Shown here in pieces: positions 1-64,000 of a stretch of 64,000 nt of DNA; position 1 is the stretch's first letter, and every line of letters begins with the position of its first letter. A model generated the notes under the pieces. That model was not told where the DNA came from. It did no database searches and worked only from the letters and a program-made list of their open reading frames with translations. This stretch comes from Clostridiales bacterium (GTDB lineage Bacteria > Bacillota > Clostridia > Oscillospirales > Acutalibacteraceae): contig JAAWSO010000003.1 in the NCBI GenBank assembly GCA_022801595.1, positions 1 through 64,000 on the forward strand. The letters run 5' to 3'. The position numbers were made by a program, and so were the translations under genes.

Positions 1-40
1 TCAATGCTATGATAATCGCGCCTAATCTTTTTCTTTTCAT
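1..40 (-). CDS. 5' end of a secreted or membrane protein (partial)
   Basis: Reading leftward, an ATG at 40 follows an AAGGAGAG ribosome site with 8-base spacing. The 13 codons present give a basic, then hydrophobic start (MKRKRLGAIIIAL), as expected of a signal peptide or membrane anchor; the rest lies outside the window. It is divergent from ypeB. In Bacillus ypeB is paired with the cortex hydrolase gene sleB, but the visible residues cannot tell whether this is such an enzyme. Confidence 0.5.
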   Translation of the reverse strand, partial: MKRKRLGAIIIAL

Positions 41-133
41 AAACGAAACTCTCCTTTTTATACGTTTTAATCCGTGATCTTAGAAAAATATACAAACCAT
101 TGGAATCATTCCCTTCCATTCCTTTTTCTTTCA

Positions 134-162
134 TTGTATCATCTTAATCATGTAAGTACAAT
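134..162 (+). promoter_or_regulatory. Putative sigma-A-type promoter toward ypeB, overlapping a mirror-image promoter on the other strand
   Basis: TTGTAT at 134-139 and TACAAT at 157-162 are separated by 17 bases. The stretch 133-162 starts with ATTGTA and ends with TACAAT, so the minus strand also reads TTGTAC, 17 bases, TACAAT. Both the divergent gene and ypeB could therefore start here. The rest of 41-379 is AT-rich and shows no gene. Confidence 0.45.
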
Positions 163-379
163 TAATATATTAAACAATATTTTCTGTATAAAAGTATTAA
201 ATTCACCCAAATTTTAACATCATTTTAAAAACAATCTATCAATATTCAGCAAACCTTTTCTTTGCGGCACAACAGTTTCTGGGAAATTTCTTCCAAGGAA
301 ACAGGTGTATAGGATTCCAGTTTTGGCGCAAAATATCGGAGAATCCCATGATTTCCATCAATATAAAGGAGGAATTTCC

Positions 380-1717
380 ATGACTCGCAGAAGAAAAATA
401 CAGCTCATCAGCGTCATCGCCGCGGCCTTGGTCGCCCTGATCGGCACAACCATAAGCGGCTATGTGTTAGCTGGCCGTTACCGCACGGATTTGGAATACG
501 GGTATCGCCGCGCCTTTAACGACTTGAGCGAACACGTCACCGGCATGGAAAACGCCCTGAATAAAGTGACCTACGCCAACACCCCAACGCAACAGCACGG
601 CATTACCGCTCTTCTCATGAAGGAAGCCAGCAGCGCCAAAGCGTCCCTGGCAGTGCTTCCTCTAGGCGGCGATTCCATGGATACGGTTCAAAAATTTGTG
701 GCTCAGGTGGAGGACTTTTCCTCCTCCCTCTCCACAAAGATTTCCGCAGGGGGAGCCTTGACCGACGACGATGAAAACACCCTGTTTCAACTAGGACAAT
801 ACGCCGCTCTGCTGAAAAGCAACCTAGCTCAAGTGAACCAACAGTTTGCCGAGCAAAACCTGCAAATCGGGGAAACCAAATCGATTCTGAAAAATTTAGA
901 TTTGGAGGAATCCCTTCCGGCATTCAGCAATTCCCTGGAAACCACCGCTTCCGATTTCAAAGACTATCCAACCTTAATTTATGACGGCCCCTTTTCCGAT
1001 CATATCGCTCAAAAAGAGCCGTTGTGGCTGAAAGGGAAAGCGGAGATTTCCGCAGATGACGCCAAGAAAAAGGCCGCGGAATTCTTTCAGATTGATTCTG
1101 CTCAGCTTGCCAACGCAGGCGAAACAGCGGGCAATTTCCCTGCCTATAACTTCACAACCCAGCAGGCGCGGATTTCCATCACCAAGGCCGGAGGCCTGGC
1201 TTCCTCCCTGCTCAACTCCCGCAAGGTAGAGGAAGCCTCCCTGACCATTGATCAAGCCAAAGAAAAAGCCCTGGCCTTTCTGCAAAAAAACGGTATGGAC
1301 CATCTGGCAGAGAGCTACTATGTGGTTTATGACAACATCTGCACCATCCAATATGCCTTTGCTCAGGACGATATCACCTTTTACCCCGATCTCATCAAGG
1401 TGTCCGTGGCTCTGGACAATGGGGAAATCATGGAATATAACGGCTCTGGATATCTGATGAACCACCACGACCGTCAAAAGCAGTCCCCAGCCTTGACCGA
1501 ACAGCAAGCTGCCGACAAGGTCAGCGACCGGCTGAGCATCCAGAAAGCTGGTCTGGCGGTGATCCCCACCGCCAGCATGAAAGAAGTGCTGTGCTATGAA
1601 TTCCTCTGCGCCGGTTCCAACGGCGAGGAGGTCTTGGTTTATATCAACGCCGCCACCGGTATGGAGGAACAAATCTTTATTATTGTCCACGACGACAGCG
1701 GCACCCTAGTGGTCTAG
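380..1717 (+). CDS. ypeB: Germination protein YpeB
   Basis: Predicted 445-residue single-pass membrane protein. An N-terminal basic stretch followed by a transmembrane helix (about residues 9-30) leads into an extracytoplasmic helical region, then PepSY/YPEB-type repeats over roughly residues 215-440. In Bacillus and Clostridia YpeB sits in the spore inner membrane region and stabilises the cortex-lytic enzyme SleB; length and layout fit that family. The start at 380 was chosen because AAAGGAGG lies 7 bases upstream; in-frame codons further upstream lack such a site. The gene is followed directly by a copy of the dispersed intergenic repeat and a strong terminator. It implies a spore former. 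Confidence 0.85.
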   Translation: MTRRRKIQLISVIAAALVALIGTTISGYVLAGRYRTDLEYGYRRAFNDLSEHVTGMENALNKVTYANTPTQQHGITALLMKEASSAKASLAVLPLGGDSMDTVQKFVAQVEDFSSSLSTKISAGGALTDDDENTLFQLGQYAALLKSNLAQVNQQFAEQNLQIGETKSILKNLDLEESLPAFSNSLETTASDFKDYPTLIYDGPFSDHIAQKEPLWLKGKAEISADDAKKKAAEFFQIDSAQLANAGETAGNFPAYNFTTQQARISITKAGGLASSLLNSRKVEEASLTIDQAKEKALAFLQKNGMDHLAESYYVVYDNICTIQYAFAQDDITFYPDLIKVSVALDNGEIMEYNGSGYLMNHHDRQKQSPALTEQQAADKVSDRLSIQKAGLAVIPTASMKEVLCYEFLCAGSNGEEVLVYINAATGMEEQIFIIVHDDSGTLVV

Positions 1718-1850
1718 GGAGCCAGTTCCCATTTCGCTCGTGCGGCTAACGAGTTGGCTTTTGCTCGCGCGAATCGCTCATCCCTCGCTCTGATGAGCGA
1801 AAACTTGAAACCCTAGTGCCGCGCTCGGATTTTGTTCTGCGTCCCTAAAA
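1718..1850 (+). repeat. Dispersed intergenic repeat, copy R1
   Basis: Begins right at the ypeB stop. The core (about 1781-1830) contains CCTCGCTCTGATGAGCG, then ACTTGAAAC and a GCGCTCGGAT end, matching the cores of copies R2-R6 elsewhere in the window. It is followed by a GCGCACAGAGAA terminator hairpin, as are copies R5 and R6. No transposase or coding signal. Confidence 0.65.
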
Positions 1851-1870
1851 TTTCTGGAAACAAAATTAAG

Positions 1871-1908
1871 AAAGCGCACAGAGAAAAGTTCTCTGTGCGC
1901 TTTTTCTT
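1871..1908 (+). terminator. Rho-independent terminator after ypeB
   Basis: A 15-bp stem, AAAGCGCACAGAGAA with its exact complement, and a 3-base loop, followed by TTTTTCTTTCT. The hairpin could also serve argF on the minus strand, where the stem is followed by a shorter T-rich stretch. Confidence 0.85.
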
Positions 1909-1978
1909 TCTCAAAGGCAAGGCATGCCTTATTTTGAGCGTGAAATTCCTTTTGCCGCTCAAGGTTCCCTCATCCACT

Positions 1979-2887
1979 TTACTTGTTTTTCATGAGGGTA
2001 ACCAAAACTGCCTTTTGGGCGTGGAGACGGTTTTCCGCCTCTTCAAAGATTTCGTCTGCATGGCCTTCGAAGACCTCCGCGGTGATTTCCTCGCCGCGGT
2101 GTGCTGGCAGACAATGCTGAACCATGGCGTCCGGCTTTGCCAGAGCCAAAAGCTCCTGGTTGACTTGGTAGCCTGCAAACGCCTTCTTCCGTTCTTCAGC
2201 CTCGCCTTCCTGTCCCATAGAAGCCCACACATCCGTGAAAATTACATCGGCTCCCTTTGCCGCCTCTTTTGGGGAATTGGTCAGTTTAAATCCTGGATAC
2301 GCTTTGGCAAATTCCAGCACATCCTCGTGAGGACGGTAATTGTCCGGGCAAGCAACCGCCACATGCATCCCCATTTTCAGGCAGCCAACAATAATAGAGT
2401 TTGCCATATTATTGCCGTCGCCAATGTAGCATACCTGCAATCCTTCCAGGCTTCCTTTTCTTTCCCGGATGGTCATCAGGTCTGCCAGCACCTGGCAGGG
2501 ATGGGCAAAATCCGTCAGGGCGTTGATAATCGGGATCGAGCCGTACTCAGCCAAATCCTCCACCTGCTTCTGCTCAAAGGTGCGAATCATGATTCCGTCC
2601 AAATACCGGGACAATACCCGGGCTGTATCCTGGATCGGCTCGCCGCGGCCAATCTGCATATCGTTTGCGGAAAGATACATGGGATAGCCGCCCAATTGAT
2701 ACATACCGGTTTCAAAGGACACCCGAGTACGGGTGGATGCCTTGGCGAAAATCATGCCCAGGGTCTTGCCCTTCAGATGGTGGTGCTCAATGCCGTGCTT
2801 TTGCTCATATTTGAGCTGATCAGCCAAATTTAAAATCTCCGTGATTTCTTCAGCGGATAAATCCAGTAATTTCAGCAAATGTTTCAT
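1979..2887 (-). CDS. argF: Ornithine carbamoyltransferase
   Basis: Joins carbamoyl phosphate to ornithine to make citrulline; cytosolic, sixth step of arginine synthesis. The 302-residue protein has the carbamoyl-phosphate motif STRTR at 51-55, the HPCQ motif near 130 and the ornithine-binding HCLPAHRGEE near 265, which distinguishes it from aspartate carbamoyltransferase. The start at 2887 lies 11 bases after GAGGAGG; upstream in-frame codons overlap argD. It is the last gene of the arg operon, 16 bases after argD. The related family members for acetylornithine or putrescine are less likely given the complete arg context. Confidence 0.95.
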   Translation of the reverse strand: MKHLLKLLDLSAEEITEILNLADQLKYEQKHGIEHHHLKGKTLGMIFAKASTRTRVSFETGMYQLGGYPMYLSANDMQIGRGEPIQDTARVLSRYLDGIMIRTFEQKQVEDLAEYGSIPIINALTDFAHPCQVLADLMTIRERKGSLEGLQVCYIGDGNNMANSIIVGCLKMGMHVAVACPDNYRPHEDVLEFAKAYPGFKLTNSPKEAAKGADVIFTDVWASMGQEGEAEERKKAFAGYQVNQELLALAKPDAMVQHCLPAHRGEEITAEVFEGHADEIFEEAENRLHAQKAVLVTLMKNK

Positions 2888-2903
2888 CGTACAAAAAACC
2901 TCC

Positions 2904-4109
2904 TCAACCTTTTCTGTTTTTGTTTGACGCACTACAGGAACGGATCACCTGCTCCAAAATCTCCATCCCCCGGTCGATTTCTTCATAGGAGATATTCAGC
3001 GGCGGCAGCAGCCGAAGCAAGGTCTTTGCCGTCAAAATCAGCAGGCCATGTTCCACGCAAGCGGCGGCCACATCCTTGGCCTGTGTATTCTCCAGCACAG
3101 CTCCCAGCATCATGCCCATGCCCCGCACTTCCGAAACGCCTTCTATTTTGGAAAGCTTCTCCTGGAGATAGGCGCCCTTTTCCGTCACTTCCTTTAGGAA
3201 CGGCTGCTCCGACACCCGCTCTAAAACGGACAACGCTCCTGCGCAGGCAACCGGATTCCCGCCGAAGGTAGAGCCATGCATACCGCTGTTAAGCACTTGG
3301 CCCAAAGCCTCAGTGCACAGGCAAGCGCCGATGGGCAGACCGCCGCCCAAGCCCTTCGCGCTGGTGATCACATCCGGCTGAATTCCGAAATGCTCATAGC
3401 AAAATAGCTTGCCCGTCCGGGCAATGCCGGTCTGCACCTCATCCACCATCAGCAGGATATCCCGGTTCTTACAAAACGCCGCCAGCTCCCTGACAAATTC
3501 CGGGGAAAGAGGCCGCACGCCGCCTTCCCCCTGGATCAACTCAATAAACACCGCGCAGGTATGATCATCCACACAGTCCCGGACGCTGTCCATATTGTCG
3601 GCCTCTGCATAAACAAAGCCCTCGGTAAAGGGGTTGAAATAGTGGTGGAAGGTATCCTGTCCGGTGGCGGCCAAGGTGGTGATGGTTCTTCCGTGGAACG
3701 AATTAACCAGGGTCACAATTTTCGTGCGCTGCTCCCCATATTGATCCGTGCTGTATTTCCGGGCCAGCTTGATGGCGCATTCGTTGGCCTCCGCGCCGGA
3801 GTTGGCAAAAAACACCTTGCCAAACCCAGACTTTTCATGAAGCATTTGGGCCAGTTCAATCTGGGGCTTGGTGTAATATAGATTGGAGGTGTGCTGCAGG
3901 GTGGCCGCTTGCTCCGCCACGGCCTGGGCCCACTTGGCGTCGCTGTAGCCCAAAGCGTTGACTCCAATTCCGCTCGTAAAGTCCAGATAGGTCTTTCCTT
4001 CGCTATCTACCGCGGCAGCGCCGGTTCCGCGGACAATCGCCACAGGAAAACGGCCGTAGGTCGGCATAATGTTCTGCTGCTCCTGTTTTTGAATATCCGA
4101 AAAGTTCAT
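2904..4109 (-). CDS. argD: Acetylornithine aminotransferase
   Basis: PLP-dependent class III aminotransferase that converts N-acetylglutamate semialdehyde to N-acetylornithine with glutamate as donor. The 401-residue protein shows the NSGAEANE phosphate-binding region, the VDEVQTG motif and the PLP lysine in TSAKGLGGG near residue 250, and has normal length. The start at 4109 follows AAAGGAGA by 7 bases. It lies between argB (20 bases upstream) and argF. Members of this family often also act on succinyl-diaminopimelate intermediates, which the sequence cannot decide. Confidence 0.95.
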   Translation of the reverse strand: MNFSDIQKQEQQNIMPTYGRFPVAIVRGTGAAAVDSEGKTYLDFTSGIGVNALGYSDAKWAQAVAEQAATLQHTSNLYYTKPQIELAQMLHEKSGFGKVFFANSGAEANECAIKLARKYSTDQYGEQRTKIVTLVNSFHGRTITTLAATGQDTFHHYFNPFTEGFVYAEADNMDSVRDCVDDHTCAVFIELIQGEGGVRPLSPEFVRELAAFCKNRDILLMVDEVQTGIARTGKLFCYEHFGIQPDVITSAKGLGGGLPIGACLCTEALGQVLNSGMHGSTFGGNPVACAGALSVLERVSEQPFLKEVTEKGAYLQEKLSKIEGVSEVRGMGMMLGAVLENTQAKDVAAACVEHGLLILTAKTLLRLLPPLNISYEEIDRGMEILEQVIRSCSASNKNRKG

Positions 4110-4129
4110 GGCAAATTCTCCTTTCCGTC

Positions 4130-4984
4130 TCAATAAAGCATGGTACCCACGCCTTCGTCAGAAAATAGTTCAATCAAAATAGAATGTGGGATGCGTCCGT
4201 CCAAAATATGAGCCCGGCCCACACCCCGGCGGACCGCCTCCACGCAACAGTCAATTTTTGGAATCATGCCGCCGCTGATGATCCCCTGCCGCTGTAGCTT
4301 TGGCACATCGCTGATATTGACCACCGGGATCAAGGTTTCCTCGTCATCCTTATCCCGGAGCAGGCCCCGGATATCCGTCATGAGAATCAGCTTTTTCGCG
4401 CCCAGTTCCGCCGCAATCCACGCTGCCGCAATGTCGGCGTTAATGTTGTAAACCGCGCCGCCCGCGCCGCCGGCAACCGTGGCGATAATGGGCACATAGC
4501 CATCGGCGATGGTGTCGGTAATGACTTTGGTATTAATCTCGATGATTTCTCCAACGCAGCCCAGGTCCACGCCTTCCATTTTCTTCGCGCGGATCATCCC
4601 GCCGTCCAAACCGCACAAGCCAATGGCTCTGCCGCTGCGCTGCTCCAAATGCTGCACCAGGCTTTTGTTCACCTTGCCTGCCAGCACCATCTGGACAATC
4701 TCCATGGTTTCCTCATCGGTATAACGCAGGCCGTTGACAAATTTGCTTTCTTTGCCAACCCGCTCCAGCATCCGGTTGATATCCGGGCCGCCGCCATGCA
4801 CCAACACCACATTAATTCCTACCGACTGCATCAGCACAATGTCGCTCATCATGGCGTCTTTTAACTCTTCGTTAATCATGGCGTTGCCGCCGTATTTGAC
4901 TACAATGGTCTGCCCGGCGTATTTTTGAATATAAGGCAGGGCCTGGGCCAAAATCTTGGCCCGGTCGTTGTTTGAAATCTTCAT
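4130..4984 (-). CDS. argB: Acetylglutamate kinase
   Basis: Phosphorylates N-acetylglutamate, the second step of arginine synthesis and the usual point of arginine feedback inhibition in organisms with ArgJ. The 284-residue amino acid kinase fold shows VVKYGGNAM near the N-terminus, LVHGGGPDIN, and the ATP/substrate site GGMIPK near residue 240. The N-terminal helix (about 1-20) is of the kind linked to arginine-sensitive hexameric enzymes, so inhibition by arginine is plausible. The second of two close ATGs (4984) was chosen because AAGG is correctly spaced only for it. Confidence 0.95.
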   Translation of the reverse strand: MKISNNDRAKILAQALPYIQKYAGQTIVVKYGGNAMINEELKDAMMSDIVLMQSVGINVVLVHGGGPDINRMLERVGKESKFVNGLRYTDEETMEIVQMVLAGKVNKSLVQHLEQRSGRAIGLCGLDGGMIRAKKMEGVDLGCVGEIIEINTKVITDTIADGYVPIIATVAGGAGGAVYNINADIAAAWIAAELGAKKLILMTDIRGLLRDKDDEETLIPVVNISDVPKLQRQGIISGGMIPKIDCCVEAVRRGVGRAHILDGRIPHSILIELFSDEGVGTMLY

Positions 4985-5009
4985 GTTCATCCTTCTTTTT
5001 ATGATTCGG

Positions 5010-6230
5010 TCAGCTACGATAGTCGCCGTTAATTTTTACATAGTCATAAGTCAGGTCACAGCCGTAGGCCTCGGCGCTTTGATCTCCTTCATGGAGGTTG
5101 ACCAGCACCACGATTTCCGATTCGGACAGCACCTTTTTGGCGGTCTCCTCACTGAACGGTACTCCCGCTCCATTCATGCAAACATTGACCTTCCCTGCCC
5201 GGGAAAGGAAATACACATCCACCAGGTGAATGTCGATGTCCGCGCCGGAATAACCGATGGCGCACAGCACCCGTCCCCAGTTGGCGTCGGAGCCAAACAT
5301 GGCCGATTTGAACAAGCTGGAACAGATCACGCTTTTGGCGATTTTCCGAGCGGTTTCCTTGGTCTTAGCGCCGCTAACCCGGCATTCCAGCAGCTTGGTG
5401 GCGCCTTCTCCGTCCTTGGCCATCATCCGGGCTAAGCTGATACACATCTGGGTCAAAGCCTGGGTAAAGGCCTGATAATCCGCATTTTTTTCGGTAATCT
5501 CTGGATTTTCCGCTAACCCGGAAGCCAAGATGGAAACCATGTCGTTGGTGGAAGTATCGCCGTCCACGCTGACCATATTAAAGCTTTCCGCCACCGCTTC
5601 CCGCAAAGCCTGATCCAGCATCTGGGAAGAAATGGCCGCGTCGGTGGTCAAAAAGGCCAGCATCGTGGCCATATTGGGGTGGATCATGCCGGAGCCTTTG
5701 GCGATCCCGCCGATCCGCACCGTTTTCCCGCCCAGGGCCAGTTCCACCGCGGCTTCCTTGGCTACGGTGTCGGTGGTCATAATCGCCTGCGCCGCGTCCT
5801 GGGAGCCGGTGGGGGACAAAGCCGCTGCCAACTGAGCCGCCGCGCTGGCGATGGGCTCAATGGGCAGCACCTGCCCGATCACCCCGGTGGAAGCCACAAT
5901 GATATCCTCCGGCTCCATTTTCAGCTCCGCCGCGATGAGATCACACATCATCTGGGCTTTCTCTTCCCCATCCGCGTTGCAGGTGTTGGCGTTGCCGCTG
6001 TTGCAGATGACCGCCCGAGCAGTCCCGTCAGCCAGGTTCCGTTTGGTCACGGCAATGGGTGCGCCCTGCACCAAGTTCTGGGTGTACACAGCAGCGGCGT
6101 TACAGGGAACATCGCTGACAATCAGGGCCAAATCCTTTTTGGACTGATTTTTGCGAATGCCGCAATGCAAACCGGAGGCCTGAAATCCTTTCGCGGCAGT
6201 TACCCCGCCGCCAATCGCTTGATATGACAT
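5010..6230 (-). CDS. argJ: Bifunctional glutamate N-acetyltransferase / ornithine acetyltransferase
   Basis: Transfers the acetyl group of N-acetylornithine to glutamate, closing the acetyl cycle; some members also use acetyl-CoA. The 406-residue proenzyme has the self-cleavage site in HPNMATMLAF near residue 187, where threonine becomes the N-terminal nucleophile of the beta chain. The start at 6230 follows GAGGAGAG by 7 bases. With no argA or argE in the operon, ArgJ explains how acetylornithine is deacetylated. Whether it is mono- or bifunctional cannot be read from the sequence. Confidence 0.95.
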   Translation of the reverse strand: MSYQAIGGGVTAAKGFQASGLHCGIRKNQSKKDLALIVSDVPCNAAAVYTQNLVQGAPIAVTKRNLADGTARAVICNSGNANTCNADGEEKAQMMCDLIAAELKMEPEDIIVASTGVIGQVLPIEPIASAAAQLAAALSPTGSQDAAQAIMTTDTVAKEAAVELALGGKTVRIGGIAKGSGMIHPNMATMLAFLTTDAAISSQMLDQALREAVAESFNMVSVDGDTSTNDMVSILASGLAENPEITEKNADYQAFTQALTQMCISLARMMAKDGEGATKLLECRVSGAKTKETARKIAKSVICSSLFKSAMFGSDANWGRVLCAIGYSGADIDIHLVDVYFLSRAGKVNVCMNGAGVPFSEETAKKVLSESEIVVLVNLHEGDQSAEAYGCDLTYDYVKINGDYRS

Positions 6231-6278
6231 CTTTTTTCTCTCCTCTTTCATGGGGTGTCGTATCTGAGGGAAACCGTT

Positions 6279-7325
6279 CTAAAACGCTGGCGGAACCAAA
6301 ACCAACCCGGCGGTTTCTTCCAGCCCAAAGGCTAAGTTCATGTTCTGAATGGCCTGGCCGGCGGCTCCTTTTACCATATTGTCAATGGCGGAAATCGCAA
6401 TCAAAATGCCCGCCCGCTGGTCTGTGTGAAGGGATACATCGCAGAAGTTGGAGCAGCGAACCTGCTTCACGTCAGCGGATTTTCCCTTTGGCAGCAAGCG
6501 GATAAAAAATTCATCCCCATACCGCTTTTCATAGGCTTCCCGCACCTGCTGTTCCGTCACGCCGTCCTGGAGCCGGGCATAGCAGGTGGCCAGAATCCCC
6601 CGGTTGATGGGCAGTAAGTGAGGCACAAACGTCAGCTTCACCGGCTGGTCCCCAGCCATATGGGTCAGGGTCTGCTCCATTTCCGGCGTATGGCGGTGAG
6701 CTGCTATCTTATAAGCGTAAAAGCTCTCGTTTAAGTTGGCGTAATGGGTGGTGGCGCTGGGGTTCCGGCCAGTACCGGTCACGCCGGACTTACAGTCGGC
6801 AATGATACCAGTACGCTCAATCAAGCCCTTTTCCAACGCTGGAGCCAAGGCCAAAGCCACCGCCGTCGGGTAGCAGCCCGGATTGGCGATCACCTTTTTC
6901 CCCTTGATCCGGTCGCGGAACAGTTCCGGGATGGCGTACACCGCCTGGTCATGGAGGGATTGATTCTTAAAATCCCCGTTATACCATTCCTTGTAGGCCT
7001 CCTCGCTTTCCAGACGGAAATCCGCTCCCAGGTCAATGAACACTTTGCCGTGGTCGTGGCATTCCTGAGCCAAGTCCTGGGAGAGGCCGTGGGGCAGCGC
7101 GGCAAATACAACGTCGCACTGCTCCACCACTTCCTGCTGAGTTCCGCAAACCATATCGCACAGCCCGGTATAGGAAGGGTAGACCTCGCTGAGCCGCATC
7201 CCCTCAAAGCTAACCGAGCTGAGGGCGGTGATTTCCGCCTGGGGATGCCCCAGCAGCAGCCGAACCAATTCCGCGCCGCCATAACCGGTGGCGCCAACAA
7301 TTCCCGCTTTTATCATGGTACCCAT
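6279..7325 (-). CDS. argC: N-acetyl-gamma-glutamyl-phosphate reductase
   Basis: NADPH-dependent reductase that makes N-acetylglutamate semialdehyde. The 348-residue protein opens with the dinucleotide-binding GIVGATGYGGAE and has the catalytic cysteine in NPGCYPTA near residue 150; length is normal for the family. The start at 7325 follows AAGGAGG by 5 bases; a second ATG three codons on is possible. It is preceded by argH, with a gap of about 110 bases that contains no clear terminator, and followed by argJ. Confidence 0.95.
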   Translation of the reverse strand: MGTMIKAGIVGATGYGGAELVRLLLGHPQAEITALSSVSFEGMRLSEVYPSYTGLCDMVCGTQQEVVEQCDVVFAALPHGLSQDLAQECHDHGKVFIDLGADFRLESEEAYKEWYNGDFKNQSLHDQAVYAIPELFRDRIKGKKVIANPGCYPTAVALALAPALEKGLIERTGIIADCKSGVTGTGRNPSATTHYANLNESFYAYKIAAHRHTPEMEQTLTHMAGDQPVKLTFVPHLLPINRGILATCYARLQDGVTEQQVREAYEKRYGDEFFIRLLPKGKSADVKQVRCSNFCDVSLHTDQRAGILIAISAIDNMVKGAAGQAIQNMNLAFGLEETAGLVLVPPAF

Positions 7326-7435
7326 GTTTCCTCCTTCTTCCAAATTCTCACATTATCAATACCAATCATTCATTCCAAAAGCACGTTTGGGGAACTCCAT
7401 CCCTTTCGACAGAAGTTCCCACCAAACCTGCGTAT

Positions 7436-8815
7436 CTATTTCATTTCCTTGAGCCAAGCCAGTACCCGCTCCCCTTGCGCCTGTACATTTTGCGGAGCCG
7501 GTGCGCCCAGCACATTCCGGCCGTTGACGCAGCGTTCCAGAGAAATGGCGTCGTACACATCTCCGTCAAAGGCGTCGCACAGTTCCCGATACTTCTCAAT
7601 CGGCAGGCTTTCCAGCGTCTGGTCCGTCTCAATGCAATGGGCGACCAAAGAGCCGGTAATCTTGTAAGCGTCCCGGAAGGCCACCCCCTTGCCCACCAGA
7701 TAGTCAGCGCAGTCGGTGGCGTTGATAAAGCCCTTGGCTGCCGCCTTGCGCATGTTTTCCGGGATGGCTTTCATGGTTTCCACCATGGGGATAAAGGCGG
7801 TGAGGCACAGCTTTAGGGTATCGACCGCGTCAAAAATGGCTTCCTTGTCCTCCTGCATATCCTTGTTGTAGGCCAGAGGCAACCCCTTGAGCATGGTCAG
7901 CAAGGTCATCAGGTCGCCGAATACCCGGCCGGATTTCCCCCGCACCAGTTCGGCGATATCCGGGTTTTTCTTCTGGGGCATAATGCTGGAGCCGGTGGAA
8001 AACGCATCGTCCAGCTCTACAAACTTAAATTCCCAGGAACACCACAGGATGATCTCCTCGGAGAAGCGGGACAAATGCACCATAGCCAGGGAAATGGCGC
8101 TGGCCAGTTCCACGCAGAAATCACGGTCGGCCACGCTGTCCAGGCTGTTATTCGTGACCCGGGCAAAGCCCAGCAGCTCCGCGGTCAGGTTCCGGTTCAG
8201 AGGATAGGTGGTGCCGGCCAAGGCTCCCGCTCCTAAAGGAAGCTCATCCATCCGGGCCTTGGCGTCCTCAATCCGCCCCAGATCCCGGAGGAACATCTCA
8301 GCGTAGGCCATTAGGTGGTGGCCAAAGGTGATGGGCTGAGCGCGCTGCAAATGGGTGTAACCCGGCATTACGGCGCCTTTGTGGGTGATGGCCTGGTTGC
8401 ACAGCACGGCGATCAATTCCTTGATCTGCCTGCACAAGGCGTCGCATTCCTTTTTCAGATACAAACGGATATCCAAAGCCACTTGGTCGTTCCGGCTGCG
8501 GGCGGTATGCAGCCGCTTGCCGGAAACGCCGATGCGCTGGGTCAGCTCCCCTTCCACAAAAGTGTGAACATCCTCGGCGTTGGGGTCGATGGGAAGCGCC
8601 CCGCTAAGGATATCCTCCCGGATTTTCTCCAGTTCGTCGCAAATCTTTTGGGACTCGCTTTCGTCAATGACCCCGCAGGCCCCCAGCATGGTGGCGTGGG
8701 CAATGCTCCCGGCAATGTCCTCCTGGATCATGCGACGATCGAAGGAAATCGAAGAATTAAAATCGTTGGTTTTTTGGTCAATTTCTTTGGAAAAACGTCC
8801 GGCCCAAAGCTTCAT
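7436..8815 (-). CDS. argH: Argininosuccinate lyase
   Basis: Splits argininosuccinate into arginine and fumarate. The 459-residue protein belongs to the fumarase/aspartase superfamily; the signature loop GSSIMPQKKNP lies near residues 277-287 and the N-terminal MKLWAGRF and TARSRNDQVA stretches are typical of ArgH. The ATG at 8815 follows AAGGAGG by 7 bases. It is second in the operon, 26 bases after argG. Confidence 0.97.
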   Translation of the reverse strand: MKLWAGRFSKEIDQKTNDFNSSISFDRRMIQEDIAGSIAHATMLGACGVIDESESQKICDELEKIREDILSGALPIDPNAEDVHTFVEGELTQRIGVSGKRLHTARSRNDQVALDIRLYLKKECDALCRQIKELIAVLCNQAITHKGAVMPGYTHLQRAQPITFGHHLMAYAEMFLRDLGRIEDAKARMDELPLGAGALAGTTYPLNRNLTAELLGFARVTNNSLDSVADRDFCVELASAISLAMVHLSRFSEEIILWCSWEFKFVELDDAFSTGSSIMPQKKNPDIAELVRGKSGRVFGDLMTLLTMLKGLPLAYNKDMQEDKEAIFDAVDTLKLCLTAFIPMVETMKAIPENMRKAAAKGFINATDCADYLVGKGVAFRDAYKITGSLVAHCIETDQTLESLPIEKYRELCDAFDGDVYDAISLERCVNGRNVLGAPAPQNVQAQGERVLAWLKEMK

Positions 8816-8841
8816 GAGGCTGCCTCCTTCTCTAAACGGTT

Positions 8842-10077
8842 TTATTTGGATTGGGCGAAACCTTTCTTGGCGCGTACTTTGATGGACAAGCCAAACAGGT
8901 TGATAAAGCCTGCGGCGTCGGCTTGGTTGTATACCTCGTCCTCGTCAAAGGTAGCCACTTCCTCATCATACAGAGAGTATGGAGAGGTTACGCCAGCGTC
9001 CATAATGTTGCCCTTGTACAGCTTCAGCTTCACGTCGCCGGTTACAAATTCCTGGGTGCTGTCCACAAACGCGGACAGGGCTTCCCGCAGGGGGGTGAAC
9101 CATTTGCCGTCGTATACCAGTTCGCCAAAGGTAATGGCAACCTGCTGCTTGTAGTGGTAGGTGTCCTTATCCAAGCAGATTTCTTCCAGCTTGTTGTGGG
9201 CATGGTACAGGATGGTACCGCCTGGAGTTTCGTATACGCCCCGGGATTTCATGCCCACCAAACGGTTCTCCACAATATCCGCAATGCCGATGCCATTGTC
9301 GCCGCCCAGCTTATTGAGGGTTTCCACCATAGCCACGCCGTCCAGCTTCTCGCCGTTGAGCGCAACCGGGATTCCCTTTTCGAAAGAAAGGGTGATATAG
9401 GTTGGGGTATCGGGAGCCTGCTCGGGGGAAACGCCCAGCTCCAGGAAGCCTTCCTTGTTATAGGTTGGCTCGTTGGCTGGATCTTCCAGATCCAAGCCCT
9501 CGTGGGACAGGTGCCACAGGTTCTTGTCCTTGGAGTAGTTGGTTTCTCTGGTGATTTTCAAAGGAACATTGTGAGCTTCCGCGTATTCGATTTCCTCTTC
9601 TCTGGATTTGATATCCCAAACCCGCCAAGGAGCGATGATCGGCATATCGGGAGCAAACGCCTTGATGGAAAGCTCAAAGCGGACTTGGTCGTTGCCCTTG
9701 CCGGTGCAGCCGTGGCAAATGGCGTCGGCGCCTTCCTTCTTGGCAATCTCCACCAGCTTTTCCGCAATGAGAGGACGGGCAAAGGAGGTACCCAGCAAAT
9801 AGCGGTTTTCATACACGCCGTTCGCCTTCAGGGTTGGCCAGATGTAATCCTCCACAAATTCCTTTTTCAGATCCACGATATACAGCTTGGAAGCGCCGGT
9901 TTTCTTTGCCTTCTCATCCAGGCCTTCCAGCTCGTAATCCCCTTGCCCCACGTTCGCAGCAACCGCGATAACTTCGCAGTTGTTATAATGTTCTTTGAGC
10001 CAAGGAATGATAATGGAAGTATCCAATCCGCCGGAATAAGCGAGTACTACTTTTTTAATTTCTTTTGTTTGAGCCAT
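8842..10077 (-). CDS. argG: Argininosuccinate synthase
   Basis: ATP-dependent condensation of citrulline and aspartate. The 411-residue protein has the PP-loop motif AYSGGLDTS at residues 13-21 and the citrulline/aspartate binding stretch with [10 protein letters not shown] near residue 120. The start at 10077 follows GTGAGG by about 10 bases; the longer open frame upstream would run into the promoter and is rejected. It is the first gene of the arg operon. Confidence 0.97.
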
Positions 10078-10149
10078 AACACGATACCTCACTTGTGTTG
10101 AAATACTTTGATCAATGAAAGAGAAGGATGTTTCTTTCACGGTTTGATG

Positions 10150-10204
10150 GTTATAATTATACGCCAAAAATCGAAAAAATCAAGATGTTTTGTATATTTA
10201 TTCA
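10150..10204 (-). promoter_or_regulatory. ArgR-box-like operators
   Basis: TGAATAAATATACA (minus strand, 10204-10191) closely resembles the Firmicute ARG box. A second, dyad-symmetric GTATAATTATA overlaps the -10 element (about 10163-10152). Paired boxes around a promoter are how the arginine repressor hexamer usually acts; the repressor gene is not in the window. Confidence 0.55.
10156..10183 (-). promoter_or_regulatory. Promoter of the arginine operon
   Basis: On the minus strand TTGATT (10183-10178) and TATAAT (10161-10156) are separated by 16 bases and lie about 80 bases upstream of argG. Confidence 0.65.
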
Positions 10205-10395
10205 CACAACCTTTATTTTTTCACTTCATTCTAAAATATTCCCCTTTTTGAAACGGAAGTTGGCACATATCACAACAAAATCCTGACAAACAAACCTTGC
10301 ATTTTTTCCTGCCAAGGATTAATATAATAGAGAAACGCCCTGCAAAAATCAGAATTCCCAAAGTCAGCCAGGGCAGAGAGGAAGGTTCACAAGCC

Positions 10396-10923
10396 ATGAG
10401 CCAAGCAAACGAAAGCCAATGGCGGGAAATCAGCCCCGCCGATCTATCCTTTAACCCCTTTACATGGATTGATAAGGAATGGATGCTGGTGACTGCCGGC
10501 AACCAGGAAAAACACAACACCATGACCGCCAGTTGGGGTGGATTGGGCGTTCTTTGGAAAAAATACGTTTCTTTCGTTTTTGTCCGCCCGCAGCGGTACT
10601 CCATGGAATTTCTGGAACACGAGGACTATTATTCCCTGTGCTTCTTCGATAAACAGTACCGCCCCGCCCTGTCTTATTGCGGTTCCCACTCCGGCCGCGA
10701 CGTGGATAAAGACAAGGAAACCGGCCTGACCGCCCTCTATGACCAGGCCGCCCCTTACTATGAGCAGGCCCGCATCGTATTTATCTGCCGGAAAATGCAC
10801 GGCCAGTTCCTAGACCCCAATTGCTTCCTGGACGATACCATCGACGGGGAGGTTTATCCCACCAAAGATTACCACAAAATGTACGTGGGGGAAATCGTAA
10901 AAGCCCTTTTGAAAAAAGACTGA
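10396..10923 (+). CDS. Flavin reductase-like FMN-binding protein
   Basis: 175-residue member of the flavin reductase / split-barrel family. Visible features are the N-terminal NPFTWIDKEWMLVTAG strand region, the NTMTASWGG segment that in this family contacts FMN, and the SFVFVRPQRYS strand. Such proteins bind FMN and some reduce flavins with NAD(P)H; the substrate here is unknown. The start at 10396 follows GAGAGGAAGG by about 9 bases. It is transcribed alone, divergently from the arg operon, and is followed by a strong hairpin. Confidence 0.8.
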   Translation: MSQANESQWREISPADLSFNPFTWIDKEWMLVTAGNQEKHNTMTASWGGLGVLWKKYVSFVFVRPQRYSMEFLEHEDYYSLCFFDKQYRPALSYCGSHSGRDVDKDKETGLTALYDQAAPYYEQARIVFICRKMHGQFLDPNCFLDDTIDGEVYPTKDYHKMYVGEIVKALLKKD

Positions 10924-10990
10924 TTCCAGCCTATGATCTGAAAACACAAAAACAGGAGCAAGCCTTTTGGGGAAATACCATAAGGAAACT

Positions 10991-11036
10991 AATGCCCGCT
11001 GAAAAGCGATCTGCTTCTCAGCGGGCATTGCTTTAT
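10991..11036 (+). terminator. Hairpin terminator after the flavin reductase gene
   Basis: A 12-bp stem (AATGCCCGCTGA with its complement) with an inner AAGC/GCTT pairing; it is followed by GCTTTATAAT, a weak T-tract. Bases 11037-11318 beyond it hold no gene I can support. Confidence 0.6.
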
Positions 11037-11318
11037 AATGAACGAACCGACAAATCGAAACTTGGAACAGGATAAATATGATACGAAAAGAGAAAAAACC
11101 GTCCTACTGTGACATGGACAAGCTGCAAGGGAGCGTTCTTTATAATCTCACAACTGGCCACGGAGGGATTTTTGCAAATCGGAAAACGGATAATATCATA
11201 GAATTTCATCGAAATACAGATAAGCAATCATTCGTTGACTTCGAAACAAACTTCCAGTTTCTCGCTTTCCTGTCACAGATATTTTCCCTGAAAGTATCAT
11301 ATTGGGTTATACAGTATA

Positions 11319-11356
11319 AAAGGGCAAGACAAACCATTGAGGCTTGTCTTGCCCTT
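11319..11356 (-). terminator. Terminator after hflX
   Basis: Perfect 13-bp stem AAGGGCAAGACAA / TTGTCTTGCCCTT with an 11-base loop. On the minus strand, downstream of hflX, it runs into TTTTATAC. Confidence 0.75.
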
Positions 11357-11462
11357 AACTTCTTTATTATGATTGGGGCCTCCCTTTGGCCTGCTCCTGT
11401 TTTTTCATGGGAAAACTATAGATTTTTGTATAACGGCAGAAATATATTGCATAGTTATGCAT

Positions 11463-12731
11463 TTATACCTCTTCTTCCACCACATAATCCTTCACTACAT
11501 TCAGCAAAGACGGCGGCACCATAGCAGTCAGCCGAAGCCCCTGCTCCACATAGTCCTCAGACAGCACCGTCCCATCCCGCCGGATTTCCGCCGCCAATCC
11601 ACTTTTGGCAAAGGGCAGCAGCAGGGACACCCGCGCGTTTTTGACGGGAAGGTTCTGTTCAATGGCCTCCAGCAAATCTGGGATACCCGCCCCGGTGGCC
11701 GCGCTGATCCGCACTGCATTGCCGATCAAGGGCATGTCGTGGATACTGGGCACCAGGTCGCATTTATTCAACACCGCGATCACCGGCTGATCCTTACAGC
11801 CCAAATCCTCCAACAAATTCCTGGTGACGCTTAAATGAATCTGGGCCTCCGGGCTGGAAGCATCGCAGACATTGAGAATGATATCCGCCGTAGCGGCCTG
11901 CTCCAGAGTAGACTTAAACGCTTCCACCAAATGGTGGGGCAGCCGGCGCACCAAACCAACGGTGTCAATCAGCATCACAGTTTTTCCGCCGGGCAGCTTC
12001 AACGCCCGGGCCGTGGGGTCCAGGGTAGCGAACAGCATATCCTTGGCCAGCACCCCAGCCTGAGTAAGACAGTTCATTAAGGTGCTTTTCCCCACGTTGG
12101 TGTAGCCCACCAACGCCACCGTAACCACCCCGTCCTTTTGGCGGCGGCGGTTGATCTGTTCCCGGTGCTTTTCCACCTGCTCCAACTGTTCCTTCAAGCT
12201 GTCAATCCGGCGGCGGATGTGGCGGCGGTCCGTTTCCAGCTTGCTTTCACCCGGGCCGCGGGTTCCAATGCCCGCGCCCAGCCGGGACAGCGCCGTTCCC
12301 TGTCCCATCAAGCGGGGCATCAAGTATTTGAGCTGGGCAAGCTCCACTTGCAGCTTGCCTTCCTTGGTCATGGCACGGGTCGCGAAAATATCCAGGATCA
12401 GCATGGTTCGGTCAATGACCCGCACGTTGGCCGCCTGCTCAATGTTTCGCAGTTGGGTTGGGGATAACTCACAGTCAAAGATCAACAGGTCAATCTCCTC
12501 TTTGGCGCAGAAATCCGCAATTTCCTGGAGCATCCCGGAGCCTACGCAAGTGGCTTTGTCATAGGCTGGACGTTTCTGGAGCATAGAACCATAAGGCTGC
12601 GCGCCTGTGCTCCGGGTCAGCTCATACAGCTCCGCCAGAGACGCCTGGGCATCAAACTCCCCAGTATCCACCGATACCAACAGCGCGCGTTCCTGGATTT
12701 CCTCATTTTCATAAAGGTCGGTTTTGGCCAT
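11463..12731 (-). CDS. hflX: GTPase HflX
   Basis: Ribosome-associated GTPase that in other bacteria splits stalled or heat-damaged 70S ribosomes. The 422-residue protein has the HflX N-terminal domain (about 1-125, ending in ELSPTQLRNIE), the glycine-rich linker GIGTRGPGESKLETDRR, a coiled coil of basic helices, and a G domain with G1 GYTNVGKST near 213, G3 DTVG near 258 and G4 NKCD near 325. A short C-terminal domain follows. It has its own promoter upstream and a terminator downstream, so it is monocistronic. Confidence 0.95.
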   Translation of the reverse strand: MAKTDLYENEEIQERALLVSVDTGEFDAQASLAELYELTRSTGAQPYGSMLQKRPAYDKATCVGSGMLQEIADFCAKEEIDLLIFDCELSPTQLRNIEQAANVRVIDRTMLILDIFATRAMTKEGKLQVELAQLKYLMPRLMGQGTALSRLGAGIGTRGPGESKLETDRRHIRRRIDSLKEQLEQVEKHREQINRRRQKDGVVTVALVGYTNVGKSTLMNCLTQAGVLAKDMLFATLDPTARALKLPGGKTVMLIDTVGLVRRLPHHLVEAFKSTLEQAATADIILNVCDASSPEAQIHLSVTRNLLEDLGCKDQPVIAVLNKCDLVPSIHDMPLIGNAVRISAATGAGIPDLLEAIEQNLPVKNARVSLLLPFAKSGLAAEIRRDGTVLSEDYVEQGLRLTAMVPPSLLNVVKDYVVEEEV

Positions 12732-12793
12732 GTCGATCTCCCTTCTTCTGCCCCGCTTCGCCGTTCCGGGAGCATATCATTTGTATTTCTTCT

Positions 12794-12822
12794 ATGATAG
12801 TACAGAATAACGCCATCGTCAA
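12794..12822 (-). promoter_or_regulatory. Promoter of hflX
   Basis: Minus-strand TTGACG (12822-12817), 17 bases, TATCAT (12799-12794), about 60 bases upstream of the hflX start. It lies in the short gap after the phage cluster. Confidence 0.6.
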
Positions 12823-12852
12823 CAAAAATCCTCCCAATTCGACTAAAAACTG

Positions 12853-13326
12853 CTAACGTATCGCCAAATATCCATACATTTTTCCGGCTTGATTCAAGTT
12901 GAGGAACACCCCGTCCGCCTCTGATGTTCCCTGGGATTGCTTCAGCGTCACTTCCTGCCCAGTCAAGGCAATCCCCGCCGAACCTCCGTGGGAGGAAACA
13001 AACCCACTGTTGACCTGGACTGCCCCCAATTCCCTGTCATAACCGCTCAAAGGCGCCCCAACCTGGAATACAAAAAATCCAGACGGAGAAAAGGACAGGG
13101 AAAAACTTTTGGAGGCCGCGCCTGTCCCGTTATAAAATCCAGATACGTACGCCTGTGCAAACCGTTCCCGATCCTCCGGGGTGAAATGCAAGTCCGTATC
13201 GGTAAAATGGGTTTGCAGCAAAGAGTCCAGCCGCAGGTTATCCTCAGTGAAATCGGTCCGCTTTGGTTTGTCCGTCCCGCTCCAATTATTTAACCCAAAA
13301 TGAGGGGTTTTATTCGTTGATGGCAT
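12853..13326 (-). CDS. Phage tail fibre-like protein, last gene of the phage cluster
   Basis: 157-residue protein beginning MPSTNKTPHFGLNNW. A start of the type PNFGLNxW followed by an acidic TDFTEDNLRLD stretch is common in proteins placed after the baseplate genes of PBSX-like elements, which bind or extend the tail fibre. The remainder is beta-rich with small residues and looks like a trimeric fibre head, but I recognise no named domain. The start at 13326 was set by homology-like N-terminal pattern; two upstream in-frame Met codons (AAAGGATGGG nearby) are alternatives. Confidence 0.6.
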   Translation of the reverse strand: MPSTNKTPHFGLNNWSGTDKPKRTDFTEDNLRLDSLLQTHFTDTDLHFTPEDRERFAQAYVSGFYNGTGAASKSFSLSFSPSGFFVFQVGAPLSGYDRELGAVQVNSGFVSSHGGSAGIALTGQEVTLKQSQGTSEADGVFLNLNQAGKMYGYLAIR

Positions 13327-13365
13327 CGCACCCATCCTTTCTTTTGTCGCCATATTTTTACAAGC

Positions 13366-13953
13366 CTACTCCGTATTTTCGGTATACCCGTCGATTTCTG
13401 ACCAAGCCAGTCCGGCATTGTCCATTTGGTCGAAGGTATTTTCCTTTGCGTCAATATAATTCCAAGACAGCACACCAAAATCAAAAGCCCACTCCGCATG
13501 GGCAGGCAGGAACTCCGCGGCGGCGGCCTGGATTTCCTCCTGGGATTTTTGCCGTTCTCCTGTCGTGCCCAACACATTGATATAAACCGATCCTTCCGCC
13601 GTTCCGCTGACCGCCGACCGGATTCCCACTGCCAGCAACGCTTGTTCCAAGCCTTTCGCCGTATAATCGTTGCCCGTCACTGCCATCCGGTAAAGCAGCA
13701 TTTCCCGCCGGTCCTCCAAGGGCAAAAAATCCCGGAGCCCGCCGCAAACCCGCTCCCGCAGTTCCAGGCCTTCCTCGCTTGCGGTCAACACAAAACTTTC
13801 CCGCTCCAGCTCCCAAAGTGCCTGGCAAAGCAATTCCAAACCGGAAGCATACGCTTTTAATTCCGCTTCCACCAGGGTGGATCCTGTGCAGGCATACAGC
13901 CCAATGTCCTTAATTTTCCCAAGCATGGACAGCAGCGAATTCCCCATACTCAA
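13366..13953 (-). CDS. PBSX XkdU-like (DUF2313/YmfQ) baseplate protein
   Basis: 195-residue protein in the position of XkdU, right after the baseplate J protein. The FLPLEDRREMLLYRMAV segment and the preceding helical region (LELLCQALWELERE) are typical of this family, thought to be a baseplate component linking wedge to fibre. A TTG at 13953 lies 6 bases after GGAG; an ATG two codons on is the alternative start. Intact, no frameshift. Confidence 0.75.
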   Translation of the reverse strand: MSMGNSLLSMLGKIKDIGLYACTGSTLVEAELKAYASGLELLCQALWELERESFVLTASEEGLELRERVCGGLRDFLPLEDRREMLLYRMAVTGNDYTAKGLEQALLAVGIRSAVSGTAEGSVYINVLGTTGERQKSQEEIQAAAAEFLPAHAEWAFDFGVLSWNYIDAKENTFDQMDNAGLAWSEIDGYTENTE

Positions 13954-13965
13954 AACTATCTCCCC

Positions 13966-15042
13966 TTATACGCCGCCGGTCAATGGATTCCATACCGTGG
14001 TTCCAGCCACCGCAATTTCCGTGACCCCAACCGCCGTATCCGCGCTGACCGAATAAAATTTGTAATTCTTCAACACACCGGTTTCCAAAAGCTGTTTTCC
14101 GATGTGGGTCAAAATCACGGCCTCGCCCACCCCCAGGCTCAAGTAATAGCGGTCCAGCGCCGCCTGGCAAATGGGCTTGACCTCCTCGAAGGTGTAACCA
14201 TCCGCCGGCTGCAAATAACAGGCCAGCCGAACGCTTTTTTCCACCGCCGCTTTCACCTGCACATCCACATTGATCTCCCGCAATGCGTTGAGCTCCTCCT
14301 GGATTTTTTGAATCAGTTCCTCACTGGGCGCGCCGCCTCTGGCCGCCAAATACAGGGAAACCGTTCCCACGCCGTTTTCTCTGGGCACCACGCCAACTGA
14401 CCGGATTTCCTCATATTGTAAGGCGTAGGACCGGTAAAATTCCGCGTTGGTTCCATTGGATACCTGGGCGTAGCTTTGCAAAATCCGTTCCCGCAGCTCC
14501 TCGTCGCTCTCACCGTCTACGCCGCCGGTAAAGGGGGCTTCATTGGTCACAGCCTCTATGCCAGCCGGAGGCGTAACCATGACCGTAACGGTTCCCACCG
14601 CCGCATTGGACGCTGTTCCCGGTTCCACTGCCTGCGCTTCCACAGCCACAGAACGATACCCTGCTTTGAGGACGGCTTCCCGGACCGTTTGGAAGCGGGG
14701 AGCCGTTTCCCCTTCCGCGGAACAGACCGCGCCCAGCGGGATCGCCAAATCATAGGCCAACGGGTTTTGACGGGAAAAAGTCAGCGTTCCGGCCGCGGAC
14801 AACGCCGGTTTCCGCTTCAGCCCCCGCTGTTCCCCATGCATGGTCAGATATTCCCCTTGGGCAGTCTGGGGGAACACCTGCCGCTTGAGCCAATCCACAC
14901 TGTGAAACAGGGAAAAAATCTCCCCAGCCAACACCTTCATGCGGATGCCTAAATCCGAAGCGTCATCGGCTTCCAGGCCCGCTTCCTGCCGAAAGGTATC
15001 TTTCATTCTTGTCAAAATGCTTTCATAGGTCTGCGCTTCCAT
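13966..15042 (-). CDS. Baseplate J family protein (XkdT-like)
   Basis: Structural protein of the baseplate wedge in contractile tails. The 358-residue sequence shows the GpJ pattern: an N-terminal helical part with TYESILTRMKDTF, a central beta-rich part with TPPAGIEAVTNEAPFTGGVDGESDEELRERIL, which is the most conserved stretch of the family (split here over residues about 165-195), and a C-terminal repeat-like domain. The start at 15042 follows GGAGGAGG at good spacing and overlaps the upstream gene by 20 bases. Confidence 0.88.
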   Translation of the reverse strand: MEAQTYESILTRMKDTFRQEAGLEADDASDLGIRMKVLAGEIFSLFHSVDWLKRQVFPQTAQGEYLTMHGEQRGLKRKPALSAAGTLTFSRQNPLAYDLAIPLGAVCSAEGETAPRFQTVREAVLKAGYRSVAVEAQAVEPGTASNAAVGTVTVMVTPPAGIEAVTNEAPFTGGVDGESDEELRERILQSYAQVSNGTNAEFYRSYALQYEEIRSVGVVPRENGVGTVSLYLAARGGAPSEELIQKIQEELNALREINVDVQVKAAVEKSVRLACYLQPADGYTFEEVKPICQAALDRYYLSLGVGEAVILTHIGKQLLETGVLKNYKFYSVSADTAVGVTEIAVAGTTVWNPLTGGV

Positions 15043-15385
15043 CCTCATCCTCCTCCCAAAGCAAAATTTCTACCTGTCCTTCTCCATATGGGGTGAGCAA
15101 ATCTACCAACGCCCCAGTATCGGTCAGCCTCACTCCTTTGACCTGCACCGAAACCAACGGGCTGAGCGCCTCCTGAACCAAATGGAGCGCCTGGTTGGGG
15201 CCGTCGGGGGCGTCTTTCCTTAGAGTATCCAACTGGCTTCCCAGCTTTGGGTCATAAGAAAAGCTTCCCTGCTTCACCGTCAGGCGAATCCGTGCCTGCT
15301 GCAAAACTTCCTCCAACCCCTCCACAGAGAGGGGAATCCCGCCTTCCGATACCGCAAAATCCCCGTCTCGCAATCCGGTATCCAC
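15023..15385 (-). CDS. XkdS-like (DUF2634/GpW-Gp25) baseplate protein
   Basis: 120-residue protein with the Gp25-like pattern: FSYDPKLGSQL near the middle, followed by HLVQEALSPLVSVQVKGV and an acidic C-terminus. Gp25-type proteins form the inner wedge of contractile tails. The GTG at 15385 shares a base with the stop of the upstream gene and has GGAGG 9 bases before it. Confidence 0.75.
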   Translation of the reverse strand: MDTGLRDGDFAVSEGGIPLSVEGLEEVLQQARIRLTVKQGSFSYDPKLGSQLDTLRKDAPDGPNQALHLVQEALSPLVSVQVKGVRLTDTGALVDLLTPYGEGQVEILLWEEDEDGSADL

Positions 15386-15744
15386 TACGCATCCTCCTCC
15401 CTGGGCTTGGCGAACACCTGGCCGTTGACCACCACATCCCCGTTGTTCCTGAGCAAAACTTCCGCGCCGCCAGCCGAACGCAGCCGAATTTCTCCCGCAT
15501 TCAGACCGTCCGCCTGCATCACAGTCCCAAAGCAAACTCCACCCTCAGGTCCACCGGGAATCAGCATCGCCTGGCTCCCCTCTGGGGGCACACAAGCCAT
15601 TCCCCAAGGAGCGGCGAGCGGAAGGTCATAATAATCCCCCTCCCCTTGAACCGCCACCCGGCTTTCTCCGGCACGGGTCACCATTCCCAGTTGGAGGGCT
15701 CCTTCCTCCGGCCGGGACGCAATGATTTTTCTTGCCATCCACAT
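15385..15744 (-). CDS. XkdR-like / GpV-like baseplate spike protein
   Basis: 119-residue protein between the XkdQ-like and XkdS-like genes, the place of XkdR (DUF2577) in PBSX. The C-terminal pattern RLRSAGGAEVLLRNNGDVVV is like the OB-fold/beta-helix end of GpV-type spikes. The start at 15744 (ATG, after AAAGGA) is preferred over a TTG one codon earlier. Confidence 0.65.
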   Translation of the reverse strand: MWMARKIIASRPEEGALQLGMVTRAGESRVAVQGEGDYYDLPLAAPWGMACVPPEGSQAMLIPGGPEGGVCFGTVMQADGLNAGEIRLRSAGGAEVLLRNNGDVVVNGQVFAKPREEDA

Positions 15745-15768
15745 CAAACATTCATCCTTTCTTCTGGG

Positions 15769-16692
15769 TCACAGCCCCCATTCTTCTTTCCGCAAGGTTA
15801 CGTTACACAGTTCCCCCCTGCTGTCCAACTGATACGCCAGTTTCGCCACCGTCACGCCGTTTATCGTTCCCAAGGCTGGGTCGGACACCTGGGCATGGGC
15901 TCCCAATTCTCCCACCAGAGGCGACGGGCAACACAACACCCATTCCTCCGCGGAACGCCGGGCAATTTTCAAACTCCGGTTTCCCATGTAGTTGGTAGCG
16001 GTGCGGTATCGTCTGCGCTGGATTCCCATTTCCGCGGTTTCTACATCGGTGACCAGACCCTTGTAGCCCTCCCCAACGCCCGCCTGCAAATGGAGTTGGC
16101 TGATCCGCTTGTGATACCATTGGTGATGGATCAAAGACCGGTATGGAATCCCGCCTTGGTTGGAAAAAAACGCCTGTTTTTCCGAAGGCTTCCCAGTAGC
16201 GTCCAGAATACCCGAACACGTAACCCTGGGGGTCGTCCCTAGGAAATAGCCGCAGAATTCCTCAAACACCTGCCATTCGCTCATCCCTTTTTTCACCGTC
16301 AGCTTCCCCCGGAACGCCCCTTGATTTCCCTCCACTCCAGCCAACCCATAGGGAGCGGCATGACGGTCAAACAGTTGCTTGAGGGAGGGATTGACATAGG
16401 TCTGGGGCAGGGCTTCGTTGTCCAGCAGCAAAGCCGCTTCACTCCGGGCGACCAATCGCAGGGTCATGCCGCTTTTTTCCACGCAAACGGACTGCTCGTC
16501 CAAAATCCCACGAAATACCAATTCGTCTCCCCTCCAGATCCGGCAGGTCAAAAAGGAAACCAGCGGGGTATCCACAGGAAAAATCCCGGTAAAACTGTGA
16601 GCCGGCGCATCCTCGTCCATACGGATTTTCACGGAAATGGGAGCCGGCAGAGAAACCGCTTTCCCAAAAACCGTAACGCCTTCGTATCTCAT
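15769..16692 (-). CDS. XkdQ-like tail hub protein (late control D-like)
   Basis: 307-residue protein expected to form the tail hub on which the spike sits. It is beta-rich with family-like segments FLTCRIWRGDELVFRGILDEQ and VKKGMSEWQVFEEFC. The start at 16692 overlaps the LysM gene stop in an ATGA, which sets it firmly. Position (after LysM/XkdP, before XkdR) agrees with PBSX. Confidence 0.75.
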   Translation of the reverse strand: MRYEGVTVFGKAVSLPAPISVKIRMDEDAPAHSFTGIFPVDTPLVSFLTCRIWRGDELVFRGILDEQSVCVEKSGMTLRLVARSEAALLLDNEALPQTYVNPSLKQLFDRHAAPYGLAGVEGNQGAFRGKLTVKKGMSEWQVFEEFCGYFLGTTPRVTCSGILDATGKPSEKQAFFSNQGGIPYRSLIHHQWYHKRISQLHLQAGVGEGYKGLVTDVETAEMGIQRRRYRTATNYMGNRSLKIARRSAEEWVLCCPSPLVGELGAHAQVSDPALGTINGVTVAKLAYQLDSRGELCNVTLRKEEWGL

Positions 16693-17216
16693 GGCAAATT
16701 CACCACTTCCCCTTCCCGCAGGAAATTGGGCCACTGAATCTGGGGATTGACCGCCAGAACCGCCTCCGCCTGGGTGCGGTAACGGTTGGCAATGGCCCAC
16801 ACGTCCTCCCCCTCTTTGCAGCGGTAGCTTCGCCCGGTTCCGGCTCTGGCCCCTTCCCCGCTTGCGGAGAGATCCTCCCAAAACTCAAAGCAATACCGCA
16901 CTGCATTGGGGGTTGTTTCCCCAACGAGTTCCAGCTTCACCAACGCCGCCGTCATTGCCGGAAGCTCGGGCAGAATCAGCAGCCCGCTCCCTCCCTGCTC
17001 CAAGAAAGCGGAAAGCTCCTGAAAAGAGGCCAAAGCCTCCTCTCCCAAAAACACCCCTTCGCCGGATACCTTCCGGCGTTTCCGCCCGTAATCCTGCATC
17101 AAAGACCCGGCATAGGGCAGCGTGTGTTCTTTGAGATCTCGCTGGGTTTCGATTTGCAGTTTCCCCGGGTTTTTGGGCCAGGAAAACCCTTTAAACCGCA
17201 TGGCAGGCAATTTCAT
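16689..17216 (-). CDS. LysM-domain tail protein (XkdP-like)
   Basis: 175 residues. The C-terminal 50 residues form a LysM motif (YRCKEGEDVWAIANRY ... NPQIQWPNFLREGEVVNLP), which in XkdP-type proteins sits below the tape measure and above the hub. In PBSX the gene directly before it encodes the tape measure protein; here only a 34-codon gene precedes it. The start at 17216 overlaps that small gene by ATGA and has GGAGGAGG in front. Confidence 0.8.
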   Translation of the reverse strand: MKLPAMRFKGFSWPKNPGKLQIETQRDLKEHTLPYAGSLMQDYGRKRRKVSGEGVFLGEEALASFQELSAFLEQGGSGLLILPELPAMTAALVKLELVGETTPNAVRYCFEFWEDLSASGEGARAGTGRSYRCKEGEDVWAIANRYRTQAEAVLAVNPQIQWPNFLREGEVVNLP

Positions 17217-17317
17217 ACCCCATCCTCCTCCGAAAGCGGACGGGGATACCGCCGGTAATCCAATTCCATTTCCTGGGAGATCCGTTCCGATACATCCAGG
17301 CTTTCCCATTCTTCCAT
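17213..17317 (-). CDS. 34-residue protein at the head/baseplate junction of the phage cluster
   Basis: Acidic, 34 residues, with its own AAAGGAG ribosome site 9 bases before the ATG, and an ATGA overlap with the LysM gene. It contains ELDYRRYPRPLSEEDG. It stands where the sheath, tube, chaperone and tape measure genes of contractile phages normally lie. It could be a true small accessory gene or the remnant of a longer one. I do not recognise a family. Confidence 0.5.
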   Translation of the reverse strand: MEEWESLDVSERISQEMELDYRRYPRPLSEEDGV

Positions 17318-17335
17318 TCCAGCCAGCTCCTTTCT

Positions 17336-17680
17336 TTACGAAATCTTCTTTTGCAGCACCGCCCAAACATAAATCGGCTGGTTGCGCAGCAGCACACAGT
17401 ATCCCCTGGCCACCTGATATTCCCGACCGGAGGATTCCTCCAAAACCGTAGTTCCCTGTTGAGCCTGGTCCAAACGACAGGACGTAGGGCCAAGGTAAAA
17501 ATAGGATTCGCTGTCGTAACCGCCCTGCAAGACCCCGACCTCGTCGGAAACCGGCATTTTCTTGTAGTTCAGCGGCTGAATCCAGCCATAGCAGGTTTCC
17601 GTCTGTCCATTGGAGAAGGAAACCACCATCCGGTTTCCCCAGCGTTTCAGCATCCGGTCAATCGCTTGCTTGGTCGCCAT
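17336..17680 (-). CDS. Phage head-tail connector-region protein
   Basis: 114-residue protein, in the place of the XkdH/XkdI genes. Visible features are MLKRWGN at the start, SYFYLGPTSCRLDQ in the middle and a terminal hydrophobic IYVWAVLQKK strand, a pattern I associate with minor head-completion proteins in similar clusters. The start at 17680 has GGAAGGA just before it and overlaps the upstream gene by 23 bases. Function is inferred from position. Confidence 0.55.
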   Translation of the reverse strand: MATKQAIDRMLKRWGNRMVVSFSNGQTETCYGWIQPLNYKKMPVSDEVGVLQGGYDSESYFYLGPTSCRLDQAQQGTTVLEESSGREYQVARGYCVLLRNQPIYVWAVLQKKIS

Positions 17681-18080
17681 GATCCTTCCGTCCTCCGATC
17701 CGCTCAAAATAAAAGCCGTCATCCCGCAAAAGCCCAGCGGCCCTGGCTCTGGCGTCATCCCAGATCTTCCGGGCCAAATCCAGGTTTCCGCTTTTCTGGG
17801 AAACCTTCATGTCTCCCAAGGACACTTCTTCCCCTCCTGCCGCCCCTTCAATCAAGGCGTATTGATAAAACGCCAGGGCGGCCGCAGCGGCAAACAAAAG
17901 ATTTTCCCGTTCCGGGGTGGGCTCCTCCTCCTTTGGACGAAGTTGGGACGCAATCTGAAACCAAGCGTCCTGGCACAAAATTTTCCATCTCTCCCCGTCC
18001 TCCTCAGATAGCTGGGACAACAGAAGAAACCGCTGGAAGATAAAATCCAAGGGGCCCAGCCCTTCCTCCTGCTCAATCAT
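17658..18080 (-). CDS. Phage gp6-like head-tail connector protein
   Basis: 140-residue, mostly helical acidic protein directly after the major capsid gene, the place of the gp6/XkdH-type adaptor that docks the portal to the tail. Helices such as LLFAAAAALAFYQYALIEG and KIWDDARARAAGLLRD fit this fold. Start and stop overlap with the capsid gene (8 bases) show translational coupling. Family assignment is by position and helix pattern only. Confidence 0.6.
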   Translation of the reverse strand: MIEQEEGLGPLDFIFQRFLLLSQLSEEDGERWKILCQDAWFQIASQLRPKEEEPTPERENLLFAAAAALAFYQYALIEGAAGGEEVSLGDMKVSQKSGNLDLARKIWDDARARAAGLLRDDGFYFERIGGRKDHGDQASD

Positions 18081-19074
18081 AATTGGCCGCCTGGACCGCG
18101 TCCGCAAAAATCTTGGAGAAACCGGCAATGGTACTAATGGCGGCTCGCTCCATTTGGCGGTCGATCAGCTTATCATAATCGGTCACAATATCCCCAGCCT
18201 GTACCATTTCCAACGCGCAGTTCTTGTCCAGTCCCAAAATCAGCTTATCAGTCAGGGATGGCACATGAATCAAATTCGCGCCCAAAGGAGTAGCCAGCTT
18301 TCCGGTACCTTGGAAGTTCAGGCCTGCCGTGGCGTCCTGAAACTCCGCAATCGCCAACAAATCCTTCATGGTTTCGGTGGAAGCCAGGATGGTATTCAGC
18401 TCATAGGGAGAAACGGCGCCCCACAAATTTACCATATCCCCATAGGTCGGTTTTCCGGCCAGCTTGGTTGGTGCGACCGCATTGTCGTTGCCGTCGCCAT
18501 TGACCAGAACGTCCACCGCGTCCTTCATCAGCTCCCGTGCGATGTCCGCGCCGATCTGCCGCAACGTCACCGTAAACAAGTCCAGCTTATGAAAACGCAG
18601 GGCTTCGTAAGAAGAGGCCAGAATCCGGCCTCGTTTTTTCAGGGACACCAGGTTTTTCTGGTTGGAAATGGTGGTTTGGGGCAGCAAACCGCCCTCGGTC
18701 ACTGGATCGCCGGCTTCCTCGGAAACCGATGCGGCAATGGTGCGGTAATCCATCGCGTTCACCTTGGTCAAGGTAGCGATCACACCAGGAATCTGATTGG
18801 CTCGCTCCATGCCCTGGCGTACTGCCCGGGCCACATATTCCGGGAACAAAGCGGCGCTGTCGCCGCTTTGGAAAAACCGCTCCACCACATCGGAATTTTC
18901 TCCCCCCACTTTAATGTCAAACCGCTTCAATTGACGCTGATAAGCGTCCAATCCAGCCAGATCGGTATTTTCATATTGTCCGGAAGGGTCCATCTCCTCC
19001 AGCGCCTGGGTAAAGGTTTTTCCGCCAATTCCATACATGCCTTTTTCCAACTTGATTGAATCGTAATATGCCAT
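18073..19074 (-). CDS. Phage major capsid protein (XkdG-like)
   Basis: 333-residue protein beginning MAYYDSIKLEKGMYG. The pattern with an N-terminal helix, a segment FFQSGDSAALFPEYVARAVR, a central SLKKRGRILASSYEALRF and the helical spine fits the XkdG major head protein of PBSX. It follows the protease/scaffold gene by 15 bases and has AGGAGG 8 bases before its ATG. Intact reading frame of expected length. Confidence 0.85.
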   Translation of the reverse strand: MAYYDSIKLEKGMYGIGGKTFTQALEEMDPSGQYENTDLAGLDAYQRQLKRFDIKVGGENSDVVERFFQSGDSAALFPEYVARAVRQGMERANQIPGVIATLTKVNAMDYRTIAASVSEEAGDPVTEGGLLPQTTISNQKNLVSLKKRGRILASSYEALRFHKLDLFTVTLRQIGADIARELMKDAVDVLVNGDGNDNAVAPTKLAGKPTYGDMVNLWGAVSPYELNTILASTETMKDLLAIAEFQDATAGLNFQGTGKLATPLGANLIHVPSLTDKLILGLDKNCALEMVQAGDIVTDYDKLIDRQMERAAISTIAGFSKIFADAVQAANYD

Positions 19075-19089
19075 GGTAATATCCTCCTG

Positions 19090-20079
19090 TTATATCTGAA
19101 ATTCCTGATTGTGGGATTTTGCGTTCCCCGCTTCCATTCCATCACGAGCCAACTGGGGCCTGATCGGCAACATCGCACCGGCTTTTTCGGTGAACGCCTC
19201 CTGAAACGCCCGCAAATCCGCCAGGCTCATAGCGCCGGCTACCCGCTCCATCACGTCGGACGAAATTTCCGGCTGCACCAACCGGGACAATTTCAGCACC
19301 TGCCGGGTCACCTCCGCCCGGTATTCCTTGCCCTGCTGGGCCAGTTCGTCCAATTGGGCCAGGTAGTCCAAAAGCTGCCGCGCCGCATCCTTGCTCAATA
19401 CGAACTCCGTATCTGACCGCCTCATCTCCTTGAGAACCTGTTCCACCGTACCGAATTCTTTTTCTTGAAAAAAACTTTTGATCACGCCAGCTTCCCGTTG
19501 GGCAGGCACCGCCACAAAGGACCATTCATAAGCGTCCGACGGCTCGCTGAGCACATCGTGGCAAACCTGCTCCTTACCATGCACCGAATAGGTCTTCCCC
19601 TTCTGATGCTTGCAGGACTGCCTCCCCCGCTGTGCCCCGCAAATGGAACATTCCCGCCGGGAAACCGAGCACCCAACGCTGACTTCCTTTTTGATTCCGC
19701 TGTCAATCTCTAAGATCAAGGGCTCCTGTTTTTCGCTGCGTGGCAAATAGGCCTTGGCCACTAGCCGGGTGTAGGGTTCTCCCGCCATGGTTTTGCGTTC
19801 CAGATCGGTTTCCAGGCTGGTGTCAAAAATCCGCGCCGCCTGGTTTTCCGATTTTGGAGCATGGTCAAAAATCCCAGTTTTCCCCAAAAACAGCTCCTTG
19901 AGCTTCTCCAGAGCCGGAATACTGAACCGCTCCAGATCCCGGTCTACCTCATTGTCACAAAGCGCCACCGAAAAGGTATACACCTCCCCAGCTTCCATCG
20001 GCCGCCGAGTATAGCGGTTAATTCGCTCCAAATCCTCCTCCGAAACCGAGGAAATTCCTTTGATCACCATACCGTTCAT
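19090..20079 (-). CDS. XkdF-like prohead protease / scaffold protein
   Basis: 329 residues. The first 200 hold the pattern of XkdF/prohead serine protease-like proteins (DRDLERFSIPALEKLKELFLGK, HAPKSENQAARIF, EWSFVAVPAQREAGV), and a CSICG/C..H cluster may bind metal. The C-terminal 120 residues are helical and charged, as in scaffolds. It begins within the portal stop (ATGA). Catalytic residues could not be assigned with confidence. Confidence 0.75.
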   Translation of the reverse strand: MNGMVIKGISSVSEEDLERINRYTRRPMEAGEVYTFSVALCDNEVDRDLERFSIPALEKLKELFLGKTGIFDHAPKSENQAARIFDTSLETDLERKTMAGEPYTRLVAKAYLPRSEKQEPLILEIDSGIKKEVSVGCSVSRRECSICGAQRGRQSCKHQKGKTYSVHGKEQVCHDVLSEPSDAYEWSFVAVPAQREAGVIKSFFQEKEFGTVEQVLKEMRRSDTEFVLSKDAARQLLDYLAQLDELAQQGKEYRAEVTRQVLKLSRLVQPEISSDVMERVAGAMSLADLRAFQEAFTEKAGAMLPIRPQLARDGMEAGNAKSHNQEFQI

Positions 20080-21248
20080 GGTTCTTCCTCCTGTTTTAAT
20101 GTCTGTTCAATTTGAGCAGCCTGGGCGTTTTTCAGACGGGCGTCCGCCAAATCCACCTCATCCTGCAAGGTAATGTTATCCCAGCAAATGGTAAACTGGG
20201 GTTCCCATCCCTGCAACGCCAGCCAAAACCGGCAAATCCGCCCAATTGCTGGATTGAGTAGCCGCCGGTAACTTTCCAGCTCGCTGGTGAGAATGTCCGC
20301 CTGCTGACTGGACATCCGCTCCGTGGACGACCAGGACAACCCCAGCAAAAACGGCGGGATTCCCAGCTTGGCCACAATCTGCTCCAGCATTTGCCGAACT
20401 GGAACCTCGCTGTCCAAAATCTGGTTATCCGAACCGATCACCCGGATATTCACATCCCCCACCGCCACAAAATCGCTGACGCTCTCCCCTGGCTGCATGG
20501 CGCGGCTCCATTCCTCCGCGATCTGCTGGGCCCGCTCTTTGGCATAGGCCCGGTCGGCGCTGTCGCTGGACGGTTTATACGTCACCGCAAAGCGAAGGTT
20601 GCCCAGCCGCTCCCAGTTCACCCCAATGGAATGATAAATCTTCATCAGAATACCGCTGACAAAGGGCAGCCCGCTCAACACCGACACCCCAGGCCCGCTT
20701 CCGTGAGGCGGGTTCATAGCGGCGGTCAGCACCAGCTCTGGATAAGGTACTGGAACCGGATCTCCGTCGGATGTTTTCCGGCAAACGGTCAAATTCAAAG
20801 GGGAATCGATTCGCTGAAACTCCACCTCGTCCAAATCCACATTATAAAGCGCGCCCACGCTGCGTCCATCTCCGGTGAGGACGATTTCTCCCACCGCCGT
20901 ACCATAAGTCAATAACTGATCAAAATACCCGCTGATAAAATTCTGAATCCCATACTGGCACCCATTGACCTTCACCGTTTGGAGAAAATCATTCAGTTCC
21001 TGTTCCGCCTGGGGATTGGGGCAATGGACTTGGAATTCCCCAATCAGCCGGAGCAGTTTATGAATCGCCGCGTCAATAATGGGCACCGTAAAACGCAGGG
21101 AACGATAAAGCTGCCGCTCTGCCGCTCCCATAAATCCAGACGGAAGCCATCCATGAAACGGCGGCTCCAAACGGTGGCGCGGATTCGCCGTTTGGACTGG
21201 GGCCAACTCTGGCTCCGGCTTTCCCCGTTGCTTTTGAAATAATTTCAT
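20076..21248 (-). CDS. Phage portal protein (XkdE-like)
   Basis: 390-residue portal protein; the portal ring is the DNA gate of the head. The sequence has typical family segments: AIHKLLRLIGEF near the start, GTAVGEIVLTGDGRSVGALYNVD, and GIPPFLLGLSWSSTERMSSQQADIL in the C-terminal half. The start at 21248 (AAGGAGGA 5 bases before) forms an ATGA with the terminase stop; the longer open frame upstream lies inside the terminase gene. Confidence 0.88.
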   Translation of the reverse strand: MKLFQKQRGKPEPELAPVQTANPRHRLEPPFHGWLPSGFMGAAERQLYRSLRFTVPIIDAAIHKLLRLIGEFQVHCPNPQAEQELNDFLQTVKVNGCQYGIQNFISGYFDQLLTYGTAVGEIVLTGDGRSVGALYNVDLDEVEFQRIDSPLNLTVCRKTSDGDPVPVPYPELVLTAAMNPPHGSGPGVSVLSGLPFVSGILMKIYHSIGVNWERLGNLRFAVTYKPSSDSADRAYAKERAQQIAEEWSRAMQPGESVSDFVAVGDVNIRVIGSDNQILDSEVPVRQMLEQIVAKLGIPPFLLGLSWSSTERMSSQQADILTSELESYRRLLNPAIGRICRFWLALQGWEPQFTICWDNITLQDEVDLADARLKNAQAAQIEQTLKQEEEP

Positions 21249-22519
21249 CCTATCCTCCTTCCTCTCCATCCGGCAGGACGGCGGGGAGCAGCCAGAGCGA
21301 TCAGCCCATCTTCCTCCCCCTGCAAAATCGTCGCCACAAAATACCGGATGTCATCCATCGCATGATCATTTTCCTTGATTGGCGCATCCCTGCTTCGGTC
21401 GTCGTTCCAGCGATACAGCCCAAATTCCCGCATACTATAAATACAGTTGCGGCAAATCCGAATGTCCCCTTGCTTCAGCGCTACCCCAACCTGCCGGATT
21501 CCATCCACCACTTGGTTGCGGGCAGGAACGGTTCGGAATTTTCCATGCCGGCGGATCACGGTCAAAAAGCTGGCGGCGGATGGATCGACCACCACGCAGT
21601 CAACCGATTTCCCATGAGCCAACGCCTCTAGCTGCTGATAATGTTCCTCATCGGTGCGGGAAGCCCCAGCCTGTCGGGAATCGTAATAGTACTCCTCCAC
21701 CCGGTACCAATGATCGCCAAACTTTCCCCACAATCCAAAGGAAGACGGATTGACCGTGCCATAGTCGCAGGAAATCACATACCGTTCTCCCATTCCCTGC
21801 GGCGCATCCCAAGCCTGCTGCGGGGTCATAAACGGATATACCAAGCCTTGGGCAGCCGTCCATTCCCCCAGGATGAACCGTTGATAAAAGGTTCCAGAAT
21901 ACAGCCGCTCATACCGCTGCCGGACAGCCGGAGAAAGGGAAGGATTATCGTCCATGGTAAAGTGGAAATACCGGGCCTGCTTCTCCTGGGCCTGCGAAAT
22001 CCACTCCTGATAAAACCAATGGTTGGGGCTTTCCGGGTTGCAGTTAAACCAAAACTTGGCGCCCTCCACCGAGCAGCGGGCCAAGGCTTGTTCCACAAAG
22101 GAGCGGGGCATCAAGGCCACCTCGTCCAGAAGCACGCCGGATAAGGTCATCCCCTGAATCAACGCGGAAGACCCTTCATCCTTTCCGCCAAAGAGATAAA
22201 ACCGGTTTTTCTGTTTTCCCAGGCTGATATCCAAATAATTCTCAGAAAACACAGCCCGGCAAACAAATCCCAAACCTTGGAGCAGTTCCATCAGGGAACG
22301 GATCACATTCCGCTTGAGCGACCGGATGGTTTTCCCGCAAAACGCGAAGGTATGCCCGTCAAACCGGTAAAACGCCCATAGGACAAAAGAAAGCCCCATA
22401 CACATGGTTTTTCCACTGCGCACCGCGCCGTCGCAGATCACTGCGTGATAGGGCGAATGGGAATCAAACCACCAGCACAGAACCTCCATCTGCTTTTTGG
22501 AAAACGACAGCGCCGTCAT
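21245..22519 (-). CDS. Phage terminase large subunit (XtmB-like)
   Basis: 424-residue packaging motor. Walker A is CDGAVRSGKT near residues 28-37, Walker B is GVLLDEVALM near 130, and the C-terminal nuclease domain has ISCDYGTVNP near 250 and a later acidic VDPSAASFL. All are intact, so the enzyme could be active. ATGA overlaps on both sides tie it to the small subunit and portal. Confidence 0.93.
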   Translation of the reverse strand: MTALSFSKKQMEVLCWWFDSHSPYHAVICDGAVRSGKTMCMGLSFVLWAFYRFDGHTFAFCGKTIRSLKRNVIRSLMELLQGLGFVCRAVFSENYLDISLGKQKNRFYLFGGKDEGSSALIQGMTLSGVLLDEVALMPRSFVEQALARCSVEGAKFWFNCNPESPNHWFYQEWISQAQEKQARYFHFTMDDNPSLSPAVRQRYERLYSGTFYQRFILGEWTAAQGLVYPFMTPQQAWDAPQGMGERYVISCDYGTVNPSSFGLWGKFGDHWYRVEEYYYDSRQAGASRTDEEHYQQLEALAHGKSVDCVVVDPSAASFLTVIRRHGKFRTVPARNQVVDGIRQVGVALKQGDIRICRNCIYSMREFGLYRWNDDRSRDAPIKENDHAMDDIRYFVATILQGEEDGLIALAAPRRPAGWRGRRIG

Positions 22520-22848
22520 GAAGGTTCCGCCTCCTGCCGCTCCAGAATCCGGGCGTTTTCTTCCAAGGCCTGATAAAAGGGCAAAAGCCGCTCCCGGTCA
22601 TCGTCCTCCTGCTCACAAAATTCCTTTAGGCATTGCAGCGCCTCCATCCGGTCCACAAACTTGATTTCCATCCCTCCGCCTTTTGGCCGCCGCACCTCCG
22701 CCACCGAAAACAGGTTCAGCCGCCGCAGGGTGCGCATATCCGGGTCCTCGCAGAACAAAAGCCGGATCGCGTCGTTGACGCTTCCAAAGGCCAGTTGCTC
22801 CAAGCCTTCCCGAATCCGCCTTCGGATTTCTTTCTTTTCTTCGTCCAT
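22516..22848 (-). CDS. Phage terminase small subunit-like protein
   Basis: 110 residues, the first gene of the phage cluster, ending in an ATGA overlap with the large subunit. The central AIRLLF helix and EVRRPKGGGMEIKFVDRMEALQCL segment resemble the C-terminal half of XtmA-type small subunits, while the N-terminal DNA-binding part is short. GGAGG lies 7 bases before the ATG. No promoter is evident between it and the htrA terminator. Confidence 0.65.
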   Translation of the reverse strand: MDEEKKEIRRRIREGLEQLAFGSVNDAIRLLFCEDPDMRTLRRLNLFSVAEVRRPKGGGMEIKFVDRMEALQCLKEFCEQEDDDRERLLPFYQALEENARILERQEAEPS

Positions 22849-22910
22849 TTCTTTTCCTCCTTCCCTTCAGCCATTGGAACCAAACCCTATGATTTTGCCG
22901 CGAAAAAGGA

Positions 22911-22952
22911 AACAAAAGAAAAAAGCCGCAAAAGAATCGCTTCTTTCACAGC
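22911..22952 (-). terminator. Terminator after htrA
   Basis: On the minus strand a 12-bp stem GCTGTGAAAGAA / TTCTTTTGCGGC (three G-T pairs) closes on a GCGA tetraloop and is followed by TTTTTTCTTTTG. It separates htrA from the phage cluster. Confidence 0.85.
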
Positions 22953-22967
22953 TTTTTTCTTAAAAAA

Positions 22968-24863
22968 TTAATTTTGCAGTTCACCCTGGTCGGCCAATAA
23001 GGAAATGGTCACTTCCAAATCCCCTTGCCCTTCCCGATACAGCGTTAAGGTAACTTCATCCCCCGGCTGATACTCCAGCAGCAGATCGTCCAAATCATCC
23101 ATCGAGGACACAGTTTCCCCGTCCAGCCCAGTAATGATGTCCTCCACCCGGGCGCCCGCCTTTTTCAGCGGGCTGTCGCTGGCCAGGTTGACAATCAGAA
23201 CCCCCTGGGGCACGCCTTGGCCCTGAGCCTGTTGCGCCGTAATGGTCATGCCGGTGATGCCCATCCGCACCCGTCCTTTCACATAACCGTAGCGGATTAA
23301 GCTTTCAATGATTGATTTGGCCTTGTTAATCTCAATGGAAAAGCCCATGCCCTCATAATTTTCCAGGCTGATCTTGGCGGAGTTAATCCCCACCACCTGG
23401 CCATACATGTTGACCAAAGCCCCGCCGGAATTACCCGGATTAATGGCAGCGTCGGTCTGGATGTAAGTCATCCCGTGGGCGGATTGGTATTGAATCTGAC
23501 GGTTCAAGGCGGACACAATGCCGCGGGTCAGGGTGCCGGAAAAATCCAGGCTGCGGGGATTGCCGATGGCAAACACCCAATCCCCTACGGACAGCGCATC
23601 GGAAGAGCCAAACTCCACTGCGGTCAGGCCCTGCGCCTCAATTTTCAAAACCGCCAGGTCGGAGGTGCGGTCATAGCCCACCACCACCGCCTCATGCTCG
23701 GTTTTGTTGCTCAGCACCACATGGACCTTGCTGTCCCGGGAATAGCCGATCACATGGGCATTGGTCAGGATATAGCCGTCGGAAGTCACAATCATACCGG
23801 AGGCCATGGAGATCTTCTCCTGGCCGGACTGGGAAATCTCCGCCACAACGCCCACAATCGCTGGCTCCACCTTCCGGTAAATATCCTTTGGCTCCATTTC
23901 CTGTTGGGCTGGCGGAAGGAGCGCAATCCCAGGAAAATCCGGGTTGGTTTGATTGCCCACTGTGTTATCCATCGGTGTTTGCCCTTGGTTTTCCGAGGAA
24001 GAATTGGAATCTTCCCTTCCTTGGGAGGAACTGGAAGAGGAAGAAGGGCGGGGGATCTCCGGCGCATGCTGCCGGTTTATAGAGAAAACGATGCCCCAAA
24101 TCAGAAAGCCCAGCACAAAAATAGATGCCAAGCCAATCATAATGCCGATAAACGCCTTCATCCCTTTGTTCATGGGCTGGGGCGGCTGGCCGTTATAGGG
24201 GGTATAATCCGAATACCCAGCCGGGTCGTACCAAGGCTGCTGAGGCGGCGGATAGGCACCATAGTAAGGGTCCTGATAGGGCGGCTGGCCCTGGTTGCCA
24301 GGATAGGGAGGGGGCGGATATCCTCCGTAGGGCGGATACCCATAGGGAGGCTGACCTGGCGGCGTTTCCCACCCAGCCCCCGGCTCTTGTCCCCACATCG
24401 GAGGCTGGGAAGCCTCCTGCTCGCCGCGGCAAGCCCCTGCCTGCTGAGTCTCGCTTTGGGACGGTGTTTCTGCGGTTTCATGTTCTGGCCCCGCTGCTTC
24501 CGATTGGGTTTTCGCCGTCGCCTCCTCCGGATTTTTGCCTTTCTGAGGCTCTCCGTCAGGCATATCCGACTGCGCTTCCTCAGCGTCTGGGAAACCCGGC
24601 TGCTCCCCAGTTGGATCGGCCCCTTCCCCAGCCGGAACCGTTTCCCGACGAGATTCATCCGGGCCAGGCTGGGCTTGGGCTGCCTCATCCAGATCTGGGG
24701 AAGCATCCGCCTCAAGGGATTCTTTCGCTTCCACGGGCGGGACATGCTCTCCATCCCCATCATCCGGCTCCTTTGGGGCTAAAGAAAAGGGCTCGTCTTT
24801 CGGAGCCTCTTTTTCTTCTTTCGGCTCCGGCTGGCTTTTCTGATTCCATGGATACTCGCTCAT
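22968..24863 (-). CDS. HtrA/DegP-type membrane-anchored serine protease
   Basis: 631 residues. A long acidic N-terminal cytoplasmic part (about 1-185) changes to a PYGYPPYGG-rich tail and then a membrane helix (about 205-230). The trypsin-like domain follows with the triad H near 369 (TNAHVIG), D near 400 (SDLAVLKI) and S near 477 (GNSGGAL), then one PDZ domain (about 530-625). Such proteases degrade misfolded extracytoplasmic proteins. The start at 24863 follows AAAGGAT by 5 bases. It is the third gene behind the response regulator and kinase, as in Firmicute systems where HtrA is the output of envelope stress signalling. Confidence 0.92.
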   Translation of the reverse strand: MSEYPWNQKSQPEPKEEKEAPKDEPFSLAPKEPDDGDGEHVPPVEAKESLEADASPDLDEAAQAQPGPDESRRETVPAGEGADPTGEQPGFPDAEEAQSDMPDGEPQKGKNPEEATAKTQSEAAGPEHETAETPSQSETQQAGACRGEQEASQPPMWGQEPGAGWETPPGQPPYGYPPYGGYPPPPYPGNQGQPPYQDPYYGAYPPPQQPWYDPAGYSDYTPYNGQPPQPMNKGMKAFIGIMIGLASIFVLGFLIWGIVFSINRQHAPEIPRPSSSSSSSQGREDSNSSSENQGQTPMDNTVGNQTNPDFPGIALLPPAQQEMEPKDIYRKVEPAIVGVVAEISQSGQEKISMASGMIVTSDGYILTNAHVIGYSRDSKVHVVLSNKTEHEAVVVGYDRTSDLAVLKIEAQGLTAVEFGSSDALSVGDWVFAIGNPRSLDFSGTLTRGIVSALNRQIQYQSAHGMTYIQTDAAINPGNSGGALVNMYGQVVGINSAKISLENYEGMGFSIEINKAKSIIESLIRYGYVKGRVRMGITGMTITAQQAQGQGVPQGVLIVNLASDSPLKKAGARVEDIITGLDGETVSSMDDLDDLLLEYQPGDEVTLTLYREGQGDLEVTISLLADQGELQN

Positions 24864-24936
24864 AAAACATCCTTTCCAGATCAATCTTCATCTTCTATCG
24901 GTAAGCATATGGGAAAAGCCCAGATTCTATTCCAAA

Positions 24937-26595
24937 TCACGAATCCTTGGCCTGGGGATCGGGCTTTGTTTCCGCGTCCACCACTTGGTCGGTAATGTCT
25001 ACAATCGCGGTTGGGCTGGCCTTTTCCTCTCCCACAATTTCCGGCTCCACCTTTTCAATGGTCTGCACCACTTCCACTTTGCCGGGCTTGCCATTTTTCA
25101 TCAAGGATTTCGGCTTGGCGTTTTTCTTGTCCTTTCCGTCCTTATCGCCAAGGTCGGGCAGCCAGAATTCAAATTGGGTATATTCATTTTCCACGCTGGT
25201 AACGCTGATGTCGCCGCCGTGAAGCTTGATGATGGTCTTAACAATATAAAGCCCCAGTCCCATGCCGTTTTTATCCTGGCTGCGGGACTTATCGGTTTTA
25301 TAAAAACGGTCAAAGATCATCCCCACCTCGTCGGCTGGAATGCCAGGCCCGCTGTTTTTGATGGTCACCACATGGCGGTCGGCCTGCTCCCGAATTAAAA
25401 TCTCAATGTAACCGTCCCGATTGGTAAACTTCACTGCGTTTTCCAACAAGTTATAAAGCACTTGATGGATCATATCAGGGTCGCCGTCCACAAAATCCGG
25501 CTCACAATTTTCCAGCCCCCGGATTTCAATGTTTTTGTCTTCAATATTCTTTTCAAAGGAAAGCAAGGCAATAAAAATGGTATTGCTCAAATCAAACCGG
25601 GCAGACCGCAACTTTAGCTCGCCGCTGTCGATTTTGGAGAGGTCCAACATGGTTTTGACCAGACGGGATAACCGTTTGACCTCCTGGGAGACAATATTTA
25701 GATAGTAATTTTCCTTTTCTTTTGGGATCGTCCCATCCAAAATTCCGTCAATAAACCCAGCGATGGTGGTCATGGGGGTTTTCAGCTCATGGGAAACATT
25801 GGCGATAAAGTTCCGGTTCATGCTTTCGCTGGCGGAAAGGGTTTCCGCCATGTTGTTGAACGCCTGGGCCAAATGGCCAATTTCGTCATTGCTGCACACC
25901 TCAACCCGGACCGAAAAGTCCCCAGCGCCAAAGGAGTGGGCAGCCGAAGCCATTTTCCGCAAGGGTTGGGCCAGCTTGTAGGAAAAAATCCAAACAATGC
26001 CGAAGGAAATCATAAAGGCCGCAATGCCGGACAGCAGAAACATTTTAATCGCTTCCTCTCGGAACACGGCCAAGGTGCCCAAGTCGGACACCGCGAACAC
26101 GGCGCCAATGCTGACGACCTCCCCTTGGTCGCTGGTCACGTTGATCGGTACGCCCACCACGTAGCATTTCCGAGGATATTTTTCCCCTAAGGTGCTCATT
26201 TCGTTGTATTGCCCATTGAGAGCCTGGCTGATAATGCCAGCGGAAATCGGGGTGTCCGCCGGATGCATATCGTTGCTGTAGTAGTGGAGAAGCTGGGCGC
26301 CCTCCACATCTGTCACAATAATATCCGCGTCTACATTGTCGGAAAAAGCCCCGACAAAGGTCTGCATTTTCGCAATGCCGGTCTTATCCAGCCGGTACTC
26401 GTTATTTTCTTCTTTAATCACGCTGGTGGACACAATGCTCGCCACTCCTTGGGCGTTCTGCTTCAGCAGCTCCCGTTTTTCCGTCTGCCAATAGCGGGAG
26501 ATAAACACCACCATCACCGTGCCAAGAAATACGAAACTGACCACAATAATCAGAGAAGTAATACTCAAATATTTTTTAAACAGGGTTCTTGCCAT
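24937..26595 (-). CDS. Sensor histidine kinase
   Basis: 552-residue two-component kinase. Helix 1 (about 13-33) and helix 2 (about 185-207) enclose an extracytoplasmic sensor of about 150 residues; a HAMP domain follows, then the phospho-acceptor His in VSHELKTPM near 269, N box NLLENAVKF near 385, and G boxes GPGIP and GMGLGLYIV near 445. The C-terminal 75 residues are a charged, low-complexity tail beyond the ATPase domain, unusual for the family. AAAGGAG lies before the ATG. It pairs with the upstream regulator. The signal is not known; the downstream htrA suggests envelope stress. Confidence 0.93.
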   Translation of the reverse strand: MARTLFKKYLSITSLIIVVSFVFLGTVMVVFISRYWQTEKRELLKQNAQGVASIVSTSVIKEENNEYRLDKTGIAKMQTFVGAFSDNVDADIIVTDVEGAQLLHYYSNDMHPADTPISAGIISQALNGQYNEMSTLGEKYPRKCYVVGVPINVTSDQGEVVSIGAVFAVSDLGTLAVFREEAIKMFLLSGIAAFMISFGIVWIFSYKLAQPLRKMASAAHSFGAGDFSVRVEVCSNDEIGHLAQAFNNMAETLSASESMNRNFIANVSHELKTPMTTIAGFIDGILDGTIPKEKENYYLNIVSQEVKRLSRLVKTMLDLSKIDSGELKLRSARFDLSNTIFIALLSFEKNIEDKNIEIRGLENCEPDFVDGDPDMIHQVLYNLLENAVKFTNRDGYIEILIREQADRHVVTIKNSGPGIPADEVGMIFDRFYKTDKSRSQDKNGMGLGLYIVKTIIKLHGGDISVTSVENEYTQFEFWLPDLGDKDGKDKKNAKPKSLMKNGKPGKVEVVQTIEKVEPEIVGEEKASPTAIVDITDQVVDAETKPDPQAKDS

Positions 26596-26670
26596 GCAAC
26601 TGCTCCTTTCTGAAAAATTGGTAGCCGGTTACTGCCATGAGCCCAGAATTCCGGTTGGCTCATCCCAGGC

Positions 26671-27360
26671 TTATTCCTTGACGTCAAACTTATACCCCAC
26701 GCCCCAAACCGTTTTCAGCGCCCATTTATCGGATACCCCTTCCAATTTTTCCCGCAGCCGTTTCACATGTACGTCAACCGTCCGGGAATCGCCGTAATAA
26801 TCAAAGCCCCACACTTGGTCCAGCAGCTCATCCCGGGAGAATACCCGGTTTGGATTGCTGGCCAGATGATAAATCAGTTCCATCTCTTTTGGCGGGGTAT
26901 CCACTGGAACCCCATTGACCCGCAGCTCATAGTTGGTCAGGTTGATGGAAAGCTTATCATACTTCACTTCCTTCACCTGTTCCTCCTCATTGGTGCCGGA
27001 TCGGCGCAAAACCGCCTTAATCCGCGCCACAACCTCCTTGGTCTCAAATGGCTTCACCACATAGTCGTCCGCGCCCAGCTCCAGGCCCAATACCTTATCG
27101 AACACTTCGCCTTTGGCGGTCAGCATAATGATGGGGCACTTGGATTTTTTCCGTACCTCCCGACAGACCTGCCAGCCGTCCAGCTCCGGCAGCATAATAT
27201 CCAACATAATCAAATCTGGATTGTATTTCTCAAAGATTTCCAAAGCCCTGCGTCCATCGTTGGCGATACGCACGTCAAATCCTTCTTTTTCAATATATAA
27301 CCGTAAAAGCTCGCAGATATTTTGGTCGTCGTCTACAATTAAAATTTTCCCAGCAGTCAT
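26671..27360 (-). CDS. OmpR/PhoB-family response regulator
   Basis: 229 residues: receiver domain with acidic pocket at 10-12, phosphorylation site D54 (LIMLDIMLP), switch T and K104-like residues in MLTAKGE and VVKPFE, then a winged-helix DNA-binding domain ending near 225 (WGVGYKFD). First gene of an operon with the kinase and htrA. GAGGAG lies 10 bases before the ATG. Resembles the WalR/PhoP branch. Confidence 0.95.
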   Translation of the reverse strand: MTAGKILIVDDDQNICELLRLYIEKEGFDVRIANDGRRALEIFEKYNPDLIMLDIMLPELDGWQVCREVRKKSKCPIIMLTAKGEVFDKVLGLELGADDYVVKPFETKEVVARIKAVLRRSGTNEEEQVKEVKYDKLSINLTNYELRVNGVPVDTPPKEMELIYHLASNPNRVFSRDELLDQVWGFDYYGDSRTVDVHVKRLREKLEGVSDKWALKTVWGVGYKFDVKE

Positions 27361-27401
27361 GATAAAACATCTCCTCTATTTCCATGATCCGAAAATCATA
27401 A

Positions 27402-27424
27402 ATGTCTATTTCGCTTTTATTATA
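27402..27424 (-). promoter_or_regulatory. Possible -10 region of the response regulator operon
   Basis: TATAAT on the minus strand (27424-27419), about 60 bases upstream of the regulator ATG; no good -35 element is visible. The remaining stretch up to 27740 holds no gene I can support. Confidence 0.35.
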
Positions 27425-27740
27425 CAGGAAAGGTTTCTTGAAAGGATGAATATTTTATAAAAAGAACAAAAAGCGGCCAATTTCTGATTTCTAACCTACC
27501 GCGAACCCTCGCCTCCCAACACACCCCGGATTCTGAGTCCGCCTATCCCGATCATCACTCGATGTCCTAAGAAAAACCGTGGGATTCCCCTTCCCCAGAC
27601 CGCCAATCCAAAATACAGGAAAACACAAAAAATCTTAATTGTACGCAAAACGTGCTCCGATTAATCGACTATAAAGAATGAAAAATCCGAACCACCTCCA
27701 TTTTCCGATTATTTTCTATCAATTTCACTTCTTTTTTTCC

Positions 27741-27802
27741 TTGACAGTGGAATATTTCGTATTATATACTTAAATCAAATATTCCGTGTCCTATATATAG
27801 GA
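27741..27802 (+). promoter_or_regulatory. Promoter and dyads upstream of the XRE regulator
   Basis: TTGACA (27741-27746), 18 bases, TATACT (27765-27770). A 9-bp inverted repeat, GGAATATTT (27749-27757) and AAATATTCC (27777-27785), brackets the -10 element, and a perfect palindrome TCCTATATATAGGA lies at 27789-27802, near the likely transcription start. These are probable operator sites for the downstream regulator. Confidence 0.6.
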
Positions 27803-27888
27803 TATAAAAGGAAGAAAACTCCTATTGATTACGAGGAATTTTCTTTCTCTTGATCCCTTACCGAAAAGATACAAAAGGAGGCGTTCTT

Positions 27889-28332
27889 TTGAAACGACGT
27901 AAGCCGCTCCTGCATCTAGGAAAAAAATTGCGCAGTATCCGAACTTCGTTTGGCTATACCCAAGAACAAATTGCCAATGCGTTGCTGATTGACCGCTCCA
28001 CCTACAGCTATTACGAGCGAGAAACCACTCACCCTGACCTGCCCACTGTTCTTCAGCTCTGTGGGATCTTTCAGATTTCTCCCGGGGATTTCTTTCGATT
28101 CCTCTCCCAAGAAAACACGGACTTCAGCCAGTTCCGGCTTTCATCCAAACGGAAAACCAAAGTCTCCTTTCTTTCTCCTCCCTCTTCCCCCCCATCGGGC
28201 CACGATCCCTCTCTCAACCTTTCTGGAGAAGAAAAGCAGCTTTTACTTTATTACCGCTCTCTGTTTGGAGAGGATAAAAAACAACTGGCTTCTTTGGCCC
28301 GCTCCATGGTCAAACAACAAAAGCTCCTCTAA
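27889..28332 (+). CDS. XRE-family transcriptional regulator
   Basis: 147 residues. An N-terminal helix-turn-helix domain (about 9-62: LGKKLRSIRTSFGYTQEQIA ... STYSYYERETTHPDLPTVLQL) is followed by a serine/proline-rich linker and a C-terminal helical segment (GEEKQLLLYYRSLF) as in small phage-type repressors. A TTG at 27889 lies 7 bases after AAAGGAGG; an earlier in-frame TTG lacks such a site. Operator-like dyads upstream suggest self-control. Targets unknown. Confidence 0.85.
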   Translation: MKRRKPLLHLGKKLRSIRTSFGYTQEQIANALLIDRSTYSYYERETTHPDLPTVLQLCGIFQISPGDFFRFLSQENTDFSQFRLSSKRKTKVSFLSPPSSPPSGHDPSLNLSGEEKQLLLYYRSLFGEDKKQLASLARSMVKQQKLL

Positions 28333-28334
28333 CC

Positions 28335-28378
28335 AAGCCTGCTTTTTAAGATTCATTTCTTAAAACGTAGGCTTTTTT
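28335..28378 (+). terminator. Terminator after the XRE gene
   Basis: AAGCCT...TTTTTAAGA pairs with TCTTAAAA...AGGCTT, ending in TTTTTT. The stretch 28379-28690 beyond it contains no gene I can support. Confidence 0.6.
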
Positions 28379-28690
28379 ACTTTCGAAAAAACTTCCTTTC
28401 TCTATTTTTTTGTTTCCTTTCCTACCCATTCATTTACATATTATCTCCATATAAAAACAAAGATCCCCGTTTTCCTGCATTCCCACAAGCTCGATATCTT
28501 CCAAAATGAAACAGCACGATCCTATTGAAACAATGCCGGAACAAGAAATCGGAAAATTCGATCTGCGTCAGCGCGTACCCGGTCAGGCGTATCTTCCGCC
28601 AGGCCAGAGAAACTGATACCAAATTTGCGCGCAGTACCCGCTCTTCGGCATAAGTTTCTCCAATTTCTAACAAAGCAAAAACCAAATATA

Positions 28691-28731
28691 AAAAGACATG
28701 CCTAAGCGGGATCTCCCCAGGCATGTCTTTT
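28691..28731 (-). terminator. Terminator after leuD
   Basis: Perfect 13-bp stem AAAAGACATGCCT / AGGCATGTCTTTT with a 15-base loop; minus-strand reading continues into TTTTATATTT. Confidence 0.85.
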
Positions 28732-28760
28732 CTGTCCCCGTTTCCTCGAGGAAGGATGAT

Positions 28761-29243
28761 TTATTTTTCAATGCTGTTGAGCAGCCCGCCCTTTGCCACA
28801 ATGTTCTGGATAAACGGCGGGAACGGCTGGGCCTGATATTGTTTGCCGGTGGTGACGTTTTCAATCACGCCGGTGTCAAAATCCACCTTCACCTCATCCC
28901 CGTCCTGGATGTCTTTCGCCGCCTCGTCACATTCTAAAATCGCCAGGCCAATGTTAATGGAATTGCGGTAAAAAATCCGGGCGAAGGTGCTGGCGATGAC
29001 GCAGGAAATCCCGCTTGCCTTGATGGCAATGGGAGCGTGCTCCCGGGAAGAACCGCAGCCAAAATTCTTATTGGCCACGATGATGTCCCCAGGCTTTACC
29101 TTATGGACAAACTCCTTGTCGATATCCTCCATGCAGTGGTGAGCCAGCTCCTGGTGGGAAGCGGTATTTAGATAACGGGCAGGGATAATCACATCGGTGT
29201 CCACGTTATCTCCATATTTATGTACGGTGCCGTGTGCGTTCAT
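28761..29243 (-). CDS. leuD: 3-isopropylmalate dehydratase small subunit
   Basis: 160 residues, the swivel domain of the LeuCD isomerase that turns 2-isopropylmalate into 3-isopropylmalate. Key signs are [11 protein letters not shown] at the start and the substrate loop [12 protein letters not shown] near residue 50-62. Of the short (about 160-residue) clostridial/archaeal type, like its partner LeuC of about 420 residues. Lies 38 bases after leuC. Confidence 0.93.
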
Positions 29244-29281
29244 GGTATAACTCTCCTTCTATAACTCTGTCCATAACTTCC

Positions 29282-30544
29282 TTATTTGGTTGGGTCGGTG
29301 ATGTATCCGGTCAGGGCGCTGGCCGCGGCAACCGCCGGGCTAGCCAAATAAATTTCCGAATCAATGTGACCCATCCGGCCGACAAAGTTGCGATTCGTGG
29401 TGGATACCGCCTTTTCTCCCTTGCCCAAAATTCCCATGTGGCCGCCCAAACAAGGGCCGCAGGTTGGGGTGGAGAAAATGGCGCCGGCTTCGATGAAGGT
29501 CTCTACCCATCCTCTGCGCACCGCTTCCAGATAAATGGACTGGGTGCCGGGGATGATGATACAGCGCACATGCTTGGCTACCTTCTTCCCCTGCAGGATT
29601 TCCGCCGCCGCTTTCAAATCCTCCAAGCGGCCGTTGGTGCAGGAACCGATCACCACTTGGTCAATTTTGATCTCTTTCTCGCCGATTTCGTCCACGGTTT
29701 TGGTGTTCTCCGGCAGATGAGGGAATGCTACCGTGGGGCGCAAAGCGGACAAGTCAATGGTAATCACCTCATCGTAAACCGCATCTTCGTCGGCCGCATA
29801 AATCTTCGGCTCCCTCTGGAAACGGCCTTTGCAGTAAGCTAAGGTCACGTCGTCCACCGGGAAAATACCATTTTTCGCGCCGCCCTCAATGGCCATGTTG
29901 GCAATGCACAGACGGTCGTCCATGGAGAGGCTGGCCACGCCTTCGCCGGTAAATTCCAACGAACGGTACAGCGCGCCGTCTACGCCAATTTTCCCGATCA
30001 AATGGAGGATAACGTCCTTGCCGCTGACAAATTTGTTCAGCTTGCCCACCAACTCCACCTTGATGGCGGACGGTACCTTAAACCAAGCGGTGCCGGTAAT
30101 CATGCCGCAGGCCATATCGGTGGAGCCCACGCCAGTAGAGAATGCGCCCAGCGCGCCGTAGGTACAGGTGTGGGAATCGGCGCCGATGATGCAGTCGCCA
30201 GGCCCCACCACACCTTGCTCTGGAAGCAGGGCGTGTTCAATCCCCATTTGGCCCACGTCAAAGAAATTTTTGATGTCGTATTGATCGGCGAAATTCCGCA
30301 CCTGGCGGCATTGCTCCGCCGCTTTGATGTCTTTATTGGGTGTAAAGTGATCCATAACCAGCGCAATCCGGTCCTTGCTAAATACGGAAGAAGCGCCGCA
30401 TTTCTCAAACTCATTGATGGCCACCGGGCTGGTAATGTCGTTTCCCAATACCACATCCAGCTTCGCTTCAATGAGCTGGCCCGCCTCCACATGATCCAAA
30501 CCGGCATGGGCGGCCAGGATTTTTTGCGTCATCGTCATTCCCAT
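29282..30544 (-). CDS. leuC: 3-isopropylmalate dehydratase large subunit
   Basis: 420-residue aconitase-family protein with the 4Fe-4S cysteines in IGSCTNGR near 300 and TCGPCLGG near 360. The [11 protein letters not shown] start and length place it in the LeuC/HacA type paired with a short LeuD. GGAGGAG lies 6 bases before the ATG at 30544. No leuA or leuB is nearby, so the leucine genes are split in this genome. Homoaconitase is a remote alternative. Confidence 0.92.
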
Positions 30545-30612
30545 TTTGATCTCCTCCAAACATTTAAAAATCATGTTGTATTTTAAAAATTGTAGTCCTA
30601 TCCTATGTGTTT

Positions 30613-30641
30613 ATTATAAATCCATTTGGTCTGAAATGCAA
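30613..30641 (-). promoter_or_regulatory. Promoter of leuCD
   Basis: Minus-strand TTGCAT (30641-30636), 17 bases, TATAAT (30618-30613), 70 bases before leuC. The short leader leaves no room for a T-box riboswitch. Confidence 0.65.
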
Positions 30642-30686
30642 GTATCCCGTCGGCTCCCGTCAAATCCGGCGCTTTCTTTCCCCCAC

Positions 30687-30713
30687 AAAAAAAGGCGGGC
30701 AAATCAGCCCACC
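30687..30713 (-). terminator. Terminator after ilvD
   Basis: Minus strand: GGTGGGC / GCCCGCC stem with a 6-base loop followed by seven T residues. Confidence 0.85.
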
Positions 30714-30729
30714 CTCTGCAATACCGCCA

Positions 30730-32385
30730 TTACATATCAAAAACCGCGCCTTGGGAAGCGGAAGTGACGTGCTGGGCATACCGTTTCAAGTAACCGGACA
30801 GCTCTTTTTCCGGAGCCTTCCAAGCCGCTTTCCGCTGCGCCAGCGCCTGGTCGCTGACCTTTACGTTCAGCGACCGGTTGGTGATGTCCACCTCAACCAG
30901 GTCGCCGTCCTCAATGAGGCCGATCACGCCGCCGGCTGCCGCTTCCGGGGAAACATGGCCGATGGCCGCGCCACGGGTCGCGCCGGAAAAGCGTCCGTCG
31001 GTGATCAGGGCCACGCTGGAACCCAGGCCCATGCCGGTTAAGGCGGAGGTTGGGTTGAGCATCTCCCGCATGCCAGGACCGCCCTTTGGACCTTCATACC
31101 GGATGACCACAACGTCCCCCGCTTGGATTTTGCCGCCCAAAATCGCCTCGGAGGCTTCCTCCTCCGAATTGAAGCAACGGGCTGGGCCAGTGTGCTGCAT
31201 CATTTCTGGAGCCACGGCCCCTTGCTTGACTACCGCGCCTTCTGGAGCGATATTGCCCTTAAGGATGGCGATTCCGCCGTCCTTGCGGAACGGGTCGTCC
31301 GCGCTGCGGATGATCTCGCCGTCCGCTGCCGGATAGTTGGCGTAGCGCTCTTTCACGCTACCGGAAACCGTAGGCAGATCCTCATGGATCAGGCCCTTCC
31401 TTGCCAGCTCCTTGAGCACGGACTGGATGCCACCCACCTCGTCTAGATCGGTAATAAACACCTGGCTGGCCGGATTCAGCTTGCAAAGCTGGGGGGTTGT
31501 CCGGCTGATCTCGTCAATGGTGTCCATATCCACCTTTACCCCAGCTTCATGGGCAATGCCCAGCAGATGGAGAACCGTGTTGCTGGAGCAGCCCAAGGCC
31601 ATGTCGCTGCGCAGGGCGTTCTCAAAGGATTTTGCAGTTAGGATGTCCTTGGGGCGCAGATCCTGTTTGAGCAGCTCCATCACCTGCTCGCCGGCTTCTT
31701 TCGCCAAGGCGATCCGGGCGGACATCACCGCAGGAATGCTGCCGTTTCCCGGCAGGGCCATGCCAATGGCTTCGGTCAGGCAGTTCATGGAATTGGCGGT
31801 ATACATACCGGAGCAGGAACCGCAGCTCGGACAAGCAGATTTTTCCAAAGCCAGCAGCTCAGTATCGTCAATTTTTCCGGCTGCGTGGGAGCCTACCGCC
31901 TCAAACATTTCCGACAGGCCAAAGCGAGTGTCCTTATGTTTTCCTGGCAGCATGGGGCCGCCGCTGACAAAAATACTGGGTAGGTTCAGCCGGCAGGCAG
32001 CCATCAGCATCCCCGGCACCACTTTGTCACAGTTGGGGATAAACACCACCGCGTCCAACGGGTGGGCGGTCAGCATCACTTCGACAGAATCCGCAATCAG
32101 CTCGCGGGAACACAGGGAATAGCGCATCCCGGCGTGGCCCATGGCCAAACCGTCGCAAACCCCGATGGTCTCAAATTCAAACGGCACGCCGCCTGCATTG
32201 CGGATTCCCGCCTTCACCGCTTCGCTGATATCCTTCAGATGCCGATGGCCTGGGATATAGTCGCTGGCAGACGAAACCACGCCAATAAAAGGGCGCTTCA
32301 TTTCTTGATCGGACAAGCCCAAGGCGCGCAGCAGGGAACGCTGGGGCGCACGGGTACATCCTTCCTTCAACGCATTACTTCTCAT
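30730..32385 (-). CDS. ilvD: Dihydroxy-acid dehydratase
   Basis: Makes the 2-keto acid precursors of valine and isoleucine. The 551-residue protein has the Fe-S ligand motifs PNCDKVVPG near 120 and [14 protein letters not shown] near 190, and the C-terminal GRFSGATRG. Standard length. AAGGAG before the ATG. It lies 60 bases after lysS with only a weak hairpin between, so it may be co-transcribed; no leader-type regulatory RNA is visible. Confidence 0.97.
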
Positions 32386-32411
32386 GGAACATCCATCTCC
32401 TTTTTTCTGGA

Positions 32412-32432
32412 AACCGGCTTACTAAGCCGGTT
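32412..32432 (-). terminator. Hairpin between lysS and ilvD
   Basis: Perfect 9-bp stem AACCGGCTT / AAGCCGGTT with a 3-base loop, 14 bases after the lysS stop. It is followed by TTCCAG rather than a T-run, so termination is likely partial. Confidence 0.4.
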
Positions 32433-32445
32433 AGTTCACAAATAA

Positions 32446-33954
32446 TTACTCTCTTGGCTTCATGGTGGGGAACAGCAGCACATCCCGAATGGAGGCGCTG
32501 TCGGTGAGCAGCATAGCCAAGCGGTCCACGCCCATTCCCATGCCTCCGGTTGGCGGCATACCATATTCCAGGGCAGTGAGGAAATCCTCGTCAATCATGT
32601 TGGCTTCCTCGTCGCCAGCATCCCGCAGTTTCATCTGATACTGGAACCGCTCCCGCTGATCCATCGGGTCGTTGAGCTCGGTGTAGGCGTTGGCGAATTC
32701 CCGGCGGGTGATAAACAACTCAAACCGTTCCACCAGCTCGGGACGGTCCGGTTTCCGCTTCGTCAACGGGGAAACCTCCACCGGATAGTCATAAATGAAG
32801 GTGGGCTGCAAAAGCTGCTCCTCCACCTTTTCCTCAAAGGCCAGGTTCAAAATATCTCCCCAAACATGGCTTGGCTTCACCGAAAGCCCCAGCTCCTTGG
32901 CCACGGCATGGGCTTTTTGGTTGTCGCCCGCGAAAGAATCAAAATCCACGCCGGTGTATTCCTTCACCGCCTCGTTCATAGACATCCGGCGGAAGGGCAG
33001 CGCCAAGCTGACCTCCTCCCCTTGGTAGGAAATCACCTCGCCGCCGCATACCGTTTGGGCGCAGGCGTTGATCATCCGCTCAGTAATGTCCATCATGCCG
33101 TGATAATCGGTGTATGCCTCGTACAGTTCAATGGTGGTAAATTCCGGGTTATGCTTTACGGACATGCCCTCATTGCGGAACTGGCGGCCGATTTCATACA
33201 CCTTTTCCATACCGCCCACAATCAGGCGCTTCAGATACAGCTCCGGCGCAATGCGCAGATACAAATCCAAGTCTAAGGTGTTGTGGTGGGTGATAAAGGG
33301 TCTGGCTGCCGCGCCCCCTGGAATGGTATTCAGGATTGGGGTTTCCACCTCAATAAAGCCCCGCTCGTCCAGGAAGGAACGCATGGTCTTGATGATCTCG
33401 CTGCGCTTCACGAAGGTGTCTTTCACCTCTGGGTTGACAATCAAGTCCACATAGCGCTGCCGATACCGCAAATCCGTATCCTTCAGGCCGTGATGCTTCT
33501 CGGGCAGCGGCAGCAGGGATTTGGCCAGCAGACGGATTTCCTTGGCATGGACGGAAATTTCCCCGCGGCGGGTACGGAACACAAACCCTTTGACCTCCGC
33601 CAGGTCTCCGATGTCCCACTTACCCAGGCCCTGATAAGCCTCCTCGCCGATGTCGTTGATTTTTAGGTATACCTGGATGCGGCCGCTGCGGTCGTGAAGA
33701 TCCAAAAAGCTGGCCTTACCCATGTCCCGCCAGCTCATAATCCGGCCGGCAATGCACACATCCTTGCCCTCCATCTCCTCAAAATGATCGTGGATGTCCT
33801 GGGCGTTGGCGTCCTTTCCGCTGGTATTGACAAAAAATGGATTTTTGCCTTCCTCCTGCAAAGCGGCCAGCTTGTCCCGGCGGATTTGGAGCAGTTCGCT
33901 CAAATCCTGTTCTTGCTCCTCTGGAGCGGTCATTTCCTTTTCCATTTCGCTCAT
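32446..33954 (-). CDS. lysS: Lysyl-tRNA synthetase (class II)
   Basis: 502 residues. N-terminal OB-fold anticodon-binding domain (about 60-170) with [18 protein letters not shown], then a class II catalytic core with motif 2 [12 protein letters not shown] near 265 and motif 3 [12 protein letters not shown] near 480. Starts 80 bases after greA; greA-lysS adjacency is common in Firmicutes. A short acidic N-terminal extension (EEQEQD) is present. Confidence 0.97.
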
Positions 33955-34035
33955 GATATTTAAAACTCCCTCTTTTCGAATTGGTTCCTATAAAACAAGG
34001 ACGGGGTGAAAAACCTCCACTCCGCCCCAAACCTC

Positions 34036-34521
34036 TTACTTGGATATGCTCAAAACCTCATAGATCATGGTTCCAGCCGGAACCTCAACCTCCACCACAT
34101 CGCCCACCGCATGCTCCAGCAGAGCCTTGCCAATGGCAGACTCATCGGAAATGCGTCCAGCTCTTGGATTCGCTTCGTTGGACCCCACAATCCGGTACTC
34201 CTTCATACTGGTATGCCCAGTGGAAGCCACGGTGACTTTGACCTCAATTTTAGAGCCAATGTGGATATTATCGGTGCCGAGTTCACTTTCATCAATGACC
34301 GTGGCGTTTTTCAGCATTGCTTCAATGTCCGCAATCCGAGCCTCAATCATGGCTTGATCGTTTTTCGCCTCATCATACTCGCTGTTTTCCGACAAGTCGC
34401 CAAAGGAAAGGGCAACTTTAATTTTTTCCGCAATCTCTTTTCGCTTGACCGATTTCAGTTCTTCCAGCTCATTTTCCAGAGCGGCCAAGCCCTCTTCGGT
34501 CAAAATTACCTGTTTTGCCAT
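34036..34521 (-). CDS. greA: Transcription elongation factor GreA
   Basis: Rescues backtracked RNA polymerase by promoting transcript cleavage. 161 residues with the N-terminal coiled coil ending in the acidic tip [13 protein letters not shown] near residue 40-52, which reaches into the polymerase channel, and a C-terminal FKBP-like domain. The start at 34521 has AAGGTG upstream; an ATG four codons earlier lacks spacing. Upstream of lysS. Confidence 0.96.
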
Positions 34522-34745
34522 ATTTCGCTTCACCTTCCCACGCTCTCCCCCCGAAATGGAGGAAAGAGGGATTTCCTTTCCATAAAATATTGGGACAGCA
34601 TGGCCGCCCTGGCTATCTAAATTTGCGGTTGATATTCTTCTATTATAGTAAACATAGCCAGGGATGTCAATGTAAAAATTTCATCCTTTCTGTCCAAAAA
34701 CCGGATCAATTTCAGGAATCTTCTCTCCACGCCGCGCCGGCGGCT

Positions 34746-35168
34746 TCATCGTTCCCAGACCATCTGGAATTCCATTTCCCCGCTGTCTGGTTCGATCCGC
34801 TCCCCACATACGGAAAAGCCCTCCCGCTGATAAAACTCAACTGCCCGGCTGTTTTTCTGATACGTCTGAAGCGTAATTTTTGAATGCCGTTTCTTAACCG
34901 CGTCCAGCAGCTGCTTGCCAACCCCTTGGGAACGGCGCTCCTCGCGGACAAAAATCCCTGCTAGATGATCCTCTATCATACCGGCAAACCCCTGAATTTC
35001 CCCATTTTTCTCTTCCACCAAAACTTCCGCTTGAGGAATCATCTCCCGCACTTCCGGCGCACATCTCATCCAATAACTAGGGGCCACAAAAGCATGCGCT
35101 TGTAAATTGGAAGAAAGCCAAATTTCCATGACCGGCTCCAAATCCTTCCGCTGAAAATCTCGGATCAT
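34746..35168 (-). CDS. GNAT-family N-acetyltransferase
   Basis: 140 residues with the acetyl-CoA loop REERRSQGVGKQLLD near 75-90 and the C-terminal EFYQREGF element. Closest in pattern to YjaB/RimI-like enzymes; the substrate is unknown. AAGGAGG lies 7 bases before the ATG at 35168. Lies after the terminator of the cell-wall operon. Confidence 0.85.
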   Translation of the reverse strand: MIRDFQRKDLEPVMEIWLSSNLQAHAFVAPSYWMRCAPEVREMIPQAEVLVEEKNGEIQGFAGMIEDHLAGIFVREERRSQGVGKQLLDAVKKRHSKITLQTYQKNSRAVEFYQREGFSVCGERIEPDSGEMEFQMVWER

Positions 35169-35189
35169 ACGGTTTCCTCCTTCCGAAAG

Positions 35190-35222
35190 AAAAAAGCCTT
35201 TCCCAACAGGAAAAGCCTTTTT
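35190..35222 (-). terminator. Terminator after the M23 hydrolase gene
   Basis: Imperfect 14-bp stem (two mismatches), AAAAAGGCTTTTCC with its partner, followed by TTTTTTC on the minus strand. Confidence 0.65.
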
Positions 35223-35242
35223 CATAAGCAACAATTTTATCT

Positions 35243-36532
35243 TTAGAGATAATTCAACGGATTCTTTTTCACGCCGTTTACCCGCACTTCAAAGTGAAGG
35301 TGAGGGCCGGAAGAATCGCCGGTACTGCCGATGTAAGCGATGGTTTGTCCTTTCCTTACCGTCTGTCCCGGACTCACAACCACACTGCTGCAATGGGCAT
35401 ACATAGTGGAGATCCCATTTCCATGATCAACCATTACATATTGACCATAGCCGCCGCCCCAGCCGGAAGTATTGGTACGAATCACCGTACCGCTATCAGA
35501 CGCTACAATCGCTTTGCCATAAGCGCCTGCGCCGGCAATGTCCAAAGCCTGGTGATTTCGCCCATCCCCCCAGTAAGAAGTAATCTTTGTCACTCCTGGG
35601 CAAGGCCAAGTCAATTGGCCTGTGCCGCTTACCTGTGGGGTACTGTTGTTGTTGCTGCTGCCAGAAGAACCGCCGCCGTTCTGCTGTTGCTGCCTTCTGG
35701 CCTCTTCTTCCCGGCGTTTCCGCTCTTCTTCCTGCTTGCGGTAATACTCCGCATACCAAGCGTCAATTTCCTTATCCGTAGCGGCCTTTTGAGCGGCGAG
35801 GTCTTGCGCCACTTTGTTTTGTTCATTTACCTGAGACTTCAACTGCTCCAGCACCTTCTGGCTTTCCGCCACCAGGCTTTCTACCTGGGCTTGTTTCGTC
35901 TCCAGCTCTTTCTTTGCCTGGGCTACCTCGGTGCGGTTCTCCTCAATCGCTTTTTTCTCGTCTGCAATTTCCGCCAAAGCGGCCTGCAAATTGTCAATCA
36001 GTTGGGCTTCGTAGCTGCTGATGCTCTGCACAACCTGTAATTTTTCGGAGAAATCCAGGATATTTTCTGCATTGAGAAGAATCTCCAAGTTCGAAGCCTC
36101 TCCGGTTAAGTACATGGCCTTAATGTATTCTTTCAGCTCGTCAAACTGCCCGTCAATTTTCGTCTGCTGATCGGCAATCTCGCTTTCCTTTTGCTTGATT
36201 TGGCTGTCCAGCAAGTTCACCCTCTCCGTGATCACCCGCACTTCCTCCTGAACATTGGCAAGCTGGGTGTCCAAGGCTTCTTTATAGGCCTGCTGCTGGC
36301 TTTGATCCGCCTTCAGCTTTTCCAGTTGAGCGGCGGTTTCCTTCTGCTTTTTCTGGATATCCGATTGCTTATTCTTCAAGTCCGTAATGGAGCTGGCGGC
36401 ACTGGTTGGAGCCGTATTCCAAACCAATGCCGGCGTCATGGCCAAAGAAGCCACGAGCGCCAGCGCCACCACCGCCTTTATTGGAAAACGGCAGGTTTTC
36501 TTTCCAGATCTTCTTTCACGCTTACCAGTCAA
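35243..36532 (-). CDS. Murein hydrolase activator/M23 endopeptidase with coiled coil
   Basis: 429 residues: basic N-terminus and hydrophobic signal segment (about 17-46), a long coiled coil (about 48-265) of the EnvC/PcsB kind, a serine/asparagine/glutamine-rich linker, then an M23 LytM domain (about 310-429) with HQALDIAG and HLHFEVRV. The first zinc ligand pattern, HxxxD, reads as HQALD, so the domain may be active. A TTG start 7 bases after GAGGGAG overlaps the ftsX stop by 11 bases. FtsEX is known to gate such hydrolases at division sites, which the operon supports. Confidence 0.9.
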   Translation of the reverse strand: MTGKRERRSGKKTCRFPIKAVVALALVASLAMTPALVWNTAPTSAASSITDLKNKQSDIQKKQKETAAQLEKLKADQSQQQAYKEALDTQLANVQEEVRVITERVNLLDSQIKQKESEIADQQTKIDGQFDELKEYIKAMYLTGEASNLEILLNAENILDFSEKLQVVQSISSYEAQLIDNLQAALAEIADEKKAIEENRTEVAQAKKELETKQAQVESLVAESQKVLEQLKSQVNEQNKVAQDLAAQKAATDKEIDAWYAEYYRKQEEERKRREEEARRQQQQNGGGSSGSSNNNSTPQVSGTGQLTWPCPGVTKITSYWGDGRNHQALDIAGAGAYGKAIVASDSGTVIRTNTSGWGGGYGQYVMVDHGNGISTMYAHCSSVVVSPGQTVRKGQTIAYIGSTGDSSGPHLHFEVRVNGVKKNPLNYL

Positions 36533-37439
36533 TTGAATCTCCCTCTTTCTTTAAGTACTTGCCCATGGAAATCAGGCCGCCAACCATACCAACCAAAATA
36601 CCGGCTCCCAGGAAGCCCAGCACAATCCACCAGGCGAAGCTGACCATTGGGATCGCCTGGAACGACGCCATAATCCCGGAAATCGCGCCTGCCAGCGGGC
36701 CATAGGCCAAAAGCAGCAAGGCGCTGGAAAGCGCGCCGGAAATCAAGCCGATAATCATACCTTCCACCACAAACGGAATCCGAATGAACCCGTTTGTCGC
36801 GCCCACGGATTTCATAATGCTGATTTCCAGCCTTCTGGAATACATGGTAACGCGGATAGTATTGGAAATAATAAACAAGGACACCACGCCCAGGAAGGTA
36901 ACCACACAAATACAGACAATCTTCACAATCTGATCCATGCTGGTCAGCTTGTCCGCGATATCGGAAACGTCATTGATTTTATAAACCCCTTTCAGCGCGG
37001 AAATCTGCGCCACGGTTTCGTCATACTTCTCCAGGTCAATCAAGGTGACCCGGTAAGCGTTGGGAAGGGGGTTGTTCTCTCCCGTCAGACCGCTGAGGAT
37101 CTCGCCATCCTCGCCCAGAATATTGGTATATTTCTGGATGGCGTCATCCTTAGGGACATAAACACATTGGGTGGGATCAATATTGTCCAATTTTTTGATC
37201 TCATTGCCTACGGCGATGGATTCCAAATTGTTTAGGTTCTCATCCAGATATACGGTCAGGGAATTGCTGGCTTCCAGCGACGCCATCGCCTCGTTGACAT
37301 TCATGGAAAATACCACGGCGGCGCCAGTCAGCAGCAAACACGAAATCAAAACCACAACCGAAGCCAGGGACATGGTGCGGTTGCACCAAACATTTTTAAA
37401 CCCTTCTTTTAAGAGGTACTTCAAGCTGCTGGGGGTCAT
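36522..37439 (-). CDS. ftsX: Cell division ABC transporter permease FtsX
   Basis: 305 residues with four membrane helices: one near 25-50, a large extracellular loop (about 55-170) and three helices in the C-terminal half, with VSLFIISNTIRVTMYSRR of the FtsX domain. It converts ATP use by FtsE into activation of a wall hydrolase outside. Start overlaps the ftsE stop (ATGA), stop overlaps the hydrolase start. Confidence 0.95.
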   Translation of the reverse strand: MTPSSLKYLLKEGFKNVWCNRTMSLASVVVLISCLLLTGAAVVFSMNVNEAMASLEASNSLTVYLDENLNNLESIAVGNEIKKLDNIDPTQCVYVPKDDAIQKYTNILGEDGEILSGLTGENNPLPNAYRVTLIDLEKYDETVAQISALKGVYKINDVSDIADKLTSMDQIVKIVCICVVTFLGVVSLFIISNTIRVTMYSRRLEISIMKSVGATNGFIRIPFVVEGMIIGLISGALSSALLLLAYGPLAGAISGIMASFQAIPMVSFAWWIVLGFLGAGILVGMVGGLISMGKYLKKEGDSIDW

Positions 37440-38122
37440 GCCATCACCTCTTCCTGCATCGCCGCCGTATCGGCTACAATCGAACCGTCGTGGATCTCAA
37501 TGACACGCCGATTAAAGTGGCGCACCAAATTGTGTTCATGGGTAACCATCAAAATGGTGGTGCCCCGCCGGTTAATCTCGCTGAGCAGATCCACAATTTC
37601 AAAGGAAAGCTCCGGGTCCACGTTTCCGGTGGGCTCGTCGGCAATGATCATTTTCGGATTATTCACCAGCGCCCTGGCCAGGCCCACACGCTGCTGCTCA
37701 CCACCGGACAGCTCCGCTGGCCGGCATTTCATCTTATCCTGCAAGCCAACCACGCCCAAAATGTAAGGAACCCGCTTGCGGATCATCCGGTTGGAAGCGC
37801 CCACCACGTGCATGGCAAAAGCCACATTGTCGTACACATTCATGGTGTGGATGAGGCGGAAATCCTGGAACACAATGCCCATGGTTCGGCGCAGATAGGG
37901 AACGTCGCCTTTCCGAACCTCGGAAAGCTTGTGGCCGTTAACCACGATCTCGCCGCTTTCCGGCCGCTCTTCACACATAATCAGTTTCAAAAAGGTACTT
38001 TTTCCAGCCCCCGAGGAACCCACGATAAAAACGAATTCGCCTTTATCCACATCCAGATTCACATTCCTAAGCGCAACCGTGCCATTGGAATACGTCTTAG
38101 AAACATTTCTAAATTGTATCAA
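37436..38122 (-). CDS. ftsE: Cell division ATP-binding protein FtsE
   Basis: 228-residue ABC ATPase with Walker A GSSGAGKST near 36, signature LSGGEQQRV near 140, Walker B MIIADEPTGNVD near 160 and switch His in VTHEHNLV near 195. A TTG at 38122, 6 bases after GGAGAG, is the likely start; an upstream ATG has no ribosome site. First gene of ftsE-ftsX-hydrolase. Confidence 0.95.
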   Translation of the reverse strand: MIQFRNVSKTYSNGTVALRNVNLDVDKGEFVFIVGSSGAGKSTFLKLIMCEERPESGEIVVNGHKLSEVRKGDVPYLRRTMGIVFQDFRLIHTMNVYDNVAFAMHVVGASNRMIRKRVPYILGVVGLQDKMKCRPAELSGGEQQRVGLARALVNNPKMIIADEPTGNVDPELSFEIVDLLSEINRRGTTILMVTHEHNLVRHFNRRVIEIHDGSIVADTAAMQEEVMA

Positions 38123-38307
38123 AATAATCTCTCCATATCTTTGTTTTACACGCATATTTGCCCAAACTGCCGGCCAAACCCTTGTAAATCTTACAAAAGA
38201 TTACAAAATTCCGCACAGTCTGGTTAAACCTAGTATTCATCTTCTTTCCGATTCAAACCCTCGCAGTTTCGCCCATATTTGGGCAGTGTTTCTAAAAGAA
38301 ACAAGAA

Positions 38308-38344
38308 CACCCATTGGTATCTGTCTCCATAATACCAATGGGTG
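38308..38344 (-). terminator. Terminator after the PucR-type regulator
   Basis: Perfect 13-bp stem CACCCATTGGTAT / ATACCAATGGGTG; on the minus strand it is followed by TTCTTGTTTCTTTT. The stretch 38123-38307 between it and ftsE holds no gene I can support. Confidence 0.8.
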
Positions 38345-38424
38345 AAAGAATTATAATTCTTTTTTAGAATTAACCATTAATTTTTTGTAATAATTTGTTT
38401 TTTCTCATAGAAAATGGAGAAAAA

Positions 38425-39510
38425 TTAAAATTTCACAGGATTTGATGACAAATATTTCTTTACCATCAAGGCCACTTTAAAGACAATGGCGTCCTCAAAT
38501 TCCCGCAGATCCAAGCCGGTAATTTTCTTGATTTTCTCCAGCCGATAAACCAAGGTATTCCGGTGGACAAACAGCTTGCGGGAAGTCTCGGAAACATTTA
38601 GGTTATTTTCAAAGAACCGTTGAATGGTAAACAGGGTTTCGTGATCCAAAGACTCAATGGAACCCCGCTTAAAGACCTCCTTGAGAAACATGTCGCACAG
38701 GGTGGTGGGAAGCTGGTAGATCAGGCGGGCAATGCCCAGATTGTCGTAGCTGACAATGGTTTTTTCCGTATCGAACACCTTGCCTACTTCCATTGCCACC
38801 TGGGCCTCTTTGAAGGAGCGGGCCAAATCCTTAATCCCGGTGACGATGGTGCCGATGCCGATCATGCAGTGGGTGTAGAACTCGCTGGACAGGGTATCCA
38901 CAATGGAGCTTGCCAGCTTATCCAAATCCTTGGTATCAATATCGTTGCGGATCTCCTTGACCAAAGCGATATCCGTTTCGTTGATATTGATAATAAAATC
39001 CTTGTTTTTATCCGGGAACAAATTTTGAATCACATCGTAAGCGGAAACATCCGACTTATTGGTAATTTTAATCAGCATACACACGCGGGTCACATCGGAG
39101 TTAAAACGGAGTTCCCGCGCTTTCAAATAGATGTCGCCAGGTAGGATATTGTCCAAAATGACATTTTTAATAAAATTGCTGCGGTCGTACTTCTCATCAT
39201 AATACTGCTTGATGCTGCCCAGGGACACGGCCAACAGATTGGCATATTTCACCGCCTCGCTGTCGTTTCCAGAAACGAATACGGCATATTCCGGTTTTGG
39301 ATGGTTGCCAAAGGATTTATACGTGTAGCCATTGAGAGTGAAGGTACCGGTGGAAGCCATAGTTTCTGCGGTCACGCTCTCGTTGACTTCGCCAATTCTG
39401 CCCAACTCGCTGCAGGCAATAATGACGGAAGTTTCGTCCATAACGCCGATGGTACGGTCAATGGCGTCGCGCATTTGATGAATAACTCCTTGGAATAGTC
39501 TGTTTGACAT
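38425..39510 (-). CDS. PucR/CdaR-family transcriptional regulator
   Basis: 361 residues. The C-terminal 60 residues contain the PucR helix-turn-helix, NLNVSETSRKLFVHRNTLVY, and RLEKIKKITGLDLR. The central part resembles the GGDEF-like domain of CdaR-type regulators, and the N-terminal part (about 1-110) may be a small-molecule sensor. Such regulators control sugar-acid or purine use in other bacteria; no obvious target lies next to it, though adenine deaminase is 1.4 kb upstream. GAGGGAG before the ATG. Confidence 0.88.
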   Translation of the reverse strand: MSNRLFQGVIHQMRDAIDRTIGVMDETSVIIACSELGRIGEVNESVTAETMASTGTFTLNGYTYKSFGNHPKPEYAVFVSGNDSEAVKYANLLAVSLGSIKQYYDEKYDRSNFIKNVILDNILPGDIYLKARELRFNSDVTRVCMLIKITNKSDVSAYDVIQNLFPDKNKDFIININETDIALVKEIRNDIDTKDLDKLASSIVDTLSSEFYTHCMIGIGTIVTGIKDLARSFKEAQVAMEVGKVFDTEKTIVSYDNLGIARLIYQLPTTLCDMFLKEVFKRGSIESLDHETLFTIQRFFENNLNVSETSRKLFVHRNTLVYRLEKIKKITGLDLREFEDAIVFKVALMVKKYLSSNPVKF

Positions 39511-39869
39511 ATGTTTTCTCCCTCACTTATCTCTTCATAAACTTAGTTGTGATTGGGCAAAGCCGCATTTGTTGCAAAATCCCCAAAGAGCTTGGTAATG
39601 TATACGGGATTTATTCCTACAGTTTGTTAACTTTGCTACTTGATTCTTTCATACTGTATTATTTATTCTACACAAATTTTATGAATATTTCAACTAGTAA
39701 AGCAAGAATTCCTAAAATTTCTTTGAAATCTAGAACATTTTTTACAAAATATTCACACTTAACTTCCACAATTCCACCAAAAATAGGCATTTTTGGGATT
39801 CTCATCCAACCCGCCTAAAAATTTGCCCCTTTCTCGTTATTTTGTACAATCCCGCCAACAAATTCTCAT

Positions 39870-40154
39870 TTCCCTCGTCCCTCGCTCTGTTCGATGAAAC
39901 CTTGAATCACTCGTGTCGCGCCCGATCTTGCAGATGCTCCCGAAGCTTCCAAAGAGCAAACGGAAAAGTTTTGTCCCAAAAGAAATCCGGTTTGCCACGC
40001 AAATTTGACGTCTTCGATGGCAAAAGGATTTCTTCTGTGAAAAAATGGGAACCATGTTCTTTTATCTTCTTCCAAGGCGGCGGGGTGGAGGGACGGAGTC
40101 CCCCTCGTTCTCCGCCTAGAACGAAAAACCTATCCTGAGAAAAAAGATCGGGAG
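39870..40154 (+). repeat. Dispersed intergenic repeat, long copy R2
   Basis: About 285 bases: the core CGTCCCTCGCTCTG, then CTTGAATC, CTCGTGTCGCGCCCGATC, CTTCCAAAGAGCAAACGG, a central TTTGCCACG...GATGGCAAA inverted repeat, and an end with GAGGGACGG and CCTGAGAAAAAAGATCGGG. It matches copy R3, in the opposite orientation, almost base for base. The rest of 39511-39869 is AT-rich leader of the regulator with no gene seen. Confidence 0.75.
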
Positions 40155-40186
40155 ACCAAAGATTCCTGTGGACTGGTTTTTCTCCC

Positions 40187-40933
40187 TCATCCTTCCCCTT
40201 GTTCTGCCGGAGAATCTGGCGTCCGGGAAAAAACCGCCTGTCGCTCTTGAAAAGAAAGTTTTCTCACCTCTCCAGTTTTCAGACTGGGGTCCAGCTCCAA
40301 ATTGCCGATTTTGACTCGCTTGAGAAACAAAACCGTTTTCCCCCGGGCGGCGAACATCCGCTTCACCTGGTGGAACTTCCCCTCGCAGACGGTCGCTTCC
40401 ACCAGTGGGTTTTCTCCCTCTTCCAGCACCCGCAGCCTGGCAGGCAGGCATGTCCAGTCCTTCATCTCCAACCCTTGGGCAAAGGCTTCCATATCCGCCG
40501 CCTCAATGGGAGCGTCTAAAACCGCATGGTAGACCTTCTCCACGCCGCTTTTGGGCGCCAGCATCCGATGGGAAAAATCCCCGTCGTCGGTGATAATCAG
40601 CAGCCCTTCCGTATCCTTATCCAGCCTGCCTGCCGGAAACAACCCCCGCCGCGCCAGTTCCGGCGGCAGCAAATCCAGCACCGTTTCCGCCTGGCTGTCC
40701 CGAGCCGCGCTCAAAACCCCCCCCGGCTTATTCATCATATAATAGACGAACCGCTCAAAGAACAGCGGCTTTCCATGAACTGAAATCGTGTCGGCTTCCG
40801 GGTTCACCTTGTAATCCGGCTGTTTTACCAGTTCGCCATTGACCGTCACCACACCCTTGCGGATCAAGCTTCCCACTTCTTTCCGGCTCCCAAAATTTTG
40901 GGAGGACAATACCTTATCCAGCCGTTCCGCCAT
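40187..40933 (-). CDS. RsuA/RluB-family ribosomal RNA pseudouridine synthase
   Basis: 248 residues: S4 RNA-binding domain (about 1-60), then the synthase domain with the catalytic aspartate D105 in GRLDKDTEGLL. The MNKPGGVLSA and FHQVKRMFAARG motifs point to the RsuA/RluB/E/F branch; which uridine of which rRNA it modifies cannot be told. The start at 40933 follows GGGGAG and overlaps the adenine deaminase stop by 20 bases, so the two genes form one unit enclosed by long inverted repeat copies. Confidence 0.9.
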   Translation of the reverse strand: MAERLDKVLSSQNFGSRKEVGSLIRKGVVTVNGELVKQPDYKVNPEADTISVHGKPLFFERFVYYMMNKPGGVLSAARDSQAETVLDLLPPELARRGLFPAGRLDKDTEGLLIITDDGDFSHRMLAPKSGVEKVYHAVLDAPIEAADMEAFAQGLEMKDWTCLPARLRVLEEGENPLVEATVCEGKFHQVKRMFAARGKTVLFLKRVKIGNLELDPSLKTGEVRKLSFQERQAVFSRTPDSPAEQGEG

Positions 40934-42644
40934 CCCAGCTCCCCCTTTCGTCACAAAACGCAAACTTCACCACATCAAACATACCCCTTGCGGTCAAGCG
41001 AAGCTCCGGGATCACCGGCAAGGCCATAAAAGACAGGGTGATGAAGGGAGAAATCCCAGGATTCACCCCCATTTGGTAGGCAAGTGCCGTCATTTCCTTG
41101 ACCCGCTTGTCCACTTTTTCATGGGGCCAATCGCTGATCAGCCCCAGAATGGGCAGGGGCAGGGTATGGCATACCTTTGCTCCGGCGGTAATGGTATACC
41201 CGCCGCCCGTCCGTTCCAGCTCCTGAATGGCCAAAAGCATATCCGGGTCATTGTCTCCCACTACAATGATATTGTGGGAATCATGGGAAACGCTGGACGC
41301 GATGGCCCCGCCTGTGATGCCAAACCCAGCGATGGCTCCCACCGCCATTTTCCCGGTGGCATGGTGACGCTCCACCACAGCAATCTTATTGTACTCCCCA
41401 TTGGGTGTGAAAAATCCGCCTGCTTGGGGAAGAACCGCCCGTTGATGCTGGGTAATCAGTTGCCCGGGAATCACGCCGATCACGTCGCCCTCCCCATCCA
41501 CCGGCAAAGCCAACTGTTCCAGGCGCACCGGTTTGATGTGCACGGTCTGGGTCAAGTTCTCATTTGGGACAACCGGGCGCGGCTCCATCTCCCGGACATT
41601 TTTCCCCCGATAATACACGTCCGCAATGGAAACGGTTTCCAGATCATCCAACAAAACCAAATCTGCTTGCGCCCCTGCCCGGATGGCTCCCAAATGGCGC
41701 AGGCCATAGGTGCGGGCAGTATTGATGGTAGCCATTTGAATGGCTTTCACCGGGGGAATCCCCAGCGCAATGGCACGGCGGATATGGTGGCTGATGTGGC
41801 CTTCCCGACGGATATCCTCAATGTGCTTGTCGTCGGTACAAAAGCTGAAGGAGTCGGTATTCATGCCATGCTCCACGATTCCCTGGACAATCTCGTCTAA
41901 ATTCCGGGCGGCAGACCCTTCCCGGATCAGCACCTGCATCCCATTGCGGGCTTCCTGGCGGGCATAGGCAAAGGTGGTGGCCTCGTGGTCGGTGCGAATC
42001 CCGGCCAGTGCATAGAGCTGCAATTGCTGTTCCGTTAAATTTGGCGCGTGACCATCCATCACCCGATCCTGGAACAAAGCCAGTTTTTCCATCATGGACG
42101 GCTCCACGGCCTCTACCGACGGAAAGTCCATCACTTCTCCCAGACCCAACACCCGGGGATGATCCCGGTAAGCCGCCATGTCCTGGGCGGAAAAGGAACC
42201 GCCGTTATCCTCAAAAAAGGTGGCCGGCACGCAGGACGGCATCATAACGAACACATTAGCCGGGACATGCTCCGTATCCCGAATCAAATAGTCAATTCCA
42301 TCCGCTCCCGCCACATTGGCTGCCTCGTGCGGATCAATGATATAGGTGGTGGTGCCGAACCCAACGGCATTTTTTACCAACTCGCTGGGGGTGACCAAGG
42401 TAGATTCCATGTGGAGGTGTCCGTCCAGAAAGCCGGGAACTAAGATTTTCCCGCCGCAGTCCACTTCTTCCACACCGTCATAGGCTCCGATTCCCACAAT
42501 CACACCGTTCTGGCAGGCCACATCCCCTGGCAAAATTTCCTCGGTAAAGACATTCAAAACGCGGGCGTTCTTGAATACGACCTCCGCTTTTTTCTTTTTC
42601 TTGGTATAATCGGCCAATTCTGGGTACAAAAATGCTCGTTTCAT
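40914..42644 (-). CDS. ade: Adenine deaminase
   Basis: 576-residue amidohydrolase that converts adenine to hypoxanthine and ammonia for purine salvage. Metal-binding residues are in PGFLDGHLHMEST near 70-80, with further ligands in the EHE/CTDDKH regions; SFCTDDKHIEDI near 280 is typical. Length and the C-terminal domain match AdeC/Ade. Upstream partner of the pseudouridine synthase. Confidence 0.93.
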   Translation of the reverse strand: MKRAFLYPELADYTKKKKKAEVVFKNARVLNVFTEEILPGDVACQNGVIVGIGAYDGVEEVDCGGKILVPGFLDGHLHMESTLVTPSELVKNAVGFGTTTYIIDPHEAANVAGADGIDYLIRDTEHVPANVFVMMPSCVPATFFEDNGGSFSAQDMAAYRDHPRVLGLGEVMDFPSVEAVEPSMMEKLALFQDRVMDGHAPNLTEQQLQLYALAGIRTDHEATTFAYARQEARNGMQVLIREGSAARNLDEIVQGIVEHGMNTDSFSFCTDDKHIEDIRREGHISHHIRRAIALGIPPVKAIQMATINTARTYGLRHLGAIRAGAQADLVLLDDLETVSIADVYYRGKNVREMEPRPVVPNENLTQTVHIKPVRLEQLALPVDGEGDVIGVIPGQLITQHQRAVLPQAGGFFTPNGEYNKIAVVERHHATGKMAVGAIAGFGITGGAIASSVSHDSHNIIVVGDNDPDMLLAIQELERTGGGYTITAGAKVCHTLPLPILGLISDWPHEKVDKRVKEMTALAYQMGVNPGISPFITLSFMALPVIPELRLTARGMFDVVKFAFCDERGSWDGGTAG

Positions 42645-42790
42645 GCTCCGTCCAACCTTTCTACATATGTTTTTCTAATCGTATCATAAAACGCCAGGAA
42701 AAGGAAGAATGGAAACCCAGCAAATCCGCATTCAAACTGGATGCCAGCCCTGTTTCTCTCAGGCGGGGCAACAAATGGAACCTCCGCAAA

Positions 42791-42818
42791 TAAAAAAGGA
42801 ACCCCTTCGGGTTCCTGA
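42791..42818 (-). terminator. Terminator beyond repeat R3
   Basis: GGAACCC / GGGTTCC stem with a CGAAGG-type loop, followed on the minus strand by TTTTTTATTT. It is in the right place to end transcripts from the DUF4830 gene that run through R3. The rest of 42645-42990 holds a partial echo of the repeat (CCGAATCTTTTTCTTAGGC near 42860) and no gene. Confidence 0.7.
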
Positions 42819-42990
42819 CGGAAAGGATTTCTTGGAATCTTTGACTTCTTCTCCGAATCTTTTTCTTAGGCTTGGGCTCCATTCCTTGCCAGAGGAACGG
42901 GCGCATGCGCGAACAAAACCACGGCTTGCCGTCCGGGGAACCCCTTGATCGAGTTCCTCACATCCGAATGTTCCACCGGAACGCCGGGCC

Positions 42991-43275
42991 TCCCCTCCCG
43001 ATCTTTTTCTCAGGCTAGTTTTTTCATTCTCTGCAGAGAACGAGGGGGATTCCGTCCCTCCCCCCTGCCACCTTGGAAGAAAAATAAGAGAAATCCTTTT
43101 GCCATCCAAGATGTCAAATTTACGTGGCAAACCGGGGCTTTTCGGACGAAACTTTTCCGTTTGCTCTTTGGAAGCTTCGGGAGCATTTGCAAGATCGAGC
43201 ACGACACGAGCGATTCAAGTTTTCATCAAACAGAGCGAGGGACGAACAAAACGCCAGTTCGCTGGTCGAGTCGGC
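42991..43275 (-). repeat. Dispersed intergenic repeat, long copy R3
   Basis: Reads on the minus strand from the DUF4830 stop: CGTCCCTCGCTCTGTTTGATG, ACTTGAATCGCTCGTGTCG, the same CTTCCAAAGAGCAAACGG block, the TTTGCCACG inverted repeat and the GAGGGACGG / CCTGAGAAAAAGATCGGG end as R2. R2 and R3 face each other in inverted orientation with 2.8 kb between. Open frames across it are not conserved between the copies in a coding-like way. Confidence 0.75.
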
Positions 43276-43854
43276 CTAGTCGGTGGGCCAGGCGTCGGCT
43301 GGGATCTCCGCCGCCTCTACCGGCGTAGCTTCCTCCACCTGGTCAGAAATTTGCGCGCCGGTTTGCTTCACTTCCGTGTTTTCTCCCAAAAAGCTGGTCA
43401 TGAAACCATCCAAGGCCACCGAACTGATGTCTCCTCCGATTACTTTTCCATCGGCAACCAATAAAGTAGCGCGGACGCTCTCCCCAGGTTTGGGATAATT
43501 GGTCACTTGGTACACCCACTTTTTGCAAGTCACCCCGCCAAATTTGCTCAAATCTAACCCCTGCTGCTTTTGGATTTCATTGTATTGCTCATATACCGAA
43601 TTGAATGTTTCTGGAATGACAACCTCCGTCACTTCTACCGGCTCTTCCTCCACATCCCAGCCAAACTGTTTCAAAAAGGCAATCCGTTCGTTGGAATCCC
43701 CTGCAGTCAGGCTATATTTTAAATCGGCGGCAATGGCCCATTGTTCCCCCCGGATATTCAGGGAAACTGCCATCACCAAAATCGCCAGGCAGATCAAAAC
43801 CACAATCCCGGCCAACACCCATTTCAGTTTTGTCTTGATGGATACCACAACCAT
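43276..43854 (-). CDS. Membrane-anchored DUF4830 protein
   Basis: 192 residues: basic N-terminus, one membrane helix (about 10-32), then an extracytoplasmic domain with ERIAFLKQFGWDVEEEPVEV, a pattern of DUF4830, and a C-terminal strand-rich half. Function is unknown. The start at 43854 follows AGGAGGT. The acidic C-terminus ends directly at repeat R3. Confidence 0.8.
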   Translation of the reverse strand: MVVVSIKTKLKWVLAGIVVLICLAILVMAVSLNIRGEQWAIAADLKYSLTAGDSNERIAFLKQFGWDVEEEPVEVTEVVIPETFNSVYEQYNEIQKQQGLDLSKFGGVTCKKWVYQVTNYPKPGESVRATLLVADGKVIGGDISSVALDGFMTSFLGENTEVKQTGAQISDQVEEATPVEAAEIPADAWPTD

Positions 43855-43905
43855 ACGCCCCACACCTCCTGTAGCCATATCTATGCCGGAGGTCTGGGAA
43901 ATATG

Positions 43906-43942
43906 AAAAACCGAGGGAGCGTTCTTGCTTCCTCGGTTTTTT
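43906..43942 (-). terminator. Terminator after the EF-G-like gene
   Basis: AAACCGAGG / CCTCGGTTT stem with a 13-base loop, followed by TTTTTCAT on the minus strand. Confidence 0.75.
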
Positions 43943-43965
43943 TATGTTCTTTCTAAGGTAATGGA

Positions 43966-46035
43966 TTATTCGTGGCCTTCCGCCTTTGCCTGCTCCATGA
44001 TCTGCTGGGCAACATGGGCGGGCGCTTCCTCATACCGGACAAAGGCAAACGTGAAGCTGCCTCTGCCCCGTGTGGTCTGGCGGATGAAGGTGGAGAAGTC
44101 GGACATCTCCGCCATCGGAACCTCCGCCTCTACGATCTGTAATCCCTCGCTGTTTGGTTCCATGCCCAGAACACGGCCCCGGCGTTTGTTCACCTCGCCC
44201 ATAATATCCCCCATGTTGTCATCCGGCACCGTGGCTTTCAAAACGCCGATTGGCTCCAGCAGAACCGGGCCGGCCTGTGGGATACCTGCTTTGTAAGCGG
44301 CGGCGGCGGCCATCTTAAAGGCCATTTCCGAGGAATCTACCGGATGGTAGGAGCCGTCATACAAGGTAGCCTTCAGGCCCACCATGGGATAGCCGGCCAA
44401 AACGCCCTTGAGCATACATTCCCGCAACCCTTTTTCCACGGCTGGGAAAAAGCCTTTTGGCACCGCGCCGCCGACAACCCGTTCGCCAAACTCCAGGCCT
44501 TCGCTGTCGCAAGGCTCAAACTCAATCCAAACGTCGCCGAACTGGCCGTGGCCGCCGGTCTGCTTCTTGTGGCGGCCTTGTACCTGCACCTTTTTGCGGA
44601 TGGTTTCCCGATAGGGTACTTTCGCTTTTTCCAAGGTCACTTCCACGCCGAACTTGCTCTTGAGCTTAGAAACAATCACATCCAAATGCTGCTCGCCCAA
44701 GCCGGAAATTACCATCTGATGGGTTTCCGCGTTGTTTTCAAAGCGGATGGTGGGGTCTTCCTCCATCAAGCGGAAAATGCCTTGGGCCACTTTATCCTCA
44801 TCGCCTTTGTTTTTGGGCAGGATGGCCATAGAAAGGGTTGGGGCCGGATATTCAACCGGGTCCAGGGTGACTTTCCGGGTTGGGGAACAGAGGGTGTCCC
44901 CGGTGTTGACACCTTGCAGTTTTGGGACGGCGCCAATATCGCCCGCGCCAATGTAATCGGCATCCTCCTGCTTCTTGCCCCGCATGGTCAGCACTTTGCC
45001 CACCCGCTCTTGGTTGCCGGTGCGCATGTTCACCAATTGGGAATCAGCGGACAGCTTGCCGGAAATCACCTTAATATAGGAAAGCTTCCCGATAAATGGG
45101 TCCACGATGGTCTTAAACACAACCGCCGCAGTGGCTCCGTCCTGGTTCACCGTCAGCTCTACCGGCTCGCCGTCTATGTCCACGCCCAGCTCGCCGCCGG
45201 TTTCGTTGGAAACGGGAGCCAGCCAAATCAGGCCGTCCAGCAGCTCATCAATGCCGTCGGTGCTTTGGGCGTCGCCGCAGAACACCGGGCTGATCTTGCC
45301 GCTTTTCACGCCTTGATGGATGCCCAAAATCACTTCCGCCGGGGTGAATTTTTCCCCGGAGAAGTATTTTTCAAACATCTCGTCGTTGGTTTCGGCTACC
45401 GCTTCATAAATGGCGGTACGCAGGCCTTCCAGCCGCGTTCCCATATCCGGCATCGACACTTCCACCGCCTTGTGGTCTTTATATTCATAAGCTTTGTATT
45501 CCAGCAGGTTGATGTAGCAGGCTACCTTGCCGTCCTGCAAAAACGGAACCACCACCGGGCAAACCGAGGGGCCAAAACTGGCTTTCAAATTCTCAAACAC
45601 TTTATAGAAATCCGCGCCCTCGTCGCACAGGCCGTTGACGAAGAAAATTTTGGCCAAGCCCCGTTTGGCAGCGGCTTTTTCCGCCTTTTCGGTGCCGACG
45701 CTGACGCCGCTTTTGCCGGATACGGTGATCAAAACCGTATCCGCCGCCCGGACAGCCTCGCACATCCCAGCTTCAAAATCGAACAGCCCAGGGGTGTCGA
45801 TAAAATTAATCTTATAATTTCTCCACTCCAAGGGCGCCACCGCAGTGGTCACAGAAGTTTTGCGGCGGATTTCCTCCTGATCATAGTCGCAAATGGTGTT
45901 GCCTTCGCTGACCTTACCCAACCGATCAGAAGCCCCCGACAGAAAGAGCATCGCTTCCGCCACGGTCGTTTTCCCGGAACCGCTATGGCCAGCAATCGCA
46001 ACATTTAAAATATTTTTCGCTTGATATTGTTTCAT
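43966..46035 (-). CDS. Elongation factor G-like GTPase (FusA2 type)
   Basis: 689-residue translational GTPase paralogue. G1 is AGHSGSGKTT at 15-24, G3 DTPG in NFIDTPGLFD near 80; the usual G4 NKxD reads FFVNGLCDEG, so the guanine-specificity motif is altered. Domains II-V of EF-G follow, with GGHGQFGDVWIEFEP near 480 and the C-terminal GRVLGMEPN. This paralogue class occurs beside normal EF-G in Clostridia and its role is unclear. Good promoter and a leader hairpin lie upstream. Confidence 0.88.
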   Translation of the reverse strand: MKQYQAKNILNVAIAGHSGSGKTTVAEAMLFLSGASDRLGKVSEGNTICDYDQEEIRRKTSVTTAVAPLEWRNYKINFIDTPGLFDFEAGMCEAVRAADTVLITVSGKSGVSVGTEKAEKAAAKRGLAKIFFVNGLCDEGADFYKVFENLKASFGPSVCPVVVPFLQDGKVACYINLLEYKAYEYKDHKAVEVSMPDMGTRLEGLRTAIYEAVAETNDEMFEKYFSGEKFTPAEVILGIHQGVKSGKISPVFCGDAQSTDGIDELLDGLIWLAPVSNETGGELGVDIDGEPVELTVNQDGATAAVVFKTIVDPFIGKLSYIKVISGKLSADSQLVNMRTGNQERVGKVLTMRGKKQEDADYIGAGDIGAVPKLQGVNTGDTLCSPTRKVTLDPVEYPAPTLSMAILPKNKGDEDKVAQGIFRLMEEDPTIRFENNAETHQMVISGLGEQHLDVIVSKLKSKFGVEVTLEKAKVPYRETIRKKVQVQGRHKKQTGGHGQFGDVWIEFEPCDSEGLEFGERVVGGAVPKGFFPAVEKGLRECMLKGVLAGYPMVGLKATLYDGSYHPVDSSEMAFKMAAAAAYKAGIPQAGPVLLEPIGVLKATVPDDNMGDIMGEVNKRRGRVLGMEPNSEGLQIVEAEVPMAEMSDFSTFIRQTTRGRGSFTFAFVRYEEAPAHVAQQIMEQAKAEGHE

Positions 46036-46056
46036 CTTGGTTGACGACTCCTTTCA

Positions 46057-46102
46057 AAAGAAACCTTTTTGTTAAATAGCACAAATCAACCTAGGTTTCT
46101 TT
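46057..46102 (-). promoter_or_regulatory. Leader hairpin before the EF-G-like gene
   Basis: AAAGAAACC (minus 46102-46094) pairs with GGTTTCTTT (46065-46057); the second arm ends 3 bases before the GAAAGGAG ribosome site. It could limit access to the ribosome site or act with an alternative structure. Confidence 0.4.
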
Positions 46103-46107
46103 TTCTA

Positions 46108-46136
46108 ATTATATCTCGATTTTACATATATTACAA
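46108..46136 (-). promoter_or_regulatory. Promoter of the EF-G-like gene
   Basis: Minus-strand TTGTAA (46136-46131), 17 bases, TATAAT (46113-46108); the transcript would include the leader hairpin. Confidence 0.65.
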
Positions 46137-46251
46137 GAAAAATCCCTGCCAAATGGAAATTTCCGCACAATACCTAATTTCTAATTTTAAATTATAGTGA
46201 ATTACACGAAAGCCATTTTCCACAAACCAGGCGCTTGCCAATCCTGCGGCA

Positions 46252-46285
46252 GAAAAATCCCCCTGCCACAGGAGGGGACAGGGGG
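46252..46285 (-). terminator. Terminator after fba
   Basis: CCCCCTG / CAGGGGG stem; on the minus strand it is followed by ATTTTTCTG. Confidence 0.75.
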
Positions 46286-46315
46286 AAACGTCCGCCGGTT
46301 TCCGGGAACGAAAGG

Positions 46316-47254
46316 TTAGATTTTATGGTCGCAACCCAAAACATTCTGGATCTTATGAGCAACCATGTCCTTAATGGCCGCGCGGGCAGGGCCAAGGTAT
46401 TGGCGAGGATCAAAATGCTCGGGATGCTCGGCGAAATATTTTCGGATCGTGCCGGTCATGGCCAACCGCAGATCGGAGTCGATGTTGATCTTGCAAACCG
46501 CCATCTTAGCCGCCTCGCGGAGCATATCCTCGGGAATGCCGATTGCGTCCGGCATATTGCCGCCGTTTTGGTTGATCATCTGCACAAACTCGGGAATAAC
46601 CGAGGACGCGCCGTGGAGCACGATGGGGAAGCCTGGCAGCCGCTGAGAAACCTCTTGGAGGATATCGAAGCGGAGCTGGGGCTTTTGCCCTGGCTTAAAT
46701 TTGTAAGCGCCATGGCTGGTTCCGATGGCAATCGCCAAAGAATCCACGCCGGTACGCTCCACAAAATCCTGCACTTGAGCCGGATTGGTGTAAGAAGCGT
46801 CCTCGTCGCTGACGTTGACGTCGTCCTCAATGCCAGCCAAACGGCCCAGCTCCCCCTCTACCGTCACGCCTTTGGAATGGGCATACTCCACCACTTTCTT
46901 GGTCAGGGCCACATTGTCCTCATAATCGTGGTGGGAGCCGTCGATCATCACAGAGGTAAAACCGCCGTCCACACAGTCTTTACACAATTCAAAGGAATCG
47001 CCATGATCCAAATGCAGGGCGATGGGAAGCTGAGGATTTTCCTGCAAAGCGGCCTCCACCAGCTTCACCAGGTAAGTATGATTGGCGTACTTGCGCGCGC
47101 CGGCGGACACCTGCAAGATCACCGGGGCATTGAGCTCACTGCACGCCTCGGTAATCCCCTGCACAATTTCCATGTTGTTGACGTTAAACGCGCCGATGGC
47201 ATAGCCGCCCTCATACGCTTTTTTGAACATTTCGGTAGTATTTACCAGTGCCAT
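46316..47254 (-). CDS. fba: Fructose-bisphosphate aldolase, class II
   Basis: 312-residue zinc-dependent aldolase of glycolysis. Features: AYEGGYAIGAFNVNNME at the N-terminus, catalytic aspartate in LHLDHGDSFELC near 82, zinc ligands including H in ASYTNP/GTSHGAYK near 178, and the C-terminal GASSVIPEFV loop near 205. Start at 47254 follows AGGAGTG by 9 bases; longer in-frame codons upstream look non-coding. Tagatose-bisphosphate aldolase is a less likely relative. Confidence 0.93.
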   Translation of the reverse strand: MALVNTTEMFKKAYEGGYAIGAFNVNNMEIVQGITEACSELNAPVILQVSAGARKYANHTYLVKLVEAALQENPQLPIALHLDHGDSFELCKDCVDGGFTSVMIDGSHHDYEDNVALTKKVVEYAHSKGVTVEGELGRLAGIEDDVNVSDEDASYTNPAQVQDFVERTGVDSLAIAIGTSHGAYKFKPGQKPQLRFDILQEVSQRLPGFPIVLHGASSVIPEFVQMINQNGGNMPDAIGIPEDMLREAAKMAVCKINIDSDLRLAMTGTIRKYFAEHPEHFDPRQYLGPARAAIKDMVAHKIQNVLGCDHKI

Positions 47255-47558
47255 TGGAATCACACTCCTAAAAATTTTACAATACTTGACGACGGAACCG
47301 CCACAGGCTGCCGGGGATGTACCAAAAACCACAGGGGAAGGAATCCTACTTCCTCCCTTCTCCATTGCCCGGTATCCTTGGGATGTTCCCATCTATGGCA
47401 TCATTATATCACATTTTTTTGAAAAACAATAGATTTTTATGGAAAAAACACAAAATTTTCGTTAACTAAGTTTTCTTTTCTTTCAGAAAAGTAAGAAAAC
47501 ATGGTTGTTGCTGATTCCCCAGCGAAGCTTATGGGAAACCAGCATTGGACGAAACTAT

Positions 47559-47665
47559 CCCATTGCTTTCAAGGGGCAATGGGAGTTGGGAAAAGATTGA
47601 GCGCGACGTCTGGAGTTCAAGGTTTCATCTAGCAGAACGAGGGACCAGCGACTCGCGGGAGCCAA
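47559..47665 (-). repeat. Dispersed intergenic repeat, copy R4, fused to the end of the glycosylase gene
   Basis: On the minus strand: GTCCCTCGTTCTG, ATGAAACCTTGAACTCC, GACGTCGCGCTCAATCTT, then a CCCATTGC...GCAATGGG hairpin (47583-47559). The core matches R1-R3, R5 and R6. Here the repeat overlaps the last codons of the glycosylase gene and supplies its stop. The rest of 47255-47558 holds no gene. Confidence 0.55.
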
Positions 47666-48515
47666 CAGATGACTCATCGGTGAAGATTTTGGGGTTGCTG
47701 CGGCTGTAGTGGAAAATGTACTGCTGGGCAATCCCAGCATATTCCCCAAAATCCTCCGGCCGATATCCGGGGAAAAGGGCTTCCATAGCCCGCTTCATCC
47801 AAACGTCCATCGGGAATGCCTCCAGCCGATGAAGCCCATACAGCAACGCGCATTCCGCCACCTTAGGCCCCACACCCACGATCTGCATGAGGGACGCCCT
47901 GGCTTCCTCCATGGGCATAACGCGCAACGCCTCCAAGTCTACCTGGCCGGCCGATACTAACTGCGCCGCGCTAAGCAAATATTTTGCCCGGAAGCCACTG
48001 CGCAAAGGGGCCAAATCTTCCACTGTTAGGGCAGCCATCCGCTCCGGGGTAGGAAACAGAAAACCGTCCTGTGTCCGCTGGCCAAAATGTTCGCACAGCC
48101 GCTGCACAATCCCCTTGATCCGGGGAATATTATTGTTTTGGGAAAGGATAAAAGAGCACAGCGCCTCCCAAGGGTCTTGACGCAAAAGCCGAATTCCTGG
48201 CGCAAACTCGGCCATTGGGGTTAGGCCTGGGTGGGCCTGGCAAAGCTGGGCCCTAGCTCCGGCATAATCAAAATCCAAGTCAAAATAATCGGCCCAGATG
48301 ATGGAAAAATCCTTTGGAGAAACACCCTCCAACACGATGGCTTTGGCGTCAATATCCTCCCGAATCAAAATCGCCTTGCCATTTACCATGCCCCGGAAGG
48401 CGCCATCCTCCGTTTTCTCCCAACGGAAACACTGCCCGCATTCCAGAGTTTGGGCTAGGTCAAAGTCAATGGTGAGCGGGATTTCCACGCCCCGCCCGGT
48501 TTGATGAAAATTCAT
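47625..48515 (-). CDS. 8-oxoguanine DNA glycosylase (OGG type)
   Basis: 296-residue bifunctional base-excision repair enzyme. It has an N-terminal OGG domain with TLECGQCFRW near 25, a helix-hairpin-helix ending in VGVGPKVAE with the catalytic lysine near 218, and the conserved aspartate in FPMDVWMKR near 236. The start at 48515 follows AAAGGAT at good spacing; an ATG four codons earlier overlaps that site. The final 12 or so residues (after KIFTDES) come from repeat R4 and look added rather than ancestral. Confidence 0.9.
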   Translation of the reverse strand: MNFHQTGRGVEIPLTIDFDLAQTLECGQCFRWEKTEDGAFRGMVNGKAILIREDIDAKAIVLEGVSPKDFSIIWADYFDLDFDYAGARAQLCQAHPGLTPMAEFAPGIRLLRQDPWEALCSFILSQNNNIPRIKGIVQRLCEHFGQRTQDGFLFPTPERMAALTVEDLAPLRSGFRAKYLLSAAQLVSAGQVDLEALRVMPMEEARASLMQIVGVGPKVAECALLYGLHRLEAFPMDVWMKRAMEALFPGYRPEDFGEYAGIAQQYIFHYSRSNPKIFTDESSVGSRESLVPRSAR

Positions 48516-48752
48516 GGTTTTCCCCATCCTTTTTCTGCGTTTTGTTGAAAACCATCGTCCTTTTCGACAAGGTATGTGGTAGAACAATATGGCTTGACAA
48601 TGATCATCATACCATATCTTGTGGCAAAAAAACAGGGTTTCTTTTTCGAAATTTTCCTTAATTTTTCGTTACGAAAGGATTATACAGTTTGTTGAACCAG
48701 AAAAATTATACGAAAAGTTGATGGAAAATCGTCGGAAAAATAGAGGATTTGC

Positions 48753-49018
48753 GTTTCCACAATTTGATTGTGGAAAGTGTGGAAAAAGGGAAAATCCTTG
48801 CTTTCCCCCACTTATTAACACTTTCCACAGGGTTTTCCACATTCTCCCCAAGGTTTTCCCCAGAAAAAGGCCCCCTCCCTTCGTTGATTACCCTTCGTAA
48901 TAATTCCATCGGATTTCCGGCCTTGCCCAAAAAATAAAATAACTGGTTGTATATTTGAATATTCCTTCCAAAAGAGAGAAAAATATTGTCAACCAAAACT
49001 TTTTCCACATTTTCCACA
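48753..49018 (+). promoter_or_regulatory. Cluster of DnaA-box-like motifs
   Basis: Seven NTTTCCACA nonamers: 48753-48761 (+), 48769-48777 (-), 48778-48786 (-), 48821-48829 (+), 48833-48841 (+), 49001-49009 (+), 49010-49018 (+). Four read TTTTCCACA, one change from the TTATCCACA consensus. The first two form an inverted repeat around ATTTGAT. The surroundings are AT-rich. Could be a DnaA-binding regulatory or titration site, or part of a replication origin. Confidence 0.45.
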
Positions 49019-49060
49019 AAGTTTTCCAACACCATTCTAAAAGAGACGAGGATGAAAAAC

Positions 49061-49324
49061 ATGATACGAGGAATCAACCGACAAATTATTGACGTACAGG
49101 ACACTGGCAGCACGTATTACGAACGGGCCTATTTGGTGGTCAAACCGGAATTCGCCAGCGCGGAACGGGAGCTTTTGGAAAAAGAAGCCCGCAAGGTTCT
49201 CAAAAGCATGGACGCCCCTTCCGGCATGAAACGGGCCAACACCAAGCTGGCTTGGTTCATCCGGCTCCTGGCTGCCGCCGGCCTGGGCGCTGGAATCATG
49301 GCGATTTGCGCGTTTGCTTTTTGA
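49061..49324 (+). CDS. Small membrane protein, conserved-type, unknown function
   Basis: 87 residues: cytoplasmic N-terminal domain with MIRGINRQIIDVQDTGSTYY and a charged helix, then a single C-terminal membrane helix (about 64-86). I know similar short proteins with an IRGxNRQxIxVxDTGxxYxER start from Clostridia, but no function. The second ATG (49061) has GAGGA 8 bases upstream; the first, at 49052, abuts it. The DnaA-box cluster ends 40 bases upstream. Confidence 0.75.
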   Translation: MIRGINRQIIDVQDTGSTYYERAYLVVKPEFASAERELLEKEARKVLKSMDAPSGMKRANTKLAWFIRLLAAAGLGAGIMAICAFAF

Positions 49325-49422
49325 GAATCCGTCCCGTCCATTGATCAAAAATGGTCAGTTATTCTCCCAAAAATATCCTGGTACGAAAATCAGATAAATT
49401 TCACGTTTTTGTTACCATTTCT

Positions 49423-49451
49423 TTGTTTTCTATGCTATAATATGCTATAAT
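49423..49451 (+). promoter_or_regulatory. Promoter of rlmB
   Basis: TTGTTT (49423-49428), 17 bases, TATAAT (49446-49451) preceded by TGC (extended -10). A tandem ATGCTATAAT duplication gives two possible -10 boxes. Confidence 0.6.
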
Positions 49452-49522
49452 ATTTGAGATCATGCATCTGGATAGTTTTTCAAAGATGTCAACAATACGA
49501 GAATTTGAGGAGTTTTTGACCA

Positions 49523-50302
49523 ATGCAGGAAACGAAACATCAACGGGAATCCCAGCGGGGCGACGATATCATCGCTGGAAGAAACGCGGTCCAGGAGGCA
49601 CTGCGGTCTGGCCGGACCATCGACAGCCTATACGTTGCCCGCGGAAACCATACCGGTTCCCTGGCCGCCCTGATTGCCAAGGCGAAAGAGCAAGGCGTCG
49701 CCATTAAAGAGGCCGACGCCCGAAAGCTGGATTTCCTGTGCGGCAATGCCAACCATCAAGGGGTGGTCGCCGTGGCCGCCGTGAAGGAATACGCCTCCGT
49801 CGAGGACATGTTCACTCTGGCGCAGCAGCGCGGGGAAGCTCCCTTTATTATTCTGGCCGACGAGCTGGAAGACCCCCACAATCTAGGCGCGATTCTGCGG
49901 ACGGCCGAGTGCGCCGGCGCCCACGGCGTGATCATCCCTCGCCGCCGTTCGGTTGGCCTGACCTATGCAGTAGGCAAGGCCTCCGCCGGCGCGGTGGAAT
50001 ATGTGCCGGTTGCCCGCGTCACCAATATGGCGGCCGCCGTGGAGGAGCTTAAGGAGCGGGGGGTTTGGGTTTACGCTGCCGACCTGGACGGTGAAACCTG
50101 GTGCGGCGTGGACTATTCCGGCCCGGTGGCGCTGGTGATCGGCAACGAGGGCCATGGCGTCAGCCGCCTGGTCAAGGAAAAATCCGACTTTGTCGTCACC
50201 CTGCCCATGGCTGGCCAGATAAGCTCCCTCAACGCTTCCGTGGCCTGTGGCATTTTGTGCTACGAGGTTGCCCGGCAGCGTCAGGGATTGCGGGCCAGAT
50301 AA
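49523..50302 (+). CDS. rlmB: 23S rRNA 2'-O-ribose methyltransferase RlmB (SpoU/TrmH family)
   Basis: 259 residues: small N-terminal substrate-binding domain (about 15-90, IIAGRNAVQEAL), then the knotted SPOUT domain with motif 1 LEDPHNLGAILRTAEC, motif 2 IGNEGHGVSRL near 210 and motif 3 LNASVACGILCYE. Uses AdoMet to methylate a guanosine ribose in 23S rRNA. GAGGAG 10 bases before the ATG. Start of a plus-strand unit with the following large gene. Other TrmH-family targets are possible. Confidence 0.92.
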   Translation: MQETKHQRESQRGDDIIAGRNAVQEALRSGRTIDSLYVARGNHTGSLAALIAKAKEQGVAIKEADARKLDFLCGNANHQGVVAVAAVKEYASVEDMFTLAQQRGEAPFIILADELEDPHNLGAILRTAECAGAHGVIIPRRRSVGLTYAVGKASAGAVEYVPVARVTNMAAAVEELKERGVWVYAADLDGETWCGVDYSGPVALVIGNEGHGVSRLVKEKSDFVVTLPMAGQISSLNASVACGILCYEVARQRQGLRAR

Positions 50303-50385
50303 AGCTTCCCACCCCGAACCTGGTTGTTTCCAATCGAACCAACTTGTGAGGAATGTTTAACGACCGATTTAGGAGCGTAGAGTAT

Positions 50386-53300
50386 ATGATGAAAAACAAG
50401 AAAAAGAAAGCTGCGCAGGCATTGGAGGATCAAGATCTGTACGAGGAAATCATGTCGGAGGCCAAGCGTCTCCGCACCCTCGACAACATCAAGGAACGCC
50501 CCAACTCGGTGCGGACCCGTCCGGCCGAGCAGCCTGCCCCGGAAAAACCGGCTTCTCCTCCTGCTGCTCCGGAGATCCCCCAGCCTCCTATGCCGGAGGT
50601 TCCCCAGCAGCCTCAGCGGCCGTCGGGCAATGAGATTTCCGCCCAAGCGCCCGTCAAGGAAAAAAAGAAAAAAGGATTCTCCTGGTTTCACAAAAAGAAA
50701 AAGACAGAAGAATTCGACGATTGGATTCCCGATACTGGGGAGGAAACCGACGATATTTACTACGGCTTGAAATTAAAGCCCATTGAGGAATACAAAAAGG
50801 AATATGAGGCAAGCGGACGCAGCCAGACGGCCAGCGAGCCCACCTCTTCCTTCGCTTACCTGTTCGACCGGACCCAGCAGCTCCCCGACCTTTCGGAAAA
50901 ATTTGAGGAATTGCACAAGGAACGGCAGGAACGGGTCGCCCAAGCCGCTTTGGAAGCCGGTGTGGAAACCGACGATATTTTCTCCTTGTGTAAGGAAAAA
51001 AGCGACCTGGATTTCGACTATGACGAATGGAAGCGGAATACCCAGTCGATCCCGATTATCAAAGAAGCAGATTTAGCCGCTGCGCAGGCCGCGCAAACCA
51101 CGGCGCAGTCGGAGCCGGTTGCCCAACCTGCCCCAGCCGCTCAGCCGGTGATGGACGCCACTCCGACGCCGTCCGCCCCAATGGGGACAGAAGCTTTGGA
51201 AGCTGCCGCTGCCACGGCGGTTTCCCCACAGCCCGAACCGGCGGCGCAATCCCAGCCCCAGCCGGTTTCCGCCCAGGATGACCTGCCAATCGATCCACCG
51301 GCAGCCGTCAGCTCCGACACCTTGCAGTTTAAGGTGCTCAACCGCTTCCCCAACGGCCTGAAAAAGCCGGAAACCCGGCTGCCGGTGGAAGTGAACGCTT
51401 CCGACTCCATAGAAGCCAAAGAACTGGAAGTGGAACAATTGATCCAGCAAGCGCTGAATCAAGTCAAGTCCACCAGCTCCATTTTCGAGCGGGTCGCCCG
51501 TTCTTCCCAGGATGATATTCTGGATATCCTGGAGGAATCCTCCATAGGCACGCCAGAGCCGCAAACCGTTTCGGAGATTGCGCAAAACATTTCCGAAAAT
51601 ACCCATAAGGAAGCCCTTTCTGACATCGAACAAGCGGTGGAAGCCGCCCAGGCAGAAACAGCAGTCAAAATCGACGAAATGCCTCAGCCAGCCGTTCCAG
51701 CCCCTGAACCGGAGGTTCCCGCCCCCAAAGAGCCGCTGGATCGTTACCGCTTCCATCAGCGTCCCGTTCGTATCTTTAAACTGACCAACGTGGACAAGAT
51801 TGTGGAGGAGGAAATCAAAAATTTTATTGTCCCTCCAGCCGTGTCCAACCCAGTCCCGCTCCCATCTCCCCAGTCGGAAAGCCAACCAGCTTTTTCCGAG
51901 CCGGCGGAAACGACCGGGCCTGATACCACGGAACCTATGCCGAAGACTGTACCTCCTGCCCCAGAAGGCGCCCAGGCACAGCCTCCAGCAGCCGCGGCCG
52001 GAGAGGGCAGCACCCGTTCCATGCCAAAAATCACTCCCATACCCTTGAAAAAGCCAGATTTCCAGCCGCCCCAAGCGGATTTGGAACCGCCGGCAGAAAA
52101 AACCTCCCAGCATTCGGAGCCTTTGCTTTCCCGCCATCGAAAGCGCAATAAATTTGAATTACCGCCGGAGGATGGCGAACCGGTACATAAAAAGAAACGG
52201 TTCCTCTTAAAAGGAGACGACGAGGAAGACAACGATCCTGAGGATGAATTCCAGCCGCCTTTGCCGGAACTGGAGGATTACAACAGTCCCGACGACATCG
52301 GCGCGGTCTCTACGGAGCTAAACGCCAGCGTCCGGGAGCTTACCCTGCGGATGCTGGTCGCCGGCCTTTGCTCCGTTATTTCAGTAGGGATCGGTTTTGC
52401 ATTTGAATGGTTCTTATGGAATCAGAACCTTTCTTTGGTATACCTGATTTTGAATCTGGTCTTTCTTTTGATTCCGTCCGCTTTCTGTTACATGACCATA
52501 TTCCACGGGATTCGTTCCCTAGTCAAGCTGCAGGCCAGCTCCGACAGCAGCGTAGCGGTGGCTCTTTTGGCCGGGATTATTCACGCGGTTTCCTTGTTCT
52601 TTGCCCAAGGCGATGTGATGCATGGCAATATCCATTTGTATTCGTCCATCGCGATTGGGGCCCTTTTCCTCAATACCCTGGGTAAATTCTCTATGGTATA
52701 CCGGATCCGAAAAAACTTTAAATTTATTACCTCGTCGGAAAGCCGGTGCAGCGTGGAAATATACGACGACTATAACATTGCCATTCAGCTAGCCAAAGAC
52801 TGCATTTCCGAAACGCCCCATATCGCCTATCAGCGGAGAACCCGGTTCCTAAAAGGGTTCCTGCGGAATTCCTATGAGCCGGACCCCAGCGAAAACACCT
52901 CTCAAATCGTGGCGCCGATTGCGTTCGTGGCCTCTCTGGTTCTGTGTATCGTATGCAGCATCATTACCGGAAACGCCATCAGCGGCCTGACTGCCTTTGC
53001 CGTTGCCACCTGTATTTGTACCCCGATTGCCAACATGCTTTGCGTCAATCTGCCCATCGCCCGGCTCTGCCGGATTGCCCGGCAAAACGGCGCTATGATG
53101 GTCGGGTACAAGACCATTGAAGCGGTCAGCGAAACCAACGCCGTAATGGTGGATTCCACCGACCTATTCCCAAAAGGCTCCATTTCCCTGAGCGGCATGA
53201 AAACCTTTGGCGAAAAGCGGATTGACCGGGCGATTCTGGACGCTGCCGCTTTGATGTCCGCCACAGGCGGCACCCTGCGGGAAGTCTTTGAAACGGTGAT

Positions 53301-53985
53301 TGAGGAACGTAAGGGCAAGCTGCCGCCTGTGGAAAATGTAAAATATGAGGACAAGGCCGGCATCATCGGCTGGGTCGCCGGCAAACAGATTTTGGTCGGC
53401 AACCGGGAGATGCTTCACAAGTATCATGTCAACCCGCCGGAATTGGACTTTGAGCGGCAATATGTCAGCAGAAGCAAACAAGTCATTTACCTTGCTGTGG
53501 AGCGGGAACTGGTGGCTATGTTTATCCTGACCTATGAGCCGGACCGGAAAATGGCCTTAGAAATCCAGCGTTTGGAGCAAAACGGCATTGCCATGATCGT
53601 GCGCACGCTGGACCCCAACATCACGCCGGAATTCCTGGCCAAACGGTTCGACTTAGACCCAAGAGCCATTCATATCCTGCCCTCCCGGCTGGGCGAACAC
53701 TGCGACAACGCCCTCAACGAGATTGCGGAGGAAGCGGACGTTACTCTGGCAACCAGGGGCAAAGCGTATTCCATGATGCGGATGCTGGCTGCCTGTATCC
53801 GTCAAAAAGGGAACATTTCCATCGCGGTGGTCTTGCAAACAGTTTCCATTATTTTAGGCTTTGTGCTGGTTGCCTTCTTTGCCTGCTGCTCCGCGTTTGG
53901 ACAGCTTAGCACCCTGGCAATCCTCATTTATGAGCTGTTCTGGAGCCTGACCATCCTGCTCATCCCCCGCATCCGAAGACCCTAA
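50386..53985 (+). CDS. Degenerate P-type ATPase-like membrane protein with long disordered N-terminus
   Basis: 1199 residues. Residues about 1-650 are cytoplasmic, rich in Pro, Ala, Glu and Lys, with poly-Lys patches (KKKK) and repeated ETDDIxx motifs, and appear mostly disordered. Then a P1B-like membrane part: helices near 654, 680, 718, 745, 841 and 863, with CICTP near 875 where metal ATPases have CPC. The cytoplasmic domain after helix 6 has VDSTDLFPKG (D near 922) in place of DKTGTLT; the later TGD and GDGxND motifs are lost too (VRTLDPNIT, GEHCDNAL). Two helices near 1145 and 1172 end the protein. So it keeps the fold but probably not the pump cycle. Likely a scaffold or sensor; role unknown. 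ATG at 50386 follows AGGAG. Ends at repeat R5. Confidence 0.8.
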   Translation: MMKNKKKKAAQALEDQDLYEEIMSEAKRLRTLDNIKERPNSVRTRPAEQPAPEKPASPPAAPEIPQPPMPEVPQQPQRPSGNEISAQAPVKEKKKKGFSWFHKKKKTEEFDDWIPDTGEETDDIYYGLKLKPIEEYKKEYEASGRSQTASEPTSSFAYLFDRTQQLPDLSEKFEELHKERQERVAQAALEAGVETDDIFSLCKEKSDLDFDYDEWKRNTQSIPIIKEADLAAAQAAQTTAQSEPVAQPAPAAQPVMDATPTPSAPMGTEALEAAAATAVSPQPEPAAQSQPQPVSAQDDLPIDPPAAVSSDTLQFKVLNRFPNGLKKPETRLPVEVNASDSIEAKELEVEQLIQQALNQVKSTSSIFERVARSSQDDILDILEESSIGTPEPQTVSEIAQNISENTHKEALSDIEQAVEAAQAETAVKIDEMPQPAVPAPEPEVPAPKEPLDRYRFHQRPVRIFKLTNVDKIVEEEIKNFIVPPAVSNPVPLPSPQSESQPAFSEPAETTGPDTTEPMPKTVPPAPEGAQAQPPAAAAGEGSTRSMPKITPIPLKKPDFQPPQADLEPPAEKTSQHSEPLLSRHRKRNKFELPPEDGEPVHKKKRFLLKGDDEEDNDPEDEFQPPLPELEDYNSPDDIGAVSTELNASVRELTLRMLVAGLCSVISVGIGFAFEWFLWNQNLSLVYLILNLVFLLIPSAFCYMTIFHGIRSLVKLQASSDSSVAVALLAGIIHAVSLFFAQGDVMHGNIHLYSSIAIGALFLNTLGKFSMVYRIRKNFKFITSSESRCSVEIYDDYNIAIQLAKDCISETPHIAYQRRTRFLKGFLRNSYEPDPSENTSQIVAPIAFVASLVLCIVCSIITGNAISGLTAFAVATCICTPIANMLCVNLPIARLCRIARQNGAMMVGYKTIEAVSETNAVMVDSTDLFPKGSISLSGMKTFGEKRIDRAILDAAALMSATGGTLREVFETVIEERKGKLPPVENVKYEDKAGIIGWVAGKQILVGNREMLHKYHVNPPELDFERQYVSRSKQVIYLAVERELVAMFILTYEPDRKMALEIQRLEQNGIAMIVRTLDPNITPEFLAKRFDLDPRAIHILPSRLGEHCDNALNEIAEEADVTLATRGKAYSMMRMLAACIRQKGNISIAVVLQTVSIILGFVLVAFFACCSAFGQLSTLAILIYELFWSLTILLIPRIRRP

Positions 53986-54115
53986 TAGGCCAGCAAGCTG
54001 GCATTTCGCCCGTCTCTGGCTCTGATGGGCGAACATTTGAAACGCAAGCGTCGCACCCGATCTTTTCTCCCACTCCCGTCGCTTCCAAAGAGCAACGGAA
54101 AAAATCAATGAATTC
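53986..54115 (+). repeat. Dispersed intergenic repeat, copy R5
   Basis: Starts right at the stop codon: TTCGCCCGTCTCTGGCTCTGATGGGCG, spaced as in R1 and R6, then TTTGAAACGCAAGCGTCGC and CCGATCTTTTCTCCCACTCCC, GCTTCCAAAGAGCAACGG. A GCGCACAG terminator follows. Confidence 0.65.
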
Positions 54116-54158
54116 CCAAACAAGCCTTAGCAAAAAAACCACATACGAAAATATTTCT

Positions 54159-54194
54159 AAGCGCACAGAGAATCTTTCCCTGTGCGCTTTTTTA
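54159..54194 (+). terminator. Terminator beyond repeat R5
   Basis: AAGCGCACAG / CTGTGCGCTT stem followed by TTTTTTATA, near-identical in stem sequence to the terminator after ypeB. Confidence 0.8.
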
Positions 54195-54236
54195 TACCCA
54201 AAAATTTATATTTTTTGGATAAGAAGGAAAAATTTC

Positions 54237-54265
54237 TTGACAAGAAAACCTGTATGTAGTATAGT
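54237..54265 (+). promoter_or_regulatory. Promoter of the GntR/ABC operon
   Basis: TTGACA (54237-54242), 17 bases, TATAGT (54260-54265), about 45 bases before the GntR start. Confidence 0.75.
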
Positions 54266-54285
54266 TAATTACACAAGTAATTAAC
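54264..54285 (+). promoter_or_regulatory. Operator of the GntR/ABC operon
   Basis: Perfect dyad GTTAATTAC-ACAA-GTAATTAAC overlapping the end of the -10 box and the likely transcription start, a good site for repression by the operon's own GntR protein. Confidence 0.6.
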
Positions 54286-54311
54286 CAATTAAGCAAGCGA
54301 GGTGGTGAGCC

Positions 54312-54680
54312 ATGCATCTGGATCATAAGAGTGAAATCCCCATCTACCTGCAAATCGCTAGGGAGATTGAGGACGCCATTTTCATCGGTGCGTTTGAAGA
54401 AGAAACCCAAATCCCCTCCACCACGGAAATTTCTATGAGCCTGAAGATCAATCCGGCTACGGTGCTCAAAGGCATCAATCTTCTGGTGGACGAGGGCATC
54501 ATCTATAAGAAACGAGGGCTTGGCATGTTTGTTTGCGAAGGCGCGTCCACAACCATCAAAGAAAAACGGCAAAAAGAATTTTATCAAAACTATGTAAAAC
54601 CATTGATTTCCGAAGCAAAAAAACTAGATCTCCAGCTCCCGGAAATGATGAAGCTGCTAGAAAGAGGGTTTGAAGAATGA
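54312..54680 (+). CDS. GntR-family (YtrA/YhcF type) transcriptional regulator
   Basis: 122 residues: winged helix-turn-helix (about 10-76, IPIYLQIAREIEDAI ... PSTTEISMSLKINPATVLKG) and a short helical tail, the YtrA subfamily layout that lacks a large ligand domain. Such regulators repress their own ABC transporter operons and often respond to wall-active antibiotics. GAGGTGG before the ATG. ATGA overlap with the ATPase gene. Confidence 0.92.
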   Translation: MHLDHKSEIPIYLQIAREIEDAIFIGAFEEETQIPSTTEISMSLKINPATVLKGINLLVDEGIIYKKRGLGMFVCEGASTTIKEKRQKEFYQNYVKPLISEAKKLDLQLPEMMKLLERGFEE

Positions 54681-55546
54681 ACCGAATCGAAGTGAAAAAC
54701 GTCAACAAAAGCTTCCAGGGGAATCCCGTGTTGAAACAGATCAACCTGACCCTGGAGGAAGGCAAAATCTATGGCCTTCTGGGGCGCAACGGAGCCGGAA
54801 AATCCACCCTGCTCAACATCATCAACAACCGCCTGTTCGCCGACAGCGGCGAAGTCCGCATCAATGGCAGGAACGCCGTGGAAAACGACCTGGCGCAAGG
54901 CAATCTTTATTTCATGACGGAAGGTTCCACCTACCCCAAGGATATGACCGTCAAGCGGGTATTCCGCTGGACCAAGGAGTTTTATGGCGGTTTTGACGAC
55001 GCTTATGCCGCTTATTTGGGGGATCTCTTTCAACTGAACGTCAAGAAAAAGGTGGGCCAGCTTTCCACCGGCTATTCCTCCATTTTTAAAATCATCACCG
55101 CCCTGTGCGTGGATGTGCCCTATGTATTCCTGGATGAGCCGGTGCTGGGCCTAGACGCCAACCATCGGGATATGTTCTACAAAATCCTGATGGAATCCTA
55201 CCTGAAAAAGCCCCGTACCATCGTGATTTCCACCCACTTGATCGAGGAAATTTCAGGTCTTCTGGAACATGTCATCATCATTAAGGATGGCAGCGTGATC
55301 CGGGATCAATCCTGTGAGGAACTGACCCATTCCGGGTTTACGGTCAGCGGGAAATCCGGTGAAGTAGACGCGTTTATCCAGGGCAAAGAGGTGCTTGGCG
55401 CGGATGTGATCGGCGGCCTGAAAACCGCTTATGTTCTGGGCCAAGTAGACCGGCCGGTTGGAGACTTGGAAGTTTCCCCTTTGGACCTGCAAAAATTATT
55501 CATTCAACTCACCGCTTCCCCAGGAGGTATCCACTATGAAAATTAA
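54677..55546 (+). CDS. ABC transporter ATP-binding protein
   Basis: 289 residues. Walker A GRNGAGKST at 36-44, Walker B YVFLDEPVLGLD near 150-160, switch His in STHLIEEI near 185. The signature is LSTGYSS instead of LSGGQ, as is frequent in the YtrB/BcrA-like exporters. A C-terminal extension of about 60 residues is strand-rich. Pairs with the permease, whose start lies inside its 3' end (11 bases). Confidence 0.92.
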   Translation: MNRIEVKNVNKSFQGNPVLKQINLTLEEGKIYGLLGRNGAGKSTLLNIINNRLFADSGEVRINGRNAVENDLAQGNLYFMTEGSTYPKDMTVKRVFRWTKEFYGGFDDAYAAYLGDLFQLNVKKKVGQLSTGYSSIFKIITALCVDVPYVFLDEPVLGLDANHRDMFYKILMESYLKKPRTIVISTHLIEEISGLLEHVIIIKDGSVIRDQSCEELTHSGFTVSGKSGEVDAFIQGKEVLGADVIGGLKTAYVLGQVDRPVGDLEVSPLDLQKLFIQLTASPGGIHYEN

Positions 55547-56270
55547 GTCCGCCGTCAAATACCAAATTGTTGAGCTTCGATACGGCTTGATCATCGTTTA
55601 CGCCATTATCTACGCGCTCCTGATTTTCCAAATCATCATCAATGAGAGCATGAACAATATTTCGGTTTCCAGCACTGAATTTTCTACCTGTGGATTTCTG
55701 CTGATTTGGGGAGCCTTAACCATGCGGGTTCAATTCTCCTTTTTCCTGCAAAACGGCGTTTCCCGCAACACCCAGTTTGTGAGCAATGTGGCCAACAGTA
55801 CGATTCTTTCGGTGGGCATGTCTCTGGTGGCTTCTCTCAACGTGTTGATTTTACGGCTGATTTGCGGCCAATCCGGCTTTGCCTTTCAGAAGATGTATTC
55901 CGCGTTTTACCCAGACGGCTACACCGTCCGCACCTTTTTCGAGGGCTTGCTCTGGTTGGTATGCGCCCACTTATTCTGCGCTATGCTAGGACTTTTCCTC
56001 TCTACCCTCTACTACCGGATGAATAAAATCACGAAAATTATCGTTTCCGCCGGCGTGCCCGCTCTGCTGCTTTTGGGGCTTCCTCTATTTGACATCAACG
56101 TCACCCACGGCGTGATCATCCAAAGCATCGGAAAAGCTTTTCTATTTATCATGGGCTTCTTCAACGGCAACTGCAACCCCTACTATGCCGTGGTTTCTTT
56201 CACCGTCCTAGCCATGATTTTCGCCGGCCTGAGCTACCTGCTCCTGCGCCGCGCCATAATTCGAAAATAA
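55536..56270 (+). CDS. ABC transporter permease
   Basis: 244 residues with six predicted membrane helices (near 18-40, 55-72, 85-110, 138-160, 168-190 and 212-240), ABC-2-like. AGGAGGT lies 6 bases before the ATG. Substrate is not evident; the GntR/YtrA context suggests an exporter induced by envelope stress. Confidence 0.88.
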   Translation: MKIKSAVKYQIVELRYGLIIVYAIIYALLIFQIIINESMNNISVSSTEFSTCGFLLIWGALTMRVQFSFFLQNGVSRNTQFVSNVANSTILSVGMSLVASLNVLILRLICGQSGFAFQKMYSAFYPDGYTVRTFFEGLLWLVCAHLFCAMLGLFLSTLYYRMNKITKIIVSAGVPALLLLGLPLFDINVTHGVIIQSIGKAFLFIMGFFNGNCNPYYAVVSFTVLAMIFAGLSYLLLRRAIIRK

Positions 56271-56303
56271 CGCCAGGCCACAGCCATCTTCCTCTCAGCC
56301 TAT

Positions 56304-56345
56304 GGAGCAGGCGGCGGGAATTTCCCTGGCCCCGCCGCCTGCTCC
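56304..56345 (+). terminator. Long GC-rich hairpin after the ABC permease
   Basis: Perfect 15-bp stem GGAGCAGGCGGCGGG / CCCGCCGCCTGCTCC, 12-base loop, no T-run; may pause polymerase or protect the mRNA 3' end. Confidence 0.45.
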
Positions 56346-56454
56346 CTGGAACCCCAGCTTGGAAACGTCCTGTCACAAACAAAAAACCGCCGCCTTTCAC
56401 GAAATTTTCTCTCACCAATTCTCAAGACGGCGCTTCCTCTCACCCCAAAAACAA

Positions 56455-56491
56455 AAAGCGTACGGAGAATCTTACCTTCTCCGTACGCTTT
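56455..56491 (-). terminator. Terminator beyond repeat R6
   Basis: Perfect 15-bp stem AAAGCGTACGGAGAA / TTCTCCGTACGCTTT, 7-base loop; T-rich on both sides, so it can serve both strands. Stem is a variant of those after R1 and R5. Confidence 0.85.
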
Positions 56492-56511
56492 CTTTTGTTT
56501 GATATCGCTTC

Positions 56512-56633
56512 CCTTTTGGAGCAGCGGGAATCGGGAGAAAATCCAGCGCGACGCTTGCGTTTCAAACTCTCGCTCATCAGGGCGAGGCACGAACGTCTCC
56601 GCCAGCGAATAGACGGCTCGCCGTCCGAGTCGG
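56512..56633 (-). repeat. Dispersed intergenic repeat, copy R6
   Basis: From the stop of the GGGtGRT gene on the minus strand: GTGCCTCGCCCTGATGAGCG, TTTGAAACGCAAGCGTCGC, GATTTTCTCCCGATTCCC and GCTCCAAAAGG. Closest to R5; terminator follows. Confidence 0.65.
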
Positions 56634-57641
56634 CTAGGCGGTGGCTTGGTAAACGGCTACGGCACAGGCGACAGTTGCGCCAACCATTGGGTTGTTGCCC
56701 ATGCCGATAAGGCCCATCATTTCCACGTGAGCCGGCACAGAGGACGAACCCGCGAACTGGGCGTCGCCGTGCATCCGGCCCATGGAGTCGGTCAAGCCGT
56801 AGGAAGCCGGGCCTGCCGCCATGTTATCCGGGTGCAGGGTGCGTCCGGTGCCGCCGCCGGAAGCCACGGAGAAATATTGCTTGCCATTCTCCATGGCCCA
56901 TTTCTTGTAGGTTCCGGCAACCAAATGCTGGAAGCGGGTGGGGTTGGTGGAGTTGCCGGTGATGGAAACGTCCACGCCTTCCTGCTTCATAATGGCTACG
57001 CCTTCCAGCACGTCGTTGGCGCCGTAACATTTCACCAAAGCACGCTCTCCGTCGGAGAAAGCGCGCTCCCCTTTGATTTCCAGGTTATTGGTGTAGAAAT
57101 CATATTCGGTGTTCACATACGTAAAACCGTTGATTCTGGAAATAATATAAGCGGCGTCCTTGCCCAAACCGTTGAGGATAACCCGGAGAGGTTTTTTCCG
57201 GGCTTTGTTTGCGGTGCGGGCAATGCCAATGGCCCCTTCCGCGGCGGCAAAGGACTCGTGGCCAGCCAGGAATGCGAAGCACTCCGTCTCGTCCCGGAGC
57301 AGCATAGCGCCCAAGTTGCCGTGGCCCAGACCAACATTTCTCTGTTCGGCAACGGAGCCTGGGATGCAGAATGCCTCCAGGCCAATGCCAATGGCTTCCG
57401 CGGCGTCGGCGGCGCAGGAAACGCCTTTTTTCAACGCCACCGCGCAGCCCAAGGTATAAGCCCAAGCAGCGTTTTCAAAAGCGATTGGCTGCACCCCTTT
57501 CACAATTTCGTGGGGGTCAAAGCCTTTTTCCAGGCACAGTTCTCTTGCTTCCTCTAAGCTGGCAAGGCCATATTCTGCAAGACATTTTTCTATTTTGGCA
57601 ATTCTTCTTTCCTTGCCTTCAAAAATGACATCATTAGCCAT
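56634..57641 (-). CDS. GGGtGRT protein (family of unknown function)
   Basis: 335 residues. The family name comes from the motif seen here as SGGGTGRTLHPDNMAAGPASYG near 275 (read in two parts), with GHGNLGAMLL near 120 and a STNPTRFQHL segment near 240. Intracellular, no membrane helix. Always seen beside a NifU-like gene, as here (35 bases apart). The chemistry is unknown; Gly-rich motifs suggest nucleotide or cofactor binding. GGAGG precedes the ATG at 57641. Confidence 0.85.
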   Translation of the reverse strand: MANDVIFEGKERRIAKIEKCLAEYGLASLEEARELCLEKGFDPHEIVKGVQPIAFENAAWAYTLGCAVALKKGVSCAADAAEAIGIGLEAFCIPGSVAEQRNVGLGHGNLGAMLLRDETECFAFLAGHESFAAAEGAIGIARTANKARKKPLRVILNGLGKDAAYIISRINGFTYVNTEYDFYTNNLEIKGERAFSDGERALVKCYGANDVLEGVAIMKQEGVDVSITGNSTNPTRFQHLVAGTYKKWAMENGKQYFSVASGGGTGRTLHPDNMAAGPASYGLTDSMGRMHGDAQFAGSSSVPAHVEMMGLIGMGNNPMVGATVACAVAVYQATA

Positions 57642-57676
57642 GATCGTTTTGTCCTCCTTTTCCATATGGTCTTTCC

Positions 57677-58369
57677 TTATTCTTCCCGCGGGTCAATGTA
57701 CTTGGCTGCGCCGTCATAGCGGCCGTATTGCCCGATGTTTTTCTCATAGGCCTCGTTGGGGCTCATTCCGTGACGGATGTCCTCCAGCATTTTGCCCAAG
57801 CGGACAAACTTGTAGCCGATGACCTCGTCGTTCTCGTCCAGGGCGGTGGAGAGGACATAGCCCTCCGCCATCTCCATGTAACGCACGCCCTTGGCCTTGG
57901 TGCTGTACATGGTGCCCACCTGGCTGCGCAAGCCTTTGCCCAGATCCTCCAGGCCAGCGCCTACTGGCAGGCCGCCTTCGGAGAACGCGGTCTGGCTGCG
58001 GCCATAGACCAGCTGCTGGAACAATTCCCGCATGGCCACGTTGATGGCGTCGCAAACCAAGTCGGTGTTGAGGCACTCCAGCAGGGTTTTTCCCGGCAGG
58101 ATTTCCGAAGCCATGGCGGCAGAATGGGTCATGCCGGAGCAACCGATGGTTTCCACCAAGGCTTCCTCCACAATGCCGTCCTTGACGTTGAGGGTCAGCT
58201 TACAGGCTCCCTGCTGCGGGGCGCACCAGCCCACCCCATGGGACAGGCCGGAGATATCCTTGATTTCATACGCCTTGACCCATTTCCCCTCTTCCGGGAT
58301 GGGCGCCGGGCCGTGGTTTGGCCCTTTCATTACCGTACACATATTTTCCACTTCGTGGGAATAAATCAT
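57677..58369 (-). CDS. NifU-like iron-sulfur scaffold protein, partner of GGGtGRT
   Basis: 230 residues, with an IscU/NifU-N-like region (about 45-125) including VGWCAPQQGACK and IGCSGMTHSAAM, the latter holding a cysteine in the loop position of IscU. Additional C-terminal 100 residues (GKGLRSQVGTMY ... YIDPREE) are not part of IscU. Probable cluster or sulfur carrier for the partner protein (inference). AAAGGAG lies 8 bases before the ATG at 58369. Confidence 0.8.
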   Translation of the reverse strand: MIYSHEVENMCTVMKGPNHGPAPIPEEGKWVKAYEIKDISGLSHGVGWCAPQQGACKLTLNVKDGIVEEALVETIGCSGMTHSAAMASEILPGKTLLECLNTDLVCDAINVAMRELFQQLVYGRSQTAFSEGGLPVGAGLEDLGKGLRSQVGTMYSTKAKGVRYMEMAEGYVLSTALDENDEVIGYKFVRLGKMLEDIRHGMSPNEAYEKNIGQYGRYDGAAKYIDPREE

Positions 58370-58437
58370 GATGGTACTCCTTTCATCTTGGGTTTTCCTT
58401 GTCAAATACTGACTAAATAACATATAAGTACCCTTTA

Positions 58438-58466
58438 ATTATAAACAATTTTGTGAATTTTAGCAA
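58438..58466 (-). promoter_or_regulatory. Promoter of the NifU-like/GGGtGRT operon
   Basis: Minus-strand TTGCTA (58466-58461), 17 bases, TATAAT (58443-58438), about 70 bases upstream of the first gene. Confidence 0.6.
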
Positions 58467-58522
58467 TAGGGGAAACTAGGTTTTTTCGAGGAAAAATCCA
58501 GAGAATTCTTTCGGAAAATTCC

Positions 58523-58551
58523 TTCCTTTTTTATGATTTTTGTGCTATAAT
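58523..58551 (+). promoter_or_regulatory. Promoter of secA
   Basis: Extended -10 TGCTATAAT (58543-58551) with a weak -35 (TTCCTT, 17-base spacer). A leader of about 140 bases follows with no recognised RNA element. Confidence 0.5.
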
Positions 58552-58699
58552 GAAGCGTATCTATCATTATATTGAAACACAAAGGAATGATTTTCACAAC
58601 TGAGAGCCGTAATCCATCTTGGAATGCGGTTCTTTTCCAGATTGATGAAAATGAAGATCAGGGGCCGGGGTCGGTCCCAGGAAAGGTGAAACTGACAAT

Positions 58700-61537
58700 A
58701 TGAGTGTTTTAAGTGTTTTATTTGGCAACTACAGCAAACGCGAATTAAAGCGCATCCAGCCCATCTGCGACGCTGTCCTCAAGCTGGAGGATAAATATAA
58801 AGCCATGTCCGACTCGGAGCTGCAAGCCCAAACCCCCTTGCTCAAAGAGCGGCTGAAAAATGGCGAAACCCTGGACGACATCCTCCCCGAGGCCTTCGCA
58901 GCCTGCCGGGAGGCTTCCGACCGGGTGCTGGGCATGCGCCACTTCCCGGTGCAGATCATCGGCGGCATTGTGCTCCACCAAGGCCGGATCGCCGAAATGA
59001 GAACCGGCGAAGGAAAAACCCTGGTAGCTACTCTCCCGGCTTTCCTCAACGGCTTGTCCGGCAAGGGCGTTCATGTCGTTACGGTCAACGACTACCTGGC
59101 CAAGCGTGACTCCGAGCAAATGGGAAAGATTTTCCGCTTCATGGGCCTGACCGTGGGCCTGATTGCCCACGAGATGGAAAACGAGGATCGGAAACGGGCT
59201 TACCAAGCGGACATTACCTACGCCACCAACAACGAGCTGGGCTTTGATTACCTGCGGGACAACATGGTGATCTACAAAGAAAACAAGGTGCAGCGTCCCC
59301 ACAACTACTGCATCGTGGACGAGGTGGACTCCATCCTGATCGACGAAGCCAGAACCCCGCTGATCATTTCCGGCCCTGGCGACAAGTCCACTGAGCTTTA
59401 CACCGTTGCCGACCGGTTCGCCAAAACCTTGCATTTCGTCAAGGTTGCGGAGCTGGACTCCAAGGAGGACAACGACGAGCTTTACTCCGATACCGACTAC
59501 CTGGTGGACGAAAAAGCCAAGAGCGCCACTTTGACTCCACGGGGTATCAAGAAGGCGGAGGAATACTTCCAGATTGAGAACCTGAACGACGCGGAGCACA
59601 TCACCATTCAGCACCACATTAACCAGGCCATCAAAGCCAACAGCATCATGCAGAAGGACATCGATTACGTGGTCAAGCAGGGCGAGGTCATCATCGTGGA
59701 CGAGTTCACCGGCCGCCTCATGTATGGCCGCCGCTATAACGAAGGCCTCCACCAAGCCATTGAGGCCAAGGAAGGCGTCACCGTGGCCCGGGAGAGCAAA
59801 ACCCTGGCCACCATCACCTTCCAGAACTTCTTCCGCCTGTACAAAAAGTTGTCTGGCATGACCGGTACGGCCATGACCGAAGAAGAGGAATTCCGGGAAA
59901 TCTATAAGCTGGACGTGGTGGAAATCCCAACCAACCGTCCGCTGGCTAGAATCGACCACCCAGACGTGGTGTATAAAACCCAAAAAGCCAAATTCAACGC
60001 CGTCATCGACGACATTGAAGAGCATCATAAAAAAGGACAGCCAGTTCTAGTGGGCACCATCAACATCGGCAAGTCCGAAGAGCTGAGCAAGCTGCTGCGC
60101 AAACGGGGCATCAAGCACGAGGTGCTCAACGCCAAATACCACGAAAAAGAAGCGGAGATCGTGGCCCAGGCCGGCCACAAAGGCGCAGTGACCATCGCCA
60201 CCAACATGGCGGGCCGCGGCACGGACATCAAGCTGGGCGGCAACGGCGAATTCAAAGCCAAGAAGGAACTGCGCCGCCAAGGCATTGACGATGAAATCAT
60301 CAACGCCGCCATTGGCTACCAGCAAACCGAGGACACCCAAGTGCTGAAGGTGCGGGAGCAATACCGGGATTTGGTGGAGAAATACGACAAACAGAGCGAG
60401 GAAGAGGCCGAGGAGGTGCGCCAAGCAGGCGGCCTGTATATCATCGGCACCGAACGCCATGAGTCCCGCCGGATCGACAACCAGCTCCGGGGCCGTGCCG
60501 GCCGTCAGGGCGACCCAGGCGAAAGCCGGTTCTACATCGCTTTGGACGACGATTTGATGCGTCTCTTCGGCGGCGACCGGATCGCCGCTTTGATGGGCCG
60601 CCTCAACGTCAGCGAGGACACCCCCATCCAAAACACCATGCTCTCCAACACCATCGAGGGCGCCCAGCGCAAGGTGGAAGGCCGGAACTTCGGCATTCGG
60701 AAAAACGTGCTCCAATACGACGACGTGAACAACCGCCAGCGTGAGATCATTTACAAGCAACGGGACCAGGTGCTGGAAGGCGACAACCTGAAGCCGGAAA
60801 TCCTGAAGATGATGGAACAGTCCATCACCAAAAACGTGGAAAAATTCGTGCCGGCGGAATCCGAGCACAGCCAATGGAACCTGGTGGGCCTGCGGGACTT
60901 CTATCTGGGCTGGCTGCTCAACGAAACCGACCTGGAGTATTCCCAGGAAGAGCTGGCCGCTCTCAAGCCGGAGGACATTACCAAGCTGCTTGTGGAGCGG
61001 GCCAAGGAAATGTACGACGACCGGGAGGCCGAGTACGGCGCAGAAGTCACCCGGGAAATGGAGCGGGTGGTCATGCTCAAGTGCGTGGATACCCAGTGGA
61101 TGGATCACATCGACGCCATGGACCAGCTCCAGAAGGGCATCCGTCTGCGCGCTTACGCCCAGCGTGACCCAGTTGTGGAATACCGTCTGGAAGGCTTCGA
61201 TATGTTCGACCAGATGATCGACAACATCCGGGACGACGTGACCCGGTTCATTCTCAGCGCCAGAATCCAGAAGGTAACTTCCGCGGAAGAGTTTAACAAA
61301 ATGATTAACCAGGAAGCCAACCAACAGGCTCGGAAGCTAGGCATGAAAAAGCCAATCCAGCGCCGGCCTCCGGTGGAAACCCCCAACAAGCCGGTTTTGA
61401 CCTTAGTGGACGACGAGGAAGACGCGCAACAAGCCAAAGAGCCGAAAGTGGGCCGCAACGACCTTTGCCCATGCGGCAGCGGAAAAAAATACAAACGCTG
61501 CTGCGGGCGCAACGAGCATGCCGGCCCGCAAAACTAA
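58700..61537 (+). CDS. secA: Preprotein translocase subunit SecA
   Basis: 945 residues; ATP-driven motor of the Sec export pathway. Walker A MRTGEGKT near 100, [14 protein letters not shown] in the first motor domain, [10 protein letters not shown] in the second, a preprotein cross-linking domain between, and a C-terminal zinc motif [14 protein letters not shown] that binds SecB or phospholipid. AGGAAAGG upstream of the ATG. The sequence is complete and typical. Confidence 0.98.
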
Positions 61538-61580
61538 GATTCAACGCGCCATCCAGGACAAAAACCTGTTTGGCCCAAAC

Positions 61581-61610
61581 AACCACTCGCCTAGGCGGGT
61601 GGTTCTTTTT
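61581..61610 (+). terminator. Terminator after secA
   Basis: AACCACTCGCC / GGCGGGTGGTT stem followed by CTTTTTG. Confidence 0.85.
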
Positions 61611-61624
61611 GCCCAAAGAAAAGC

Positions 61625-61660
61625 AAACAGCCGACGGAATTTCTCCCATCGGCTGTTTTT
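61625..61660 (-). terminator. Bidirectional terminator between secA and the hydrolase gene
   Basis: AAACAGCCGA / TCGGCTGTTT stem with a 14-base loop, T-rich on both strands; serves the convergent hydrolase gene. Confidence 0.7.
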
Positions 61661-61695
61661 GTTGATTGGAACGCCAGCGGAGGCTTCCCCGCCTT

Positions 61696-62679
61696 TTATG
61701 TTCCAGCGCTCTCCGGTTCTTCCTGCTCCCGCAGCAGCGCCAAAATTTCCTGCACCGTTTCCTCGGCGTAGTGGGCCCCATTCCGGTCATATTGCCTAAG
61801 CACATGCTCGGAAGCCAGCGCCCGTTTATGGAACAGCATCCACACATGGGGCATGCCCTGTTTTTCCCGGTAGTCCAGAGGGAAACCCGCTTCTTTGGCC
61901 CGCTCCGCCCATTTCCGCGCGTCGGGGTTCAAAATATCGCTGGTGCCCGTAAAGAGGGTGATCTTCCCCAAGCCTTGGAAAGAGCCGTACAAGGGGCTGA
62001 CCAGGTAGTTCATCACGCTGGTATCCCCGGCGTAAGCGAAACCAAACCGTTTTAATTTTGGGTGCAGAATCCGGTCTTTTTTCCGCACCCGCTGGATTTC
62101 CGGGTTGGTCATGGAAACATCCATCCAAGGGGAAAGCAAAATCGCCTGGCCCGGCTGGGGAAGGCCGTCCTGGGCCAGCTTTTGGCACAGGGCCAGGCTC
62201 ATGCCCCCGCCGGCGGAATCCCCCATAACCACCACATCCTTGGGGTCGATTTTCCCAACAATGGCGCGGTAAATGGGCTCGATCATCGCGAACACCTCCC
62301 GGTAGGTCCCGGAGGGCACCACCGGATAATCCGGGGCGACGACGGTACATCCCAGTTCCTCCGCCAGGCGGCCCATAAAATACCAGTGTTCTTGGAAAAA
62401 CTCCACCACATAGCCGCCGCCATGCAAATACAAAATGGTTTTCTTGGTGCGGATTCCGCTTTTGGGGCGGATCAAATAAACCTTCCGGCCGTTTTCCGCC
62501 CGGGCATACCGGAAATCGAATTTTTTCTTCATGGATGGGGCGGGACGGGCGTGGGCGTTTTTGTGGAACCGGAGCAGCCCTGGGACTTCCGCCACCACCC
62601 CCAGGGACGCGAAAAACAAGGCTTCCGCGCCGGTGGCCAAGTCGTCCCGAAGAGCTGTCCACCACTCGCGCAACAACAT
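61696..62679 (-). CDS. Alpha/beta hydrolase of the HSL esterase family
   Basis: 327 residues. Oxyanion motif LHGGGY near 85, nucleophile serine in GDSAGGG near 154, aspartate in SDILNPD near 250 and histidine in MPHVW near 277 form a complete triad, typical of hormone-sensitive-lipase-like carboxylesterases. No signal peptide. The start at 62679 follows AAAGGAGG by 9 bases; the longer open frame upstream lacks coding character. Natural substrate unknown. Confidence 0.9.
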   Translation of the reverse strand: MLLREWWTALRDDLATGAEALFFASLGVVAEVPGLLRFHKNAHARPAPSMKKKFDFRYARAENGRKVYLIRPKSGIRTKKTILYLHGGGYVVEFFQEHWYFMGRLAEELGCTVVAPDYPVVPSGTYREVFAMIEPIYRAIVGKIDPKDVVVMGDSAGGGMSLALCQKLAQDGLPQPGQAILLSPWMDVSMTNPEIQRVRKKDRILHPKLKRFGFAYAGDTSVMNYLVSPLYGSFQGLGKITLFTGTSDILNPDARKWAERAKEAGFPLDYREKQGMPHVWMLFHKRALASEHVLRQYDRNGAHYAEETVQEILALLREQEEPESAGT

Positions 62680-62771
62680 AAGCCGCAGCCTCCTTTCTTT
62701 GGAACATAAGGGACACGGTTTTTTTATTGTAACACAAAACCCTTCCGGTTTCCATCCTCCGGGCAAAAGAA

Positions 62772-62795
62772 AACAGCGGCTGTGCCGCCGCTGTT
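62772..62795 (-). terminator. Terminator after dnaJ
   Basis: AACAGCGGC / GCCGCTGTT stem with a 6-base loop; minus-strand reading continues into TTCTTTTG. Confidence 0.8.
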
Positions 62796-62806
62796 CCCAA
62801 AGGGCC

Positions 62807-63952
62807 TTATTTTTTCTCTTTATTGCCAAACAGCTTTTCACGGAAGCTTTTGCGCTTCTGATAGTTTTTGTCGCTGGAGGTCGCCTCAAACTGCTGCAGG
62901 ATTTCCTTCTGTTCCTTGGAAAGGTTCTTGGGAACCTCGATCATTACCCGCACGTATTGGTCACCGCGGCCACGGCCAGTGAGATTTTCAATGCCCTTGT
63001 TCTTGAGCTTGAAAATATCGCCGGGTTGGGTGCCTTCGTGGACTTGATAGCTCACGTCGCCGTCTAAGGTCGGCACCACCACCTCATCGCCCAGCGCCGC
63101 CTGGGTGAAGGTGATCGGAATCTCGCACCAGATGTCGTTGCCCTTGCGCTCAAAGATCGGGTGGGGATGGACGTGGATGCCCAGCAGCAAGTCGCCGGTC
63201 GGGCCGCCGTTTATTCCGGCGTTTCCCTGGCCGGATACCCGGAGCAGCTGGTCGTCGGCTACGCCTGCGGGCACATTGATCTCCAGGGTCTTTTGCCGCC
63301 GGTTTTTGCCGGTGCCGCCGCAGGATTTGCAGGGGCTGTCAATGATCTTGCCCTTGCCCTTACATTTATCGCAGGTACGCATGGTCTGCACCACGCCAAA
63401 GGGCGTGCGCTGGTTCACCCTCACCTGGCCGGTGCCGCTACAGTTGGAACAGGTTGCGGGGGAAGTGCCAGCCTTGGCTCCGCTGCCGTGGCAGTCGGCG
63501 CAGTCTTCCACCCGCTGATAGGTGATGGTCTTTTTGCAGCCCTTGGCCGCCTCTTCAAAGGTAACGTCGATGACCGCTTCGGCGTCGCTTCCCCTGCGGG
63601 GGGCGTTGGGATTGGCCTGGCGGCCGCCAAAGCCGCCAAAACCGCCGAATACGCTGTTGAAAATATCGCCGAAGTCAAAGTCGCCTTGGAACGGGCTGCC
63701 GCCTGCCCCGCCGCCAAAGTTGGGGTCTACCCCGGCATGGCCGAATTGATCGTAGCGGGCGCGCTTATCCTTATCCGACAGCACCTCATAGGCTTCGTTC
63801 ACTTCCTTGAACTTCGCCTCGGCGTTTTTATCACCCGGATTCAGGTCTGGATGATATTCCTTGGCCAGTTTACGGTAAGCCTTTTTCACTTCATCGTCGG
63901 AGGCGTTTTTCGGCACACCCATAACCTCATAATAATCCCTTTTATCAGCCAA
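62807..63952 (-). CDS. dnaJ: Chaperone protein DnaJ
   Basis: 381 residues: J domain with HPD near 33-35, Gly/Phe-rich part (about 75-112), four CxxCxGxG zinc motifs ([32 protein letters not shown]) over about 150-215, and C-terminal substrate domains. Co-chaperone of DnaK, which likely lies just beyond the right edge. The start codon is TTG, 10 bases after AGGAG, with no alternative ATG in place. Confidence 0.97.
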
Positions 63953-63981
63953 ATCTAAATCACTCCTGAAACATACAGTAA

Positions 63982-64000
63982 GGGCGGTCAGTGACCGCCC
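63982..64000 (-). terminator. Hairpin upstream of dnaJ at the window edge
   Basis: GGGCGGTCA-G-TGACCGCCC, a perfect 9-bp stem cut by the window end; on the minus strand it would follow the preceding gene and precede dnaJ, followed by TTACTG, so it may be a weak terminator between the two. Confidence 0.4.

Follow-up and report, generated by a model that had tools for sequence, protein, structure and literature searches.

The available sections of PMC13322241 describe human ERMA (TMEM94) as carrying DKQGIL for DKTGTL and GSSANL for GDGVND, without a canonical TGES. Mg2+ uptake with ATP is reported for this protein and is abolished by D427N. By the authors' account in the same sections, the nucleotide pocket is closed to Mg-ATP in every structure, so even the activity of ERMA remains debatable. 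The case calls for caution, since activity can be claimed for a P-type fold even when it is degenerate, though ERMA keeps the DK pair that is absent from the family described here. No such proteins are described in 12 of the 29 term-matched places of a P-type ATPase review (PMC10654040). No paper on the family was found among open-licence PMC papers, which is no proof of absence from print.

The window is the whole stretch of DNA that was analysed, 64,000 nucleotides in length. It encodes a protein that is, with moderate probability, a membrane protein with a predicted P1B fold, devoid of catalytic motifs and likely serving as a non-pumping scaffold or receptor. The ORF at 50353..53985 (+ strand) in the ORF list of the window is an open frame of 1210 aa. 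The start ATG at 50386 is favoured over 50353: AGGAG is located 10 nt before it, and the alignment of a close homologue (P0002) begins at this ATG. The product is 1199 aa in length, and residue numbers are counted from ATG 50386. The eight membrane helices are assigned from the AlphaFold model and comparison, not by a membrane predictor. The features of the gene are as follows.

50386..53985, + strand: pseudo-pump gene, whole; 1199 aa, frame open from 50353.
50386..52281, + strand: N-terminal tail, residues 1-632; mostly disordered (predicted), rich in Pro, Glu, Ala and Lys.
52288..52728, + strand: predicted membrane helices 1-4 (MA, MB, M1 and M2 of P1B topology); from the AlphaFold model and comparison.
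52729..52884, + strand: remnant of the actuator (A) domain, shrunken to about 52 residues, without TGE; from the model and motif search.
52885..53085, + strand: predicted membrane helices 5-6 (M3, M4), with CICTPIA replacing SCPCA; from the model and alignment.
53011..53031, + strand: CICTPIA; direct reading of the sequence.
53152..53172, + strand: DSTDLFP replacing DKTGTLT; direct reading and 108-member alignment.
53182..53535, + strand: nucleotide-binding-type (N) domain, HP histidine replaced by Gly; the domain of the model compares with 2voy_J at rmsd 2.2 over 116.
53353..53415, + strand: GIIG and GN glycines (G992, G1005); invariant in the 47-sequence alignment.
53602..53625, + strand: RTLDPNIT replacing the TGD region; direct reading and alignment.
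53764..53973, + strand: predicted membrane helices 7-8 (M5, M6), not preceded by a GDGxxD loop; from the model and motif search.

Kinship to P1B pumps is indicated by profile, structure and fold searches. NCBIfam TIGR01525 (heavy-metal P-type ATPase) matches the P/N region of the window protein at E 3e-14; the score of 52.8 bits, against a cut-off of 346.25, does not reach the curated-family threshold. The same profile is matched at 1e-3 by 36 of the 47 order-wide members. The best sequence match among solved structures is the copper pump CopA (PDB 3rfu, E 3.6e-10), likewise in the P/N region. Fold comparison of the AlphaFold model finds both the overall P1B fold and the eight-helix P1B layout. 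The P1B topology that the first-pass annotation had proposed for the membrane part and cytoplasmic loop is borne out by these three lines, profile and fold searches alike pointing to P1B pumps; they also rule out that the protein has no relation to P-type ATPases. Pfam search of the window protein gives no match above cut-off, no metal-binding domain is detected above Pfam or NCBIfam cut-off, and no match is obtained in the phage family library. The description of the window protein as a P1B-derived and apparently catalytically degenerate membrane protein is supported by the sequence matches and the model.

The family is present in nearly every near-complete genome examined of the order. The order is Oscillospirales, inferred from the named loci, with two named sources in Acutalibacteraceae and Oscillospiraceae. 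An earlier search with a narrower profile (A1) found the family in 177 of 197 genomes of the order. The order-wide profile A2 gives some match in 395 of 395 near-complete genomes and a match at E 1e-50 or better in 385, as counted by reading of the listing rather than by script. Two genomes below this value (G690, G710) carry a divergent copy behind rlmB, bringing the total to 387 of 395. In another (G027) only about 420 bases of contig follow the rlmB match, too few to judge the presence of the gene. In seven genomes (G104, G063, G090, G133, G624, G715, G737) a clear member is missing, and so is a clear rlmB. For G063 and G133, which belong to one genus, joint loss is possible; assembly gaps would also account for the absence.

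Outside the order, 373 genomes of the class give nothing better than 2.9e-40, 11 of them without any match; 17 of the 18 order members in the same search are at 2.6e-103 or better. A phylum sample of 117 genomes outside the order gives nothing better than 1.2e-37. The outside-order matches among those listed cover only the region common with true pumps. In these searches up to 3 first-look candidates (order and class) or up to 11 (phylum sample) were scored per genome, and coverage is taken from the listed matches. In the tree, 47 members separate from five own-genome P-type pumps with support 1.0. Source names among 120 listed of 355 matches are hypothetical protein, HAD family hydrolase and membrane protein of unknown function; copper-transporting P-type ATPase is given once among these 120.

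The gene has a fixed place, behind rlmB.

49523..50302, + strand: rlmB, 23S rRNA Gm2251 methyltransferase, upstream of the pseudo-pump gene.

Between rlmB and the pseudo-pump gene, on the + strand of the window, neither a terminator-like nor a promoter-like site is found. For the family, 108 loci were counted after removal of duplicates (L007, L008, L012, L013, L014); L069 and L084 are identical and both counted, and the loci are not independent. Six have too little upstream sequence, and 102 are informative. In 101 of the 102, rlmB is upstream on the same strand. In 96 loci the rlmB match overlaps the open frame or ends no more than 120 nt from it; in two it is 215 and 365 nt away. The distance is 728-1098 nt in L015, L024 and L038; here the gene is broken into two ORFs, and the interval is occupied by the tail piece. 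The single exception, L060, has 681 nt of upstream sequence and no rlmB match. No ORF of at least 200 aa with DKTGT occurs in the fetched neighbourhoods. Linkage to rlmB, which the first-pass annotation proposed in place of linkage to metal genes, is supported and is far stronger than one window could indicate.

Upstream of rlmB, 49013..49324 (+ strand) encodes a small protein (about 103 aa) that likely has one membrane helix and gives no Pfam or NCBIfam match; members of its cluster are found in 12 loci. Past the pseudo-pump gene, 54312..56270 (+ strand) encodes a GntR-type regulator, an ABC ATPase and a membrane protein, likely an unrelated transporter unit, with a promoter-like site ahead of it at 54237. 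The idea that the family descends from a gene that follows rlmB outside the order was considered and rejected: eight rlmB loci of one other order (about 3.5 kb) hold no ORF of at least 100 aa matching the family profile. The genes behind rlmB in those eight loci are presumably yacP, sigH, thyX and mrnC.

An EF-G-like gene (NF009381) is found downstream in 36 loci, in all of them on the same strand as the pseudo-pump gene, and upstream on the other strand in 5. Seven of the 36 loci hold distant family members (profile score <400); downstream sequence is at least 3 kb in 92 of the 108 loci. The paralogue of the window is located at 43966..46035 (- strand), upstream of the pseudo-pump gene and on the opposite strand. 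The neighbours alone, rlmB upstream and the EF-G-like gene downstream in 36 loci, give a weak lead to ribosomes or translation. Followed further, this lead would make the product a receptor for the translation machinery, placed in the membrane and synthesised along with RlmB, that holds ribosomes, maturation factors or a translation GTPase and reports on them. Such a receptor is possible but on the unlikely side. It is consistent with the constancy of rlmB, with the strand common to all 36 downstream EF-G-like genes and with the seven genomes in which clear copies of the gene and of rlmB are both missing. The neighbours may, however, have just a transcription unit in common. Joint absence in 7 of 395 genomes is roughly at the level of assembly gaps and no more than these would give, by a rough estimate from listed completeness values; the EF-G-like gene of the window is elsewhere, and the protein has no known domain above cut-off.

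Catalytic columns were read in the 108 members aligned to the family profile. DKTGT, which in homologues would mean recent decay, is present in none, and the replacement of DKTGTLT by DSTDLFP noted in the first-pass annotation stands. The Asp place holds Asp in 80 members and is without it in 28. Lys never occurs at its own place, which is taken by Ala (64), Asp (22), Ser (18), Glu (3) or Ile (1), and the Gly place holds Asp in 60, Glu in 39 and Gly in none. The sixth and seventh places of the DSTDLFP site are Phe in 104 and Pro in 102. At the CPC places in M4, Cys is found at the first in 1 member and at the second in 1, and the Pro between is kept in 73. CICTP had been placed at CPC by the earlier reading; the string is present in the window protein, but the residues aligned with CPC are T-P-I, with Pro kept and both Cys lost. 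CPx strings occur in some members, never at the catalytic place. The HP His place of the N domain holds Gly (82), Ser (17) or others (9), His in 0 of 108.

The TGD and GDGxND motifs, both described earlier as gone, differ in their fate. The GDGxxD loop is missing, with two chance matches only (L025, L020), both elsewhere in the head. The TGD region has lost its Gly but keeps Asp in 105 and Thr in 75 of 108. The P-domain Lys place after it holds Leu in 68, Lys in 1, a gap in 4 and other residues in 35, the alignment being less certain here. No TGE motif is found in the A region; TGE[SP] strings are confined to the tail or the start of the C-terminal part. Two P-type pumps of the genome of the window pass all four motif tests. 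The loss of catalytic chemistry, as judged from these columns, is strongly supported. That the degenerate motif is more than chance is confirmed, at the level of sequence, by the absence of DKTGT from all 108 members and by recurrence across the whole order.

Two glycines, the second of GxG and that of GN (G992, G1005), are each present in 107 of 108, with one gap; in the order-wide alignment of 47 sequences no columns but these two are invariant. Among the next best conserved columns of that alignment are the TGD Asp (46 of 47), F-P of LFP, Y1050, W1186 and the M4 prolines. The invariant glycines hint at a kept nucleotide pocket. They may instead be structural, since the pocket is kept in part only: the HP His is lost, and of the 108 members 50 have the first Gly of GxG and 51 the Asn of GN.

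The Asp at the phosphorylation place in 80 of 108 leaves room for unusual catalysis, and with it for transport by an unconventional cycle. Such transport is claimed for human ERMA/TMEM94, whose loop is degenerate and for which ATP-driven Mg2+ uptake is nevertheless reported (PMC13322241, available sections). A transporter of this kind is unlikely in the family: Asp is gone in 28 members, Lys, Gly and HP His are gone in all 108, each CPC cysteine is gone in 107, the A domain is a remnant of about 52 residues, and the ERMA structures themselves all show the pocket closed to Mg-ATP (same sections). A regulatory role, in which the protein would associate with a genuine P-type pump in its own cell, is very unlikely. 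Five P-type ATPase matches above family cut-off occur in the same genome, and a dimeric P-type pump, MgtA, is reported (PMC10925321); the fetched neighbourhoods nonetheless contain no DKTGT ORF of the size given above.

Selection was estimated from closely related copies. Member pairs at 78-99.5% identity number 44, and dN/dS was computed for the 14 closest, which include one pair twice (L069 and L084 are the same sequence). Values are 0.016-0.10 for the pseudo-pump part (14 pairs) and 0.10-0.28 for the tail (12 pairs with a long enough tail). The pseudo-pump is under strong purifying selection, and the low dN/dS argues against decay. A decaying pump heading to a pseudogene, which the lost motifs, one internal stop codon in L015 (G022) and the separate ORFs of tail and membrane part in L024 and L038 might suggest, is barely credible, being contradicted by dN/dS, order-wide retention and the absence of DKTGT; recent decay is ruled out by the first and last of these. 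The sequence of L038 holds a run of N, and the split copies L015, L024 and L038 are either real or assembly errors.

The tail bears several short motifs.

50437..50463, + strand: LYEEIMSEA, N-terminal short helix motif in predicted helix 12-36; taken as a local variant of [FY]S[LIV][DE][DE]IL.E.
50749..50778, + strand: DDIYYGLKLK tail motif; D123, Y125, Y126, G127 and L130 conserved at 90% or more in A4.
50857..50868, + strand: YLFD tail motif; L159 and F160 conserved at 90% or more in A4.
50965..50988, + strand: ETDDIFSL, second short motif of the first-pass annotation; DIFS is only a majority motif in A4.

A4 is an alignment of 51 sequences from genera near that of the window. Ile22 (in LYEEIMSEA) and R180/R183 are also conserved at 90% or more in A4. 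Residues 1-628 have pLDDT mostly <50, with several short helices, in the AlphaFold model. Composition and low pLDDT agree with the long disordered tail rich in Pro, Ala, Glu and Lys that had been described; its length is about 630 and not 650 residues. The two short tail motifs of the same description fare unequally across genera, the DIYYGL residues reaching at least 90% in A4 and DIFS a majority only.

A further motif, [FY]S[LIV][DE][DE]IL.E, absent from the earlier description, was found by reading tails and occurs near the N terminus in many families of the order. A loosened form, shaped on the same sequences in which it was then counted, is found in 63 of 102 tails, within their first 140 residues, where shuffled tails would give 0.2; 39 of the 102 are missed, including LYEEIMSEA of the window. 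The motif was rejected as a module common to other proteins: a strict codon pattern, which recovered it in just 4 of 31 genomes, gave 5 matches in these genomes, 4 of them in the pseudo-pump gene. The fifth is an ORF which we take to be a transposase. A second tail motif, presumably FliM-like, is present in 2 of 4 copies, but the search matched only 1 of 102 tails and it was dropped. The tail at the start of locus L044 has near-identical tandem repeats of about 14 residues each. Short motifs within disordered tails usually bind partners.

In the preferred reading, a scaffold or receptor without pumping activity, the protein would be anchored by its eight predicted membrane helices. Its rigid P/N head may bind nucleotide but would not be phosphorylated, and a cytosolic partner would be captured by the long predicted-disordered tail via the conserved short helix. 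The protein would perform no transport and may bind nucleotide, capture a partner by its tail and be co-expressed with RlmB. A longer chain is doubtful: in the order's ancestor a metal pump would have been stripped of its chemistry and turned into a membrane hub that senses nucleotide, is produced together with RlmB and ties translation state to the membrane via the disordered tail, as a core pseudo-pump that defines the order. A pump fold freed from pumping is the best-supported account, the chemistry being lost to judge by the motifs, and the protein is likely a membrane anchor or sensor rather than a pump. With a P-type fold stripped of catalytic motifs, yet strongly selected across a bacterial order, one of the best-studied transport folds would have been put to a new use. 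Near-universal in the order, fixed in place and mostly named without function, the gene marks an unexplained core function. The adjacency of rlmB and the defined motifs make it directly testable.

Compared with P1B ATPases (CopA, ATP7B, ZntA), the window protein is alike in predicted helix order, P/N head and whole fold, with a weak sequence match. It differs in the absence of DKTGT, TGE, CPC, HP His, P-domain Lys and GDGxxD, in the shrunken A domain and in the long predicted-disordered tail. MgtA, KdpB and other P-type pumps are alike in general fold, at lower Z (about 12-14), and differ in that DKTGT is absent from the family described here. With ERMA/TMEM94, compared via published motifs only and from the available sections of its description, the family has in common the P-type fold, a degenerate phosphorylation loop and the loss of GDGVND and TGES. 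ERMA keeps DK and is a claimed transporter, whereas the family described here has lost Lys in 108 of 108 members and Asp in 28 of 108, is bacterial and is P1B-like in fold.
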